DNA of 64,000 bases, taken from contig CP098528.1 of assembly GCA_030440445.1 (NCBI GenBank), positions 1,674,001 to 1,738,000 on the forward strand, read 5' to 3'. Origin of the DNA: Halomonas sp. KG2. GTDB lineage: Bacteria; Pseudomonadota; Gammaproteobacteria; Pseudomonadales; Halomonadaceae. Below are positions 1 to 64,000 of this stretch, piece by piece (position 1 is the stretch's first letter; each line of letters opens with the position of its first letter). The notes below the pieces were generated by a model. It did no database searches, was not told the DNA's origin, and saw only the letters and a program-made list of their open reading frames with translations. The position numbers and the translations under genes are program-made.

Positions 1-1
1 A

Positions 2-1039
2 ATGTGGGCCGTGCATGGCGGCGGCTTCTATCATAATCAGAAATATGCTACCAGCCCGGAAAAGCTGCCTGATGACCTCCACTGGTCTTTCTGGAAAGCT
101 TATACCACTTGGTTATCTGGCTTCGCTTTATTCATCATTTTGTACATGTTTAATCCTGGCTTTTATTTGGTTAATCCCAACAGTAGCTGGGAGTGGGCTG
201 CCAATATGACCGGCTGGCAGGCCAACGTTTTGGCGCTGACCTTCTTGCTGCTGGGGTGGGTGGTCTATAACGAAATGTGTAAACGCATCAGCCCCAACAT
301 GGAGCGCGATGGCCTATTAAGTATTGGTGTTGCGATCATGATGGTGGTAGTCGCGTATCTGAGTACTCATATGTTCTCAGGTCGTGCCGCATTTCTATTG
401 ACCGGGGCTGTTATGGCAACAGCGATGTCTGCCAACGTGTTCTTCTGGATCATTCCTGGGCAGCGCCGCATTGTTAAGGCGATGAAAGCTGGCGAAACGC
501 CAAATCCGTTAGACGGCAAACGTGGTAAGCAACGCTCGGTACACAATACGTACTTTACGTTACCCGTTGTTTTATTAATGATCAGTAACCACTACTCCTT
601 TGCATACTCTCACGCCTATGCATGGATCATCATGGCATTGCTGATTTTTGCGGGTGCCTTAATTCGTCAGTATTTCGTGTTGATGCACGCTGGGAAAATA
701 CGGCCTGGTTATCCTGCGGCAGGTGTCGTCTTGATTATGGTGGCGTTTTGGATAGGGATGCCAGCTAACCAACAAGCTAATGCTGGTGCAGAGAGTGGGA
801 CAGATATTACTGACGTGCAGGCGGTTATTGAGCAGCGCTGCGTTGCGTGCCATGCCCAGTCGCCAACACAGCCTGGTTTTTCTGCTCCTCCTGCGGGCTT
901 TGCCTACGATAACCTTGAGCAAATTTTGCATCACAAAGAGAGTATTCAGCAGGTCGTGGCCAGTGGATACATGCCCCTTGGCAACATGACCAATATGACA
1001 GATGAAGAGCGCGCTTTGATTGGAGAGTGGTCTGAGTAA
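2..1039 (+). CDS. puuD: Urate hydroxylase PuuD, C-terminal part (cut by window edge)
   Basis: Membrane-bound urate oxidase of the PuuD type, which oxidises urate to 5-hydroxyisourate and passes electrons to its own c-type cytochrome domain. The visible part has several hydrophobic helices (about residues 38-55, 75-90, 105-122, 130-152, 185-222, 240-253 of this fragment), then a periplasmic haem domain with CVACH (C280, C283, H284) and a likely axial Met in GYMPLGN (M324). The WAVHGGGFY stretch at the very start is an internal motif of the family, so roughly 60-70 N-terminal residues lie left of the window and the ATG at base 2 is not the true start. It opens the ureide/glyoxylate region that follows. 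Confidence 0.9.
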   Translation: MWAVHGGGFYHNQKYATSPEKLPDDLHWSFWKAYTTWLSGFALFIILYMFNPGFYLVNPNSSWEWAANMTGWQANVLALTFLLLGWVVYNEMCKRISPNMERDGLLSIGVAIMMVVVAYLSTHMFSGRAAFLLTGAVMATAMSANVFFWIIPGQRRIVKAMKAGETPNPLDGKRGKQRSVHNTYFTLPVVLLMISNHYSFAYSHAYAWIIMALLIFAGALIRQYFVLMHAGKIRPGYPAAGVVLIMVAFWIGMPANQQANAGAESGTDITDVQAVIEQRCVACHAQSPTQPGFSAPPAGFAYDNLEQILHHKESIQQVVASGYMPLGNMTNMTDEERALIGEWSE

Positions 1040-1060
1040 CTAGCTCGCTCGTTGTGACGT

Positions 1061-1095
1061 CAGCAGCTAGCACTTTCTAGCGGTGTTAGCTGCTG
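1061..1095 (+). terminator. Hairpin after puuD, possible terminator
   Basis: The 9-bp arms CAGCAGCTA and TAGCTGCTG flank a loop that can pair further (CAC with GTG). It begins 22 bases after the puuD stop. There is no T-tract after it, so termination is uncertain; it could be Rho-assisted or only an RNA stabiliser. Confidence 0.4.
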
Positions 1096-1231
1096 TATTA
1101 GCTGAGTTCCTTAACGCATGCTCAATGTTGCTTTAAATCATTAATGGCAATCGGCCAGTAGTAGGTTTGCGCAGGCGTTAGGGGTTTTACGTTATCTCGA
1201 TAATACAAATAACGAAGTGAGTTAACCCGCC

Positions 1232-2029
1232 ATGAGTGAAAAGGAAAAAAAGCATTTAATTCCCGCGCTTGAACGAGGGCTGACGATTTTAATGGAACTC
1301 AATCGTCATCATCGTGAAATGAGTTTTGCTGAGATCGTCAAACGCGTTGGTTATCCCCAGTCGACGTCGTATCGCGCAGTACAGACCTTGGAGCATATGG
1401 GGTTTCTACGCCATCACCCGGTCACTGGATTGTATTCGCTGGGTGTTAACGTGCTAAAGCTGGGCTTTGAATATGTGGCCTCATTGGATGTTGTGCAGGT
1501 AGGCCATCCTGTTATTGAGTCGCTATGCGAGCAGACCGGCTGCTCAAGTCATATTGCCGTTCGCGATGGAAGGGATGCCGTTTATGTGGCCCGTGTGGGT
1601 GCCACTAACGCCACGATTCGTCGCGTTAGTGTAGGAACACGAATTCCACTGCACTGTACGTCACTAGGGCGACTACTGCTGACAGATCTCTCGAAAGAGG
1701 AGTTTGAATCGCTCTATCCTGACGACCAACTACTTAATAAGGAGCTTGGTGCACCGATTCGGCGTGATGTGCTGTGGGACTTAGTTCAGGAAGACCGTCA
1801 GCGTGGTTATGTCATTGCAGATTCTTACTATCACTTTGGTATTTCATCGATTGCCTACCCGCTCTACAACCATGATGGGGTAGTGGAGGGCGTCGTTAGT
1901 ATCATGGTGCCTGTGCATGAATTTGCCGAAGATGAGCGAACCAAGCTGCAAGCGCTGGTGCAAGAGGCCGCGAGAACAATCTCCGACATGCTCGGGCACG
2001 ATCAAGTCCTTGCGAAACGCGATGGCTAG
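1232..2029 (+). CDS. IclR-family transcriptional regulator
   Basis: A 265-residue regulator with an N-terminal winged helix-turn-helix (about residues 10-70, including SFAEIVKRVGYPQSTSYRAV) and a C-terminal IclR effector domain (about 80-255). The IclR relatives AllR and GclR control glyoxylate and allantoin genes, and this gene lies directly before gcl-hyi-glxR, which makes it the likely local regulator. An IclR-type palindrome sits in the next spacer (2257-2271). The ATG start follows a weak GAAGTGAG ribosome site. Small-molecule ligand is unknown; glyoxylate is a guess from the neighbours. Confidence 0.88.
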   Translation: MSEKEKKHLIPALERGLTILMELNRHHREMSFAEIVKRVGYPQSTSYRAVQTLEHMGFLRHHPVTGLYSLGVNVLKLGFEYVASLDVVQVGHPVIESLCEQTGCSSHIAVRDGRDAVYVARVGATNATIRRVSVGTRIPLHCTSLGRLLLTDLSKEEFESLYPDDQLLNKELGAPIRRDVLWDLVQEDRQRGYVIADSYYHFGISSIAYPLYNHDGVVEGVVSIMVPVHEFAEDERTKLQALVQEAARTISDMLGHDQVLAKRDG

Positions 2030-2256
2030 GTGTTGCAGACGGCAATAGCACGCTGCGCGCGGGATTAAATCTACACAATGTTCACCCCTGTATGGACTGG
2101 ATGCAAAAGCACCGGTCCGATTGGCATGCCTGTTTTCACCAATACCGAGAGCGTTTCGTTAGTAACACTTGCGCTCTCTTGTACGTGTTTATACTCAGCA
2201 TAATATATCCTAATAACTTGATTTTAAATGATTTTTATTGCGACTGTTGAATTTAG

Positions 2257-2271
2257 TGGAAATATTTTCCA
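2257..2271. promoter_or_regulatory. IclR-type operator before gcl
   Basis: TGGAAATATTTTCCA has perfect 6-bp arms (TGGAAA/TTTCCA) around three bases. It differs at one position from the TGGAAATNATTTCCA consensus I recall for E. coli IclR. It lies 111 bases before the gcl start and after the IclR-family gene, where a local operator would be expected. Confidence 0.65.
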
Positions 2272-2342
2272 TTAAATATTGACAGTGCGTTGGATGGCGC
2301 ATACTTTGAATATTGTCTCGTATACAAAATTAAATACAAAAA

Positions 2343-2361
2343 TGAATACTAAATGTATTCA
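2343..2361. repeat. Inverted repeat directly upstream of the gcl ribosome site
   Basis: Perfect 7-bp arms TGAATAC and GTATTCA are separated by TAAAT. It ends six bases before the GAGGAG ribosome site of gcl, so it could be an operator for the GntR or IclR regulator or a small leader hairpin. The sequence alone does not decide between these. Confidence 0.45.
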
Positions 2362-2381
2362 CTCTTCGAGGAGAAGTTGTG

Positions 2382-4169
2382 ATGGCTAAAATGACAGCTG
2401 CAGAAGCCGCCATTCACGTCCTGAAAAAAGAAGGTGTTGATGTTGCCTTTGGTGTGCCAGGTGCTGCGATCAACCCTTTCTACGCTGCGATGCGTAAAGT
2501 GGGGGGCGTAGATCACGTGTTAGCACGCCACGTGGAAGGCGCCTCACACATGGCGGAAGGGTATACCCGCACAACCGCTGGCAACATTGGTGTGTGTATC
2601 GGTACTTCTGGCCCCGCAGGCACGGATATGATTACGGGCCTGTATTCCGCCAGTGCTGATTCAATTCCGATTCTATGTATCACTGGCCAAGCACCTCGCT
2701 CCAAGATGCATAAAGAAGACTTCCAGGCCGTCGATATTCAGGCGATTGCTGGCCCGGTGACCAAGTGGTCCGTCACGGTGATGGAACCTGCCCAGGTACC
2801 GCGCGCGTTCCAGAAAGCCTTCCAGCTTATGCGTTCTAGCCGTCCAGGGCCGGTATTGATCGATCTTCCCATCGATGTACAGATGAGCGAAATCGAGTTT
2901 GATCCAGACACCTACGAATCACTTCCGGCTTATAAACCCTCAGCATCCCGTGCCCAAATTGAAAAAGCACTGACGCTGCTCAACGAAGCCGATAAGCCGC
3001 TGATCGTGGCCGGTGGCGGTATCATCAATGCCGATGCTGCTGAGCAATTAGTTGAATTTGCTGAGCTAACCGGCATACCGGTGATCCCGACGCTGATGGG
3101 GTGGGGAACGATCCCTGATGACCACCCGTTAATGGCAGGCATGGTGGGGCTGCAAACGTCGCACCGATACGGCAATGCGACCATGTTGGCCTCTGACTTT
3201 GTCATGGGGATTGGTAATCGTTGGGCTAACCGACACACCGGCAATGTCGAAACGTATACAAAAGATAGAAAGTTTGTTCATGTTGATATCGAGCCTACGC
3301 AAATAGGTCGTATTTTTGGACCTGACTACGGCATCGTTTCTGACGCAAAGCTTGCCCTAGACCTGTTTATCGATGTCGCGCGTGAAATGAAGGCCAACGG
3401 ACAACTTAAAAACCGTAGTGCCTGGGCGGAAGAGTGTCAGGAGCGTAAGCGCACGCTACTGCGCAAAACGCACTTCGATAATGTGCCGGTGAAACCCCAG
3501 CGTGTTTACGAAGAGATGAACAAGGTTTTTGGCAAAAATGCGCGCTATATCAGCACCATCGGTTTGTCGCAGATTGCCGGCGCTCAGTTCCTGCATGTGT
3601 ACAAGCCTCGTCACTGGATTAACTGTGGTCAAGCTGGGCCACTAGGCTGGACAGTGCCTGCAGCACTGGGTGTTTGCCGTGCCGATCCTGATGCCGAAGT
3701 GGTTGCGCTGTCAGGCGATTACGACTTCCAGTTCATGGTCGAAGAGCTAGCGGTTGGGGCACAGTTTAACTTGCCGTATATCCACGTGCTGGTGAACAAC
3801 TCCTATCTCGGTTTGATTCGCCAGGCCCAGCGTGGCTTCGACATGGACTACTGTGTCCAGCTGTCGTTCAAGAACATCAACTATACCGACGAAGAAGCGG
3901 CGCTCGCTGAGTACGGCGTAGATCACGTGTCGGTTGCTGAAGGCCTTGGCTGTAAAGCGCTACGTGTCACTACACCCGATGAGATTGCACCTGCGTTAGA
4001 AAAAGCGCGTGAGCTAATGCGCCAATACCGTGTGCCGGTCGTGGTGGAAATCATTCTAGAGCGGGTTACCAATATCTCGATGGGCACTGACCTTGATGGG
4101 GTTAATGAGTTCGAAGCGTTAGCTGAAAACCTTACCGATGCACCGAGTTCTATTGCCAGCCTGACGTAA
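2382..4169 (+). CDS. gcl: Glyoxylate carboligase (tartronate-semialdehyde synthase)
   Basis: Thiamine-diphosphate enzyme that joins two glyoxylates into tartronate semialdehyde with loss of CO2. It resembles E. coli Gcl along its whole 595-residue length, from the MAKM start through [24 protein letters not shown], the QAGPLGWT region and the C-terminal ERVTNISMG. Residue 51 is Val in RHVEGA, where most ThDP enzymes have Glu; this substitution is typical of the family. The ATG at 2382 is chosen over an in-frame GTG at 2379 because GAGGAG is 8 bases upstream. First gene of gcl-hyi-glxR-glycerate kinase. Confidence 0.97.
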
Positions 4170-4237
4170 TGCACCGAGGTGCTTCCAGGCAAGTCGCTGA
4201 AGTCGTTATTAAGACGCTAAAACGTTAGGAGAACACT

Positions 4238-5014
4238 ATGGCTAAGTTTGCCGCGAATCTCAGTATGCTGTTCACTGAAGTCGATTTTCTTGACCGCTTT
4301 GAGGCCGCCGCAAAGGCGGGCTTTAAAGGGGTTGAGTACCTTTTTCCCTATGACTATGCGGCAGCTGACATCAAGCAGCGCTTGGATGCGAATGGCCTAA
4401 CCCAAGTGCTGCACAACTTACCTGCGGGAGATTGGGGAGCAGGCGAGCGAGGCATTGCTTGTCATCCCGACCGGGTAGAAGAGTTTCGTGCCGGTGTGGA
4501 TAAAGCGATCGACTATGCCACTACGCTTGAGTGCAAGCAGGTGAACTGCCTAGCGGGTATTCAGCCTGAGGGCGTTAGTGATGCTGAAGCTCACCGTACC
4601 TTGGTCGAAAACCTTCGCTACGCGGCCGAAAAACTCAAAGCAGCCGGCATTTTGCTGCTTGCAGAACCTATCAATACCCGTGACATTCCAGGCTTTTTCC
4701 TTAATCGCACCGAGCAGGCGTTGGCACTTTTTGACGAAGTCGGCAGCGATAACTTAAAGCTGCAGTATGACATCTACCACATGCAAATTATGGAGGGTGA
4801 TCTTGCGCCCACTATTGAAAAGCATTTTGCACGTATCGCTCACGTGCAGTTGGCGGACAACCCCGGGCGCCATGAGCCAGGAACGGGTGAGATCAATTAT
4901 CCCTTCTTATTTAGCCACCTGCAGCAGCTTGGCTATGACGGCTGGATCGGCTGCGAGTACAAGCCCAAGACCACGACGGTAGAAGGTTTAGGTTGGTTAG
5001 ACAAAACGCGTTAA
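4238..5014 (+). CDS. hyi: Hydroxypyruvate isomerase
   Basis: TIM-barrel isomerase of 258 residues, the same length as E. coli Hyi, interconverting hydroxypyruvate and tartronate semialdehyde. The N-terminus MAKFAANLSMLFTEV and the metal-site segments around LLAEPIN (Glu), YDIYHMQ (Asp/His), QLADNPGRHEPGTGEI and GCEYKP match the family. TAGGAGAACACT precedes the ATG. It lies 68 bases after gcl on the same strand, as in other gcl operons. Confidence 0.95.
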   Translation: MAKFAANLSMLFTEVDFLDRFEAAAKAGFKGVEYLFPYDYAAADIKQRLDANGLTQVLHNLPAGDWGAGERGIACHPDRVEEFRAGVDKAIDYATTLECKQVNCLAGIQPEGVSDAEAHRTLVENLRYAAEKLKAAGILLLAEPINTRDIPGFFLNRTEQALALFDEVGSDNLKLQYDIYHMQIMEGDLAPTIEKHFARIAHVQLADNPGRHEPGTGEINYPFLFSHLQQLGYDGWIGCEYKPKTTTVEGLGWLDKTR

Positions 5015-5123
5015 CCCTGTGTGACTTAAAACAGGCAGGTGAGTAGATAGTCGTTAACTCAGGAAATATAAATCATTTAGAAACAATAGGTTGGTTTCTA
5101 AAAGACGCGAATGGAGAACAATT

Positions 5124-6008
5124 ATGAGTAAGATTGGTTTTATTGGCTTAGGCATTATGGGTCGTCCTATGGCGGGGCACCTGCTCGACGCTGGTCACTC
5201 GTTAGTGACTGTTAAACGCGGCACTTTGGATGCTGCGCTTGCCGAAAAAGGCATGAGTGAAGTCGCTTCACCCAAAGCGGTGGCTGAAGCGTCTGACGTC
5301 ATTATCACCATGGTGCCCGACACGCCCGATGTCGAAAGTGTGTTATTTGGTGAGGAAGGCGTGATTGAAGGCCTGAAGCCCGGCACTCTGGTGATTGATA
5401 TGAGTTCCATTGCCCCGATGCAGACTCAGGCATTTGCCAAGCGCATTACCGATGCGGGCGGAGAGTTTGTCGATGCGCCGGTTTCTGGTGGTGAAGGTGG
5501 TGCAATTAACGCTGCGCTTACCATCATGGTGGGCGCAACAACGGAAGGGTTTGAGCGAGCCAAGCCATATCTGGACGTTGTTGGGAAGACGATTACCCAC
5601 ATCGGCGGTCATGGTGCAGGTCAGACGTGTAAAGTGGCCAACCAGATTGTGGTTGCGCTAACCATTGAAGCGGTGGCAGAAGGGTTGTTATTTGCCTCTA
5701 AAGCCGGTGCTGATGTCGCTAAAGTGCGTGAATCACTGATGGGCGGTTTAGCTCAATCGAAAATCCTTGATGTTCATGGCGAGCGCATGATCAAGCGCAC
5801 CTTTGAGCCTGGATTCCGCGTTCGTCTGCACCAGAAAGATCTCAACTTGGCGTTAGAGGGTGCCAGGACGTTAAATCTGTCATTGCCAGGCACCGCCAAT
5901 GCACAGCAGCTGTTCCAAGCATGTGTTGCCAACGGGGGCCAGGATTGGGATCACGCAGGTATTGTGCGCGCTTTAGAGAAGCTAGCAGACCATGAGGTAG
6001 GCCAATAA
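5124..6008 (+). CDS. glxR: 2-hydroxy-3-oxopropionate (tartronate semialdehyde) reductase
   Basis: Beta-hydroxyacid dehydrogenase of about 294 residues that reduces tartronate semialdehyde to D-glycerate. It has the N-terminal Rossmann motif GFIGLGIMGRPMAGHL, the substrate-binding DAPVSGGEGGA segment, and the catalytic Lys region GQTCKVANQI. The start MSKIGF at 5124 has GGAG 7 bases upstream; an 11-residue upstream extension has no such site and does not fit the family. It follows hyi and precedes glycerate kinase. Confidence 0.95.
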   Translation: MSKIGFIGLGIMGRPMAGHLLDAGHSLVTVKRGTLDAALAEKGMSEVASPKAVAEASDVIITMVPDTPDVESVLFGEEGVIEGLKPGTLVIDMSSIAPMQTQAFAKRITDAGGEFVDAPVSGGEGGAINAALTIMVGATTEGFERAKPYLDVVGKTITHIGGHGAGQTCKVANQIVVALTIEAVAEGLLFASKAGADVAKVRESLMGGLAQSKILDVHGERMIKRTFEPGFRVRLHQKDLNLALEGARTLNLSLPGTANAQQLFQACVANGGQDWDHAGIVRALEKLADHEVGQ

Positions 6009-6021
6009 CGCGCCTTTGTCA

Positions 6022-6061
6022 GGCAGGCCAGCGTCTGTTGGCCTGCCATTAAGCTCTTTTT
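6022..6061 (+). terminator. Hairpin after glxR, likely terminator or attenuator
   Basis: The arms GGCAGGCCA (6022-6030) and TGGCCTGCC (6039-6047) form a 9-bp stem with an 8-base loop, with a short T-tract at 6057-6061. The gap between stem and T-tract is long, so it may only reduce read-through into the kinase gene. Confidence 0.5.
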
Positions 6062-6150
6062 GCTAAGCCTTAAGTTCTTTTTACTGAGCTTTCCAAGCGC
6101 TGTTTTTTTGTTCTTTTCTAAGCTCCTTTCTGAGCCCTTTTCCTGATCCC
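6049..6150 (+). repeat. Degenerate pyrimidine-rich repeats between glxR and glycerate kinase
   Basis: The spacer repeats a loose unit of about 20-25 bases built on TAAGCTCTTTTTGCTAAGCC, TAAGTTCTTTTTACTGAGCT and later diverged copies. It is non-coding on both strands. This is one of several degenerate tandem-repeat spacers in the window. Confidence 0.5.
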
Positions 6151-6168
6151 TGCCCGAGGAGTCTTTTG

Positions 6169-7491
6169 ATGAATTCCCTTGTTCGCTTGGCGCCTTTTAC
6201 CAGTGAAGAGGCGACCCGCCAGTGGCTGAATCAACTGGCCGAAACGGCCATTGCTGCGGTACATCCTGATAGCTTATTAACTGCCCAGTTGCCTGAAAAA
6301 CCGCCAGGCCGAACTGTCGTCGTGGGCGCGGGTAAGGCCGCCGCCGCCATGGCGCGCGCATTAGAGTTGGCGTGGGAAAAACGCGCTCGTGAGTCAGGCG
6401 AAGAGGTCGACTTAACAGGCGTAGTAGTGACCCGTTATCAGCATGGGGCAGCCTGTCGCTATATCGATGTACTGGAAGCCTCTCATCCAATGCCTGATGC
6501 GCTGGGTGAGCAAGCCGCTAAGCGCATGCTTGATGAAGTAAAAGGCCTGGGTGAAGACGATCAAGTGATCGCACTTATCTCCGGCGGCGGCTCCGCGTTA
6601 ATGACCCTGCCGGCGGACGGCATTTCGTTAGCAGACAAACAGGCTCTGAATAAGGCGCTGCTTCGCTGCGGTGCACCGATCCGCGAAATCAACACCGTAA
6701 GACGCCATTTGTCTGCAATTAAAGGCGGGCGGTTGGCCACTGCAGCGCACCCTGCTCAAGTGGTGACGCTACTTATTTCGGATGTTCCTGGTGACGTGCC
6801 TTCCTTAATTGCCTCAGGCCCGACGCTGCCGGATAACACAACGTCGTTAGATGCATTGGCAATTTTAAACCGCCATGAGATTGAGGTGCCTGAGCATGTG
6901 AAACGCCATTTAATGGCCGATCATCGTGCGCCTCAGACCTGGAACCAAGGATTTGCACGGGACAAATCGACTATCCTAGCCCGCGCGCGCGACGCACTGA
7001 AGGCCGCCCAGCTCAGTGCCGAAGAGAGTGGCCTAGAGGTAAGAGTGTTAGGTGATGATCTTGAGGGTGAAGCAAGAGATTTAGGCATTGCCCAAGGGCG
7101 TATGGCGTGCAAGTTGCAGTCTGAAATTACTCGTCCGCTGCTAGTGCTGTCAGGTGGCGAAACCAGCGTTACCGTGCGTGGTAATGGTCGAGGAGGGCGC
7201 AATGTTGAGTACCTGCTGGGGCTTTTTGATACGCTAAAAGGGTGTGATGGCATTTATGCGATTGCTATTGATACCGATGGAATTGATGGCTCTGAAGATA
7301 ACGCAGGCGCGTTAATTGGGCCTGAATGCTGGCAGCGGGCTAAAGCATTAACGCTTTCTGCGCAGGATTACCTCGCCCGTAATGATGCGTACAGTTTCTT
7401 TGACGCTTTAGATGACCTTGTGGTTACGGGGCCAACCCGAACCAATGTTAACGATTTCCGAGCGATTCTTATTCTACCCAACCCGTCGTAA
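6169..7491 (+). CDS. Glycerate 2-kinase (MOFRL/TtuD family)
   Basis: A 440-residue kinase that phosphorylates D-glycerate to 2-phosphoglycerate and so feeds the pathway into lower glycolysis. It has an N-terminal DUF4147 domain (GAGKAAAAMARALE, EASHPMPD, ISGGGSALMTLP, LISDVPGD) and a C-terminal MOFRL domain (LSGGETSVTV, NVEYLL, DTDGIDG, GPTRTNVND). The ATG at 6169 follows CGAGGAG; a TTG one codon earlier is less likely. Called TtuD or GckA in other bacteria; I leave the symbol open. It closes the gcl-hyi-glxR pathway. Confidence 0.93.
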   Translation: MNSLVRLAPFTSEEATRQWLNQLAETAIAAVHPDSLLTAQLPEKPPGRTVVVGAGKAAAAMARALELAWEKRARESGEEVDLTGVVVTRYQHGAACRYIDVLEASHPMPDALGEQAAKRMLDEVKGLGEDDQVIALISGGGSALMTLPADGISLADKQALNKALLRCGAPIREINTVRRHLSAIKGGRLATAAHPAQVVTLLISDVPGDVPSLIASGPTLPDNTTSLDALAILNRHEIEVPEHVKRHLMADHRAPQTWNQGFARDKSTILARARDALKAAQLSAEESGLEVRVLGDDLEGEARDLGIAQGRMACKLQSEITRPLLVLSGGETSVTVRGNGRGGRNVEYLLGLFDTLKGCDGIYAIAIDTDGIDGSEDNAGALIGPECWQRAKALTLSAQDYLARNDAYSFFDALDDLVVTGPTRTNVNDFRAILILPNPS

Positions 7492-7614
7492 GACTGTCGT
7501 TGTGCCCACATATCGACCCGATTACCCGTTAAGGCATTGTTTTGCGTGGTTCTGAGTGGTTGTCCGAGGGGTAAACATGATAAGTTTCGTCGAGGTTCAT
7601 TAGAGAGTTAGGCC

Positions 7615-8346
7615 ATGACCCTCGGCTGGCACAAGAAAGGTTTTACCAAAACGAAAGAAGGTCGCGTTAGCGATCAAGATATTGTTGAACACATCCGGTC
7701 TGCGGTACTGATGCAGCGACTGGCACCAAATACAAAACTGCCCGAAGTCACCATCGGCGATGTATTTGGAGTCAGCCGTTCAGTGGTGCGTAAAGCGTTA
7801 ACACGGCTTGATGCTGAACATGTCATCGACCAACGGCCGAACCAGGTCGCCCGCGTCAGAGCGCCTTCGATTGACGAAACGCGAGAGACGTTTTCCGCGC
7901 GTAGGTTAGTGGAAGGTGAGATTGTCTCGCTGTTGGCGGGTAAGCTGGATGTGGCGACTTACAAAGCTTTAGAGAAGCAGGTCGCCCTTGAAAAGCAGGC
8001 TTTTGAAAACAGTGACGAACCGTCACGCATTGAGCATTCCCTCAACATTCATCATCTCCTTGCCCAGCATGCCCCTAATCGTATCTTGGGCGCGATGCTG
8101 ACCGATCTCGTCTTGCGAACGTCAATTGTCATCGCTCTCTATAAGCGTCCAGGATTGTCTTCTTGCTACTTGGAAGGAGACCATGCCAACTTGCTTGCAC
8201 ACTTAGCGAGTGGTGATGCACAGGCGGCTAAGCAGGCGATATACACGCACCTTAATAGCTTAGAGTCTTTGCTGGTGCTGTCGTCTCAAGAGCCGGAAAA
8301 CGACGACTTGATGACTATTCTAGGCGGTAAATCTGTTAGGGCGTGA
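7615..8346 (+). CDS. GntR-family (FCD) transcriptional regulator
   Basis: A 243-residue regulator with an N-terminal winged helix (about residues 22-85: IRSAVLMQRLAPNTKLPE, GVSRSVVRKALTRLDAEHVI) and a C-terminal FCD effector domain of helices (about 95-225) carrying His residues that usually bind a metal. It sits at the end of the glyoxylate genes, so control of ureide or glyoxylate genes is likely. FCD regulators often bind short palindromes centred on GTATAC or similar, and such a palindrome stands before uraD/tsx. That pairing is an inference from layout. Confidence 0.85.
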   Translation: MTLGWHKKGFTKTKEGRVSDQDIVEHIRSAVLMQRLAPNTKLPEVTIGDVFGVSRSVVRKALTRLDAEHVIDQRPNQVARVRAPSIDETRETFSARRLVEGEIVSLLAGKLDVATYKALEKQVALEKQAFENSDEPSRIEHSLNIHHLLAQHAPNRILGAMLTDLVLRTSIVIALYKRPGLSSCYLEGDHANLLAHLASGDAQAAKQAIYTHLNSLESLLVLSSQEPENDDLMTILGGKSVRA

Positions 8347-8413
8347 TTCGCTAGCCCTGGGTTTTTGCTAACCCTAGGTTTTCGTTGATCATGGTTTTCG
8401 CTAACAATAGATT
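8347..8413 (+). repeat. Four degenerate 16-17 bp tandem repeats after the gntR stop
   Basis: Four consecutive units start immediately after the stop codon: TTCGCTAGCCCTGGGTT, TTTGCTAACCCTAGGTT, TTCGTTGATCATGGTT and TTCGCTAACAATAGATT. Units 1 and 2 share 14 of 17 bases. They do not form a terminator; the terminator is the separate hairpin that follows. Confidence 0.7.
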
Positions 8414-8436
8414 TCAATGCTTCAAACTGATGTCTC

Positions 8437-8468
8437 AAAAAAGCGGCGCCCTATTGGGCGCCGCTTTT
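8437..8468. terminator. Bidirectional terminator between gntR and aceF
   Basis: A perfect 9-bp stem GCGGCGCCC/GGGCGCCGC with a TATT loop is flanked by A6 on the left and T4 on the right, so it can end transcripts from both convergent genes. Confidence 0.9.
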
Positions 8469-8485
8469 GGCTTACTGTGAGACGA

Positions 8486-10210
8486 TTACAGCAGCAATCG
8501 GCGAATATCCGTCAGCACATCGGCCAGGAAGGCCGTAAAGCGGGCGGCATCGGCACCGTTAATCGCCCGGTGATCATAAGAGAGCGATAGCGGCATCATT
8601 AAGCGCGGTTGGAAGGCACTGCCATCCCATACCGGTTTCATCTGCGCTTTCGATACTCCCAGGATCGCCACTTCCGGCGCATTAACGATCGGTGTGAACG
8701 CGGTTCCACCAATCGAGCCAAGGCTCGAAATGGTGAAGCAGCCACCGGTCATCTCATCACGCTTAAGTTTCTTGGTTTGCGCTTTCTTGCCTAGCTCCGC
8801 CATCTCCTTGGCTATCTCAATCAAGGATTTCTTATCGGCGTTGCGCACTACCGGCACCATCAGGCCATCAGGCGTATCCACGGCAATCCCAATATGCACG
8901 TAGTTTTTCCATACCAGTGTTTCGCCGTCGCCTTTCAGGCTGACGTTGAACTGGGGGAATTTACGCAGTGCAAAGGCACAGGCTTTGACCATAAACGGCA
9001 ACGGTGTCAGCTTAGCGCCTTGGGCTTCGGCCTCGGCTTTCATGGCCTTACGGAAGCTTTCAAGCTCGGTAATGTCGGCTTCGTCAAACTGCGTCACGTG
9101 AGGCACATTGAGCCAGCTGCGGTGCAGATTGGTCGCGCCCATCTTGAGCAGACGGCCCATCGGCTTCTCTTCGACATCGCCAAACTGACTGAAGTCGACT
9201 TCCGGTATCGCGGGAATGCCAGCACCACCACTCGCCGCTGGAGCAGCCGCTGTTTGTGCTTTACCCTGGTTGGCAATGGCCTGCTTCACGTAAGCCTGCA
9301 CATCCTCTTTCAGCACCCGATCTTTCGGACCACTAGGCTTAACAAGACCGAGGTCTACGCCGAGCTCACGTGCCAGCATGCGTACTGCTGGACCTGCGTG
9401 TACCAGCTTACTATCCCGCGGTTGGTAATCAGCGATTTGTGCTTCCGGACTCGGAGTGCCTTCAGGGGAAGGCGCTTGTTTTGCTGGTGCTTCAGCGACA
9501 GGTTTTTCAACGGCCGGCTCTTCAGCAGCGGCTTGCGGCTCGTTGCTGGCTTGGCTAGCGGCCTGCGGTGCGTCTTCTTCAGCCGATGCATCACCGCCGT
9601 CGCCAGCGATCTCCATCTGGCCGATCACGTCGCCTTCCGAGACGCTATCGCCTTCTTTGACCGTGAGCGCAACGATCTTACCGCCGTGCGGGCTGGGCAC
9701 GTCCATGGAGGCTTTGTCAGACTCCAGGGTGATCAGGGTGTCTTCGGCGTTAACCTCATCACCGGCGCTGACCGCGACTTCAATGATTTCAACGCTGTCG
9801 GAACCGCCCAGGTCAGGCACCTTGATGTCAACGGTCTGCTTGCCGCCGCTGGCTTTTTTCGCTGCCGGTGCGGGGACTTGTTCCTGCGTCGGTTTGGCGT
9901 CTTTCGCTGGCGCGTCGTTGGGCTGGCTGTCAGACGCGGGGGCTGACGTCTCTTCGCCACCGTCTGTGCCGCCTTCAACCTCCAGCTCAACGATGTCGTC
10001 GCCTTCGGAGACGCTATCGCCTTCTTTGACCAGCACTTTGAGCACCTTGCCGCCTTTCGGGGCCGGGACGTCCATGCTGGCTTTGTCGGATTCCAGGGTG
10101 ATTAGGGTGTCTTCCGCTTCAATGACGTCGCCTTCTGACACCGCAATCTCGATGATTTCGACATCGGTATCGCCACCGATATCGGGAACTTTGATGATTT
10201 CGCTACTCAA
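8486..10210 (-). CDS. aceF: Pyruvate dehydrogenase E2, dihydrolipoamide acetyltransferase
   Basis: Core acetyltransferase of the pyruvate dehydrogenase complex, 574 residues. Two lipoyl domains (about 3-77 and 127-200) carry the lipoylated Lys in ESDKAS (K43 and K166), followed by Ala/Pro/Glu-rich linkers, a peripheral subunit-binding domain (about 268-308) and the catalytic domain (about 345-574). The active-site motif reads DHRAING rather than DHRVIDG; Azotobacter-type E2 proteins also have Asn here. The two lipoyl coding segments form a clear direct repeat about 0.37 kb apart. It lies 58 bases downstream of aceE; lipoamide dehydrogenase is not in the window. Confidence 0.96.
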   Translation of the reverse strand: MSSEIIKVPDIGGDTDVEIIEIAVSEGDVIEAEDTLITLESDKASMDVPAPKGGKVLKVLVKEGDSVSEGDDIVELEVEGGTDGGEETSAPASDSQPNDAPAKDAKPTQEQVPAPAAKKASGGKQTVDIKVPDLGGSDSVEIIEVAVSAGDEVNAEDTLITLESDKASMDVPSPHGGKIVALTVKEGDSVSEGDVIGQMEIAGDGGDASAEEDAPQAASQASNEPQAAAEEPAVEKPVAEAPAKQAPSPEGTPSPEAQIADYQPRDSKLVHAGPAVRMLARELGVDLGLVKPSGPKDRVLKEDVQAYVKQAIANQGKAQTAAAPAASGGAGIPAIPEVDFSQFGDVEEKPMGRLLKMGATNLHRSWLNVPHVTQFDEADITELESFRKAMKAEAEAQGAKLTPLPFMVKACAFALRKFPQFNVSLKGDGETLVWKNYVHIGIAVDTPDGLMVPVVRNADKKSLIEIAKEMAELGKKAQTKKLKRDEMTGGCFTISSLGSIGGTAFTPIVNAPEVAILGVSKAQMKPVWDGSAFQPRLMMPLSLSYDHRAINGADAARFTAFLADVLTDIRRLLL

Positions 10211-10268
10211 GGTCGCGCTCCTTCCAAATCGGATCGAGCCGGCGGGCTTCTGCCCGCCGGGCAGCGGT

Positions 10269-12941
10269 TTAGCTGGTCAGCGGGTTCGGCTTGTTGGCGT
10301 CAATGCCATATTTCTTCAGCGCCTCGCCGACGTGCTTACGATCAAGCTCACCGCGGTCTGCCAGCGCACGTAGCGCCGCCACGGTGACGAAGTAGCGGTC
10401 TACTTCAAAGAAGTAGCGCAGCTTCTCGCGGGTGTCGGAACGGCCAAAGCCGTCCGTGCCCAGCACGGTGTACTCGCTGGGTACCCAGGCACGCACCTGG
10501 TCGGCGTAGAGCTTCATGTAGTCGGTGGAGGCAATCACTGGGCCGTCACGACCTTCCAGGCACTTCGTCACGTGGGGCTTGTTGGCCTCAGCATCCGGGT
10601 TCAGGAAGCCTTCACGCTCCAACAGCAGCGCTTCGCGACGCAGCTCGTTAAAGCTGGTCACACTCCAGATATCCGCGCCAATGCCCCAGTCGTTGGCCAA
10701 CAGCTCAGCAGCCGCTTCGACTTCGCGCAGGATGGTGCCGGAGCCCATCAGCTGCACGCGGCCTTTGTCGCCCTGCGTTTCGTTGAGCAGGTACATGCCT
10801 TTGACGATATCGTCGGTGGGCACGCTCTCAAGCGCGGGGTGCTCGTAGTTTTCGTTCATCACCGTCAGGTAGTAGAAGCAGTTCTCTTTGTCGGAGAACA
10901 TGCGCTTCAGACCATCCTGGAGGATGACCGCCACTTCGTGGGCGTAGGTCGGGTCGTAGCTGCGGCAGTTGGGGATGGTGGAGGCTTGAATCAAGCTGTG
11001 GCCATCCTGGTGCTGCAGGCCTTCACCGTTGAGCGTGGTACGCCCGGCGGTGCCGCCGACCATAAAGCCGCGGGCTTGCAGGTCACCGGCCGCCCAGGCC
11101 AAGTCACCAATGCGCTGGAAGCCGAACATCGAATAGTAGACGTAGAACGGCAGCAGGGTGACGTTGTTGTTGCTGTAGGACGTCGCGGCGGCAATCCATG
11201 CGGACATGGCACCGGCTTCACTAATCCCTTCTTCGAGAATCTGGCCTTTCTGGTCCTCGCGGTAGAACATGATCTGGCCTTTATCGACCGGCTCATACTT
11301 CTGACCTTCCGAGGTGTAGATGCCGAGCTGACGGAACATGCCTTCCATACCGAAGGTACGCGCTTCGTCAGGAATAATCGGGACGACATGTTTGCCGAGC
11401 TTCTTATCTTTCACCAGGCCGTTCAGTACGCGCACGAACGCCATGGTGGTGGAGACTTCGCGCCCTTTGGAGCCGACCATTTGCGAGGCAAAGGTTTTGT
11501 CTTCCAGGCTGGGGATCTCCAGCGCCTCAAAGTCACTGCGGCGGCTCGGCAGGTAGCCGTTTAAGCGTTCCCGCTGCAGGTGCATGTATTTCAGCTCGGG
11601 AGAGTCTTCTTCCGGCTTGTAATAGGGCACATCTTTGAGCTGCTCGTCGGTGAGCGGAATACCGAAGCGGTCGCGGAATTTACGCAACGCCTCGTACTCC
11701 ATGCTCTTGACCTGGTGGGACTCGTTGGCGGCTTCGCCATCGCCGCTGCCCATGCCGTAGCCTTTGACGGTGTGCGCCAGAATGACCGTGGGCTTACCGT
11801 TGGTCTGGTTGACCGCTTCGTGGTAGGCCGCGTAGACCTTGAACGGGTCGTGGCCACCGCGGTTGAGCTTCCAGATGTCTTCATCAGACAGGTCGTTGAC
11901 CATCGCTTCGGTTTCGGGGTACTTACCGAAGAAGTGCTCACGGGTGTACGAACCGCCGTTGGCCTTGTAGTTCTGGTACTCACCGTCGACCGCTTCATCC
12001 ATGCGTTTTTGCAGGATGCCTTTTTTGTCCTTCTCGAACAGCGGATCCCAGTGACGCCCCCAGACGACCTTGATGACGTTCCAACCGGCACCACGGAACA
12101 CGCCTTCGAACTCGTCCATGACGCGGGAGTTACCGCGTACCGGACCGTCTAAGCGCTGGAGGTTGCAGTTGATAACGAAGATCAGGTTATCGAGGTTTTC
12201 ACGCCCGGCCAGGGAAATGGCGCCCAGGGACTCCGGCTCATCACACTCGCCGTCGCCCATAAAGCACCAGATCTTACGGTCGTACATGTCTTTCAGCTCA
12301 CGGTGATGCAGGTACTTCATCACGTGGGCTTGATAGATGGCCTGAATCGGGCCAAGGCCCATGGACACCGTAGGGAACTGCCAGTAGTCCGGCATCAGCC
12401 ACGGGTGGGGGTAGGAAGAGAGGCCATCACCGTCGACTTCGCGACGGAATTTGTCCATCTGCTCTTCTGATAAACGGCCTTCTAGGTAGGAACGCGCGTA
12501 AATACCCGGGGCAACATGGCCCTGGATGTAAATCAGGTCGCCTTCAAAGTCGCCTTTGGGGGCGCGGAAGAAGTGGTTAAAGCCGACATCGTACAGCGTG
12601 GCCGACGACATAAAGCTGGCAATGTGGCCGCCCAGCCCGGGGTTGGCGCGGTTATTACGGATGACCTGGGCAATGGCGTTGTAACGAATCAACGACCGAA
12701 TGCGGCGCTCCATAAACAGATCGCCGGGCATCGGTGCTTCGCGATGCACAGGGATCGTATTCCGGTGCGGGGTTGTCACCGAGAAGGGTACCTTCATCCC
12801 GTCCCGGCGCAGGCGATCCGCCAAGCGGGTCATCAGGTAGCGGGCACGATCTTCGCCCTCACGATCCAGTACTGATTCCAGGGATTCCAGCCACTCCGTG
12901 GTTTCGAGCGGATCGAGATCTTCTCTTGTCTCCAGACTCAT
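10269..12941 (-). CDS. aceE: Pyruvate dehydrogenase E1 component (homodimeric type)
   Basis: Decarboxylating ThDP subunit of the pyruvate dehydrogenase complex, 890 residues, close to the 887 of E. coli AceE. It shows the ThDP motif GDGECDEPES ending in NLDNLIFVINCNLQRLDG and long stretches typical of the homodimeric enzyme (GHIASFMSSATLYDVGFNHF, HTVKGYGMGSG). The start MSLETRED at 12941 has GGAGAG nearby upstream; an extension of 20 residues to 13001 lacks family similarity. It is co-oriented with aceF and lies downstream of the interrupted uraD. Confidence 0.97.
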   Translation of the reverse strand: MSLETREDLDPLETTEWLESLESVLDREGEDRARYLMTRLADRLRRDGMKVPFSVTTPHRNTIPVHREAPMPGDLFMERRIRSLIRYNAIAQVIRNNRANPGLGGHIASFMSSATLYDVGFNHFFRAPKGDFEGDLIYIQGHVAPGIYARSYLEGRLSEEQMDKFRREVDGDGLSSYPHPWLMPDYWQFPTVSMGLGPIQAIYQAHVMKYLHHRELKDMYDRKIWCFMGDGECDEPESLGAISLAGRENLDNLIFVINCNLQRLDGPVRGNSRVMDEFEGVFRGAGWNVIKVVWGRHWDPLFEKDKKGILQKRMDEAVDGEYQNYKANGGSYTREHFFGKYPETEAMVNDLSDEDIWKLNRGGHDPFKVYAAYHEAVNQTNGKPTVILAHTVKGYGMGSGDGEAANESHQVKSMEYEALRKFRDRFGIPLTDEQLKDVPYYKPEEDSPELKYMHLQRERLNGYLPSRRSDFEALEIPSLEDKTFASQMVGSKGREVSTTMAFVRVLNGLVKDKKLGKHVVPIIPDEARTFGMEGMFRQLGIYTSEGQKYEPVDKGQIMFYREDQKGQILEEGISEAGAMSAWIAAATSYSNNNVTLLPFYVYYSMFGFQRIGDLAWAAGDLQARGFMVGGTAGRTTLNGEGLQHQDGHSLIQASTIPNCRSYDPTYAHEVAVILQDGLKRMFSDKENCFYYLTVMNENYEHPALESVPTDDIVKGMYLLNETQGDKGRVQLMGSGTILREVEAAAELLANDWGIGADIWSVTSFNELRREALLLEREGFLNPDAEANKPHVTKCLEGRDGPVIASTDYMKLYADQVRAWVPSEYTVLGTDGFGRSDTREKLRYFFEVDRYFVTVAALRALADRGELDRKHVGEALKKYGIDANKPNPLTS

Positions 12942-12979
12942 AGAGGTCTCTCCGAATGACGATAAAAGGTAAGCCTCAC

Positions 12980-13011
12980 AGCCTGAAGGGCCGAGCACCA
13001 CAGCTCAGGCT
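12980..13011 (-). other. Inverted repeat in the aceE leader
   Basis: Arms AGCCTGA and TCAGGCT (7 bp) are separated by 18 bases in the spacer between the uraD end and aceE. The transcript strand has only a short T4 after the stem, so it may be a weak uraD terminator or an aceE leader hairpin. Confidence 0.3.
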
Positions 13012-13199
13012 GAAAGGAAAAAACAAGCGCTAAGCGCGTGAGAATTACGCTGCCTCGGCCGCACGCATGTGCAGGCGAAAGCGCGCTATCTGGATGATTT
13101 GCTCAATAGCGGTTTGACGCTCGGTAGCGGCGTCGTTTTCAAGGCGCTTTTCGAACGCGTAAAGGATGGCGTGTCGATCAAGCCCTTTAACAGCAATCA

Positions 13200-14301
13200 C
13201 CTGGATTCATAGAATAACCGCAGCACTTTGGACACCACGGTGGAGGCAGGAGGGTCAGCGCCGGTACCCTTCTCGGCTCACCGACCAAAGTGAAGCAGAG
13301 CATGGGATACCGACAGCTGACCCAGACCCAACGATACCAGATCCACGCCCGCTATGACTTGGGCGTGAGCCAGCGTCAAATCGGCAGAGAGCTAGGAATC
13401 CACAGCAGCACGGTCAGCCGTGAGCTGCGTCGTAACGCCACTTCTGGTGGCTACGACCCCGAGCAGGCCCAGTCCCTCAGTGATCACCGCCGCCGCACCG
13501 CCTGGAAGTGGACGAAGCGCTTGCCCAGCCTGATCACCGCCGTTGCCGACCGGCTGCGAGAGGAGTGGAGTCCGGAGCAGATCAGCGGCTTCATGGCACC
13601 GTTGGCCGGCATAGGCGTCAGTCACCAGTGGATCTACTCCTTGATCTGGGATGACAGAGCGCAAGGTGGCGATCTATGGCGGCACCTCCGCCAACCGAAG
13701 CGTCGCAGCAAGCATCGGGCTCAGGCCAAGAGCGCTGGGCTTGGCAAGATCCCCAGCCGCGTGGGCATTGAGCATCGCCCGGCAGAGGTCGATGCCAGGC
13801 TCGTCATCGGGCACTGGGAAGGCGACACCGTCATTCAGGGGCATAAGCAATCGGGGCTGGTGACGCTGGTAGAGCGCCGTAGCGGCTATCTGCTGGCGGC
13901 GAGGTTGCCCAGGGTCTCAGCGGAGCTGACGCAAGCGGCCATGATCCGGCTGTTGAAGCCTCGCCGGGGTGCTGTGAAGACCATCACCCTAGACAACGGC
14001 TCGGAGTTCGCCGGCCACATAGCCGTAGGCAAGGCGGTGACCGCAAAGACCTACTTTTGCGATCCCTACTGCTCTGGCCAGCGTGGGAGCAACGAGAATA
14101 CCAATGGCTTGATACGGCAGTACTTCCCCAAGGGAACAGACTTCCGCCAGGTCACCGATGCCGAGCTGCGCAAGGTGGTCGAGAAACTAAACGACCGCCC
14201 TCGAAAGCGACTCGGTTACCGGACACCGGCACAGGTGTTTCTGGGGGAGTACTCAGGAGCCCTGGACACAGCAGGTGCTGCACTTATTGCTTGAATTCAG
14301 G
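13200..14301 (+). mobile_element. IS30-family insertion sequence, 1102 bp, complete
   Basis: Its boundaries come from imperfect terminal inverted repeats (left 13200-13226, right 14275-14301 reversed) that match at 21 of 27 positions, both starting CCTG and sharing ATTCA, AATAA and GCAGCAC blocks. A 3-bp direct repeat TCA flanks them (13197-13199 and 14302-14304), fitting the 2-3 bp duplications of IS30-family elements. One transposase gene fills most of the element. It lies inside uraD in the opposite orientation. Confidence 0.92.
13302..14294 (+). CDS. IS30-family transposase
   Basis: DDE transposase of about 330 residues. The N-terminal helix-turn-helix has the IS30 pattern (LTQTQRYQIHARYDLGVSQRQIGRELGIHSSTVSREL read in pieces), followed by the catalytic core with Asp in GHWEGDTV, Asp in TLDNGSEF and Glu in SNENTNGLIRQYFPKGTDF. 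The frame is intact, so the element could be active. ATG at 13302 is preferred; a GTG at 13290 is also in frame and neither has a strong ribosome site. The stop codon lies inside the right terminal repeat. Confidence 0.94.
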   Translation: MGYRQLTQTQRYQIHARYDLGVSQRQIGRELGIHSSTVSRELRRNATSGGYDPEQAQSLSDHRRRTAWKWTKRLPSLITAVADRLREEWSPEQISGFMAPLAGIGVSHQWIYSLIWDDRAQGGDLWRHLRQPKRRSKHRAQAKSAGLGKIPSRVGIEHRPAEVDARLVIGHWEGDTVIQGHKQSGLVTLVERRSGYLLAARLPRVSAELTQAAMIRLLKPRRGAVKTITLDNGSEFAGHIAVGKAVTAKTYFCDPYCSGQRGSNENTNGLIRQYFPKGTDFRQVTDAELRKVVEKLNDRPRKRLGYRTPAQVFLGEYSGALDTAGAALIA

Positions 14302-14713
14302 TCACAAAGGGGAAGCCGAACTTATCTTGATAGGCCTGATTGAGGCGTTGAAAGCGTTCAAACTCTTCGGTTGAGCACTGATCTAGCCCCGCACCAGCCT
14401 GTTCGCGAGTGGAATCCTGGGTTAGCTCGCCCGCGAGAGCTGCTTTCCCGGCAAGGTCTGGGTGAGCGCGGATGACCGCAATTTGCTGATCAATATCAGC
14501 ACCCTTAAGCACATTGCCCATGCAGTCAGCTAGCACATCTGGGTCATCGTGTTGGTCGGTAAACCCCTGTTTCCAGGCGTTTTCGGCGACCCAGGGTGAA
14601 TGTTCAAAAACGTCCCCGTAATGCTCAAGAAAGGCGTCTAAGCCAAGGCGGCTGGGGCGAGCTGCTTCTAAAATACGCGACATTGTATTCTCCATTTGTA
14701 TTTGTTTATCTGT

Positions 14714-14731
14714 TTTATTGTATACAATAAA
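14714..14731. promoter_or_regulatory. 18-bp perfect palindrome between uraD and tsx-like gene
   Basis: TTTATTGTATACAATAAA is its own reverse complement. It lies 31 bases upstream of the uraD start and about 150 bases upstream of the divergent channel gene. The TTGTATACAA core is typical of a dimeric repressor site, and a partial copy (GTATACAA, 2320-2327) occurs before gcl. The GntR/FCD regulator at 7615-8346 is the best local candidate for binding it. Confidence 0.65.
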
Positions 14732-14881
14732 TATCGCTAAATGTACTCTAAGAAGTGCCGTTTCCGCAAAAAAATCGCTATCGCACCCGCGAAAAGCGGG
14801 CATAACGGCGTTAGAAAGGTCCTTATAGAAGGGCGCTTAGAAAGATGTCTAAAAACAAAATCAAACAACAAAGGGTTTTGC

Positions 14882-15748
14882 ATGTTGAAGAGCAATCGAG
14901 CAGTGGCAACGTATCTGGCGATAGGCGCTTCTCTTGGCACTATCTCGGCAGGTGCCCAGGCAGCGACATGGAGCGATACGTTTGTGGGTTATCGCTATGG
15001 AACGCAGTTTACTGAGCCGAATAACCCAGAGAACATAGAGAAGCATATTCTCCAGTTCACCCATGTTAGTGGTTACTCACTGGGCCAAAACTTTTTAAAT
15101 CTGGACGTGCTTCAATCCAGCAGCCAAGACCCCGTCAATAACAGTGACTCAGGGGCGACGGAAGCCTATCTGACATACCGTCATCAACTCCATGGAGGCG
15201 GCGTGTTCAATGAGCCCATCGCTTTCGGGCCCGTCAAAGACATGGCGCTGACGTTTGGGTTTGACCTAAACACCAAAAATACTGGCTTTGCACCACGTAA
15301 ACGCCAATTAGTGGTGGGGCCAACATTTAAATTTGATGTGCCGAGAGGCTTTGTGGATCTAAGCCTGTTCTATAGCCGTGAGTGGAACCACTGCGGCTTG
15401 CCACCTTGTGGGCTGCCAGGAAATCGGAACAGCATTTCGTTTGATCCCTATTACCAAATTAACTTGGCCTGGGGGCTGCCGTTTGAAGCGGCGACGTTAC
15501 CGCTAAAATTCCAAGGGTTTTATAACTACAACAGCGAAAAAGGAGACGACTACTTTGGGGAAGCGACCGAGCCTGAGCAGTTAATGCGCACCTCGCTGAT
15601 GCTAGACGTCGGGCAGGTTGCATGGGGCGCGGAAAACTCCTTATGGATGGGCGTCGGTTATGAGTATTGGCGCAACAAATTCGGAAACCACAGCCAACCG
15701 GGTGTCGATACCGATGCCATGACCTTAAATTTGGAGTGGCACTTCTAA
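14882..15748 (+). CDS. Tsx/OmpK-like outer membrane nucleoside channel
   Basis: Outer-membrane protein of about 288 residues with a signal peptide (residues 1-28, ending SAGAQA), then alternating beta-strands and the terminal aromatic residue WHF that outer-membrane barrels need. ATWSDTFVGYRYG and NLDVLQSS match the nucleoside-specific channel (Tsx) family. Divergent from uraD in a purine region, so uptake of purine nucleosides or purine breakdown compounds is likely. ATG at 14882 follows AAAGGG; an upstream in-frame extension of 47 residues lacks a signal peptide. Confidence 0.82.
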   Translation: MLKSNRAVATYLAIGASLGTISAGAQAATWSDTFVGYRYGTQFTEPNNPENIEKHILQFTHVSGYSLGQNFLNLDVLQSSSQDPVNNSDSGATEAYLTYRHQLHGGGVFNEPIAFGPVKDMALTFGFDLNTKNTGFAPRKRQLVVGPTFKFDVPRGFVDLSLFYSREWNHCGLPPCGLPGNRNSISFDPYYQINLAWGLPFEAATLPLKFQGFYNYNSEKGDDYFGEATEPEQLMRTSLMLDVGQVAWGAENSLWMGVGYEYWRNKFGNHSQPGVDTDAMTLNLEWHF

Positions 15749-15775
15749 AGCCCGCCATCGCTGCTGACGTAACCG

Positions 15776-15812
15776 ATACCCCTTGGCTCGAAAGTGCCAA
15801 GGGGTATTTTTT
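15776..15812 (+). terminator. Terminator of the tsx-like gene
   Basis: Perfect 12-bp stem ATACCCCTTGGC/GCCAAGGGGTAT with an 8-base loop, followed directly by six T residues, 28 bases after the stop codon. Confidence 0.93.
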
Positions 15813-15880
15813 ATGTCTAGGTTCTTTTATGTCTAGGTTCTTTTATGTCTAGGTTCTTTTATGTCTAGGTGCTTTTATGT
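15809..15880 (+). repeat. Tandem 16-bp repeat, four copies plus a partial fifth
   Basis: TTTTATGTCTAGGTTC occurs at 15809-15824, 15825-15840 and 15841-15856 without change, then 15857-15872 with one change (TGC for TTC), then a partial copy TTTTATGTTT. It starts in the T-tract of the preceding terminator and carries no plausible reading frame. Low divergence suggests recent slippage. Confidence 0.93.
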
Positions 15881-15953
15881 TTCAGATGCTGTTATTTCGC
15901 ATCCGATCTTGCATGGCCTGTACATCGGTTTTGTGCTGTTAACATCTTCTCTA

Positions 15954-16436
15954 CTAAAACCATTGTTTGGGGTACGGTTGCCCTGAAATAAGCCGGTGAT
16001 AGACGTATCCGAATCCCACAATTAGAAGGGCTCCAGACGCCACGGGAGTGATCAAAAAATGCCAGTGTTCTCCCGCTAGCATAATCAGTAGGGGATTAGC
16101 ACCTGCAGGTGGGTGGATGGTGTGGGTAAGCATCATAGCGACTATCGATAAACCGACTGCCAAGCCCAGCGTCCATTCATGAACGCCAAAAAAATGAGCC
16201 ACCATTAGTCCTAACGCCGCCGTTATTAAGTGACCCGCAATCACGTTGCGTGGTTGGGCTAATGGGCTAGCGGGTAATCCAAACAGTATCACCATGGTGG
16301 CGCCAAAGGGGGCCATTAGCCATAACGCGTCACTGTGTGAACTTAGAAAGCTGAGTGCTGTGATGCATCCAGTCGCTCCAATGCCAGCGAGCAGGGCTGC
16401 TTTCTGTTGAGCAGGTAAACACAGGGAAATTCTCAT
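15954..16436 (-). CDS. HPP-family integral membrane protein
   Basis: A 160-residue protein with about five hydrophobic segments and the family signature HTIHPPAGANPLL (about residues 105-117); a second typical block is LMAPFGATMVILFG. HPP proteins are small membrane proteins; some plant and cyanobacterial members have been linked to nitrite transport, but the bacterial role is mostly unknown. It is divergent from a TetR regulator, with two TetR-type operators in the shared 125-bp spacer, so this regulator probably represses it. ATG at 16436 follows AAGGATGC. Confidence 0.8.
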   Translation of the reverse strand: MRISLCLPAQQKAALLAGIGATGCITALSFLSSHSDALWLMAPFGATMVILFGLPASPLAQPRNVIAGHLITAALGLMVAHFFGVHEWTLGLAVGLSIVAMMLTHTIHPPAGANPLLIMLAGEHWHFLITPVASGALLIVGFGYVYHRLISGQPYPKQWF

Positions 16437-16467
16437 AAATGCATCCTTGGGCGAAAGTGAGGTAGGG

Positions 16468-16514
16468 GAGACCGATCTGTCTCCCTTTTTGACTATGGTA
16501 GACAGATCGGTCTC
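16468..16514. promoter_or_regulatory. Twin inverted TetR operators between the HPP gene and tetR
   Basis: GAGACCGATCTGTCT (16468-16482) and its exact reverse complement AGACAGATCGGTCTC (16500-16514) are separated by 17 bases. Each arm is itself a near-palindrome (AGAC..GTCT), as in operators of many TetR dimers. The pair occupies the shared promoter region, which suggests joint control of the HPP gene and autoregulation. Confidence 0.8.
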
Positions 16515-16561
16515 TGTGCGTCAATATTATGCTGCTCGTAAAATGAAGGTGAGGTTGTGCT

Positions 16562-17140
16562 GTGGACAGAAGAGAGCGGTTAGTTTCGGTCGCCTTTGGG
16601 CTGTTTTACCGCCACGGGGTGCATGCCATTGGTATTAACCGGATCATTGCTGAATCAGGCGTGGCAAAAAAAACGCTGTACCATCATTTTTCCAGCAAAG
16701 AAGCCCTGATCGCTGCAACGGTTGACTATCGTGACCGGCAATTTTTTTCCTGGATTGAAGGACGCACCCAGGGCGCACCTGATGGACAAAGCGCAATTTT
16801 TGCTTTGTTCGATGCGTTGGATGATTGGTTTAATGAGAGAGAAACGCTAATTTATCCTTTCCATGGCTGTTATTTCATCAATGTCAGTGCTGAATTCAGT
16901 GACTTAAATCATCCCGTGCATCAACAGTGCGCTAGCCATAAAAGAGCCATGCTTGGCTTGATAAGCGGGTATATTTCACAAATATTCGTTGATGAAAAGA
17001 CGGTGACTACGTTGTCGGAAGCGGTAGCTACTTTAAAAGAAGGGGCGACTGTTCAGGCCCACGTGATGGGGGATTTAAAAGCTGCCGTAAAAGCCAAAGC
17101 AATCGCTAAGGAGTTGCTGAGAACAAGATTGGAGTCTTAG
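16562..17140 (+). CDS. TetR/AcrR-family transcriptional regulator
   Basis: A 192-residue repressor with a typical N-terminal helix-turn-helix (FYRHGVHAIGINRIIAESGVAKKTLYHHFSSKEAL read in parts, residues about 12-48) and a helical ligand domain with Cys105 or so in FHGCYFINVS. The start is GTG at 16562: the frame has a stop at 16550-16552, and GAGG lies 7 bases before the GTG. Faces the HPP membrane gene across twin operators. Inducer unknown. Confidence 0.86.
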   Translation: MDRRERLVSVAFGLFYRHGVHAIGINRIIAESGVAKKTLYHHFSSKEALIAATVDYRDRQFFSWIEGRTQGAPDGQSAIFALFDALDDWFNERETLIYPFHGCYFINVSAEFSDLNHPVHQQCASHKRAMLGLISGYISQIFVDEKTVTTLSEAVATLKEGATVQAHVMGDLKAAVKAKAIAKELLRTRLES

Positions 17141-17304
17141 TGATTTCGTTTTTTTCAGGGCAGTGAGTGAATAGCTTACTCGTAAACACCCTTGTAGTTT
17201 CCGACTCGAAGTAAAAATAATTAGCTTTTCATATTTTCAATCTTGCAGCTCATGCGATAGTAGCTTTGCCTTGGGTTTTAAACGCTCTATTTCTAGGAGG
17301 TCTT

Positions 17305-17988
17305 GTGGCACTTCGCGCAATTTTGCTAGATCACGATGGGACTATCGTCAGTTCTGAACACATCCATTTTCAAATGTGGGTACCTATTCTGAGCCAATAT
17401 GGCGTTGAATTGTCCGAGCAGCAGTACAGAACCCACTATGCAGGCTTACCAACGCGTGCCAATGCCGTGGATTTGGTGCAGAGGTTTGGGATTGATGCGT
17501 CCCCTGATCAACTTATAGAAGCGAAGAACGCCGCGACGCAGGACTACCTTGCTAGCCAGGCATTCCCGTTAATGCCTGGCGTACGAGAGGCGATTGCTTA
17601 CTTCCACAGTGCAGGTTTGAAGCTGGCAGTGGTGACAGGCGCTAGTGCAAATGGTGTTCAAAAAACGCTGCAAGCCAATGAGTTTGAAGATAAGTTCTTG
17701 ACGGTTGTTTCTAACGATGATGTCCGAAACAGCAAGCCCGCACCTGAATGCTATCTTCTGGCTCTTCAACGGCTTGGCGTTGCTGCGGATGAATGTCTCG
17801 CCATTGAAGATACACAACATGGTCTTGAAGCCGCCTTTCGAGCTGGCATTAGCTGCTTGGCACTACCCACGGAAATGTCTCAACAGCAAAACTTTCATTC
17901 AGCGACAGCGGTGCTTAGTGGCATGGCTGAAGCCGTTGAGTATATACGCCAAGCCTATGGCATAGAGAGCAGCTCTGCGCCTGTTTAA
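17305..17988 (+). CDS. HAD-superfamily hydrolase (phosphatase/phosphomutase-like)
   Basis: About 227 residues with the HAD motifs: nucleophile LLDHDGT (motif I, both Asp near residues 9-11), VVTGAS (motif II), Lys in NSKPAPECY (motif III) and AIEDTQHGLEAA (motif IV). A cap domain lies between motifs I and II, as in beta-phosphoglucomutase or phosphoglycolate-phosphatase relatives. Substrate cannot be named. GTG at 17305 follows AGGAGG; an in-frame TTG 39 bases upstream is unlikely. The next gene begins 48 bases after it and may be cotranscribed. Confidence 0.85.
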   Translation: MALRAILLDHDGTIVSSEHIHFQMWVPILSQYGVELSEQQYRTHYAGLPTRANAVDLVQRFGIDASPDQLIEAKNAATQDYLASQAFPLMPGVREAIAYFHSAGLKLAVVTGASANGVQKTLQANEFEDKFLTVVSNDDVRNSKPAPECYLLALQRLGVAADECLAIEDTQHGLEAAFRAGISCLALPTEMSQQQNFHSATAVLSGMAEAVEYIRQAYGIESSSAPV

Positions 17989-18036
17989 ATCGAACACTTA
18001 AGGTTAGGTAAAGCGCTGTTTGTCAGGAGAGCATAA

Positions 18037-18402
18037 GTGCATTTTCAAGCCATTCCGATTATACGAATTTTTGATGAATCTAAAGCCAAGGCGTTCTATC
18101 TTGAGTTTTTGGGGATGTCGCTTGATTGGGAACATCGCTTCGAAGCAGACTTTCCTGTCTATATGCAGGTATCCCGAGGTGATTTGATTTTTCACCTCAG
18201 CGAACACTCTGGGGATTGCTCCCCCGGCGCTAAAACGTTTGTGAATACCGATGATCTTGAAGGCTTATACCGCGAGATCCTATCCCGTGGTTACAAGTTT
18301 AGTCGCCCGGAAATAACCACAGCTCCGTGGGGCGATAGAGTGTTTGAAGTGGTAGATCCGTTTTCCAACAGAATATTGTTCAATGAGCCTACAGCAGCCT
18401 AG
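18037..18402 (+). CDS. Glyoxalase/bleomycin-resistance superfamily protein
   Basis: A 121-residue single-domain protein of the vicinal oxygen chelate fold: PIIRIFDESKAKAFYLEFLGM at the start, DLIFHLSEHSGD in the middle and the closing VFEVVDPFSNRILF. Possible metal ligands include His55 or so and the Glu in FEVVDP. The start is GTG at 18037, with CAGGAGAG 6 bases upstream. Family members include antibiotic-binding proteins and lyases; no substrate is evident. Confidence 0.8.
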   Translation: MHFQAIPIIRIFDESKAKAFYLEFLGMSLDWEHRFEADFPVYMQVSRGDLIFHLSEHSGDCSPGAKTFVNTDDLEGLYREILSRGYKFSRPEITTAPWGDRVFEVVDPFSNRILFNEPTAA

Positions 18403-18459
18403 CATTAGTTGGCATCACGATAGCGGCTGCCATGGGGGCTAACGGTAAAGGAGTTTGCG

Positions 18460-18855
18460 ATGAAGGGCACATGTCTTTGCGGTTCCATCGAAGTGACTGC
18501 ACCTAACCACGAGCAGGTCAGTGTTTGTCATTGCTCACTATGTCGGCGTTGGTCGGGTGGGCCGATGTTCGCCGTGCATTGCGGTGGTCCGGTAGAGTTC
18601 TCTGGTGCTGAGCCTGCCGCTTACCGCTCGTCTGATTGGGCAGAGCGGGGCTTCTGTGCAACCTGCGGGACGCATCTGTTCTATCACCTGCTACCCAGCG
18701 ATGAGTATATTCTCCCAGCAGGCCTGTTCCAGGATCAGGCGTTCCAACTCGCCAGTGAAATATTCATTGATGAGAAGCCTGACTATTACGCGTTTAGCAA
18801 CCAAACAGAGAAAATGACCGGACAGCAGGTCTTCGAGCAATTTGCGCCGGATTAA
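18460..18855 (+). CDS. GFA-family zinc protein (glutathione-dependent formaldehyde-activating fold)
   Basis: A 131-residue protein with the zinc-binding Cys pattern of the GFA family: CLCGS (C5, C7), CHCSLCRRW (C23, C25, C28) and CATCGTHLF (C67, C70). Family founders were thought to speed S-hydroxymethylglutathione formation, but for many bacterial members that activity is not shown. Ribosome site AAAGGAG precedes the ATG. It follows the glyoxalase-fold gene by 57 bases, so the two may be cotranscribed, perhaps for aldehyde or oxidant defence (inference). Confidence 0.84.
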   Translation: MKGTCLCGSIEVTAPNHEQVSVCHCSLCRRWSGGPMFAVHCGGPVEFSGAEPAAYRSSDWAERGFCATCGTHLFYHLLPSDEYILPAGLFQDQAFQLASEIFIDEKPDYYAFSNQTEKMTGQQVFEQFAPD

Positions 18856-18920
18856 TTTAGGCGGCTCGGGGCTTCTGATTGCCTTCAACCAGTGTCGATA
18901 CTGGCATCAAAGATCAAACC

Positions 18921-18958
18921 AAAAACGCCTTGGCTTTTCAGCCAAGGCGTTTATTTTT
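18921..18958. terminator. Bidirectional terminator between GFA gene and pgi
   Basis: A 12-bp stem AAACGCCTTGGC/GCCAAGGCGTTT with a 6-base loop TTTTCA has A5 to its left and a T5 run to its right (18954-18958), so it serves both convergent genes. Confidence 0.92.
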
Positions 18959-18981
18959 CTAACGTTTACCCAACTCTCCGC

Positions 18982-20646
18982 TTAACGCTTCTTCCTTGCC
19001 TGTTTCTTATCAGCACTGGCTGGCGCGCTTTGCTTTGCGCTGCTGTCGCCAGGAAAATGAGCGCGTACCAGCTCCAGCAGACCTTGTGTTGAGGTATCGA
19101 AGTCGGCGGCGTTGGTGTCGATGCGCTCGCTGATTTCACCGGCAATGCGTTTGCCAAGCTGCACGCCCCACTGATCAAACGAGTTGATGTTCCAGATAAC
19201 GCCTTGCACAAACACCTTGTGCTCGTAGAGGGCAATCAGCGCGCCCAGATTTTTTGGCGTTAGCTCGTCCAGTAGTAGCGTGCTGGAAGGGCGGTTGCCG
19301 GGGCAGCTGTAGGGGTCGTGCTGGCTAAGCTCTTTGCTGTCCCCTTGGCTGCCTTCCATAAAGGCGTTGGCCTGGGCGAGCATATTGGTCAGCAAGGCGA
19401 AGTGGTGGTCTTCCACGCCGGGCTCGGGTTTCAGCGAGGCAATAAAATCAATCGGCACGTAGCGGGTGCCCTGGTGCAGTAGCTGGAAGAAAGCGTGCTG
19501 ACCGTTGGAGCCGGTTTGCCCCCAGACAATCGGGCCGGTTTTGTAGTTAACCGGATGGCCGAAAATATCGACTGACTTGCCGTTCGACTCCATATCCAAC
19601 TGCTGCAGGAAAGAAGGCAGTTGGTTCAAGGCTTGGTCATAGGGCACGATGGCCTGGGTTTCGGCGCCAATAAAATTGATGTACCAGATACCAATCAGCG
19701 CCATCAGAACGGGCATATTCTGCGCGAAGGGCGCTTCTATAAAGTGGCGGTCCATCTCATGAGCGCCTTCCAGCAGCTCGATAAAGCCTTCAAAACCAAC
19801 CGACAGCGCAATCGGCAGGCCGATAGATGACCACATGGAGTAGCGACCGCCCACCCAGGCCCAAAACTCGAACACGTTCTCTTCACGAATGCCGAACTCC
19901 ATCGCCGCTTTGCGGTTAGTGGAAGCGGCAATAAAGTGGGCGCCTACGTCGGCATCTTCACCGGCATTTTCCACGAACCAGCGCCGTGCGGTTTTGGCGT
20001 TAAGCAGGGTTTCCTGGGTAGAGAAGGTTTTGGTGGAAACGATAAATAGCGTGGTCGCCGGGTCTAGCCGTGAAAGCACCTTTTGAATATGGGTGCCATC
20101 GACGTTGGAAACGAAGTGGAAGTGCAGCTCTGGATGGCGGTATTTGAGTAGCGCGCGTACGGCCATATTAGGGCCGAGGTCTGAGCCGCCAATGCCAATA
20201 TTGACCACGTCTTTGATGCGCTGGCCGTTATAGCCTTTCCACTCACCGTTTCTCACCGCTTCTGAGAACTGCTTGATTTGTTCCCGGGTGCGATTGATTT
20301 CCGGCATCACGTCGTTGCCGTCTACATGAACCGGTTCATCGCTTAAATTGCGCAGTGCGGTGTGGAGTACCGGGCGATTTTCGGTGACATTGATAATATC
20401 GCCAGAGAACATCTGTGCTCGACGTTGCACCAGGGCAGAGTGGTCGGCCAACTCAAGCAGTTTGGCGAGTACCTCATCAGAAACGTGATGTTTGGAGTAA
20501 TCCAGAAACAGGCCGCCCACCCGTAGGCTCATTTTTTCAAAGCGCTGCGGGTCATTGGTGAAGTAATCACGAATGCGGTCGTTGGCGGTTTTGTCGCGCA
20601 GGCGTTCAAGTGCCTGCCAAGTAACGCTGCGGGTGAGTTGAAACAT
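18982..20646 (-). CDS. pgi: Glucose-6-phosphate isomerase
   Basis: Interconverts glucose 6-phosphate and fructose 6-phosphate. The 554-residue protein has the family motifs NIGIGGSDLGP, STKTFSTQETL, GGRYSMWSSIGLP, MESNGKSV and the late GGRYS/Lys active-site region ending VQLGKRIAGEI. The last 20 or so residues are an Ala/Lys/Ser-rich tail beyond the catalytic domain. A HexR-like site lies about 90 bases upstream. It probably forms a single-gene unit with its own terminator. Confidence 0.96.
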   Translation of the reverse strand: MFQLTRSVTWQALERLRDKTANDRIRDYFTNDPQRFEKMSLRVGGLFLDYSKHHVSDEVLAKLLELADHSALVQRRAQMFSGDIINVTENRPVLHTALRNLSDEPVHVDGNDVMPEINRTREQIKQFSEAVRNGEWKGYNGQRIKDVVNIGIGGSDLGPNMAVRALLKYRHPELHFHFVSNVDGTHIQKVLSRLDPATTLFIVSTKTFSTQETLLNAKTARRWFVENAGEDADVGAHFIAASTNRKAAMEFGIREENVFEFWAWVGGRYSMWSSIGLPIALSVGFEGFIELLEGAHEMDRHFIEAPFAQNMPVLMALIGIWYINFIGAETQAIVPYDQALNQLPSFLQQLDMESNGKSVDIFGHPVNYKTGPIVWGQTGSNGQHAFFQLLHQGTRYVPIDFIASLKPEPGVEDHHFALLTNMLAQANAFMEGSQGDSKELSQHDPYSCPGNRPSSTLLLDELTPKNLGALIALYEHKVFVQGVIWNINSFDQWGVQLGKRIAGEISERIDTNAADFDTSTQGLLELVRAHFPGDSSAKQSAPASADKKQARKKR

Positions 20647-20734
20647 AGAAGGCGGTCCTGTTGTTTTAGATCATTATTAAGTGACGAGCGCTATATTGCT
20701 GGCTCGTGCTTTGTACTATTTATGGTTCTATTTA

Positions 20735-20749
20735 GGTAAAAATACTACA
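20735..20749 (-). promoter_or_regulatory. HexR-like site upstream of pgi
   Basis: On the pgi strand this reads TGTAGTATTTTTACC, matching the 15-bp zwf-upstream site at 11 positions and keeping the TGTAGTA half intact. It is weaker than the sites before zwf and between pyk and gap. Confidence 0.45.
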
Positions 20750-20853
20750 TAAAACCCCGATTTAAGCAACTGTTAAGCGATTTATGGTTAAAAAATTAGT
20801 AATAAACCGTTGATGGCGTGGGGTTGAGGAGGGAGGTGCATCGCCAAAGAGGC

Positions 20854-20879
20854 GCTGGACAGGCGGCAGCCTGCCCAGC
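20854..20879 (-). terminator. Likely terminator of fruBKA
   Basis: An 11-bp stem (GCTGGACAGGC with GCCTGCCCAGC, one wobble pair) and a 4-base loop lie 17 bases beyond the fruA stop. No strong T-tract follows on the fruA strand, so efficiency is uncertain. Confidence 0.6.
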
Positions 20880-20895
20880 ACTAAGGTTCAAGCGT

Positions 20896-22632
20896 TTAGC
20901 TGGTAACGGCGACGTGAGCGGCGCCGCGTTTGATAAAGGCATAGCCTAAACCGGTTACCAGCGAGCCGATGATAATCGCGCCAAGGTAGAGTAGTGCAGG
21001 AGTGATGGCGTTGGGAATCAGCAGAACAAAGATACCCCCGTGAGGTGCCATTAGTTTCGCGCCTACCAGCATGGAAAGCGCACCGGTGATCGCACCGCCC
21101 ACCATGCACGCGGGGATAACCCGCAACGGGTCTTTCGCCGCGAAGGGAATGGCGCCTTCGCTAATAAAGCAAAAGCCGAGTACAAATGAAGCTTTGCCTG
21201 CTTCCCGTTCTGGTTCAGAAAATTTATTGCGCGCTACGAAACTGGCAATGCCCATGCCAATCGCTGGCACCATGCCTGCCGCCATAATGGCTGCCATTGG
21301 GCCGTAGGTTTCTGAAGCCAGCAAGCCCACGCCGAAGGTATAGGCTGCTTTATTGACGGGGCCGCCCAAATCGAAGCACATCATGGCGCCCAATAGAATG
21401 CCCAGCAGCACTGCGTTAGTAGAGCCCATCGAGGCCAGGAAGCTGGTCAGCGCATTCAGCAATGCAGCGACAGGCTCGCCAATCACATAGATCATCGTTA
21501 GGCCGGTGACCAGACTGGCCACTAGTGGGATGATCAGAATAGGCTTGAGCGATTCAACGCTGGAGGGCAGCTTAACGTAGCGGGTCACCGCTAGGGCCAC
21601 GTAGCCTGCCAGGAAGCCTGCCAAAATGCCGCCGATAAATCCGGAACCAATGTCAGCCGCCAACATACCGCCAATCATACCTGGAGCAATACCGGGGCGG
21701 TCGGCGATGGAGTAGGCAATGTAACCTGCCAGTACCGGAATCATTAGCGCGAAGGCGGTACCACCGCCAATTTGCATAAGCGCAGCGGCCAGCGTGCCTT
21801 CCTGCTCAAAGGCTTCAATGCCGAAGACAAACGACAGCGCAATCAGCAAACCGCCTGCTACCACCATAGGCAGCATGAACGACACGCCGGTGAGTAGGTG
21901 CTTATAAACGCCTTTCTCTTTAACACTCTTATTGGCGTTGCCCGAACTGCTGCTAGCGTTTTCTACGCTAGCATCAACAAGGGCGGCTTCCAGCGTGGGA
22001 CGTGGCTTTTTTAGTGCGTTGCCGGTTGAGGTGCGGTAGATGCGCTTGCCTGCAAACCGCGCTGGGTCAACGTCGATATCGCAGGCCAGTACGACCACGT
22101 CGGCGTCGGCGATCTCTTGTTCGGTTAAATGATCTTGAGCGCCTACTGAGCCTTGAGTTTCCACGCGAATGGCATGCCCCATGGCTTTGCCTGCTTCGGC
22201 TAGCGCTTCAGCGGCCATAAAGGTATGGGCAACACCAGTGGGGCAAGCGGTAACAGCGACAATTTTCTTGCCACCTGTGTTGCTCGCCGGAGCCGCGGCG
22301 GCTGTAGGGGTTGCAGGGGCAGTGTAAATCGGTGCTTCACGTTTAGCTTGAGTTAAAAAGGCGCTGGGGTCGGGTAGGGCGCTGGCAATCGGCGCCTGGA
22401 AAAGTCGTTTGCCTTCAAAACGTTCTGGGGCAGGAACATGATCGGCGGCCACTACAATTAAATCGGCATTAGCAATTTGCTCGGCGGTGGCAGCCTGCAG
22501 CGGCGCAATCTCGCCGTGCATTTCCACATGGGCGCTCCAGCCCATCCGCGTGGCCGCTTGCTCAAGGCGCTTGGCGGCCAGAAAGGTGGTCGCCATGCCG
22601 CTGGGGCAGGCGGTAATTAGAATCAGGTTCAT
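20896..22632 (-). CDS. fruA: PTS fructose transporter subunit IIB'BC
   Basis: Membrane permease of the fructose phosphotransferase system, 578 residues. A degenerate IIB' domain (about 1-95, with Cys9 in ACPSGMATT) is followed by the phosphorylated IIB domain (about 122-225, Cys130 in ACPTGVAHTF) and a IIC membrane domain with many helices (about 240-575). It takes up fructose and releases fructose 1-phosphate inside. Last gene of fruB-fruK-fruA; its ATG overlaps the fruK stop by 4 bases (ATGA). Confidence 0.96.
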   Translation of the reverse strand: MNLILITACPSGMATTFLAAKRLEQAATRMGWSAHVEMHGEIAPLQAATAEQIANADLIVVAADHVPAPERFEGKRLFQAPIASALPDPSAFLTQAKREAPIYTAPATPTAAAAPASNTGGKKIVAVTACPTGVAHTFMAAEALAEAGKAMGHAIRVETQGSVGAQDHLTEQEIADADVVVLACDIDVDPARFAGKRIYRTSTGNALKKPRPTLEAALVDASVENASSSSGNANKSVKEKGVYKHLLTGVSFMLPMVVAGGLLIALSFVFGIEAFEQEGTLAAALMQIGGGTAFALMIPVLAGYIAYSIADRPGIAPGMIGGMLAADIGSGFIGGILAGFLAGYVALAVTRYVKLPSSVESLKPILIIPLVASLVTGLTMIYVIGEPVAALLNALTSFLASMGSTNAVLLGILLGAMMCFDLGGPVNKAAYTFGVGLLASETYGPMAAIMAAGMVPAIGMGIASFVARNKFSEPEREAGKASFVLGFCFISEGAIPFAAKDPLRVIPACMVGGAITGALSMLVGAKLMAPHGGIFVLLIPNAITPALLYLGAIIIGSLVTGLGYAFIKRGAAHVAVTS

Positions 22633-23600
22633 CGCGTGGCTCCCTCGGTGATGGTGTCGTCAAGACGCCGTACCAAAGTCTGTTGTTGGAGTAAGTCAAA
22701 ATCGTCGGCGTGTGGGGTGCCCACGCCGACGTGGCGAACCGCTTCGGCAGAGAGTGCCGTTGCGAAGCGAAGGGTGTCTTGTGGAGCGAAGTTGCTGAGC
22801 AGCCCATGGAGCATGCCAGCCACAAAGGTATCGCCCGCACAAACGGTATTGGTGGCGTTTACGCTAGGTGGGGTGGATTGCCAAGTGCCCTGTGAACTAG
22901 CCCATAAAACGCCCTCTGAGCCTGCGGAAATCAGGGCGTGCTCGATGCCGCTGGCGTGCAGTCGCTCGGCGGCGATCTGGCGCTGTTGATTTGAATCTAG
23001 CGCGCTGCCAGCCCAGTCAGCGAGTTCCGTTTCGTTAGGTTTTACAGCCGCAGGCTGAGCAGCAATGGCGGTCAGCAGTGCTGGGCCGCTGGTGTCTATC
23101 CAAAGTGGTACGCCGTAGCTTTTTAGGGTGGTTAGTAGTTCAGCAAACAGCGGCTGATCAATACCCGGTGGAAGGCTACCGGCAACGACGACCGCTTGGG
23201 GCGGAGCGAGGCGCTGAAACAAATCGTCCAGGGTCGTTCGTAAGGCATTTAAATGGGCAGCCTCAATCGGCATGCCGGGGCCGTTAATATCAGTGACGCG
23301 GCCACTCTGTTCCGCCAGCTTGGCGTTAATGCGCGTACTGCCGGGTACGCGTACAAAGGCATCTTCCACGCCGTAGTGGGGGAATGCCAAGCTGAACGGT
23401 GCGTCGTTATCCTGGCCGAGAAAGCCGCTAACAATTACTTGATGGCCTAAGCTGGCCAGCACGCGTGCTACGTTAACGCCTTTGCCCGCAGCTTCTAACT
23501 GGGCGCTGTGGGGGCGGTTCACATGGCCAAGTGTCAGCGTTTCAAGGTTGAACGCTAAATCCAGCGCGGGGTTGAGTGTAATGCACACTACCTGGGCCAT
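22629..23600 (-). CDS. fruK: 1-phosphofructokinase
   Basis: PfkB-family kinase of 323 residues converting fructose 1-phosphate to fructose 1,6-bisphosphate. It has the N-terminal TLNPALDLAF motif, the AAGKGVNVARVLA glycine-rich segment and the C-terminal CAGDTFVAGML catalytic motif with the base Asp. GGAGG precedes its ATG, which overlaps the fruB stop by one base (TAATG), indicating translational coupling with fruB and fruA. Confidence 0.96.
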   Translation of the reverse strand: MAQVVCITLNPALDLAFNLETLTLGHVNRPHSAQLEAAGKGVNVARVLASLGHQVIVSGFLGQDNDAPFSLAFPHYGVEDAFVRVPGSTRINAKLAEQSGRVTDINGPGMPIEAAHLNALRTTLDDLFQRLAPPQAVVVAGSLPPGIDQPLFAELLTTLKSYGVPLWIDTSGPALLTAIAAQPAAVKPNETELADWAGSALDSNQQRQIAAERLHASGIEHALISAGSEGVLWASSQGTWQSTPPSVNATNTVCAGDTFVAGMLHGLLSNFAPQDTLRFATALSAEAVRHVGVGTPHADDFDLLQQQTLVRRLDDTITEGATR

Positions 23601-26467
23601 TAGCGGGCCTCCAGGGCGTCACGCACCTCATCGCTGGTGGCTTTGCTTAGCGCTAGCTGGGCAGTGGCTTTTGCATCGGCAAGATCAAATTCACGCAGGC
23701 GAGCTTTGACTAGCGGAATTTGTCGCGCACTGACGGAAAGCTCATCAACGCCTAACCCTACCAGGACTGGCACGGCCATGGCGTCCGAGGCAAGCTCGCC
23801 GCATACGCCGACCCATTTGCCGTGGGCATGGGCGGCATCGACGGTCATTTGAATCAAACGCAGCACGGCGGGGTGCAAGCCATCGGCCTGGGCAGAAAGC
23901 TCTGGATGGCCGCGGTCGATGGCCAGGGTGTACTGAGTTAAATCGTTCGTGCCGACGGAGAAGAAGTCCACCTCGGCCGCCAGCGTAGGTGCTAGCAGTG
24001 CGCTGGAGGGTACTTCGATCATCACGCCCAGTTGCACATCAGTGGCGCGCTGCTGTGGTGGGATTTCGCTAAGTAGGCGGTCATAGATGACGTTGGCGGC
24101 GCGGAATTCAGCGACATCCTTAACCATCGGCAGCATGATGCGTAGCGGACGGCCGACAGCTGCCATCAGCAGCGCGCGGATTTGTGTTTCCAACACTTCC
24201 GGCTCGGTCAGCGCTAAGCGAATGCCGCGTAGGCCAAGGAAAGGATTGTCTTCCTGGGGAACCGGCCAGTAGGGCAGCGGCTTGTCGCCACCCACATCCA
24301 GAGTACGCGCGACTAGCGGACGGCCATCCAAGGCATCGGTGGCTTCACGGTACTCGGCAATTTGGGTGGCTAGGTCCGGTGCGCTGGAGTAGGCCATAAA
24401 CAGGAACTCGGTGCGCAGCAGGCCAACGCCTTCGGCACCGCGTTCAACCGCATCGGCGGCGTGGGCGGTGTTACCAAGATTGGCTGCCACTTCTACTCGA
24501 TGCCCATCGCGGGTTTGGGCTTGCTCAAAGCGTAGCTTCCAGGCATCGGCTTCGCGCTGTTGCTGGTCGAGAAGCTGTTGTTCCGCGCGCTGCAGGCGCT
24601 CTTCGGAAGGCTGTGAGGTAACCCGCCCTCGTTCACCGTCCAGAATCATCATGCTGCCGTTATGCAGTACCATCACGGCTTCACCAGCACCGACAACTGC
24701 GGGAATGCCCAGTGCACGAGCCAGAATAGCACTGTGTGCGGTGGCGCCGCCGCGCACGGTAAGCAGTCCGCGTACCCGTGAGGTATCCAGGCGGGCAACG
24801 TCGGAAGGGCCGATGTCATCCATGACCAGAATATACGGATGGTCAGGCGGCTCTGGCAGTTGGACATCGCACAATACCCCTAGTACGCGGCGGCCTACGT
24901 CGCGCAGGTCAGCGGCGCGCTCGGCCAATAGGCGATCGGCAAGCATTTCCTGGGCGTGGGCGGCGGTTTCAATAGCATTCCACCAACCGGCTTCCGCTGA
25001 ACGACCTTCACGAATCGCATCAATCGCAGCGTGATGCAGCTCGGGGTCGTCGAGCATCTCTTCGTGCATCGAGAGAATGTCGGCCACTTCGCCGCCAGGG
25101 GCGTTATGCACCAGTGCTTGAAGTTGAGCGGCGCCTTCTTTGAGTGCCGCTTTCAGGCGACTAATTTCATGTTCGGGGTCGCTGGCGTGTTCAGCATAGT
25201 CGAACTGCATCGGGCGAATCACAAACACCGGCGCAATGGCTAAGCCCGGCGAAGCGGCGACGCCTGCGTGGGGCGCATCAACGACTAACGGATCAACTGG
25301 CTTGCTCGTGTTAGTCACCGACTTGGTATCAAAACCGCCGTCGAACGGCGTTACTTTCTCACCTAGACCGTCTTCAACGGCGGCGGCCACTGTGCTTAGC
25401 GCGGCACTTGCCTGGTCGCCTTCGGCAGAAAGGATCAGCCACTGACCACGCCGTGCTCCCAAGCCAATCACTTTGGTCAGGCTGGCGGCAGAAACCGTGG
25501 AGGCACTGCCTTCTTCAAGGCGTACGTTAATCGATATTGATTGTGCGCGGGCGATCTGTACCAGCTGTTTTGCCGGGCGGGCGTGCAGGCCATGGGGGTT
25601 CAAGACGCGCACGCGGCGAGTCTGAGTGTTGGCGGTTTCACCCGCCAGCGTGGCCAGCAGCTGTGCGCTGCTTTTGCCCACCAAACTGTCACTTTCGCCG
25701 TTCTCCAACATGGCTAGTAGCTGTTCCAGCAGTGGGCGGTGGGCATCGCCACTGGCCGCTAAACAGAACAGTGCGTGGACAGGGTGGCCGCTATGCTCAA
25801 GTTTAGGATCGGCTGGCGTGGCAACGCCTAGTGCGGGTTGTGTCACCCCTTGGGTGTGGCTTGCCAACCAAAATCCTTTGCCCAGCCATTGGGGGGAAGC
25901 ACTGGCGATGGCGCTAATAAAAGCGTTATCAACGCAGCCACTTTGGCGCAGCCGAGCGGCAGCGGCCAGGGCGAGTTCTTGAGGGTCGCGAGCGGGGAAG
26001 TTAATGCACAGCGTATCGGCATCCAGGCGCGGCTCAAGCGCCGGCTTGGAAAGTAAACGCGCTACCTCGACAGCCGAGCTGGCGCTGGCGAGCTGATTGG
26101 CGACGCCTTCGCGGTCTAAGACGTGGGTCAGCTGGCGCAGAATATCCAGGTGCTCATCATTTTGCGCGGCTATCGTCACCAAAACATAGACTGTCTGGCC
26201 GTCGTGCCACTGAATGCCTTTGGGGAACTGCAGTACTCTCACGCCGGTATATTTTACGTGCTGGCGACTTTCCGGCGTGCCGTGTGGAATGGCAATCGCG
26301 TTACCAAGATAGGTTGACGACTGCGCTTCACGGGCATGGAGGCCATCACGGTACTCGGCCTCAACTAAACCCGCATCCGTTAGCGCCTTGGCGGCGATGT
26401 CGAGTGCAGCTTGCCAGTCGTCCGCATGGCGGTCGAGCAAGATGTCATCTGGGCCGAGAGTTAACAT
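23600..26467 (-). CDS. fruB: Fructose PTS multiphosphoryl transfer protein (EIIA-HPr-EI fusion)
   Basis: A 955-residue soluble fusion that carries phosphate from PEP to FruA. Order: EIIA-Fru (about 1-142, His62 in AIPHGTP), a degenerate IIA-like middle part (about 150-275), HPr (about 284-372, His295 in GLHARP) and enzyme I (about 400-955, His578 in GGATAHSAILAR, later the TNDLTQY region). This is the pseudomonad-type fusion, so the operon is self-sufficient for fructose phosphorylation. AGGAG lies before the ATG. First gene of the operon, divergent from fruR. Confidence 0.96.
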   Translation of the reverse strand: MLTLGPDDILLDRHADDWQAALDIAAKALTDAGLVEAEYRDGLHAREAQSSTYLGNAIAIPHGTPESRQHVKYTGVRVLQFPKGIQWHDGQTVYVLVTIAAQNDEHLDILRQLTHVLDREGVANQLASASSAVEVARLLSKPALEPRLDADTLCINFPARDPQELALAAAARLRQSGCVDNAFISAIASASPQWLGKGFWLASHTQGVTQPALGVATPADPKLEHSGHPVHALFCLAASGDAHRPLLEQLLAMLENGESDSLVGKSSAQLLATLAGETANTQTRRVRVLNPHGLHARPAKQLVQIARAQSISINVRLEEGSASTVSAASLTKVIGLGARRGQWLILSAEGDQASAALSTVAAAVEDGLGEKVTPFDGGFDTKSVTNTSKPVDPLVVDAPHAGVAASPGLAIAPVFVIRPMQFDYAEHASDPEHEISRLKAALKEGAAQLQALVHNAPGGEVADILSMHEEMLDDPELHHAAIDAIREGRSAEAGWWNAIETAAHAQEMLADRLLAERAADLRDVGRRVLGVLCDVQLPEPPDHPYILVMDDIGPSDVARLDTSRVRGLLTVRGGATAHSAILARALGIPAVVGAGEAVMVLHNGSMMILDGERGRVTSQPSEERLQRAEQQLLDQQQREADAWKLRFEQAQTRDGHRVEVAANLGNTAHAADAVERGAEGVGLLRTEFLFMAYSSAPDLATQIAEYREATDALDGRPLVARTLDVGGDKPLPYWPVPQEDNPFLGLRGIRLALTEPEVLETQIRALLMAAVGRPLRIMLPMVKDVAEFRAANVIYDRLLSEIPPQQRATDVQLGVMIEVPSSALLAPTLAAEVDFFSVGTNDLTQYTLAIDRGHPELSAQADGLHPAVLRLIQMTVDAAHAHGKWVGVCGELASDAMAVPVLVGLGVDELSVSARQIPLVKARLREFDLADAKATAQLALSKATSDEVRDALEAR

Positions 26468-26558
26468 AGGGTTCTCCTGTAAACGCTGTCAGCCTGGGGT
26501 AATGTCTGCAGCGTGATCATGCTTAAACGTTGGTCGTAGCGCGTTGAGCTTCGCTGGA

Positions 26559-26603
26559 TGAATCGTGTCATCTGTGGTTAGTTGGCTATGCTGAATCGAT
26601 TCA
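26559..26603. promoter_or_regulatory. FruR (Cra) operators between fruB and fruR
   Basis: TGAATCGATTCA (26592-26603) is a perfect 12-bp palindrome of the Cra/FruR type; TGAATCGTGTCA (26559-26570) is a two-mismatch copy 33 bases away. Both lie in the 226-bp divergent spacer, fitting repression of fruBKA and autocontrol by the adjacent FruR. Confidence 0.8.
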
Positions 26604-26693
26604 CTTAAAGACACAAGGGTTGTCTTTCTAGACTTTAGTCTGGGTGGGGAGAAACGGCTGATAAACTACATCGGCAACCAGAGGGAGAATTGC

Positions 26694-27671
26694 ATGACAC
26701 TTGCCGACATTGCCCGGCTTGCGGGCGTATCGCGCACCACGGCGAGCTATGTAATTAATGGCCAGGCCGAGCAACGGCGTATTAGTAATGCCACCATTGA
26801 GAAAGTAATGGCGGTAGTCAGGCAGCATCGCTATCACATTGACCCGCAGGCAGCGGCGCTGCGTCGTGGGGCAAGTCGGCTGATTGGTTTGATCGTGCCT
26901 GACCTTGAAAATATCAGCTATGCGCGGTTGGCGAAACGCTTAGAGCGTGGCGCGAGAGAGCAGGGCTATCAGCTGTTGGTGGCTAGCTCAGATGACTGTG
27001 CCGATAGCGAGCGTGCCTTAGCGCTAGCGCTTCGCGCGCAGCGCTGTGAGGTGCTTATTACCGCCAGCTGCCTGGCCGAGGATGACACCTTCTATGCTGA
27101 GTTGGTGGATGAAGGTTGGTGCGTTGTGGGCATGGACCGTGGGCTTGCGCCGACGCGTTTTGCCAGTGTCGTTAGCAACGATCAAGACGCGGCATATGCG
27201 CTAACCCGCTCGGTCATTACGGGTGGCACGCGGCGGGTGGCGTGGTTAGAAGCGATGCCAAGCTTGTCGATCAGTCGCGAGCGGAGAGTGGGGTTTCAGT
27301 CAGCGCTACAAGATAGCTCTATCGAGCCGGTTTTACTTAGCGGTACGCACTACGAGCGTAGCGAAGGTGCCCGTCTTGCCGCTCAACTGCTGGATGAGAA
27401 GGGCGGCGCTGATGCGTTGATCACCGCGTCTTATGTGCTGATGGAAGGGGTATTTGACGTGTTTCTGGAGCGCGGCGGGTTACCAGAGAATATGCGGTTG
27501 GCCACCTTTGGCGACCACCGTTTGCTGGATTTTCTGCCGCAAGCGGTGAATTCAGCGTTGCAAGATTATGATCGCATTGCTGAACTCACCCTGCGCTGCG
27601 CCCTGAATGCCATGAACGGCGACTATCAGTGTGGGCAGCAGGTCGTGGCGCGCCACCTACGTACCCGATAA
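26694..27671 (+). CDS. fruR: LacI-family fructose repressor FruR/Cra
   Basis: A 325-residue LacI-type regulator. The N-terminal helix-turn-helix MTLADIARLAGVSRTTASYVING is that of FruR/Cra, with a periplasmic-binding-like sensor domain (about 60-325). Divergent from fruBKA, with Cra-like palindromes in the spacer, so fructose 1-phosphate is the expected inducer, as known for pseudomonad FruR. Whether it also acts globally as in enterics cannot be seen here. GGGAGAA lies before the ATG. Confidence 0.93.
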   Translation: MTLADIARLAGVSRTTASYVINGQAEQRRISNATIEKVMAVVRQHRYHIDPQAAALRRGASRLIGLIVPDLENISYARLAKRLERGAREQGYQLLVASSDDCADSERALALALRAQRCEVLITASCLAEDDTFYAELVDEGWCVVGMDRGLAPTRFASVVSNDQDAAYALTRSVITGGTRRVAWLEAMPSLSISRERRVGFQSALQDSSIEPVLLSGTHYERSEGARLAAQLLDEKGGADALITASYVLMEGVFDVFLERGGLPENMRLATFGDHRLLDFLPQAVNSALQDYDRIAELTLRCALNAMNGDYQCGQQVVARHLRTR

Positions 27672-27685
27672 GCCCCATTGATTCG

Positions 27686-27726
27686 TTCAGAGCTTGAGTT
27701 GTTCAGAGCTTGAGTTGTTTAGAGCT
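27686..27726 (+). repeat. 16-bp tandem repeat after fruR, running into the mgsA stop
   Basis: TTCAGAGCTTGAGTTG is present twice without change (27686-27701, 27702-27717), then a partial third copy TTTAGAGCT (27718-27726) overlaps the stop codon of the convergent mgsA. The mgsA stop therefore lies within the repeat. Confidence 0.9.
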
Positions 27727-28201
27727 ATACCGTGCGGGCTTGAGCCCAGGCCTGTGCATCCGGAATAGACATATCGTAACGTTCACTGAGATAGGGCGAC
27801 GACAGTAAAAAGTCGGCGCTCGCCGCATTGCATGCCACCGGCACGTTCCATAGCGCGGCTAAACGCAGCAGCGCTTTGACATCAGGATCGTGGGGTTGAG
27901 GGGCAAACGGATCCCAGAAGAAAATCAGCACGTCTAGCTGTTGTTCGGCAATGCGCGCACCAATTTGCTGATCACCGCCCAACGGCCCGCTCATCAACCC
28001 CTCGACCTCTAGGCCAAGCGTATTTTTGAGCCGCCCAGCGGTAGTCCCCGTACCAATGAGAGTGTGCTGGCTGAGCGTTTCCTGCCAGCGTGTTGCCCAC
28101 TCCAGCATCTCGGTTTTTTTGCCGTCGTGGGCAATTAGCGCAATGCGTTTACGCGCTTGCAGCGTACGAACGGCTTGGCGGGGTGGACGTGCGTCGCTCA
28201 T
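27725..28201 (-). CDS. mgsA: Methylglyoxal synthase
   Basis: Converts dihydroxyacetone phosphate to methylglyoxal, a relief route when phosphorylated sugars build up. The 158-residue protein has IALIAHDGKK, the phosphate-binding GTGTTAGRL, GPLGGDQQIGA with the catalytic Asp, DPDVKALLR and NVPVACNAASADF. GGAGAG precedes the ATG. It lies 43 bases downstream of pyk on the same strand, so cotranscription with pyk is likely. Confidence 0.94.
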   Translation of the reverse strand: MSDARPPRQAVRTLQARKRIALIAHDGKKTEMLEWATRWQETLSQHTLIGTGTTAGRLKNTLGLEVEGLMSGPLGGDQQIGARIAEQQLDVLIFFWDPFAPQPHDPDVKALLRLAALWNVPVACNAASADFLLSSPYLSERYDMSIPDAQAWAQARTV

Positions 28202-28244
28202 GGCATGGCTCTCCAGTTAACATTCCGGCTATTTCAGGTCACAG

Positions 28245-29717
28245 TTAGATTTGCGCTTCTTCAACGGCCAGCACTTTCATGGTGTTAGTGCCGCCGTGGG
28301 CGTTCATGTGGTCGCCGCGGGTAAGAATGACATGATCGCCAGGGTGTGCCAAACCATGCGCTTGGAGTAGCTTGACGGCTTCTTGGTTGAGCTCTTTAGG
28401 ATCCATATGGGTTGTGTCGAAGGGGATCGACACGACGCCGCGGTAAAGCGCCATGCGCCGTTGGGCAATCGGGCTGTGTGCAAGGCCAACAATCGGCAGG
28501 CCAGAGCGAATGCGTGAGGCAATCAGTGGCGTATAACCTGTCGAGGTCATGCAGGCTATGGCGCGTACCCCGGTAAGGTGGTTGGCGGCATACATGGCAG
28601 AGAGGGCAATGGTTTCATCAATGCGCTCGAAGCCTTCATGGATACGGTGACCTGATGACTGAGCAATACGTTCGCGTTCAGCACCGAGGCATACCCGATC
28701 CATCGCTTGAATGGTTTCTACCGGATAGTCGCCCGCGGCAGTTTCCGCGGAAAGCATGACGGCGTCGGTGGCATCAAGCACTGCGTTAGCCACGTCGAAT
28801 ACTTCCGCGCGGGTGGGCAGTGGCGACTCAATCATCGACTCCATCATTTGTGTGGCGGTAATTACCGCGCGGTTAAGCGTGCGAGCATGCTTGATGATGC
28901 GTTTTTGAGTGCCGATCAGTGCGGCATCGCCAATTTCTACGCCTAAGTCGCCTCGCGCGACCATCACGGCTTCAGAGGCTTCGATAATGCCATCCAGTGT
29001 CTCATCATCGGCAACCGCTTCGGCGCGCTCAAGCTTGGCAACCAAGCCTATTTCCTTGCCTGCTTCGCCGAGCAGGTCGCGTGCTTCTTGCATATCAGCA
29101 GCGCTGCGTGGGAACGATACCGCCAGGTAATCCACCCCGATATCGATCGCGGTTTTTAGGTCTTCTTTATCTTTTTCGGTAAGCGCCGGGGCGGATAATC
29201 CACCACCTTGCTTGTTGATGCCTTTGTTATTGGAAAGCTTGCCACCTACGTGAACGCGTGTGTGCACTTCTTGACCAATAATCGAGGTGACGTCCAGCAC
29301 GACACGGCCATCATCCAGCAGTAGCCGGTCGCCAGGGGCGACATCGTCAATCAGCGACTTGTAATCACAGCCGACGCGCTCGGCCGTGCCGCTGTTGGCA
29401 TCTAGCGCCATGTCGAGCACAAAGGCCTGGCCAATGTCCAAGTGAACGGCACCTTCGGCAAAGCGTGATATACGGATTTTTGGCCCTTGCAGGTCACCCA
29501 GGGCGGCAACGCTGCGATTTAGTCGCTGGGCGATCTCGCGTACCTCTTTCAAGCGGCGGCGATGGTCATCTGCGGCGCCATGGGAGAAATTTAGCCGCAC
29601 GACATCAACGCCCGCTTTTAGCATGTCTTCCAGCACGCCAGGGCGATCGCTTGCTGGGCCAAGCGTCGCGACAATCTTGGTGCGGCGAAGGGGAGTGGGA
29701 GATGTTGAGCGAGTCAT
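28245..29717 (-). CDS. pyk: Pyruvate kinase
   Basis: Makes pyruvate and ATP from PEP and ADP. The 490-residue protein shows [13 protein letters not shown] at the N-terminus, RLNFSHG, the GDLQGPKIR segment, the active-site Lys region [11 protein letters not shown], metal site [11 protein letters not shown] and [19 protein letters not shown] precedes the ATG. It is divergent from gap, with a HexR-like site in the shared spacer, and followed by mgsA. Confidence 0.96.
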
Positions 29718-29779
29718 AAACGTTACTCCTAGTGACCATCTTGGCGGTGATTAATTATTGGACTACGATAGCCTTTATA

Positions 29780-29795
29780 TAGTAATTTTACTACA
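29780..29795. promoter_or_regulatory. HexR-like site between pyk and gap
   Basis: TAGTAATTTTACTACA reads TGTAGTAAAATTACTA on the pyk strand and matches the zwf-upstream site at 13 of its 15 positions. A second, looser copy TAGTAATTTTTTTACTG lies at 29872-29888, close to gap. HexR is known in gammaproteobacteria to control zwf, gap, pyk and Entner-Doudoroff genes. Confidence 0.7.
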
Positions 29796-29928
29796 TATTG
29801 AGATGTTATTAGCCTTTAAGGGCAGTTTGGATAGGTAAAAATTGACCTAAAGGTAAATAAATACGTATTTTTAGTAATTTTTTTACTGGATACGCCATCG
29901 ACTACCACTGCTTGATTGAGGTGCCATC

Positions 29929-30933
29929 ATGACAATAAGAGTTGCTATTAACGGATTTGGACGGATTGGTCGTAACGTACTGCGTGCGCTGTACGAAAAT
30001 GGCTACCGGGATCGTGTCCGAGTGGTTGCGATTAATGATTTGGGTGATCCTTCCCTAAACTCGCACCTGCTGCGTCACGATACGGTTCACGGCCACTTTC
30101 CTTTTGCCGTTGAGCATGATGCCGAAAGTATTCGTGTGGATGGCGATCGCATCGCGATCTCTTCTGAGCGTGATCCTAGCCAGCTTCCTTGGGCATCCAT
30201 GAACATTGATCTCGTCATGGAGTGCACAGGCTTGTTCACTAAGCGAGAAGCCGCTGCCAAGCATATCGAAGCGGGTGCTAAGCGTGTGTTGATCTCTGCA
30301 CCCAGCCCCGATGCTGACGCTACTATCGTATATGGTGTTAATGACGATATTTTGACGGCTGAACATACGGTGGTCTCCAATGCGTCGTGCACGACTAACT
30401 GCTTGGCGCCTGTCGCCAAAGCGTTAAACGATGCTGTAGGCATTGAAAATGGTTTGATGACCACGGTTCATGCCTACACCAACGACCAGAACCTATCGGA
30501 TGTTTATCACTCCGACCCTTACCGCGCGCGTAGTGCGACGCATTCGATGATTCCGACCAAAACAGGCGCAGCAGCGGCCGTTGGTTTGGTCTTGCCGGAG
30601 CTGGCAGGTAAGTTTGATGGGTTAGCCGTACGCGTGCCGGTGATCAACGTTTCCCTGGTAGATTTAACATTTACGGCAAGCCGCGATACCAGCAAAGAAG
30701 AGATCAACGCAATTGTTGAACAAGCGGCGGCGAACTCGTCTGTGCTAGCGGTTAACGCACAGCCACTGGTGTCTATTGATTTCAATCATGATGCGCATTC
30801 ATCTACTTTTGATGCCAATCACACCCGTGTGAATGGCCGCCTGGTGAAAATCATGGCGTGGTACGACAACGAGTGGGGCTTCTCCAACCGTATGTTAGAT
30901 ACCGCCCTTGCCATGCAGAAAACGGCCAAATAA
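29929..30933 (+). CDS. gap: Glyceraldehyde-3-phosphate dehydrogenase, type I
   Basis: Oxidises glyceraldehyde 3-phosphate to 1,3-bisphosphoglycerate. The 334-residue protein has the NAD motif [14 protein letters not shown] with AIND (Asp that favours NAD), the catalytic [10 protein letters not shown] (Cys), [12 protein letters not shown], and [11 protein letters not shown] at the C-terminus. Divergent from pyk. Its likely terminator lies inside the 3' end of the convergent LacI-family gene. Confidence 0.96.
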
Positions 30934-30947
30934 CACCTGGCTGACCC

Positions 30948-31997
30948 TTATGGGCAAGTGTCGCCCAGCAGCAACTCAGTTTTGAGTAGCTGCTGGGTTT
31001 TGGGTATCCGCCCTAGAATCATTTTTGCCGCCACGCGGCCTTTGCCCGCACTGTCCTGGCGCACAGTCGTTAAACGCGGCGCCCGGTACTGCCCTTCAGC
31101 AATGCCATCAAAGCCGGTAATTCTTAGTTCACCTGGTACGTGAATGCCACGCTGTTCGGCCAACGTCAGCGCGGTAAGCGCAATACGGTCTGACATGCAT
31201 AGCAGCAGATCCGGGCGCTGCGTGGCAGGCAGGTCGAGGATTTCTGTGATCACTGGTGAGCACACATCAAACACGTTCTCTTCGATATTCCATAGTGGGA
31301 TCTGTTCAGCATCAAAGCCATGTTCGGTGAGTGCAGCATGAAATCCGGCCAGGCGCGCACGGCTGATGGTGCTGCTGCCCGGCAGTAGGGTGTGCGCGTT
31401 GGTGATGCGGCCGTTGCAATGCTCTTTTGTCAGACGAAGATTAATCACCGCAGGCCGCTGTGGCCGCGTTTTTAAGGCGTGCTGGGCAAGGTGGTAGCTC
31501 GCATCCTGATCATCGATATGCACAGTCGGACTGCCATCAATGTCGAAATCCACGGACACCAGTGGCCGCTGCGCAGGCAGCTCGCTTAGAAGCTTGTTAT
31601 TAGGCATCAGGCCGTAAACGATAAAGCCATCGGCAATGTTTGCAGACCCGGGCGGCTGGGAGGCATGGCCTCTGCCAGGCAGTAGCAGCATGGTATGACC
31701 ATGAGCATCAAGTACTTCAGCGACGCCGGATAAAAATTCACTGGCGACAGCATCATTGAGGCTGTAGGTCAGGCTTTCGGCAAGAATAACCGCAACAATG
31801 CTGGAACGCCCGGTGCGTAGACTGCGGGCCTTGGCATCTGGACCGTTATACCCAAGGCGTTTGGCCTCGCTTAAAATACGATCGCGTAGCAGAGGCGAAA
31901 GCTGGTCGGGGCGGTTGAAAGCGTTTGATATTGTCGCAGTGGAAACGCCGAGTTCTGTGGCAAGATCCTTGAGAGTCATTCGACGATGGGCAGTCAC
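30948..31997 (-). CDS. LacI-family regulator of the agl genes
   Basis: About 349 residues: N-terminal helix-turn-helix (MTLKDLATELGVSTATISNAFNRP) and a sugar-binding sensor domain (about 65-349). It lies downstream of aglEFGAK in the same direction, like AglR-type regulators of alpha-glucoside genes. Two palindromes with CTTAAWCGATTAAG before aglE are its probable targets. The start taken is GTG at 31997, near AGGA; an ATG six codons later (31979) lacks a clear ribosome site. Its last codons contain the gap terminator hairpin. Confidence 0.85.
   Translation of the reverse strand: MTAHRRMTLKDLATELGVSTATISNAFNRPDQLSPLLRDRILSEAKRLGYNGPDAKARSLRTGRSSIVAVILAESLTYSLNDAVASEFLSGVAEVLDAHGHTMLLLPGRGHASQPPGSANIADGFIVYGLMPNNKLLSELPAQRPLVSVDFDIDGSPTVHIDDQDASYHLAQHALKTRPQRPAVINLRLTKEHCNGRITNAHTLLPGSSTISRARLAGFHAALTEHGFDAEQIPLWNIEENVFDVCSPVITEILDLPATQRPDLLLCMSDRIALTALTLAEQRGIHVPGELRITGFDGIAEGQYRAPRLTTVRQDSAGKGRVAAKMILGRIPKTQQLLKTELLLGDTCP
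30964..31001 (+). terminator. gap terminator inside the lacI coding end
   Basis: CCCAGCAGC (30964-30972) pairs with GCTGCTGGG (30989-30997), with an inner ACTCA/TGAGT stem and a small GTTT loop, followed by TTTT. On the gap strand it looks like an intrinsic terminator 31 bases after the gap stop, yet it occupies codons near the C-terminus of the convergent LacI-family gene. Confidence 0.8.
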
Positions 31998-32068
31998 GGG
32001 TTTCCTATCCTGTTTAATTATTTGGGCGTTATTTTACATCGCAGGCTAATGAATTGAATCTGACGCAC

Positions 32069-32132
32069 AAAAATACGGCCTTGACGTTGTTTCCACTACC
32101 GTTGCTATAGAGGTAGTAGCATCAAAGGCCGT
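32069..32132 (-). terminator. Likely terminator between aglK and the lacI-type gene
   Basis: On the agl strand an outer stem ACGGCCTT/AAGGCCGT with an inner CTACC/GGTAG stem is followed by a T5 run. It lies 36 bases beyond aglK and upstream of the regulator gene, so the two are at least partly separate transcripts. Confidence 0.55.
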
Positions 32133-32167
32133 TGTTCACTCAGCAACAGCGCAGTCGATAGTGTTCG

Positions 32168-33274
32168 TTAAGCTGCAGAGCGTGTCTCAGAAAGCATCAA
32201 CGCCGCACCGCTTTCATCAAATAGATGCACATGCTCAATGTCAGGCACTAGGGATACTTTTTGGCCTTCTTCCCACTGGCTCGGGGCTTCGCTGCGGTGG
32301 ATAAGCAGTGTATCGCCCTCTTTGGGTTCTAGGTAGACATAGACCTCATTACCCAGGTACTCGACATTGAAAATTTCAAAGCAGTTATCGCCCTTGGGTG
32401 CCTCTAAACGTAGGTGCTCGGGGCGTATGCCTAAGGTAAGCGAACTGCCCGTACGATAGCTATCTGCGGCTTGGGGAAGTGTGATCTCTCCCAATCCTTT
32501 TGCAGTCACCCGGCAACCATCTGTTGAACCGCTGGCAAGCTCCGCGGGCATAAAATTCATCGTCGGTGAACCGATAAAACCTGCGACAAACTTGGTGGCT
32601 GGGCGTTGATAAAGTTCATGTGGGCTACCTACTTGCTCGATATGGCCGCCTTTTAGCACCACGATTTTATCTGCCAGGGTCATTGCTTCGACTTGGTCGT
32701 GGGTCACATAAATCATCGTAGAGCCTAGGCGATTGTGCAGCCTCGCGATCTCGTTGCGCATTTGTACTCGCAGCGACGCATCCAGGTTAGAAAGCGGCTC
32801 ATCAAAAAGCAGAATGCGAGGTTCCCGAGCCATCGCACGGCCCATTGCAACACGTTGGCGTTGACCGCCCGACAGTGCTTTCGGCTTGCGGTGCAATAGG
32901 TCTTCAAGCTGCAAAATTTTAGCGGTACTCATTACCCGTTCATGGACCGTCTCTTTGTCCGTTTTGGCAAGCTTCAAGCCAAAGGCCATGTTGTCATAAA
33001 CGGTCATGTGCGGGTAAAGAGCATACGACTGGAACACCATGCCCACACCACGTTCTCGTGGGGGAAGGTCATTGACCAGCGTGTCACCAATGTTTAAGTC
33101 ACCGTCGGTGATCGACTCAAGACCCGCGATAAGGCGCAGCAGCGTAGATTTGCCACAGCCGGAGGGACCAACAAAGACGACAAATTCACCATCGCCAATG
33201 GTCAGGTCAACGTCTTTAATAATGTGATCGCGACCAAATACTTTGTTGATCTTTTCAAGCGTAACACTTGCCAT
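32168..33274 (-). CDS. aglK: ABC transporter ATPase for alpha-glucosides
   Basis: Energising subunit of a carbohydrate ABC importer (MalK/UgpC type), 368 residues. Walker [11 protein letters not shown]-loop, signature [14 protein letters not shown], Walker [14 protein letters not shown] and the switch His in [14 protein letters not shown] are present, followed by the C-terminal regulatory domain (about 240-368). AAGGAG precedes the ATG. Last gene of aglE-F-G-A-K, the order known for the Sinorhizobium alpha-glucoside operon. Confidence 0.92.
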   Translation of the reverse strand: MASVTLEKINKVFGRDHIIKDVDLTIGDGEFVVFVGPSGCGKSTLLRLIAGLESITDGDLNIGDTLVNDLPPRERGVGMVFQSYALYPHMTVYDNMAFGLKLAKTDKETVHERVMSTAKILQLEDLLHRKPKALSGGQRQRVAMGRAMAREPRILLFDEPLSNLDASLRVQMRNEIARLHNRLGSTMIYVTHDQVEAMTLADKIVVLKGGHIEQVGSPHELYQRPATKFVAGFIGSPTMNFMPAELASGSTDGCRVTAKGLGEITLPQAADSYRTGSSLTLGIRPEHLRLEAPKGDNCFEIFNVEYLGNEVYVYLEPKEGDTLLIHRSEAPSQWEEGQKVSLVPDIEHVHLFDESGAALMLSETRSAA

Positions 33275-33366
33275 GGTTAGCTCCTTGTCGGCCTCAATGC
33301 TGCATTCCTCGTATCGGGCCGACTATCGTTATTGAATGTTGTTATTGAGTATTGCCATTGATGTGA

Positions 33367-34983
33367 CTAAGCAACGTGCATGAAGGCGGCTTGATAGGCG
33401 GGCAGCGTCAGCACATTGCCCTTGCGTGCCGTAGTGAAGCCGTGTCCTTCCAGGTCACCGATGACGTCTAAGGGGAGTGCTGTTTGCAGCTCATTCCCCG
33501 TCAGGTTAAAGACACACAGCACTTTCTCTTGGTCATTTTGACGAATAAAGCCCAGTAACTCCTCGCCAACCTCAATCAGCTGTAAATCACCGTCGAACAG
33601 CGCGGAGTGCGTTTGGCGGAAAGCCAGCATCCGGCGCACAGCGTTAAGCGTTGAGTCCGGGTTCGTTTGCTGTCGGCTGACCGCCAATGGCAGGTGGCGT
33701 TTTTCTACCGGGAGCCATGGCTCAATGGCCGAGAAACCTGCCTGGGTGCCATCGGTCCATGGCATCGGCGTGCGGCACCCGTCTCGGCCTTTAAACTCTG
33801 GCCAGAGCACTTTGCCGTAAGGGTCTTGAATGCGCTCGAAGGGCACGTCGGCTTCTGGCAGCCCTAGCTCTTCCCCTTGATAAAGGCAGACACTGCCACG
33901 TAGGGAAAACAGCATGGCCAACATCACTTTGGGATAAGCAATGGGATCTTCTTCAGCCCCCCAGCGTGATGCGCTGCGTTCAACATCATGGTTGGATGTT
34001 GCCCAGCAGGGCCAGGCATCGCCCGCTAAGCGCTGAAAGCGCTCAATAACATGACGAATATAGCTGGCGGAGCGTGGCTTATTGAGCAAGTCAAAGGTGT
34101 AAGCCATGTGCAGTTTGTCACCGCCTGCGGTGTACTCAGCCATACGCTCAAGCGGATTGTCATCGCCGATTTCGCCCACGCTCGTCGTGCCGGGATACTC
34201 GTCCATCAAGGCGCGTAAGTCTTTCAAGAAGTCTACGTTTTCAGGGCGACTAATATCGTAGACATGGCGCTGCCACGTGTAGGGGTTAGCCTCCGGTGCG
34301 CCTAAGGTTTTGGATTCGCCTTTGGGCACCGGTGCGTTGTCACGCAGCTCGGCGTCGTGGAAGTAGAAGTTGACGGTATCAAGGCGGAAACCATCAACGC
34401 CAAGATCCAGCCAGAAGCGCATATTATCCAGCTGTGCCTGACGGGCTTCCGGGTTGTGGAAGTTGACATCCGGCTGGCTGGTCAAAAAGTTGTGTAGATA
34501 ATACTGCTGGCGGCGTGAATCAAAGGTCCAGGCAGGGCCGCCAAAAATAGATAGCCAGTTATTAGGGGGTGTGCCATCGGGCTTAGGGTCTGCCCACACA
34601 AACCAATCGGCTTTGGGGTTGGTGCGATTCTGGCGGCTCTCTTTAAACCAAGCGTGCTGTTCAGAGGTATGGCTGATGACTTGATCAATCATCACTTTCA
34701 GCCCAAGTGAATGGGCCTTGTCGAGCAACGCCTTGAAATCATCCAGGGTGCCAAACATGGGATCAACGTCACGGTAGTCGCTGACGTCATAACCGAAATC
34801 CAACATGGGAGACGTAAAGAAAGGCGACAGCCAGACACCGTCAACATTCAAAGAAGCGACGTAATCGAGCTTTTCGGTAATGCCTTTCAAGTCACCAATA
34901 CCGTCGCCACGACTGTCTAGGAAGCTGCGCGGGTAAATTTGATAGATAACGCCGCCGCGCCACCAGGTCAGGTTGTCTTGCAT
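33367..34983 (-). CDS. aglA: Alpha-glucosidase, GH13 (HaG-like)
   Basis: Cytoplasmic alpha-glucosidase of 538 residues, exactly the length I recall for Halomonas sp. H11 HaG and very similar throughout. GH13 residues: nucleophile D202 in GFRLDTVNF, acid/base E271 in SVGEIGDD, D333 in SNHDVERS. An N-terminal (beta/alpha)8 barrel with a short B domain is followed by a beta C domain. HaG is known to hydrolyse and transfer alpha-1,4-linked glucose from small sugars. It follows aglG by 37 bases, and AAGGA precedes the ATG. Confidence 0.95.
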   Translation of the reverse strand: MQDNLTWWRGGVIYQIYPRSFLDSRGDGIGDLKGITEKLDYVASLNVDGVWLSPFFTSPMLDFGYDVSDYRDVDPMFGTLDDFKALLDKAHSLGLKVMIDQVISHTSEQHAWFKESRQNRTNPKADWFVWADPKPDGTPPNNWLSIFGGPAWTFDSRRQQYYLHNFLTSQPDVNFHNPEARQAQLDNMRFWLDLGVDGFRLDTVNFYFHDAELRDNAPVPKGESKTLGAPEANPYTWQRHVYDISRPENVDFLKDLRALMDEYPGTTSVGEIGDDNPLERMAEYTAGGDKLHMAYTFDLLNKPRSASYIRHVIERFQRLAGDAWPCWATSNHDVERSASRWGAEEDPIAYPKVMLAMLFSLRGSVCLYQGEELGLPEADVPFERIQDPYGKVLWPEFKGRDGCRTPMPWTDGTQAGFSAIEPWLPVEKRHLPLAVSRQQTNPDSTLNAVRRMLAFRQTHSALFDGDLQLIEVGEELLGFIRQNDQEKVLCVFNLTGNELQTALPLDVIGDLEGHGFTTARKGNVLTLPAYQAAFMHVA

Positions 34984-35020
34984 GAATAAATCCTTAATAA
35001 AACGTCAATAACACCCACGC

Positions 35021-35863
35021 TTAGCCCTTAACTGCGCCCGCAGTTAAGCCTGAAACAATGCGACGTTGGAAAATGATGACCAAAATAACCAGAGGCACGG
35101 TGACGACGACCGACGCGGCCATGATTGGCCCCCAAGGCAGCTCGTAGGCGCTACCACCTGACAGCAGGGCAATGGCAACAGGCACGGTGCGCTGGGCATC
35201 AGTGAGTGTGAAAGTTAAGGCAAACAGAAACTCATTCCACGCCGCAATAAAGGCGAGCAGGCCAGTGGTTGCCATGGCGGGCCACATTAGCGGTAGGAAG
35301 ACTTTAGTAATCGTAATCCAGGGCGTAGCGCCATCCATAATGGCGGCTTCTTCCAGCTCCATGGGCAGTTCTTTCATGAAAGTGGTAAGTACCCAGACGG
35401 TGAAGGGCAGCGTGAAAATGGTGTAGCTCAGAATGAGGCCAGCGGGATTGTTGTAGAGATTTAGTGCGCGAATCACCTCAAACAAGCCTGAGAGCACCGC
35501 GACCTGAGGAAACATGGAAACCCCAAGAATGACCAGCATGACGGTCGAGCGGCCACGGAAGCGAACCCGGCCCAGCGCGTAAGAGGCGGTGATACCCAGT
35601 AGCAGCGCGATGAAAACAACGCTAAATGCTACGACTACCGAGTTAAAAATCGCACGGATAAAGCTCGACTGGCTAAAAATCTGCGCATAGTTGTCCAGGT
35701 TCCAATTGGAGGGCCAAAGTTCAACCTGGAAGAGCTCGCTGGAAGGTTTAAGTGAGGTAATGACCGCGTAATAAAACGGGAAAACGGCGTATACCATAAT
35801 CAGCGCAATTAAGGCCCAAAAGCCGACGCGCTTGGCAATTTTGGCTAACTGACGTTGGTTCAT
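35021..35863 (-). CDS. aglG: ABC sugar permease, MalG-like
   Basis: Inner-membrane permease of 280 residues with six predicted helices and the EAA loop EEAAIMDGATPWITITKVFLP (in parts), which contacts the ATPase AglK. The C-terminal SGLTAGAVKG tail is typical of MalG-type permeases. Its ATG shares one base with the aglF stop, so the two are translationally coupled. Confidence 0.92.
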   Translation of the reverse strand: MNQRQLAKIAKRVGFWALIALIMVYAVFPFYYAVITSLKPSSELFQVELWPSNWNLDNYAQIFSQSSFIRAIFNSVVVAFSVVFIALLLGITASYALGRVRFRGRSTVMLVILGVSMFPQVAVLSGLFEVIRALNLYNNPAGLILSYTIFTLPFTVWVLTTFMKELPMELEEAAIMDGATPWITITKVFLPLMWPAMATTGLLAFIAAWNEFLFALTFTLTDAQRTVPVAIALLSGGSAYELPWGPIMAASVVVTVPLVILVIIFQRRIVSGLTAGAVKG

Positions 35864-36849
35864 CAGTCACCTCCTAGTTGTATTTTGTTACGGCCTAAAT
35901 AGAGGTAAGCAACGGTGGCCAGGGCAATAATCAAGAACAACAGGGTAGAGGCCGCACTACCGTAACCAACATCCTGGAACTCAACCAACTGCTGACGCGC
36001 ATAGACTGACATCGACATCGTGCTGGTTGAGTTAGACGTCAGTACGTAGATCACATCGAACACCCGCAGGGCATCTAAAAGGCGGAAAATCACCGCCACC
36101 ATCAAAGCAGGCGTAATCAGCGGCAGGGTAACTTTGAAGAACACACGCACGGGATGAATGCCGTCTACTTCTGCGGCTTCGTAGCAATCTTTTGGCAACA
36201 TCTGTAGGGCGGCTAACACCAACAGAGCGACAAACGGGATTGTTTTCCAGACATCAACCATGATGACGGCCCACATTGAGTAAGTAGCGCTCGCCGTCCA
36301 GGCGATCGGATTGTCGATAATCCCAACCGTCATTAGCAGGTGATTGATGATGCCGAACTGATCGTTGAGCATCCACGCCCACATTTGGGCGGAAACGATG
36401 GTGGGGATTGCCCACGGAATCAACACCGCTGCGCGAACAATCGTCCGACCCTTAAACTCTGCATTTAGAATCAGCGCCACAATGACACCGAAAATGACTT
36501 CTAAGGAGACAGATACCACCGAAAAATAAACAGTATTCCAAACAGATTGCCACCAGACTGGGTCAGCAAGAACCCCGAACCAGCGGCCATTGTCGTAAAC
36601 CAGATAGTTTTCAAACCCGATTAGATTAGCCGCCCCCAGATCCGATAGTGAGGCATCGGTAAAGCTTAGAAAAAATGTTCGCATTAACGGCCAGCCAGCC
36701 ACCAACGTTAATGCGATCAGCATGGGAGCCAAGAACAGCCAAGCCGCTTTGACCCGCTGGCGGCGTACTTTAGTGCCGCGATGCCGACGCGCTGGCGCTG
36801 CGGCTGAGCGCGCCTCCAGGGGCGCGCTGTTGTTAGAAGAGGTCGACAT
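35863..36849 (-). CDS. aglF: ABC sugar permease, MalF-like
   Basis: Inner-membrane permease of 328 residues. A basic N-terminal tail (about 1-35) precedes six helices; the EAA loop is YEAAEVDGIHPVRVFFKVTLP (in parts). Partner of AglG for alpha-glucoside import. GGAGAT precedes the ATG, 14 bases after aglE. Confidence 0.92.
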   Translation of the reverse strand: MSTSSNNSAPLEARSAAAPARRHRGTKVRRQRVKAAWLFLAPMLIALTLVAGWPLMRTFFLSFTDASLSDLGAANLIGFENYLVYDNGRWFGVLADPVWWQSVWNTVYFSVVSVSLEVIFGVIVALILNAEFKGRTIVRAAVLIPWAIPTIVSAQMWAWMLNDQFGIINHLLMTVGIIDNPIAWTASATYSMWAVIMVDVWKTIPFVALLVLAALQMLPKDCYEAAEVDGIHPVRVFFKVTLPLITPALMVAVIFRLLDALRVFDVIYVLTSNSTSTMSMSVYARQQLVEFQDVGYGSAASTLLFLIIALATVAYLYLGRNKIQLGGD

Positions 36850-36863
36850 AGGTATCTCCGCGG

Positions 36864-38135
36864 TTACCAGTTGCGACGCTTCAGGCGGAGTAGATCGCCT
36901 TCGAGGTCAGCGACGGCGTCAGCGCCAGTTTTAGTGCCCGAAAGCACATCATGGGAAGTGCTGAAAAAGGCATTGCTAACACGGCCATAGGCATCCCCGG
37001 TAGGTGCTGACGGACGGGCAACGGCGTTGGTGAAGGTGTCGTAAAGAGTGCCAAAGAAAGGCACGGCTTCCAGTACCTCTTCATCTTGGTAAAGCGCATC
37101 GATGGTGGGGTTGTAGGACGCTTGGATGGCACGACGCTTTTGCTCTTCTTCACCGGCTAAGAAGGCGACCAGGTCAGCGGCGAGCTCGGGATGTTCGCTA
37201 TAGCGGGATACTGCTAAGTTCCAACCGCCTAAGCCGGCTGCACTTCGACCGTCTTCTCCACCTGCGGGCAATTGGGTGACGCCGACGCTACCACGTACAT
37301 CGCTATCTTCGCTTTGAGCTAGTGACCAGGCGTATGGCCAGTTGCGCATAAATACGGCATTACCGCCCTGGAAGACACCACGGGCTTCTTCTTCGGTATA
37401 GTTCAGCACGCCTTCCGGAGAGATATCGCCAATCCATGAGGCTGCTAAATCTAGCGCTGCAGCAGCTTTTTCGTTATTGATGGTGACTTCGCCATCCTGA
37501 TCTACCACGGTACCGCCACCGAAGCTTGATACCCACTCCAGGGCATTGACGGTAAGTCCTTCATAAGCACGCCCCTGGAAGACAAAGCCCTGCATACGCT
37601 CATTGCCTTCTGCGCGCTCGGCATCTTTGATATCACGCGCGATGTCGGTCAATTCTTGCCACGTAGTAGGTACGTTATGGCCATGTTTCTCCAGCAGGTC
37701 TTCGCGGTAATACAGAACGCCTGCGTCGGTAAACCAGGGCATCGCAACTAGGCGGCCATCGATAGTGTTGTTCGTGACGATGGTGTCGAAGTGGCCTGCC
37801 GCGGCGTCTTCACCCAGCACTTCGCTTAGATCAAGCAGGTGATTAGCGAGTAGGCCGGGCCAGACAACATCAATCTGCATGACATCAATGTCGCTAGAGT
37901 TGGCGGATAAAATTTGTTGGTAGAGTGACAAACGTTCAGTGGATGAGTTTGGCGTTGAAACCACATCGACACTGTGGCCGGTCTTCTCTTCCCAGGCGCT
38001 CACACCTTCTTGGCAAAGGGTAAGCTCCGCGCCAACAGCTCCACAAGAAATGGTTAACTCAGCCGCCTGGGCAGAACCTGTGGCGCTAGCGAGACTAGCC
38101 AAAGCAATGGCAGAAGTGAGTAGTGTCTTTTTCAT
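36864..38135 (-). CDS. aglE: Alpha-glucoside ABC substrate-binding protein
   Basis: Periplasmic binding protein of 423 residues. The signal peptide (about 1-24, ending SAQA) lacks a lipobox Cys at the cleavage site, so it should be soluble in the periplasm. Typical bacterial solute-binding family 1 features are present (VMQIDVVWPGLLA, VFMRNWPYAW, GGWNLAVSRYSEHPELAADLV). First gene of aglEFGAK. Two LacI-type operators lie 60-227 bases upstream. Confidence 0.93.
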   Translation of the reverse strand: MKKTLLTSAIALASLASATGSAQAAELTISCGAVGAELTLCQEGVSAWEEKTGHSVDVVSTPNSSTERLSLYQQILSANSSDIDVMQIDVVWPGLLANHLLDLSEVLGEDAAAGHFDTIVTNNTIDGRLVAMPWFTDAGVLYYREDLLEKHGHNVPTTWQELTDIARDIKDAERAEGNERMQGFVFQGRAYEGLTVNALEWVSSFGGGTVVDQDGEVTINNEKAAAALDLAASWIGDISPEGVLNYTEEEARGVFQGGNAVFMRNWPYAWSLAQSEDSDVRGSVGVTQLPAGGEDGRSAAGLGGWNLAVSRYSEHPELAADLVAFLAGEEEQKRRAIQASYNPTIDALYQDEEVLEAVPFFGTLYDTFTNAVARPSAPTGDAYGRVSNAFFSTSHDVLSGTKTGADAVADLEGDLLRLKRRNW

Positions 38136-38194
38136 AGGGCGTTCCTCGGCATTTGTTGTTATGGGTAATGAGTGTTAAAAGCGCTTGCAGTGCC

Positions 38195-38212
38195 TACTTA
38201 AACGATTAAGTA
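38195..38212. promoter_or_regulatory. LacI-type operator proximal to aglE
   Basis: TACTTAAACGATTAAGTA has 7-bp perfect arms and lies 60 bases upstream of the aglE start. Its core CTTAAACGATTAAG differs from the distal site by a single base. Confidence 0.75.
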
Positions 38213-38348
38213 AGGTGCCAGTTAGCCGTCTCCTCGTGACAAGTTCAATAGCGACTTTTGTCTAATGCTGTTGCATCACTTTTTTCTAACCTAGTGATCA
38301 GTTTAGACATTGGTCGATAATTAGTGATTTCTTGTTGGTTTACTACCT

Positions 38349-38362
38349 CTTAATCGATTAAG
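38349..38362. promoter_or_regulatory. LacI-type operator distal to aglE
   Basis: CTTAATCGATTAAG is a perfect 14-bp palindrome with the central CG of LacI-family sites. Together with the proximal copy about 152 bases away it could support repression by looping. Confidence 0.78.
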
Positions 38363-38612
38363 TTCTTTCTACCGTTATCTAGCGGGATAAAACGTAGTTG
38401 CTTTGCAACATAATCTGCTGAATTCGGTTCGCAGAACAGCGTTTAGCGCCACTCAGTGGGAGAGTCGTTGGGCGTGTTGATGAGCGTGGGCTATCCGTGC
38501 AGTAAAGCGACAGACGGGGGTCTTTGGCTCGAAGGAAGTCTTAAAGCAACAGCATCAGAAACTTACGTTTTCAACAAAATTTCAAAAATAAAAGATTTAA
38601 AGCCAAGTTTTT

Positions 38613-38638
38613 AAAGCGATTTTTAAAACGCTTTTTTT
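38613..38638 (+). terminator. Terminator-like hairpin in the porin leader
   Basis: AAAGCG pairs with CGCTTT around a 10-base AT loop that can pair internally (TTTT with AAAA), followed by a T run to 38638. It lies 106 bases before the porin start on the same strand and could act as an attenuator. Confidence 0.5.
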
Positions 38639-38711
38639 AAAGCATAGCTCTTGGGAATAGCTCTTGGGGTACAGCTTTTAAGAGTATGAGTTTTAATAAT
38701 ATGGCTTTTAA

Positions 38712-40300
<1,589 letters not shown>

Positions 40301-40342
40301 AGCCGCTGCTCGCTAGCGAAAACTGTTTCTCCAATGCTGATT

Positions 40343-40367
40343 GCCCGCGACGTGTCGCGGGCTTTTT
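40343..40367 (+). terminator. Terminator between porin and malT
   Basis: Perfect 8-bp GC-rich stem GCCCGCGA/TCGCGGGC with loop CGTG, followed by T5. Confidence 0.93.
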
Positions 40368-40400
40368 GTTAGGTAAAAGCACTGATATCGGGAGGCGCTG

Positions 40401-43106
40401 ATGTCGTTACTCCAAGAAAAGCTAAAGGCACCGCCGTTGCCGCTTAGTGTGGTGGCCCGGCCACGTTTAAATGATCATTTCGCCTTAAATGAGCGTACCC
40501 GCCTGCTGGTGCTGGCAGCGCCCTCGGGTTATGGCAAAACGACACTGCTGGCTGAACGATTGCCCGCGCTGGAGCAGGAGGCCGCTTGGCTACGATTGGA
40601 TCAACGTGATAACCAGCCAGCACGCTTTCTAACCTACTGGCGGGCAGCGCTGAATAAACTATTCGATGACGCCTATGTACTTTCATCCATGGCTGACAAT
40701 GCTGACTGCGTCGAACAGCTTGAGCGCTGGTTGGGAGAGTTGCCCGAGCAACGATCCCCGTGTCGTTTCGTCGTCGATGAATTTGAACACGTGACCCATC
40801 CCGATATTTTGGCGGGCGTCGCTCACTGGCTGCGTCACCAGCCGCCTTGGTTGACCTTGACACTGGCGAGCCGCTCGCGACCTGCGCTTGGTTTGGCGAG
40901 TTTGCGATTGAGAGGGGAGCTTGAAGAGATTGACCTTCATGGCTTGGCCTTTGACAGCGAAGAAGCACACACCTTGTGTGCCGAACAGCTAAGTTTTCCA
41001 CCCACCCGAGTAAGCCTTGAACGCGCCTTGCGTAGAAGCGGTGGCTGGATTGTAGCGCTTAACTGGCTGGTTGAGCGAACTACCACGCGCGCAGGTTTCG
41101 ATGCGCTGGTAGAGCGCTTAAGCGGTGCGCACCCTGATTTTGTCGCTTGGTTTGATGAACTACTCGCTGCCGCGCTGCCTGCTGAAGAGCGCGAGCTCAT
41201 GCTTCAGTTGGGAGTATTAGAACGCTTTTCGCCCGAGCTAATGGCGCGCCTTTTGGAAGGAGAGCGGTTAACTCAGCGCTTGGAAGCGTTTGAGCAAGCT
41301 GGGCTATTCATTGAACGCCCCGACCCGCATAGCCAGTGGTTCCGCTTTCAGCGACTGTTTGGCGAGTATCTTCGCCACCGCCGACACGAGCTTGATTTAG
41401 CCACCCAGCGAAGGTTACACCAGCGTGCAAGCCAGGCGTGGTTAGCGCTAAATGATCCGGTCATGGCGCTACGACAGGCAATCTTAGCCGAGGAGCCAGA
41501 GGATGTTGCCAGCTTGTTGACCGCGCAGGGCCCTGCATTACTAGCCAGTGGTGCCTATGCGTTATTAGCGCAAGGCTTTGCGCTGCTGGGCGAACCGCGA
41601 CTTTCAAAGCGTCCGGAGCATACGCTGCTCTATGGCTGGGTATCCCATGGGCAATTTCAGTTTGATATCACGGCACGAGTGATCGGATGGATAGAGGCGC
41701 AGCTGGATGAGCCCGAATGGCAGGCATTGAGTGCTGAATTTGCCACATTGCGTGCCCAATTGGCGATTAACCATGGTGATGCTGAGCGCGCAGCGCCACT
41801 GGCTGAGCAAGCACTCGCGGCGCCTGCTCGCTATCTGGCGTCAACACCACTGACCGCTACCGCTATTCTTAGTGAAGCACGCTTTGTTCTGGGCTATCTG
41901 GAAGAGTCGCTTCAGCGCGTTAGAGAAGTAGAGCGCCAAGCTCGTCAGCGCAGCGATCATCAGCTGCTGCTGTGGTCATACTGTCATCAGTCTGAAACCC
42001 TGGTGGCTCAGGGACGCTTGCAGGCCGCCTACGATATTCAAGAGCGCGCCTTTGCGCATCTAGAGCGCGCCGAACTTGAACATTTACCGGTTGCGGAGTT
42101 TTTGTACCGCATTCGCAGCCAGGTGCTTTGGGAGTGGCATCGCTTAGACGAAGCCGAGCAGGCTGCGTTGAAAGGTATTGCGGTGTTAGACAATCAAGGT
42201 GAGCGCTGGACGCTACAGTGCCATATTCAGCTCGCTAAAGTCGCCCAGAGCCGAGGAGACCAAGCGCAGTGTGCCGACCACATTCGTAGGCTGCGTAAAA
42301 TTCTCTCAGAAGGTGATTATCATATTGATTGGGTAGCTAATGCCCATGCAACGCTGTTGGCGTGGTGGCAATCGACACACGATATGGATGCGGTTGAGCG
42401 TTGGCGCCAAGAAGCGCCAGAACCACTTACCGAGCATGCCACCAATCACTTTTCTCAGTGCAACGTACGTAATCATGCCCGTGCATTAACACTCTTGGGG
42501 CGCTATGAAGAGGCCCGCGAACTGCTGGATGCCCTTGAAGCCCACACCCAGCGATTGGGGTTAGTGACTGACGCGAATCGCAACCAGCTGTGCTTAGCGG
42601 CGGTGGCTTGGCATCAGGGGAAAACCGCCCAGGCAAGTAGCCATATGCAGCAGGCACTCCGTTTAGCTTCCCGCACTGCATTGGTAGGCAGCTTTTTACG
42701 CTTAGGCAAACCACTGGGGGAGCTGCTGTCGACGCTATTAGCAAGTAACAGCTTAGCCCCCCTTGAACAGGCTCGCGCGGAGCGGTTATTGACCTTAGCT
42801 GGCCGCCAAAAAGATTTTGGCAGCGCCCGCCGCTTGATGCTGGACGAGACAGTAATTGCCAACATTGTGGCACGGCCGGATGTGCCTGAGCTTATCCGAA
42901 CGTCGCCACTCACTCGCCGAGAGTGGCAAATCTTGGGGCTGATTCATGCTGGGCTGTCTAATGAGCAGATCGCGGAACAGCTATCGGTGGCGCCGACCAC
43001 CATCAAAACGCATATCCGCAGCCTTTATCAAAAACAGAATATTCGGCGGCGTGATGAAGCCATTGCGCTGGCGGGGCAATTATTGGCGCATATTCAAGGA
43101 GAATAA
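40401..43106 (+). CDS. malT: MalT-type transcriptional activator
   Basis: A 901-residue STAND ATPase regulator, the same size as E. coli MalT. The N-terminal NTPase has Walker A in APSGYGKTTLL (about 40-50), then a helical repeat sensor region (about 390-780) and a C-terminal LuxR-type helix-turn-helix (about 830-890: LTRREWQILGLI, SNEQIAEQL, TTIKTHIRSLYQK), close to MalT. MalT is known to be activated by ATP and maltotriose. GGAGG precedes the ATG. The next genes are an alpha-glucosidase and malK, and MalT-box-like sites occur before them and before malE. Confidence 0.92.
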   Translation: MSLLQEKLKAPPLPLSVVARPRLNDHFALNERTRLLVLAAPSGYGKTTLLAERLPALEQEAAWLRLDQRDNQPARFLTYWRAALNKLFDDAYVLSSMADNADCVEQLERWLGELPEQRSPCRFVVDEFEHVTHPDILAGVAHWLRHQPPWLTLTLASRSRPALGLASLRLRGELEEIDLHGLAFDSEEAHTLCAEQLSFPPTRVSLERALRRSGGWIVALNWLVERTTTRAGFDALVERLSGAHPDFVAWFDELLAAALPAEERELMLQLGVLERFSPELMARLLEGERLTQRLEAFEQAGLFIERPDPHSQWFRFQRLFGEYLRHRRHELDLATQRRLHQRASQAWLALNDPVMALRQAILAEEPEDVASLLTAQGPALLASGAYALLAQGFALLGEPRLSKRPEHTLLYGWVSHGQFQFDITARVIGWIEAQLDEPEWQALSAEFATLRAQLAINHGDAERAAPLAEQALAAPARYLASTPLTATAILSEARFVLGYLEESLQRVREVERQARQRSDHQLLLWSYCHQSETLVAQGRLQAAYDIQERAFAHLERAELEHLPVAEFLYRIRSQVLWEWHRLDEAEQAALKGIAVLDNQGERWTLQCHIQLAKVAQSRGDQAQCADHIRRLRKILSEGDYHIDWVANAHATLLAWWQSTHDMDAVERWRQEAPEPLTEHATNHFSQCNVRNHARALTLLGRYEEARELLDALEAHTQRLGLVTDANRNQLCLAAVAWHQGKTAQASSHMQQALRLASRTALVGSFLRLGKPLGELLSTLLASNSLAPLEQARAERLLTLAGRQKDFGSARRLMLDETVIANIVARPDVPELIRTSPLTRREWQILGLIHAGLSNEQIAEQLSVAPTTIKTHIRSLYQKQNIRRRDEAIALAGQLLAHIQGE

Positions 43107-43143
43107 GAGGAGAGTAAACAGTGCTTATGGGCGGCGGTAGCGG

Positions 43144-43188
43144 CTACTCCTAACACCTACTCCTAATACCTACGCCCACTGCTACCTC
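43144..43188 (+). repeat. 12-13 bp degenerate tandem repeat after malT
   Basis: CTACTCCTAACAC (43144-43156), CTACTCCTAATAC (43157-43169), CTACGCCCACTG (43170-43181) and CTACCTC follow in series between malT and the alpha-glucosidase gene. Confidence 0.82.
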
Positions 43189-43190
43189 AA

Positions 43191-43200
43191 GGGGAGGATT
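43191..43200 (+). promoter_or_regulatory. MalT-box-like site before the alpha-glucosidase/malK genes
   Basis: GGGGAGGATT matches the MalT box GGGGAKGAGG at 8 of 10 bases, with the core GGAGGA intact. It lies 68 bases before the gene start. Confidence 0.45.
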
Positions 43201-43258
43201 TTATCTTTTGATCAACGCTGCATCATGCCAATCAACAGGTAATGATAAGGACAATATA

Positions 43259-44953
43259 ATGATGCAGGCATCTTCTACTTCCCACTACGTTGGCAGCCAA
43301 GGCGCTGACTGGTGGCGCGGTGCAGTGATTTACCAAATTTACCCGCGCAGCTTTATGGATAGCGACGCAAAGGGCGGCCAGAGCGATGGGATTGGTGACT
43401 TAAAAGGGGTGATCGATAAGCTTGATTACATTGCCTCGCTAAACGTCGATGCCATTTGGCTGTCGCCGTTTTTTACCTCGCCCATGAAAGACTTCGGCTA
43501 CGATATTAGTGATTACCGTGGTGTTGACCCGATGTTTGGCACCCTGGAAGATTTTGATCGCCTAGTTGAAGCTGCCCATGCCAGAGGTCTGAAGGTGACG
43601 ATTGATCAGGTAATGTCGCACACCTCTGATCAGCATGCCTGGTTTGAAGAGAGCCGCAAAAGTCGTGATAACCCGAAAGCAGACTGGTATGTCTGGGCCG
43701 ACCCCAAGCCTGATGGTGCGCCACCGACCAACTGGCAGTCGGTGTTTGGTGGTAGCGCCTGGCAGTGGGATACGCGCCGTTGCCAGTACTATCTGCATAA
43801 CTTCCTGGCCAGTCAGCCGGATCTCAATTTCCGCACTCCCGCCGTGGTGGATGCCATTTTGGGAGAAGCGCGCTTTTGGCTGGAGCGGGGCGTCGATGGA
43901 TTCCGTCTTGATGCAGTGAACTTCTGCACCCACGGCGAGCTCAAGGATAATCCTCCGCGTGCAGCAGTAACCGAAAGCTTTTTAGGTGTTCGCCCGGACA
44001 ACCCCTATGGCTACCAGCTGCATCAGCACGATAAAACCCAGCCGGAAAATGTGGTGTTTTTAGAGCGCCTGCGCGGCCTGCTCGATGAGTACCCTGGCTC
44101 GACGAGCGTCGGAGAAGTTGGTGACGATGACGCCCTGGGCGTGATGGCGGAATACTCCCAAGGCGGCAATCGCCTGCACATGTGCTACTCCTTTAACCTG
44201 CTGACCGACAAAGCCGATCCTGGTTATTTGCATAAAACACTTACCGAAATGGAGGCGCGGATTGGCGACGGCTGGCCCTGTTGGGCACTAGGAAATCACG
44301 ATGTCACCCGCCTTGCCACTCGCTGGCAGGCTGAAGGGCAACTGGATAAGCTACGGCTTTATATGGTGTTTTTGCTTACCCAGCGGGGCAGTGTGTGCCT
44401 TTACCAAGGTGAAGAACTTGGCTTGCCAGAAGCCGAACTGACGTTTGAACAGTTGGTAGACCCGGCGGGCATCACCTTTTGGCCTACCTATAAAGGTCGC
44501 GATGGTTGCCGAACGCCACACCCTTGGCAAGCCGACGCGCGACACGCTGGCTTTAGCGATGTCACGCCCTGGCTGCCAGTGCCCGATTCGCACGCAAGCC
44601 TCGCCGTTGATCAACAAGATAACGATGCCGGTTCGTTGCTCAATGCCTACCGTGAGTTTTTAGCGTTTCGCCGCACCTTGCCAGCGTTAGTAAAAGGGCA
44701 GGTGCGCTATCACGCCGTGCATGATGAGGTGCTCTGTTTAGAGCGTACTTATCAACACTCACGTCTGCTGATTGCGCTGAATTTTAGCGACCAAACCGTC
44801 ACTCGCATGGCGCCTAAAAGCGCTGAATCACTGAAGGGTTCGCCTGCTTGGCTAAACGGCGAGTGGCAGGAGGGGCAACTACGGCTACCACCTTACGGCG
44901 TGGCGATTGCCTGCTGCCCACCGTCCGAGGAGGATGCACCATGGGACGTTTAA
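43259..44953 (+). CDS. Second GH13 alpha-glucosidase
   Basis: About 564 residues, related to AglA of this window along its length. It keeps the GH13 residues: nucleophile Asp in GFRLDAVNF, acid/base Glu in SVGEVGDDD and Asp in [24 protein letters not shown] opens the barrel. It probably hydrolyses maltose or short maltodextrins in the cytoplasm. ATG at 43259 follows AAGGA at 7 bases; an in-frame TTG at 43208 has no ribosome site. Its 3' end overlaps malK by 13 bases. Confidence 0.92.
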
Positions 44954-46056
44954 CGCTTAGCGGTATTGGTAAATCCTTTGATGGTGTGGAAATCTCTCGG
45001 GATATCGATCTTACGATCGAAGATGGCGAGTTTGTGGTCTTCGTTGGCCCCTCTGGCTGTGGAAAATCCACCCTGTTGCGTATGATCGCAGGCCTGGAGG
45101 ATATCACCGAAGGTGATATGCAGCTTGATGGCCAGCGGATCAATGAGATTCCGCCCCAGGAGCGGGATATCGGCATGGTGTTCCAATCCTATGCGCTTTA
45201 CCCGCATATGAGCGTGGCGGAAAACATGGCCTTTGGCTTAAAGCTGGCGCGCACTGATAAAGCCGAGATTCTTCGTCGCGTTCAGCATGCCGCTGACATG
45301 TTGCACTTGACTGAACTGCTGGAACGTAAACCTAAAGATCTTTCAGGTGGCCAGCGTCAGCGGGTAGCGATTGGCCGTACCTTGGTAAAAGAGCCCGCGG
45401 TTTTTTTGTTCGATGAGCCGCTTTCTAACCTGGATGCCGCGCTGCGGGTGGATATGCGGGTGCAAATTGCGGCGCTGCATAAGCGCCTGAACGCCACCAT
45501 GATCTACGTGACCCACGATCAAGTGGAAGCGATGACGCTGGCGGACCGTATTGTGCTGCTTTCCCGTGGCCGTATCGCCCAGGTCGGCGCGCCGCTTTCG
45601 CTCTATCATTTCCCTAAAACCCTTGAGGTGGCCGAGTTCATCGGCTCGCCACGGATTAATACCTTTCCCGTCACGGTGGTAGACCCAGGCGAGCGTCAAA
45701 CAGTCGTGCGCCTGCATAGCGGCGACACGCTGACAGTAGCGGTCAATGGCAAGCACCTTCAGGCAGGGGATAGCGCAACGCTTGGGCTGCGGGCAGAAGA
45801 TTTTGTCGCAGCCGAACAAGCAGAAGCCACGCTGAATGCGACCTTAATGGTGGCGGAAAAGCTGGGTTACGAAACGCTGGCGCATTGGCAGGTAGCAGGC
45901 ATCGATGCCCCACTTACCCAGCGTTTAGACGGTTTGACCCACCTACAAGAGGGCCAAGCGGTGCGTTTAGGGCTTGCAGGCCAGCATTGCCACCTGTTTG
46001 ATCAGAATGGCAATGCCTGTCCCCGGCAGGTTGCAGTGGATGGTGTTAGCCAATAA
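44941..46056 (+). CDS. malK: Maltose/maltodextrin ABC transporter ATPase
   Basis: A 371-residue ATPase, the length of E. coli MalK. Walker [10 protein letters not shown], signature [14 protein letters not shown], Walker [14 protein letters not shown], switch [12 protein letters not shown], then a C-terminal regulatory domain (about 235-371). MGRLTL at 44941 follows GAGGAGG, so that is the start; a 31-residue extension is excluded. It lies within the last codons of the alpha-glucosidase gene and so is translationally coupled. Its membrane partners MalF and MalG are 14-16 kb away. Confidence 0.93.
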
Positions 46057-46080
46057 TTAATCAACTGATTTATATGCATA

Positions 46081-46112
46081 AAAAGCGCCTCAAATTTTTT
46101 AGGCGCTTTTTT
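46081..46112 (+). terminator. malK terminator
   Basis: AAAAGCGCCT pairs with AGGCGCTTTT around a 10-base loop and is followed by more T, 24 bases after the malK stop. Confidence 0.93.
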
Positions 46113-46215
46113 CTTAATTATTTTCTAAAAAGAGTGCATCCAAAACGTCTTCTCGTGTGTATCCCCTATACAGCCACACTTTGCAGTGGTTGATACAAAA
46201 CCCAAGGAGACTGAA

Positions 46216-46740
46216 ATGACTATCCAACCTCTTACGCGTGCAGCACTCGCCGCTACCTTGATTGCATCCTTCAGTCACGTTGCGCTGGCCGATATGGCGC
46301 CTGCCGACGTTCAAGTGCCCGATGGCAATACCGTCGCTCTGGAAACAGTGGGTGTGGGTGCGATTACCTACATGTGCGAAGCTAAAGGTGACGGTACTAT
46401 GGGCTGGGTATTCAAAGGCCCCCACGCGGCGCTGAACGACAGTGATGGTGCTCAAGTTGGCAGCTACTATGGACCGCCTGCTACTTGGGAAGCGTTGGAT
46501 GGCTCCAAAGTGACCGGCACTCAGTTGGCAACTGCCGCGAATGGTGATGGCAATATCCCGTTGCAGCTCGTTGAAGCGAATCCTGCGGAAGGTGAGGGCG
46601 CAATGACTGGCGTTAGCTACATTCAACGCCTGAACACTCAAGGTGGTGTCGCACCCGATGTGGCTTGCGATGATGGCCATGACGGTGCCACCGCAGTCGT
46701 CACCTACCAGGCAGATTATATTTTCTGGACAGCTAACTAA
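46216..46740 (+). CDS. DUF3455 exported protein
   Basis: A 174-residue protein with a Sec signal peptide (about 1-25, MTIQPLTRAA through HVALA) and a DUF3455 domain: VGAITYMCEAKG, SYYGPPATWEALDGSKV, GVSYIQRLNTQGGVAPDVAC. Two or three Cys could form a disulfide. Function is not established for this family. AAGGAGA lies before the ATG at 46216. It is followed on the same strand by an ECF sigma/anti-sigma pair, and DUF3455 proteins could be among the targets of such a sigma factor (inference). Confidence 0.82.
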   Translation: MTIQPLTRAALAATLIASFSHVALADMAPADVQVPDGNTVALETVGVGAITYMCEAKGDGTMGWVFKGPHAALNDSDGAQVGSYYGPPATWEALDGSKVTGTQLATAANGDGNIPLQLVEANPAEGEGAMTGVSYIQRLNTQGGVAPDVACDDGHDGATAVVTYQADYIFWTAN

Positions 46741-46812
46741 GTCCTTTTATTGCTAAGTGGTAAGTAACACTTTTGCTAAGCAATGTTTTTCTCAATAAAC
46801 ACATCTAAGTAA

Positions 46813-46843
46813 GGCTAGAGGCTCGTCTCGCGAGTCTCTAGCC
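46813..46843 (+). other. Strong hairpin without T-tract between DUF3455 and sigma genes
   Basis: A 13-bp stem (GGCTAGAGGCTCG with CGAGTCTCTAGCC, one wobble) closes a 5-base loop TCTCG. No T run follows, so it does not look like an ordinary terminator. A further GCTAGCC lies at 46849-46855. Confidence 0.75.
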
Positions 46844-46878
46844 GCTATGCTAGCCAAAAGAGCGGCGATGACAGTGAC

Positions 46879-46928
46879 AGTATTGGCGATAGTATTTGTG
46901 AATAGTATCGGCGACTGTATCGGCGTGT
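46879..46928 (+). repeat. 12-13 bp degenerate tandem repeat before the ECF sigma gene
   Basis: AGTATTGGCGAT, AGTATTTGTGAAT, AGTATCGGCGACT and GTATCGGCGTGT run in series and end just before the ribosome site of the sigma gene. Confidence 0.82.
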
Positions 46929-46945
46929 CACCAGGGAGCTAGCAT

Positions 46946-47527
46946 GTGTCTGATATAGGCGTGTCTACGATAGCTAACGACTTCGATTATGCTGATGTAC
47001 TTGCCCGCTGCGCGCGTGGTGAGCAAGCGGCGCTACATCAGCTTTATCGTCAAGAGGGTGCCAGACTGCTTGGCGTTGTCATGCGCATTGTGAAAGACCG
47101 CGGTATGGCTGAGGACATTGTCCACGATGCTTGCCTGAACATCTGGCAGCGAGCCGATAGTTTCGACCCCGAACGGGGCTCTGCCCGTACCTGGATATTT
47201 AGTATTGCCCGCCACTTAGCCTTAAACGCTATTCGCCAGCGCGACCGAGAAATCAGGGTGGATATCGACGACCCAGGCGAGCTAGCCGATGATGATACCT
47301 ACCAACAGTCATTATCGACAACGGCGGAGGCCTTTGACTGGCAGACTGGCCAACAGATGGATGAGTGCTTGCAGCAATTGGAAACCGAGCGCCGCAACTG
47401 TGTGCTACATGCCTACGTGGATGGGTTAAGTCATGCCGAGATTGCTGCACACACTGGCGCGCCGCTAGGCACTGTCAAAGCCTGGATTAAGCGAAGTTTA
47501 CTTCGCCTGCGGGAGTGTATGTCATGA
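46946..47527 (+). CDS. ECF-type RNA polymerase sigma factor
   Basis: A 193-residue extracytoplasmic-function sigma factor. Region 2 (about 25-95: LYRQEGARLLGVVMRIVKD, AEDIVHDACLNIWQRA, ARTWIFSIARHLALNAIRQ) and region 4 (about 135-190: GLSHAEIAAHTGAPLGTVKAWIKRSLLRLRECM) are clear. The start is GTG at 46946, after AGGGAGC; the ATG two bases earlier soon meets a stop. Its stop overlaps the anti-sigma start (ATGA), the common pair layout. It resembles SigK/RskA-type pairs. Confidence 0.92.
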   Translation: MSDIGVSTIANDFDYADVLARCARGEQAALHQLYRQEGARLLGVVMRIVKDRGMAEDIVHDACLNIWQRADSFDPERGSARTWIFSIARHLALNAIRQRDREIRVDIDDPGELADDDTYQQSLSTTAEAFDWQTGQQMDECLQQLETERRNCVLHAYVDGLSHAEIAAHTGAPLGTVKAWIKRSLLRLRECMS

Positions 47528-48246
47528 CACGTTCAAACGAAAACGATGACCTGTATGCACTTGCAGGGGAGTACGTGCTAGGTTCGTTACCCATCGCTGA
47601 GCGAGAAGCCTTTGAGGCACGTTTGGCCAATGATCCAGAATTACAAACCATCGTGGCTGACTGGGAAGAGCAGTTTTTCCCCTACACCGCGATCGTTGAT
47701 CCTGTTACTCCATCAGATTATTTATGGCCGCGCATAGAGCGCAGCATGCACGCCGAATCGAAAAGATCAGTACGTGTTCCAAGGGCGGCACCAACGTCAC
47801 GCCGCTTAGTGCACAGCCTGCCATTTTGGCGCGCCGCTACCGGCCTTGGTTTGGCTGCCGCGGTGACCATGGGCGTGATATTGACCAATGTCTCTACTGC
47901 ACCAACAACGCCGGAATATATGGTGGTGCTGTTAGCGCCGCAAACTCAATCAGCAGGGTGGGTCGTACAGGCCGCCAACCGTCAAGAGATTCAACTGATC
48001 CCGTTGGGCGCTTTTGAAGTGCCCGAAGGTAAAGCACTGGAGTTCTGGACCAAGGCAGATGATTGGCAAGCGCCGGTTTCACTTGGTCTAGTAGAGCCAG
48101 GGCAACCGTTGCGCCTGCGTTTAGACCAGTTACCGCCGCTTGAGAATAACCAGCTCTTTGAACTCACGCTAGAAGAGGACACCGGTTCACCCACTGGTTT
48201 ACCAACGGGTCCGATTGAGTTTATTGGCCGCGCGGTGGAGATTTAA
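47524..48246 (+). CDS. RskA-type membrane anti-sigma factor
   Basis: About 240 residues: a cytoplasmic N-terminal anti-sigma part (ALAGEYVLGSLPIAEREAFEARLANDPEL, about 10-40), a single membrane helix (about 100-120) and a periplasmic RskA domain (about 125-240) with AGWVVQAANRQEIQLIPLG and EGKALEFWT. No HxxxCxxC zinc motif is present, so it is not a ChrR-type redox anti-sigma. It probably holds the preceding ECF factor inactive until a periplasmic signal arrives. Translationally coupled to the sigma gene. Confidence 0.9.
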   Translation: MTRSNENDDLYALAGEYVLGSLPIAEREAFEARLANDPELQTIVADWEEQFFPYTAIVDPVTPSDYLWPRIERSMHAESKRSVRVPRAAPTSRRLVHSLPFWRAATGLGLAAAVTMGVILTNVSTAPTTPEYMVVLLAPQTQSAGWVVQAANRQEIQLIPLGAFEVPEGKALEFWTKADDWQAPVSLGLVEPGQPLRLRLDQLPPLENNQLFELTLEEDTGSPTGLPTGPIEFIGRAVEI

Positions 48247-48302
48247 CGCATAGCGTTATTAACGATGGATGCTAACGACATCACAGGCGAGTTCCGGGTG
48301 GC

Positions 48303-49676
48303 TTAAAAGAACGTTAATCCCACTTGGAACAGCCGCTCCACGTCACGAATGCGCCGCTTATCAATCACGAACAGAATGACGTGGTCGCCGCTCTCTACCA
48401 TCACATCCCCATGGCCAATGATGACCTCTTTGCCGCGCACAATGGCACCAATGGTGGTGCCTTCAGGCAGATTGATCTCAGCAATGGTCCGGCCCACCAC
48501 TTTGGATGACTGCTTATCACCGTGGGCGATCGCCTCGATGGCTTCCGCAGCACCACGGCGAAGTGAGTGTACGTTGACAATATCGCCCCGGCGGACGTGG
48601 GTAAGCAGGCTGCCGATGGTCGCTTGCTGGGGTGAAATGGCGATATCGATTTCGCCCCCCTGAACCAAGTCCACGTAGGCAGCGTTGTTAATCAGTGTCA
48701 GTACCTTCTTGGCGCCCAAGCGTTTGGCCAGCAGCGACGACATAATATTGACCTCGTCGTCGTTGGTCAGAGCACAAAAGATATCGCAGTCTTCGATGTT
48801 CTCTTCTTCCAGCAGCCGCTTGCTGGTGGCGCTGCCGTGGAGTACCACCGTTCGGTCAAGCCGCTCGGAAAGCGCAGTACAGCGCTCTAAACTGTGCTCG
48901 ATAATCTTAACTTGGTGGCTGTGCTCCAAGTGCTCGGCCAAGCGTTCACCGATATTGCCGCCACCGGCAATCACCACCCGCCGGAAATCCCGTTCAACGC
49001 GGCGTAGTTCGCTCATTACCGCGCGAATATCACGCCGTGCGGCCAGGAAAAACACCTCGTCGTCGGCTTCAATCACCGTATCGCCACGGGGAATAATTGG
49101 CCGGTTGCGGCGGTAAATGGCTGCCACGCGTGTTTCCACGTTGGGCATGTGTTTGGCTAAAAAGGCTAAATCCTGCCCCACCAGTGGGCCGCCGTAGAAC
49201 GCCTTGACCGCCACCAACTGCACCAAACCACCGGCAAACTCCAACACCTGCAGCGCACCGGGGTGCTCAATCAGGCGGCGAACATGATCCGTAACCACTT
49301 GTTCAGGGCTGATCAATACATCAATAGGAATCGCTTCGTGGGCAAACAACCCCTTACGGGTGAGGTAGGCGGTTGAGCGTACGCGGGCAATTTTGGTAGG
49401 CGTGCGAAACAGCGTATGGGCGACTTGGCAGGCGATCATATTGATTTCATCGGTGTTGGTCACCGCAATCAACATATCGGCGTCTTCACAGCCCGCCTGA
49501 CGCAGCACAATGGGATACGACGCCGAGCCCGTCACGGTGCGAATATCCAGTTTGGTGTGCAGCTCGCGCAGTTTTGCGCCGTCGGTATCGACAACGGTGA
49601 TGTCATTTTCTTCGCGGGCAAGGTGCTCCGCCAGGGTGGCACCGACTTGGCCGGCACCCAAAATAATAATCTTCAT
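48303..49676 (-). CDS. trkA: Trk potassium uptake regulator TrkA
   Basis: Cytoplasmic NAD(H)-binding protein that gates TrkH/TrkI potassium channels. The 457 residues contain two RCK modules: Rossmann [13 protein letters not shown] (about 7-20) with TrkA-C (about 140-220), then [14 protein letters not shown] (about 237-250) with a second TrkA-C (about 370-455). Full length. TrkA of Halomonas elongata is known to serve both TrkH and TrkI. Convergent with the anti-sigma gene; a TrkH-type channel gene lies 8 kb away, beyond kdp. Confidence 0.95.
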
Positions 49677-49783
49677 CGGTGGTTAGATCACTCTGGCGAC
49701 ATGTCACTGAAGATAGTCACCTATCTATAGGGAAGCTGTCGAGTGCAGCAATGGCAGGCAGCTCTCTTAATGGGCCAAAAGTT

Positions 49784-49806
49784 GTTTTTTTACATCTTTT
49801 TGACGG
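49784..49806 (+). promoter_or_regulatory. Possible KdpE site before kdpF
   Basis: A T-rich element, TTTTTTTACAT then CTTTTTGACGG, lies about 80-100 bases upstream of kdpF. It shares TTTTTTTACA with the E. coli kdp promoter KdpE site as I recall it. Weak evidence on its own. Confidence 0.35.
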
Positions 49807-49882
49807 CTAACGCCTTAAACGCCATCGATTTTTTACGCAGGCAATCTCTAAGCTCAAGGTGCCAATCAAAGGAGGCACATCG

Positions 49883-49963
49883 ATGAATATTGCACTGTTG
49901 ATAATCGCGACCGGTACAGCGGCGTACTTGTTTTACGCGCTATTTTGCCCCGAGCGTTTTTAG
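49883..49963 (+). CDS. kdpF: KdpF small membrane subunit
   Basis: A 26-residue single-helix protein (MNIALLIIATGTA then AYLFYALFCPERF). KdpF stabilises the KdpABC complex and is usually about 29 residues. AAAGGAGG precedes the ATG, and kdpA begins 9 bases after the stop. Identified by position, size, strong ribosome site and hydrophobicity. Confidence 0.88.
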   Translation: MNIALLIIATGTAAYLFYALFCPERF

Positions 49964-49972
49964 GAGATTGCC

Positions 49973-51664
49973 ATGAACGACATGATCGCCATTTATGCCA
50001 TCGTGGCATTACTTGGTGTGCCATTAGGGATATACATTGCCCGCGCGCTAAGTACCCAGCCAAGCCGAATCGACACGCTATTCAGAGTGATAGAAACGCC
50101 TATCTACCGGTTAGCAGGCGTTAATAGTCAAAGCGTAATGACGTGGCAAGTCTATGCGCTAGCTATTCTGAAACTGCATGTAGGCTTGATACTGCTGGCA
50201 TGGCTGGTGTTTATGTGTCAGGGCTTATTGCCCCTGAATCCTGACGGCATACCCGGTATGAAGTGGGATACAGCGCTGCATACGGCGGTATCGTTTGCCA
50301 CCAACACTAACCAGCAGCACTACTCAGGCCAGGCGCAGCTTTCCCACCTAAGCCAAACCTTTGCCATTGTAACGCTGCAGTTTTTAACTCCCGCTACGGG
50401 GCTCGCTGTGCTAGTCGCCATAGCGCGTACTTTGCTAGTGGCTCGGCCTGCGGGAACGGTAAAAGGGGTTGGCAATTACTATCATGATATGACCCGCACG
50501 TTAGTGCGCGTTATGTTGCCGCTAGCAGCAGTGGTGGCGCTGTTACTGACCTCGCAAGGAGTACCTTCTAGCTACCAAGCGGCGCATCAGGTGGAGATGC
50601 TGGATTCGCAAGTGGAAGAGGTGCAGTCGATCCCCTTAGGGCCGGTTGCATCAATGGTTGCGATCAAACAGCTAGGCACCAATGGTGGTGGCTGGTATGG
50701 GCCAAACTCTAGCGTTCCGCTTGAAAACCCAACGCCGTTGGCCAACGTGATTGAAACCGCTTCGCTGACGATTATTCCCTTCGCATTACTGATTGCCATC
50801 GCACTTATTAGTGGCCGACGCCGGTTAATGATCGGTATTGGTGCTGTGATGCTGACGTTTTCGCTGATTTCCACCTCGGTTGTGGTTTCTTCGGAACGTA
50901 TGCCGAATGCTGCGCTTGTCGAGCTTTCCCAGCCCGGCGCTAATCTGGAAGGCAAAGAACTGCGTTTTGGTACCGATCTTTCCGCTTTGTGGGGCAGTTG
51001 GACGACACAAACATCGAACGGCTCCGTTAACGCCATGCACGACAGCTTCAACCCCATGGGCGGCATGATGGTGTTGATGGATATGTTTGTGAACGTCACC
51101 TTTGGTGGCATAGGTGTTGGGCTTATCGGTTTCTTTCTCTATCTGATGTTGGCGGCTTTTGTTGGCTCATTGATGGTCGGTAGAGCGCCTGAGCTGTTTG
51201 GCAAACCGCTAGAAACCCGTGAAATGCGCTGGATCTCCCTAGCGATCCTGGTACAGCCGTTAGTCATACTTGGTCTCTCCGCGCTTACCGTAGCAATGCC
51301 TAACGCTGCTGGAACCTCAAATCCAGGTTTCCACGGCCTAACCCAAGTGCTTTACGAATTTGCCTCTGCATTTGCTAATAACGGCTCTGGTTTTGAAGGG
51401 CTTGGCGATGATACGCCGTGGTGGAACCTTGCCTGTGTTATCACCCTGATGGTCGGTCGATTCCTGCCCATGCTGGTGCCATTAGCGGTGGCCGGATGGC
51501 TGGCAGCGAAGCGCACGGCACCCGCAGGACGCGGCACCTTGCCGATGGATAGTCCGGCATTTATGGGATTGACCGCCGGTGTGATTGTGATTGTTAACCT
51601 GCTGGGCTTCTTACCGGCGTTAGTGCTTGGCCCGATTGCTGAAGCCGTGACGCAAGGCTTCTAG
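49973..51664 (+). CDS. kdpA: Potassium-transporting ATPase subunit A
   Basis: Potassium-selective channel-like subunit of the Kdp pump, 563 residues and about ten membrane helices. Selectivity-filter type segments appear in the four repeats (SFATNTNQQHYSG, TNGGGWYGPNSS, GGIGVGLIGF area, FANNGSGFEGLG). It is related to TrkH channels by descent. TAGGAG precedes the ATG; kdpB starts 10 bases after its stop. Confidence 0.95.
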   Translation: MNDMIAIYAIVALLGVPLGIYIARALSTQPSRIDTLFRVIETPIYRLAGVNSQSVMTWQVYALAILKLHVGLILLAWLVFMCQGLLPLNPDGIPGMKWDTALHTAVSFATNTNQQHYSGQAQLSHLSQTFAIVTLQFLTPATGLAVLVAIARTLLVARPAGTVKGVGNYYHDMTRTLVRVMLPLAAVVALLLTSQGVPSSYQAAHQVEMLDSQVEEVQSIPLGPVASMVAIKQLGTNGGGWYGPNSSVPLENPTPLANVIETASLTIIPFALLIAIALISGRRRLMIGIGAVMLTFSLISTSVVVSSERMPNAALVELSQPGANLEGKELRFGTDLSALWGSWTTQTSNGSVNAMHDSFNPMGGMMVLMDMFVNVTFGGIGVGLIGFFLYLMLAAFVGSLMVGRAPELFGKPLETREMRWISLAILVQPLVILGLSALTVAMPNAAGTSNPGFHGLTQVLYEFASAFANNGSGFEGLGDDTPWWNLACVITLMVGRFLPMLVPLAVAGWLAAKRTAPAGRGTLPMDSPAFMGLTAGVIVIVNLLGFLPALVLGPIAEAVTQGF

Positions 51665-51674
51665 GAGAAACGAG

Positions 51675-53711
51675 ATGTCACATACTGAGCTTGCTAAACA
51701 GCCGCGTCGTCCGCTACCCATTGGCCAGGTCGTCGCTGGGGCTGTGAAAGGACTTGCGCCTCAACAACTTGCGCGAAACCCTGTGATGGCCGTGGTCGCC
51801 ATTGGTACCGTAGTGTGCTTTGGGCTGACACCCATTGCTTTTGCCCAGGGAGAAAATGGCGGTTTTGCGTTGGCTATAGCGTTGTTGTTGCTAGCCACCG
51901 TTCTGTTCGCCACGGGTGCCGAGTCGTTGGCAGAGTCACGTGGTAAAGCCCATGCTGGGGCGCTGCGTAAAACCAAGGGAGAGCTGAAGGCGGTTAAGCT
52001 GAACGCTGATGGTACGACGAGTAATGTAACGGCCGACTCTCTCCGTAAAGGCGATCGTGTGAAGGTGGTTGCAGGGGAGCTGATTCCCGCCGATGGCGAT
52101 ATCGTTGAAGGGGCTGCCTCGATCAATGAGTCGGCTGTCACCGGTGAATCTGCGCCCGTACTGCGTGAAGCGGGCACTGATAACAGCGGTGTCAGTGCCG
52201 GTACCAAAGTGCTGTCGGATTATCTGATTATTGAAGTTAGCGCTAACCCTGGCGAATCGTTGTTAGATCGCATGATTGCCTTGGTAGAAGGCGCCAACCG
52301 TCAGAAGACACCTTCCGAGCTGGCGCTATCGGTACTCTTGGCAATGCTGACGCTGGTGTTTTTAATCGTGGTCGTCACCTTGGTACCCATGGCGGCTTTT
52401 GTGGGCGTTGAAACCTCCACGGTGATGCTCGTGGCACTGCTGGTGTGTTTAATTCCCACCACTATTGGTGGCCTCTTGCCTGCTATCGGTATTGCGGGTA
52501 TGGAGCGCGCCATGCGGGCTAACTTGGTGGCTAAATCCGGTAAAGCCGTTGAGATTGCTGGCAGCATCGACACCTTGCTGCTGGATAAAACCGGCACGAT
52601 AACGCTTGGCGATCGCCGTGCGACGGAGTTTGCTCCCTGCCAGCAGGTTCCGCGTCAGCGAGTCCGTGACGTGGCCTTTTTAACGTCCCTGGAAGACCCT
52701 ACGCCGGAAGGTCGCTCAATTGTAGAGCTAGCCACTGAACAGGGCGTTGATGTCCAGCTTAGACAAGAAACCGATGGTGCAGTCTTTGAAGCGTTCAGTG
52801 CTGAAACACGCCTGTCAGGCGTTGATCTGATCGGCGGCAAAAAGCTGCGCAAGGGAGCACCGAATGCGATTGCGGAATGGGTAAAAGCTCAAGGCGGTGA
52901 CATACCCAGCGATTACGAGCAGGTCATTGCACGTATTTCACGGGATGGCGCAACCCCCATTGCGGTGGCAGAAGGTAATCAGATTTTGGGCGTGGTGGCG
53001 CTGTCTGATGTGATTAAAAGCGGTATCGCGGAGAAGTTTGCTGAACTGCGTGCTATGGGTATCAAAACCGTAATGATCACGGGCGACAACCCGATTACGG
53101 CGTCGGCTATTGCCGCGACGGCAGGCGTGGACGACTACATTGCCGAAGCCACGCCAGAGCGCAAGCTAGCGTTGATTCGCGAAGAGCAGGCCAGTGGTCG
53201 TTTGGTTGCCATGGTGGGTGACGGTACTAACGATGCTCCTGCTCTTGCTCAAGCGGATCTAGGGTTGGCCATGAACTCTGGCACCCAGGCAGCCCGTGAA
53301 GCGGCCAATATGGTGGATCTGGACTCTGATCCTGGCAAGCTGATTAGTGCGGTAGAAATTGGCAAGCAGTTGCTGGTTACCCGAGGCGCGCTGACGACGT
53401 TCTCGCTGGCGAATGATGTGGCTAAATACTTTGTTATTTTGCCAGCGCTGTTTGCCGCCAGTTTTCCTGCACTAGGCGTACTCGATGTTATGAATTTGCA
53501 CTCGCCGACCACAGCGGTGCTAGCGGCAGTGCTGTTCAACGCCTTGATCATTCCGGCATTGATTCCATTTGCCTTGCGCGGTGTGTCTGTAAAGGCGGCA
53601 TCGGCGACAGAGTTGTTGCGTCGAAATCTGCTGATTTATGGACTGGGTGGGCTGCTACTGCCATTCCCCGCCATCAAGCTTCTCGACATGCTGATTGCGT
53701 TATTTATCTAG
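51675..53711 (+). CDS. kdpB: Potassium-transporting ATPase ATP-binding subunit B
   Basis: P-type ATPase subunit, 678 residues. Phosphorylated Asp is D304 in LLLDKTGTIT; the dephosphorylation motif TGES (156-159) contains the Ser that in E. coli KdpB (S162) is phosphorylated to inhibit the pump at high potassium. MVGDGTNDAPAL is the late P-domain motif. Hydrolyses ATP to drive uptake through KdpA. Confidence 0.96.
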   Translation: MSHTELAKQPRRPLPIGQVVAGAVKGLAPQQLARNPVMAVVAIGTVVCFGLTPIAFAQGENGGFALAIALLLLATVLFATGAESLAESRGKAHAGALRKTKGELKAVKLNADGTTSNVTADSLRKGDRVKVVAGELIPADGDIVEGAASINESAVTGESAPVLREAGTDNSGVSAGTKVLSDYLIIEVSANPGESLLDRMIALVEGANRQKTPSELALSVLLAMLTLVFLIVVVTLVPMAAFVGVETSTVMLVALLVCLIPTTIGGLLPAIGIAGMERAMRANLVAKSGKAVEIAGSIDTLLLDKTGTITLGDRRATEFAPCQQVPRQRVRDVAFLTSLEDPTPEGRSIVELATEQGVDVQLRQETDGAVFEAFSAETRLSGVDLIGGKKLRKGAPNAIAEWVKAQGGDIPSDYEQVIARISRDGATPIAVAEGNQILGVVALSDVIKSGIAEKFAELRAMGIKTVMITGDNPITASAIAATAGVDDYIAEATPERKLALIREEQASGRLVAMVGDGTNDAPALAQADLGLAMNSGTQAAREAANMVDLDSDPGKLISAVEIGKQLLVTRGALTTFSLANDVAKYFVILPALFAASFPALGVLDVMNLHSPTTAVLAAVLFNALIIPALIPFALRGVSVKAASATELLRRNLLIYGLGGLLLPFPAIKLLDMLIALFI

Positions 53712-53721
53712 GAGAAACGTG

Positions 53722-54405
53722 ATGAATGTAGATATGAAACGCCAGATCGCTGCGAATGACGAGGTGCTACAGGCAAAGGCCTCCTGGGGCAATGCACTTC
53801 GCTTTATGGTGGTAATGGCCGTTCTTCTGGGACTGATTTACCCGTTGGTTACCACAACACTGGGCGGCTGGTTATTCCCCGAGCAAGCGCAAGGGAGTTT
53901 GATTCGAGATGCCTCTGGTCGGGTGGTCGGGTCAAGCCTGGTATCCCAGACGTTTGTCAGCGATGAGTACTTTATTGGTCGCCCATCAGCGGCGGGCAAT
54001 GACGCAGGTGGCGTCTCAGGATCTAATCTGGCGCCGAGTAACGTATCGCTGCGCGAGCGCGCCCAGGCAGATGCAAATGTCATTGCTCAACGTGAAGACG
54101 TAAGTGTCGATCAAATCCCTGTTGATCTGATTACCGCGTCTGGCTCCGGTATCGACCCGCATATCTCCCTCGAGGCGGCTGAGCTACAGGTTGCCAGAGT
54201 AGCGCAAGCACGCGGCATCGACGAAGCTACTGTGATGGCGCTAATTGATCAAGCACTTGAAAACACAGGCTGGCTGGGCTCGCCGGTGGTGAATGTGTTG
54301 CGGCTGAATGTCAGTTTGGATGATCGTTTTCCAGTATCATCAACCACCGCAGCGCCATTAACCCCAGCTCCCGTCACCCCGGTGGCTTCAGACACCATGG
54401 AGTAA
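53722..54405 (+). CDS. kdpC: Potassium-transporting ATPase subunit C
   Basis: About 227 residues with one N-terminal membrane helix (about 25-47) and a periplasmic/soluble domain containing FIGRPSAAGND, GSNLAPSN, LITASGSGIDPHIS and LGSPVVNVLRLN. The last 25 residues are a Thr/Pro/Ala-rich tail. AGGAGAAACGTG precedes the ATG at 53722. Completes KdpFABC. Confidence 0.94.
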   Translation: MNVDMKRQIAANDEVLQAKASWGNALRFMVVMAVLLGLIYPLVTTTLGGWLFPEQAQGSLIRDASGRVVGSSLVSQTFVSDEYFIGRPSAAGNDAGGVSGSNLAPSNVSLRERAQADANVIAQREDVSVDQIPVDLITASGSGIDPHISLEAAELQVARVAQARGIDEATVMALIDQALENTGWLGSPVVNVLRLNVSLDDRFPVSSTTAAPLTPAPVTPVASDTME

Positions 54406-54409
54406 ACCA

Positions 54410-57094
54410 ATGTATTCAGCGGATCAGCGACCCGATCCCAATACATTGCTAAAAGCCGCGCGCCGAGAGGCGCGCGGCTGTTTGCGTGTATTTCTGGGAG
54501 CCGCACCCGGTGTGGGTAAGACATACACCATGCTTCGCACCGCCCGTGAACGGGCAGAGGAAGGTGAAGATATTGTCATTGGCGTGGTGGAGTCGCATGG
54601 GCGCGCAGATACCGAAGCCTTGTGCGATGGGGTGGAGCGGCTTCCGCTAGCGCCTTTAAAGCACCATGGCAGAACCTTCTATGAATTTGATATTGATGCC
54701 GCCCTGGCGCGACGCCCCACTATTTTATTGGTAGATGAACTTGCCCACCGTAATATCCCTGGCAGTCGGCACTCGCGCCGCTACCAGGATATTGAAGAGC
54801 TGCTCAATGCAGGTATTGACGTGTGGACAACCGTTAATGTCCAGCATCTCGAAAGCTTGAATGATGATGTCGCGCGGATTACTGGGATTCGCATGCGCGA
54901 AACGGTGCCCGATGCGCTGTTAGAGCGCGCCCGAGATGTATCGCTTGTTGATTTAACGCCTGACGAGCTTCTTGAGCGCTTAAGGCGTGGCAAAGTCTAT
55001 ATACCCGAACAAGCCCGTGCTGCCATGGAAGGTTACTTTAATGAATCCAATCTCAACGCGCTGCGTGAGCTGGCAATTCAAACCATGGCCGAGCGAGTAG
55101 ATGCTGATGTGAAGGTAGCCATGGATGCGGGTGGTAGGGCAGGCCCCTGGCCGGTAAGACCGCACCTGTTGGTGGTGATTAATGGCAGTGAAGACGACGT
55201 ATCGCTGGTTCGCGCGGCTCATCGGATGGCAGAGCGGCGCTTGGCGGTCTGGCGAGCGGTCTATGTTGATAAAGGAATTGTTTCCCCAGAGCAGCAACTA
55301 GCTGTTGAACAAGTTTTTAGCCTGGTTACTCGGCTGGGTGGCGATTCAATACGTTTACAAGGGCATAGTCAGCTAAGCGAAGTGCTCAACTATGCACGTT
55401 CAATTAATGCGACCACCATTGTGGTAGGCCGCGAAGCGAAGCGTCGCTGGTGGAAATGGTCACGGCCACTGGCTCAACGTTTGATGGCGCATGCCGAGGC
55501 ATTCGATATTGTTGTAGTGGCACAAGGGGCCGTAAAACAACGCGCCAATAGATGGCGGCATGGCTGGAAACTGCATCCTCCCCAATTACTGGCCACTAGC
55601 TTGGCGGTGATGGCATCCCTAGGGGTGGCTGTCATGCTAGAGCCCTGGCTTGAGCTGGCCAACTTACCCCTAGTGTTTTTAGTGGCCGTACTGTTTAGTG
55701 CCGTTTGGGCGGGTACCGCCATGGCAATGTTCAGTGCCATCGCGAGCTTTTTAGCGTTCAACTTCTTCTTTACCGAGCCACGTCTAACCTTTGCCATGGT
55801 AGAGCGTGGGCAACTGCTGACCGCAGTGTTCTTCTTGCTCGTAGCCGTGGTGGTTGGGCAGCTTGCGGGCAGGGGACGTCGGCGTTTAATTGCACTGCGC
55901 GCTAGCCGCGATCAGACCCAACTTTTGTTGCGTTATGCCGAACAGCTATCAACCGCGACAGACAGCGCCAGTGCAGCAAAAATTGGCGTTGATACATTGG
56001 TGCAGTGCTTTGCGGTGCCCACGGTATTTATTGAAAGCGCCGAAAGCGCGAATGAAGTGCGAGTTGTGCAGGCGCTGCCGGATTCGGTGCGTCTGGACAT
56101 GGCCGCTAAGCAAGCGGCGGTATGGAGTTGGCAGCATCAAAAGCCCAGTGGCCAAGGCACAGACACCCTGAGTCAACAGGCTTGGCGCTTGATACCCCTG
56201 ACCGTGCAGGGAGAAAAAGTAGGGATGCTGGCGCTTAAACTGTCGGAAAGCCAAAAAGCGCTCACCTACGAACGCGAGTCGTTAATGGATACGCTGGTGC
56301 GTCAGCTTAGTATGGCGCTAGAGCGCACCCGACTAGTGGCAGAGCTGAATACAACCCGTGTCTCCGAAGAGAATGAACGTCTGCGCTCTGCGTTACTCTC
56401 GTCGGTGTCTCATGACCTACGTACACCACTCTCTTCTATTATTGGTTCAGCCAGCTCGTTGATTGAACTCAAGCCGCAGCTAAGCGATAGCGACCAACGT
56501 GAGCTGCTTGATGGCATTTTGTCCGAAAGTGAGCGGCTCAATCGATACATACAAAACTTGTTGGATATGACCCGACTAGGCCACGGTACGTTAAAAATTG
56601 AGCGAGACTGGGTAGCGTTTGACGACGTTATTAACTCAGCGCTCAAGCGCTTGGGTCAGTCACTTAAGCATGTCGTTGTGCGCAAGTCCTGGCCTCCTTC
56701 GTTACCGCTACTTTATGTCCACCCTGCGCTGGTAGAGCAAGCGTTGGTCAATGTCTTGGATAACGCTCAACGTTTTTCACCTCCAGGGGGGGAATTGAGC
56801 ATAAAGGCGCACTGCGCGGAAGGTGACCCCGCAACGTTGGTGATTACTGTTGAAGATCAAGGCCCTGGTATTTCCCCCGAGCTGCGCGAGCAGGTATTCG
56901 ATATGTTTTACAGCGGTGGCGACGGCGATAGAAGTGCCCACGGCAGCGGCCTTGGTTTGGCCATATGTCGTGGCATGATTGGCGCCCATGGCGGCACTAT
57001 TATGGCCAGTACGGGCGAAAGTGGGCGAGGTACCGCGATTATTATAACGCTGCCACTGTTAGGTGCAGATATTAGGAGGGGTGATGAAGAGTGA
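54410..57094 (+). CDS. kdpD: Potassium sensor histidine kinase KdpD
   Basis: An 894-residue sensor kinase of the usual KdpD size. N-terminal KdpD domain with Walker A GAAPGVGKT (30-38) and LLVDELAHRN (106-115), a USP domain (about 250-375), four membrane helices (about 395-490), a GAF-like part (about 510-640), the phospho-acceptor H668 in SVSHDLRTPL and a C-terminal ATPase domain (NVLDNAQRFSPPG, EDQGPGIS, HGSGLGLAICRG). Starts 5 bases after kdpC. Senses low potassium or turgor and signals to KdpE. Confidence 0.95.
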   Translation: MYSADQRPDPNTLLKAARREARGCLRVFLGAAPGVGKTYTMLRTARERAEEGEDIVIGVVESHGRADTEALCDGVERLPLAPLKHHGRTFYEFDIDAALARRPTILLVDELAHRNIPGSRHSRRYQDIEELLNAGIDVWTTVNVQHLESLNDDVARITGIRMRETVPDALLERARDVSLVDLTPDELLERLRRGKVYIPEQARAAMEGYFNESNLNALRELAIQTMAERVDADVKVAMDAGGRAGPWPVRPHLLVVINGSEDDVSLVRAAHRMAERRLAVWRAVYVDKGIVSPEQQLAVEQVFSLVTRLGGDSIRLQGHSQLSEVLNYARSINATTIVVGREAKRRWWKWSRPLAQRLMAHAEAFDIVVVAQGAVKQRANRWRHGWKLHPPQLLATSLAVMASLGVAVMLEPWLELANLPLVFLVAVLFSAVWAGTAMAMFSAIASFLAFNFFFTEPRLTFAMVERGQLLTAVFFLLVAVVVGQLAGRGRRRLIALRASRDQTQLLLRYAEQLSTATDSASAAKIGVDTLVQCFAVPTVFIESAESANEVRVVQALPDSVRLDMAAKQAAVWSWQHQKPSGQGTDTLSQQAWRLIPLTVQGEKVGMLALKLSESQKALTYERESLMDTLVRQLSMALERTRLVAELNTTRVSEENERLRSALLSSVSHDLRTPLSSIIGSASSLIELKPQLSDSDQRELLDGILSESERLNRYIQNLLDMTRLGHGTLKIERDWVAFDDVINSALKRLGQSLKHVVVRKSWPPSLPLLYVHPALVEQALVNVLDNAQRFSPPGGELSIKAHCAEGDPATLVITVEDQGPGISPELREQVFDMFYSGGDGDRSAHGSGLGLAICRGMIGAHGGTIMASTGESGRGTAIIITLPLLGADIRRGDEE

Positions 57095-57806
57095 AGGCAG
57101 CGGTCGCATTCTAATTGTTGATGATGAGCAGCAGATTCGGCGATTTCTGCGTATCAGTTTAGCCTCTCAGGGCTACGCAGTATTGGAAGCAGAGAATGGC
57201 GAGCAAGCGTTAGCCATGGTGTATACCCAAGCCCCTGACGTCGTGCTGCTCGATTTAGGCTTACCTGATATGGATGGCCACGAAGTACTACAGGGTATAC
57301 GTGAGCACAGTCCCGTGCCGGTCATTGTGGTATCTGTTCGTGACCGGGAAGAAGAGAAAGTCTTTTCGTTGGATAACGGTGCTAACGATTACGTTACTAA
57401 GCCCTTTGGCATTCAAGAGTTACTCGCGCGTATAAGAGCTGTATTGCGCTTGGCCCAGAAAGCTCGGGGAGAGCAAACATCAAGTTATTATATCAGTCAG
57501 GGGTTAGCGATTGATCTGGAACTAAGGCGTGTCACACTACAGCAAGAAGACGTGCATTTAACGCGCAAAGAGTTCGCTGTGTTAGCACGCCTGTGCCGCT
57601 ACGCTGGGCGAGTCGTTACCCAGACCCAGCTGTTAAAAGAGATATGGGGGCCAACGCATGTTGATGATACGCACTATTTGCGCATTGTGATCAGCCGGCT
57701 AAGGCAGAAGCTGGGAGATGACCCACAAACACCCACCTTGCTTCAAACAGAAGCAGGCGTCGGATATCGATTGCTGGTAGAAGCCGCGCTGCGCCCTGAA
57801 ACGTAG
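57084..57806 (+). CDS. kdpE: Response regulator KdpE
   Basis: OmpR/PhoB-type response regulator of about 240 residues: receiver domain (about 8-125, phosphorylated D57 in VLLDLGLPD, acidic pair in IVDDEQ) and a winged-helix DNA-binding domain (about 140-236, THYLRIVISRLRQKLGDDP). The ATG at 57084 has AGGAGGGG upstream and overlaps the kdpD end by 11 bases. It should activate kdpFABC. Confidence 0.94.
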   Translation: MKSEGSGRILIVDDEQQIRRFLRISLASQGYAVLEAENGEQALAMVYTQAPDVVLLDLGLPDMDGHEVLQGIREHSPVPVIVVSVRDREEEKVFSLDNGANDYVTKPFGIQELLARIRAVLRLAQKARGEQTSSYYISQGLAIDLELRRVTLQQEDVHLTRKEFAVLARLCRYAGRVVTQTQLLKEIWGPTHVDDTHYLRIVISRLRQKLGDDPQTPTLLQTEAGVGYRLLVEAALRPET

Positions 57807-57822
57807 CACGGTTCTAACAAGG

Positions 57823-59310
57823 TTAGCGTCGCCAGAACATCGGTGTGAGCAGCACCACGACCGTTAAAATCTCCAGGCGCCCCATTAACATACCGATGCA
57901 CAGTAGCCATTTAGCGGCATCGGGTAGAGTTGCAAAGTTACCTGCAGGGCCAATGGTGTCACCGAGACCCGGGCCTACATTCGCCACCGCAGTGGCCGCA
58001 CCGGAAAGGGCAGTGACTAAGTCCAGTCCCAATGCTGAAAGGCTCAAGGCAAGCACTGCAATCGTGATAAAAAAGAAGAAAGAGAAGGCCACTACGCTAC
58101 GGGAAATATCATTGGTCACCGGCTGCTGATTATAGCGCGTTGTGAAAACACCATTCGCGTGAATTAGGTAGCGCAACTGATTACGCAGCATCAGCATAGC
58201 GATTTGGAACCGGAAAACTTTCATACCACCGCTGGTAGAGCCGCTACAGCCACCTATAAACGTAAGATAGAAGAACGCCACGATGGGTAATGAACCCCAC
58301 AGCGTATAGTCGTCGGATGCATAGCCAGTGGTAGTCACAACTGAAATGACGTTAAACGTGACGTGGGTGAGCGAGACAAACCAATCATCGCCTTGTAAAA
58401 CGCGCCATGTGCTAAGAACTAAAATTGCCGCTAGCAGCAGTTTTAACAAACCACGCACCTGTTGGTCTTTCCACAGGGCGCTGCGGGAGGTACGAATAAA
58501 GCGAATATATAAGACGAAGGGTAGCGCACCACTCAGCATAAAAAGGCTACCCATCCATACCAACCACGGTTGCTCCGCGTAGGCACCAAACGAGGCGTCA
58601 GAGTTGGCAAAGCCACCGGTCGCCAATGATGTCATCCCGTGAACCACGGCATCTAGTGGCAGCATTCCACCGACCCAATAGCTCAGTATGGCCAGTAGGG
58701 TCAGCGCCACGTAGATAGTTAGCGTCGCTTTTGCAATACCCCCCGTACGAGGCATTACTTTATCGGACCAATCCGAAGATTCAGTGTGGAATAGCCGCAT
58801 GCCGCCTACTTTAAGAAACGGCAGAATAGCGATGCCCATGACGATAATGCCGATACCACCCATCCACTGCATTAAGCCTCGCCACAGCTTTAGTCCGTCG
58901 GATAACTCTTCGATCCCCGTTAAAATGGTCGAACCGGTAGTGGTGATCGCGGAGACCGACTCAAAGACTGCATTCGTGACGCTAAGTTGGGGCGCACCTA
59001 AGATAAGTGGAAGGCTGGCAAAACAGCTAATGCTGGTCCAACTGCCCGCCGTCAAGATAAACATTTGCCAAGGCTTCAGCTCCAGCGATACTCGGCGGGT
59101 TAGCAACCAAGTGATCAGCGTGGCGCTCAGAATAATGAGAAGCGACATTCCGAACGCAGGAGCGTCAGGATCTTTTTCAAACACCAGAACAATCCAAGGC
59201 AGTGTCATAAACATGGCAAGCACTAACCATAACACTGCCATGATTTTAAATATTTGTGCCCAATTGCGGTAAGCGTCTCGATAGTAAATCCCGCTGGGAA
59301 AGGTGGTCAT
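57823..59310 (-). CDS. trkH: TrkH/TrkI potassium channel subunit
   Basis: Membrane subunit of the Trk potassium uptake system, 495 residues with about ten to twelve helices. The four pore loops carry the filter motifs AITTTGST, SLATGGF, SVVTTTGYAS and ANVGPGLGD. By size it resembles TrkI of Halomonas elongata as well as TrkH; I cannot separate the two without a tree. Convergent with kdpE (16-base gap). It requires TrkA, whose gene is at 48.3-49.7 kb. Confidence 0.92.
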   Translation of the reverse strand: MTTFPSGIYYRDAYRNWAQIFKIMAVLWLVLAMFMTLPWIVLVFEKDPDAPAFGMSLLIILSATLITWLLTRRVSLELKPWQMFILTAGSWTSISCFASLPLILGAPQLSVTNAVFESVSAITTTGSTILTGIEELSDGLKLWRGLMQWMGGIGIIVMGIAILPFLKVGGMRLFHTESSDWSDKVMPRTGGIAKATLTIYVALTLLAILSYWVGGMLPLDAVVHGMTSLATGGFANSDASFGAYAEQPWLVWMGSLFMLSGALPFVLYIRFIRTSRSALWKDQQVRGLLKLLLAAILVLSTWRVLQGDDWFVSLTHVTFNVISVVTTTGYASDDYTLWGSLPIVAFFYLTFIGGCSGSTSGGMKVFRFQIAMLMLRNQLRYLIHANGVFTTRYNQQPVTNDISRSVVAFSFFFFITIAVLALSLSALGLDLVTALSGAATAVANVGPGLGDTIGPAGNFATLPDAAKWLLCIGMLMGRLEILTVVVLLTPMFWRR

Positions 59311-59419
59311 AGATCCGCTCTTAAATTGCCCTAATGTTTATCGCGATATAACACCATGACAATCACAAAAAGTCCGTAAAATTTCTCTAAAAAATACTCA
59401 AGTAATCAATACAGTGATG

Positions 59420-59448
59420 AAAAAACCGGCCCCATCAATAGGGCCGGT
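59420..59448 (-). terminator. malEFG terminator
   Basis: ACCGGCCC/GGGCCGGT 8-bp stem with an 8-base loop is followed on the minus strand by six T residues, 62 bases beyond the malG stop. Confidence 0.9.
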
Positions 59449-59510
59449 GACGAGCAAGGTGCTCAAGCGAGGAAGCGGGAGTGCTGCACTTATGAGTTAA
59501 ATCCAGGAAT

Positions 59511-60401
59511 TTAGCCTTTGACGCCCCCAGCGGTTAATCCGCCAATAATCCAGCGCTGGCAGATCAAGAACGCAACGGTAATGGGCAGGCCGGAAAGCAC
59601 TGCAGCAGCGGCAAAGTTGCCCCAGCGCTGGTTGTGGTCAGCAAGGTATTGTTGGGCACCTACCGCCAGAGTGAGTTTGTGTTCATCCACCAGTAGTACT
59701 GAGGCCATGGGATATTCCATGATGCTCATCACAAAAGCCAGAATGAAAACCACCATCAGAATAGGAATCGACAGCGGTAGCAGAATGTAGCGGAACGCCT
59801 GCCAGGTGCTGGCGCCATCGACCATCGCCGCTTCTTCCAGCGAGCCATCAATCGACTCAAAGTAGCCTTTAATGGTCCAGATATGCAGCGCGACCGCGCC
59901 CAGTGATGCCACGATCAGTGCGCCGTGGGTATTGATGCCTAACCAGCCAACAAACTGCCCCAGCCGATCAAACAGGGCGTAAAGCGCCACGAGCGACAGC
60001 ACGGCTGGAAACATCTGAAAAATCAGCATGCCTTTCAAAAGCGGTTCTTTGCCTTTAAAGCGCATGCGTGCGAAAGCGTAAGCGCTCGTCGTCGCTAACA
60101 TTAGAATCAGCACCGAAGAAACCACCGCCACTTTTATCGAGTTCCACAGCCACAGCAGCACGGGAAAAGGCGGTTGAACAATACTGCCATCCGGGCGTTC
60201 CCAGGGAATTCCCAGTGCTAGCGACCAGTGTTCCAACGAGAAATTCTCGGGAATCAAGCTGCCAGAGGCAAAGTTACCCTCGCGAAATGAGATTGAAATC
60301 ACCAACAACAGTGGGAAGACAATCAGCGAAACAAAGCAGATCAGTGCAAGGTGTGCGCCCAAGCGGCGCGCACCCACAGAGCGGGGTTGAACCATGGCCA
60401 T
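59511..60401 (-). CDS. malG: Maltose/maltodextrin ABC permease MalG
   Basis: A 296-residue inner-membrane permease, the length of E. coli MalG. About six helices; EAA loop [21 protein letters not shown] (in parts); C-terminal [10 protein letters not shown]. The start MAMVQPRS at 60401 has AGGAGG six bases upstream; a 43-residue extension inside malF is excluded. Last gene of malE-malF-malG. Confidence 0.94.
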
Positions 60402-60411
60402 GAGTAACCTC

Positions 60412-61980
60412 CTAAACCTTAACCTTGGAAAGGCGCAAATTGAGTAACGACATACCCGCGACCAAGAGGAAAATGAGCGTTGCGATGGCGGCTGCCAGCC
60501 CAAAGTTCTGTCCGGCATCCTGGAAGGCAATGCGGTAGGTGTAGCTGACCAAGAGATCGGTGGTGCCTGCTGGTGTGCTGGCGCCCAAAATGTCAGGGTT
60601 GCCGCCGGTTAATAGCGCAATTAGCACAAAGTTATTGAAGTTAAATGCAAAGGCAGCAATTAACAGCGGTGTTAGCGGTTTAATAATCAGTGGCAGGGTA
60701 ATCTTGAACAAGTTGGTAATGGGGCCGCCGCCATCTACCGCCGAGGCTTCGTAGAGATCTTGGGGGATGGCTTGGATTAGCCCCATACACAGCAGCAACA
60801 TATAGGGGTAGCCCAACCAGGTATTAACAATCAATAGCATGGAGCGCGCCAGCCACGGGTCAGTGAACCACTCTGGCCGAACGCCAAACAGCGTGTCCAG
60901 AATCATATTCACTTCACCGAAGTGTTGGTTAAACATGCCTTTAAATATCAGGATGGAGATAAAGGCGGGCACGGCGTAAGGCAGAATTAACAGCGTGCGA
61001 TAAACGGCTTTGCCCTTGAGTTGGTCCCACTGCAACAGTGACGCCAAGACAAAGCCAACGGCTAGGGTGAAGACCACCGTCAGTGCGGCAAACACAAAGG
61101 TCCACACAAAGATCTGCATGAAGGGACCACGAATGTCGGGATCGGTGAATATCTTCGTATAGTTGGTAAACCCTACGTTAACAGGCCATCCCGGCGTGAT
61201 GCTTTCGCCGTTATCAGCGACAAAAAATCCGCTAGCGGGGTCGGGGGTAAGAACGCGGTCATCGCGGCGATCATAAAGCGAGCCGTCTTCACGTGCTTCG
61301 TAGCGATCTACCATAGGAGCAAACTGGCGTAACCCTGCCATACGCAGCTCCGCGCCATCAGGTGTCAGCAGCCTAAGCCCTTGCAGAGAATCACGTGCCT
61401 GAATAATAGCGCGCATCCCCAGTGGCTCTTGGGCAGGCGAAGCGTCTACTGCCTGAATGCCTATTTGGCGGGTTTCATGGTTGGCGAAGTTGAGCGGTGA
61501 CGAAACGAAACGCTGGGGCGTGTCTGCCTCACTGTTTTCCAGGTATAAGCGGACAAGCTCACCTGCTTGGTAAAGCGTTAGCTCAAACGCGTTGCCTTCC
61601 TGTTGATAGGTTTGGCTCATTAGTTGGCCGCGCACGCGCTCTTCCGATAGCAAGTTGCTGGAGCTGTAATTACTAAAGCTAATGCCGATGGTGTAAAGCA
61701 GCGGGAAAATAACAAATACGCCCAGCCCCGCCACGGCAGGAAAAATATACCGGTGGCTCATTAACGTGCGTTTAGTAAACACCACGCCTAGCGAGGCGCC
61801 CAGCACTAGAAAGAGCAGTGCGAACATCCACTGGCCGTTAAGGTGGAAGGCAACTACCAGCCATAACAGCGCGATTACCAAGGTGGCAATGATGCAGCGC
61901 AGTGCCCAGCGGGTGTAACGTTCGGTGAGATGGCGAGAGCGGTGGCGGGGAAGGCCACGAGAGGCGTTAGTGGTATACAT
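60412..61980 (-). CDS. malF: Maltose/maltodextrin ABC permease MalF
   Basis: About 522 residues, close to E. coli MalF (514). It has the extra N-terminal helices and the large periplasmic P2 loop (about 95-265) typical of MalF in proteobacteria, then six core helices with the EAA loop [21 protein letters not shown] (in parts). The start MYTTNASRG at 61980 follows AGGATG. Lies 60 bases downstream of malE. Confidence 0.94.
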
Positions 61981-62040
61981 AGTGACATCCTGAAAGCTGC
62001 CCGGTGGCATTGGCGACCGGGCAGAAGGGGCAGAAAAAGC

Positions 62041-63228
62041 TTACTGGCGCATACGCCGCGCAGCGGCATCCAGCGCTTCTTGGGGCGATTGACGTCCACT
62101 GCCGATGTTTTGCAGGGCGGGCTCCATGGCTGCCCAGAAAGCACCCATTTCAGGAATATTTGGCATGGGCATACCGACTTCGGCATTTTCAAGCGTCGCG
62201 GCAATGTTAGGGTTATCAGCAAGCTCAGCCTGATAATCGATATGAGCAACCGCTCCCAGTGAGCCGTCGCTGTTGAATGTGTGCATGCCCTCTTCGCTAA
62301 GCAGGTAGTTTTCTAAAAACTCCACGGCGAGAAAATCATTGGGTGTGGCGGAGTTAATCATTGCCGTCATCACGCCAAACATGGGTTTAGCACGTTCATC
62401 CCCCACTTTCGGCAGTAGTGCGACGCCGTAGTCAATTCCGCTACGCTCCAGGTTCGGCCAGGCCCATGGGCCGCTAATCATGGTCGCCACTTCGCCCTGG
62501 TTAAAGCGGGTGTCCATCAGGTTGTAATCAGTACCGCGGGGTAGTACATCGCTTTCGATCAACTCAACCAGCAGTTCAGCCCCTTGAAAGGCACCTTCGT
62601 TGTTAACGCCGATATCGCTGACGTCATAGCCGCTGTCGGTTTGCTTGAAAGGGTAGCCGCCGTTGGCCGCTAGCAGGGTCCAGCCGTAATACGGCTCGCT
62701 GTAATCAAATAGGATGGCCTTTTTGCCGTCTTGAGAGAGCATTTCGTCAAGCTCCATCAGTTCGGCAAAGCTTTCTGGCGGTGTTTCTACCAAGGCTTTG
62801 TTGTAAATGAGGCCCAGTGACTCTACCGATATCGGGTAGCCGTAGGTTTCACCATTCCACAGCGCAGCTTCCCAGGTAAAGTCGTAAAACGCTTCGCGGA
62901 AGCCGTCACTAGGGGCGACTTGTTTCAATAAGCCGCTTTGTGCCCACTCGCCCATGCGATCGTGAGCCCAAATGACGATATCCGGTCCCTGGCCACTTCC
63001 CGCCGCTTGCTGAAAGCGGTCGGTAAGGTTATCGGGAAATACCACCTCAACTTCGATGCCGGTTTCTTCAAGAAACTGCTCGGCAACTGCGCGAATGCCT
63101 GCTTGACCTTTATTATCACCCATCCAGATAGTCAGGCGGTCGTCCTCAAACGCAACGGCGGGAAGGGCGGCACTGGCAGCCAGCGTGGCGCTTAGCAGTG
63201 GCATCATAATTGGGCGAGACGTTGCCAT
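62041..63228 (-). CDS. malE: Maltose-binding periplasmic protein MalE
   Basis: A 395-residue binding protein, E. coli MalE having 396. Signal peptide about 1-26 (ending LPAVA), then the MalE pattern: LTIWMGDNKGQAGI, VVFPDNLTDRFQQAAGSGQGPDIVIWAHDRMGEWA, YGYPISVESLGLIYNKALV, AMINSATPN. First gene of malEFG. A MalT-box-like site lies about 100 bases upstream on the same strand. Confidence 0.95.
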   Translation of the reverse strand: MATSRPIMMPLLSATLAASAALPAVAFEDDRLTIWMGDNKGQAGIRAVAEQFLEETGIEVEVVFPDNLTDRFQQAAGSGQGPDIVIWAHDRMGEWAQSGLLKQVAPSDGFREAFYDFTWEAALWNGETYGYPISVESLGLIYNKALVETPPESFAELMELDEMLSQDGKKAILFDYSEPYYGWTLLAANGGYPFKQTDSGYDVSDIGVNNEGAFQGAELLVELIESDVLPRGTDYNLMDTRFNQGEVATMISGPWAWPNLERSGIDYGVALLPKVGDERAKPMFGVMTAMINSATPNDFLAVEFLENYLLSEEGMHTFNSDGSLGAVAHIDYQAELADNPNIAATLENAEVGMPMPNIPEMGAFWAAMEPALQNIGSGRQSPQEALDAAARRMRQ

Positions 63229-63326
63229 AATGTAAATACCTCATTGTTGTTGTCGTAGAGTGCTGCGAGCATGTTGATGAGCAGCGCTTTAGTCACTGCC
63301 AGCGTCGCCAATTACGCGCAATGTCA

Positions 63327-63336
63327 CCTCATCCTC
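63327..63336 (-). promoter_or_regulatory. MalT-box-like site upstream of malE
   Basis: On the malE strand it reads GAGGATGAGG, 9 of 10 to the MalT box GGGGAKGAGG with the GGATGA core intact. Next to it AAGGGGCGTAG is repeated (63337-63347 and 63361-63371, plus strand), 24 bases apart. Confidence 0.6.
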
Positions 63337-63503
63337 AAGGGGCGTAGCGATGGCGTATCCAAGGGGCGTAGAGTGGAATGAAAGGTAACAATAAAGCGGT
63401 ATAACGTTAGGTGTCGGCATCGGTACTGCTCAGGGTCGACACTGCTCAAATAGAGACGTAAATAACGTTTAAAGTTGTAATTGGGGAGGCAGTGCTATTT
63501 TTT

Positions 63504-63518
63504 TGTAGTAAAATTACA
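63504..63518 (+). promoter_or_regulatory. HexR-type operator overlapping the zwf promoter
   Basis: TGTAGTAAAATTACA closely fits the HexR palindrome (TGTAATNAAATTACA type) known upstream of zwf in gammaproteobacteria. It ends 12 bases before a TATAAT (63531-63536), so bound repressor would cover the -35 region. zwf starts at 63605. Confidence 0.75.
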
Positions 63519-63604
63519 TGTAATGTTGCGTATAATGCCCGATATCAGATAGATTTTAGGTAATCTAACTACATTAGATCATCTAATTATAAATAGGAGC
63601 TGAG

Positions 63605-64000
63605 ATGAGCCAGTCACATTCCCCGCTGGGCGATCAGAAACACGCTATTGATTTAGCGCTGTTTGGGGCGCTGGGCGATCTTGCGATGCGCAAGCTGTTT
63701 CCTGCGCTTTATCACCTTGACCGTGAGGGCTTAATGCCCGCAAGCACGCGGATTATGGGGCTGGCACGTCAAGCGCATGACACCGCTGCATTCCGCCAAT
63801 TAGTAAGCGGCGCGCTGCAAAAGCGGCTAAAAAAAGATGAGCAAGATAAAGAGAGTCTCGAGCGTTTTCTAAATCGGCTTGACTATTGCCAGCTGGATTT
63901 CAAAAAAGCTGAGGGTTTTGAGCAAATACGTGAATGGCGCGAAGGCTCCGATCGCCCCATGGTGGTTTATTTATCCGTTGGCGCCATGATCTACGGCGAT
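63605..64000 (+). CDS. zwf: Glucose-6-phosphate 1-dehydrogenase, N-terminal part (cut by window edge)
   Basis: First 132 codons of Zwf, which oxidises glucose 6-phosphate to 6-phosphogluconolactone and feeds the Entner-Doudoroff and pentose phosphate routes. Translation gives MSQSHSPLGDQKHAIDLALF then GALGDLAMRKLFPALYHL, the nucleotide-binding GxxGDLA motif with the following Lys, and VYLSVG near the cut. TAGGAG precedes the ATG. The frame is open to the window end. A HexR-type operator and TATAAT box lie upstream. Confidence 0.95.
   Translation, partial: MSQSHSPLGDQKHAIDLALFGALGDLAMRKLFPALYHLDREGLMPASTRIMGLARQAHDTAAFRQLVSGALQKRLKKDEQDKESLERFLNRLDYCQLDFKKAEGFEQIREWREGSDRPMVVYLSVGAMIYGD

Follow-up and report, generated by a model that had tools for sequence, protein, structure and literature searches.

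In the salt-loving bacterium Halomonas sp. KG2 (genome G000 of our set), the gene uraD-A is split by an insertion sequence of the IS30 family with a TCA target duplication, and it forms part of a second purine island that carries duplicate aceE and aceF genes. In the reading that we prefer, with a probability of about 0.86, uraD-A is the second OHCU decarboxylase gene of this accessory island, disrupted by a recent IS30 transposition, and an intact paralogue, uraD-B, would carry the step. Taken by itself, the event is unexceptional: an IS has recently inserted into a gene that has a paralogue. The window analysed is a stretch of 64,000 nucleotides (C1:1674001-1738000 of the KG2 genome), whose relevant features are collected in Table 1, and the comparison covered 82 Halomonas and Vreelandella genomes, KG2 included. 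Among the relatives were V. alkaliphila (G058), V. venusta (G101), V. andesensis (G011), V. nigrificans (G004) and V. sedimenti (G028), and further V. zhaodongensis (G102), H. alkaliantarctica (G076), Halomonas sp. SpR8 (G092) and an assembly from a sheep-gut metagenome (G086).

Table 1. Features of the window around the insertion in uraD-A (positions within the window).
Feature	Position	Strand	Evidence and remarks
puuD-A, 3' part (start left of the window)	2..1039	+	PF06181, 327 bits; 74% identical to puuD-B
IclR-type regulator	1232..2029	+	PF01614, PF09339
gcl, hyi, glxR and glycerate kinase genes	2379..7491	+	family matches
GntR-type regulator with FCD domain	7615..8346	+	PF00392, PF07729
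aceF-A, accessory E2	8486..10210	-	TIGR01348, 659 bits; two DKA lipoyl motifs
aceE-A, accessory pyruvate dehydrogenase E1	10269..12941	-	TIGR00759, 1434 bits (on the longer ORF 10269-13001)
uraD-A, 3' part	13045..13199	-	50 codons and stop, plus 2 bases; start severed; PF09349, 41 bits (cut-off 24), profile 113-154 of 155
Target-site duplication TCA, left copy	13197..13199		
IS30-family insertion sequence, 1102 bp	13200..14301	+	seven identical genome copies
IS30-family transposase, 334 aa	13290..14294	+	NF033563, 288 bits (cut-off 80); PF13936, PF00665
Target-site duplication TCA, right copy	14302..14304		
uraD-A, 5' part	14302..14683	-	TIGR03164, 150 bits (cut-off 96), profile 4-112; PF09349, profile 3-112
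Perfect palindrome ATTGTATACAAT	14717..14728		33 bp before the uraD-A start; candidate operator
Outer-membrane-protein-like gene	14882..15748	+	divergent from uraD-A; neighbours uraD-A in carriers

The two parts of uraD-A together span the UraD family profile without overlap in the profile search, and the family matches to UraD and to the transposase bear out the preliminary description of the window, which had seen a uraD gene split by an IS30 element with UraD encoded on the minus strand at both sides. The 534 bases that it had reconstructed for the gene before insertion also hold (1639 - 1102 - 3 = 534). Its statement that the insertion is the sole visible lesion agrees with the finding that both fragments are open and align gap-free with the uninterrupted gene of V. 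venusta (G101), to which the N part is 97.9% and the C part 100% (155/155) identical, while its remark that the N-terminal frame reads two codons into the element is correct if the stop is counted, the frame adding one Thr codon before it. Alignment across the junction, named there as a check, was found uninterrupted and without a gap in 15/15 copies of relatives, at identities from 65/74 to 84/85. As it stands, uraD-A is a broken member of the family, its reading frame being discontinuous after residue 127, and the break point lies inside KFGFPFVIAVKG, a stretch common to both kinds of uraD, whose counterpart in the intact paralogue can be aligned with enzymes of known structure (the solved relatives of that paralogue being 2o8i, Atu2327, and 2o70). 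Because the cut falls in this common stretch, neither part of UraD-A should be active.

The element resembles its family in structure as well as in its transposase, which has the HTH and the rve integrase core of the IS30 type. IS30 elements have terminal inverted repeats of about 20-30 bp and duplicate 2-3 bp of their target; here the terminal inverted repeats are imperfect (20 of the first 26 positions identical) and the target duplication is 3 bp long. Within the 4.57-Mb genome, assembled into four contigs, there are seven copies that are 100% identical and have seven different flanks, six of them with a 3-bp target duplication and one with none. The copy without a duplication lies at C1:2388482-2389583, where a flanking deletion or rearrangement has perhaps occurred. 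Five further matches, partly broken, are 71-87% identical, and a cluster of such older, partly broken relatives (71-87%) is located at C1:2976252-2981222. Across the 81 remaining genomes of the genus, the closest full-length match is 85% identical and short fragments of the element's ends reach about 93%, in both cases among the matches listed, since scoring was confined to about five candidates per genome and weaker matches may have been missed. Since seven identical copies are present here and the best full-length match elsewhere in the genus, among those listed, is 85%, the insertion looks recent, as the preliminary description had also held, and the element appears to have multiplied recently in this strain. 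Relatives on the Halomonas sp. KO116 plasmids NZ_CP011053.1 and NZ_CP011054.1 share transposase family, length, terminal repeats and the 3-bp duplication, but are only 83% and 79% identical in DNA, respectively.

Seven identical copies of 1.1 kb are a classic source of misassembly, and one of them does not show a target duplication, so the junction might be suspected of being an artefact of assembling a repeated element; however, both flanks here belong to one gene and the 3-bp duplication sits exactly at the ends of the element, the identical copies are embedded in seven different flanks with a duplication at 6/7, and the assembly, in four contigs, is given as 99.99% complete, which together leave an artefact with hardly any probability. 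Under the preferred reading, the recently multiplied IS30-type element would have transposed into uraD-A, duplicated 3 bp and severed the protein inside KFGFPFVIAVKG, with the expected consequences of a lower uraD dosage and possibly of lost read-through transcription into aceE-A and aceF-A.

On the basis of the window, it had been predicted that the strain lacks enzymatic OHCU decarboxylation, and this is not supported, given a second, intact uraD. The latter, uraD-B, was found by a PF09349 search of the genome at C1:3461054-3461524, a search for a second copy having been proposed in the same description; it is an open frame with a full family match (TIGR03164, 204 bits) and lies in the main purine cluster together with puuD-B (PF06181, 404 bits), HIU hydrolase, allantoinase PuuE, a racemase-like gene and two transporters of the purine/allantoin permease family (PF02133). 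Since uraD-B is intact in this cluster, OHCU decarboxylation should continue, and the intact gene would keep the conversion of OHCU to (S)-allantoin going enzymatically. The break in uraD-A therefore probably costs little, a second intact copy being present. Loss of the enzymatic step, with OHCU decaying to racemic allantoin, draws on the certain interruption of uraD-A and on spontaneous decay, for which the available text of PMC4562309 gives a half-life of 9.6 min and reports racemic allantoin from urate oxidase alone in vitro; it is nevertheless very improbable given the open and fully matching uraD-B, whose purine cluster is present in most genomes of the genus with context examined. As an account of the insertion, loss of a pathway step was discarded on discovery of the second uraD. 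OHCU decarboxylase might nevertheless be in short supply if uraD-B is silent under conditions that induce only the accessory island. An altered stereochemistry of allantoin, likewise foreseen, is unlikely to matter given the racemase-like gene, which matches hydantoin/allantoin racemases of known structure (3qvj, E=1.9e-88; 5lfd, E=5.8e-44). The expectation that puuD and the glyoxylate genes are kept proved true, puuD even being present in two copies, both matching PF06181. The correction of the window-only prediction indicates that paralogues need to be checked in the whole genome before metabolic loss is called.

A uraD match was obtained in 78/82 genomes, with both kinds, A and B, in 16 of them; no match was found in G063 and G081 (given as 100% and 99% complete) in this 82-genome search, and G089, with uraD fragments at contig ends only, was excluded from later counts. 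In the contexts examined, a comparison that left out 18 single-copy genomes, kind A lies between aceE and the outer-membrane-protein-like gene and kind B mostly beside HIU hydrolase and a phasin gene, although in G023 and G086 the phasin gene was seen beside kind B but no HIU hydrolase there. The two KG2 genes differ accordingly, as uraD-A is interrupted and adjoins aceE, and the main copy is found instead beside HIU hydrolase. In G071 the only uraD is of kind A, between the outer-membrane-protein-like gene and aceE (G071:C90:14000-26000). Six draft assemblies (G004, G028, G058, G086, G101 and G102) have a contig end just past uraD-A, probably due to aceE being a repeat.

The relatives provide a natural series, in which some genomes hold both kinds of uraD, kind A has been damaged in three different ways, and one genome possesses kind A alone. 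Three of the 17 uraD-A copies are broken, each differently: that of KG2 holds the IS30 element, that of V. andesensis (G011) a stop codon within the conserved STREQ motif, and that of G086 a frameshift, which could be an assembly error given its metagenome source. No stop codon was found in full-length B or single uraD copies of the 82 genomes. Broken A copies are over-represented in Fisher tests, which ignore shared ancestry, at 3/16 versus 0/77 genomes with a full-length B or single copy (p=0.004), or p=0.028 with G086 counted as unbroken (2/16); calculated by hand, moving G071 to kind A gives 3/17 versus 0/76 (p=0.005) and leaving out G086 gives 2/16 versus 0/76 (p=0.029). On the other hand, the unbroken copies of uraD-A are under purifying selection, the median dN/dS being 0.090 for uraD-A versus 0.066 for uraD-B, with A higher in 18 of the 28 pairs kept (28/78 genome pairs, the others being saturated or valueless, with G092 left out and the G011 stop codon skipped). 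Because it is the sole uraD in G071 and its median dN/dS is 0.090, uraD-A is not junk in the genomes that carry it.

In a tree of 72 uraD sequences, 71 of them from the genus (G071 and the broken A copy of G086 being left out and the G011 stop masked as X), 15 A sequences form one clade (support 0.936) that is separate from B and has the single copies of G030 and G078 as its sister; the exact placement of this clade is unsure owing to long branches. A recent local duplication of uraD was considered and rejected, as the A and B proteins are 66% identical and the A sequences make up a separate clade. This topology does no more than suggest that uraD-A was acquired from a lineage resembling G030.

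The island in which uraD-A resides has the same order in KG2, G083 and G077, namely a xanthine/uracil-type permease, HIU hydrolase, puuD, the IclR-type regulator, gcl, hyi, glxR, glycerate kinase and the GntR-type regulator, followed in the opposite direction by aceF, aceE and uraD-A. The remainder of puuD-A was found left of the window (locus L054), where transposase genes (rve, rve_3), which we take to be IS3-like, stand beside the island permease (L054 15139-16274). For the glycerate kinase gene two NCBIfam models matched, both below their cut-offs, while the product of the gene divergent from uraD-A showed no Pfam or NCBIfam match and is presumed to be outer-membrane-protein-like from its secretion-signal-like start. 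As in the PuuD urate oxidase pathway, to the extent that the available text of PMC4562309 sets it out, puuD, HIU hydrolase and uraD occur here, each twice, but the second set is located on an island with gcl-hyi-glxR-glycerate kinase and duplicate aceEF. This accessory purine island with its apparently homogenised spare aceEF is of more interest than the insertion, and a literature search, with subscription journals mostly outside its coverage, found no paper on an accessory purine island with duplicate aceEF under gene conversion.

The second aceE of KG2, aceE-B, is located at C1:3504525-3507194. Among the 16 genomes with both kinds of uraD, nine have two full copies of aceE and the others one, fragments or none, a pattern that collapse of a repeat would produce in draft assemblies. 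In the rest of the genus a single aceE predominates; a distant second copy (60-65%) is present in G012, G036, G082, G088 and G089, and G071 has two (90% and 89%). In the aceE tree the A and B copies pair by genome, within-genome copies being more alike than orthologues, in 8/9 genomes, G092 being the exception, and since they do so, gene conversion of aceE is likely, and aceE-A and aceE-B have probably been homogenised in this way. Plain identity shows the same pairing in 7/9, with G092 failing and KG2 tied, its own copies being 97.57% identical against 97.64% to the best B orthologue, a weak signal. For aceF, the number of DKA lipoyl motifs differs between the copies, with two in aceF-A in 7/8 genomes (one in G092) and three in aceF-B in 8/8, and the comparison was for this reason made on the last 1020 nt; here the copies pair by genome in 3/8 (G021, G023 and G092) and not in the other five. 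Conversion at the 3' end of aceF is patchy, and we claim it for aceE alone.

Upstream of uraD-A, the palindrome ATTGTATACAAT has a single occurrence in the 4.57-Mb genome, and its core TTGTATACAA precedes uraD-A in 16 genomes as well as in G071. With up to one mismatch, the core also occurs between uraD-B and HIU hydrolase in 40 of the 43 loci measured (44 tried), versus 18/860 random stretches of equal lengths, while a chance scan for it in the window alone, with two mismatches allowed, was not significant. The palindrome is a putative operator, with a GntR/FCD-type purine regulator as its likely reader.

Such an operator would fit a different emphasis, in which the insertion acts mainly by polarity and the element has uncoupled a purine-induced operon of uraD-A, aceE-A and aceF-A. 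The genes uraD-A and aceE-A lie on the same strand with a gap of 103-141 bp in 9/9 genomes measured (103 bp from stop to start in KG2), the operator-like core precedes uraD-A in its carriers, the transposase of the element is read in the opposite direction to the three genes, and aceE-A lacks the long conserved upstream region of aceE-B, because the stretch common to the A and B copies starts just 25 bp before the aceE start in 7/7 genomes measured and leaves uraD outside. However, the gap is partly conserved and may contain a promoter, aceE-A is intact though uraD-A is broken, and a consensus scan for minus-strand promoters found none, not even that of uraD-A; the fold of the gap, assessed for a terminator, was unremarkable (z -1.12). 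Judged from these sequence features, a mainly polar effect is possible, though we place it below even odds. Its fuller form appears somewhat more doubtful still: uraD-A would lead a purine-inducible uraD-aceE-aceF operon, encoding a second pyruvate dehydrogenase, on an island running from urate to acetyl-CoA, conversion would keep aceE near-identical while promoter, uraD and lipoyl domains differ, and IS30 would have cut the purine control.

Besides departing from the pairing by genome, G092 carries an aceE-A that is 92.5% identical in DNA to that of KG2, closer than its neighbouring genes suggest. Both this gene and the 3' end of uraD-A in G092 resemble KG2 much more closely than the genes around them do, a hint that exchange between species may have taken place.
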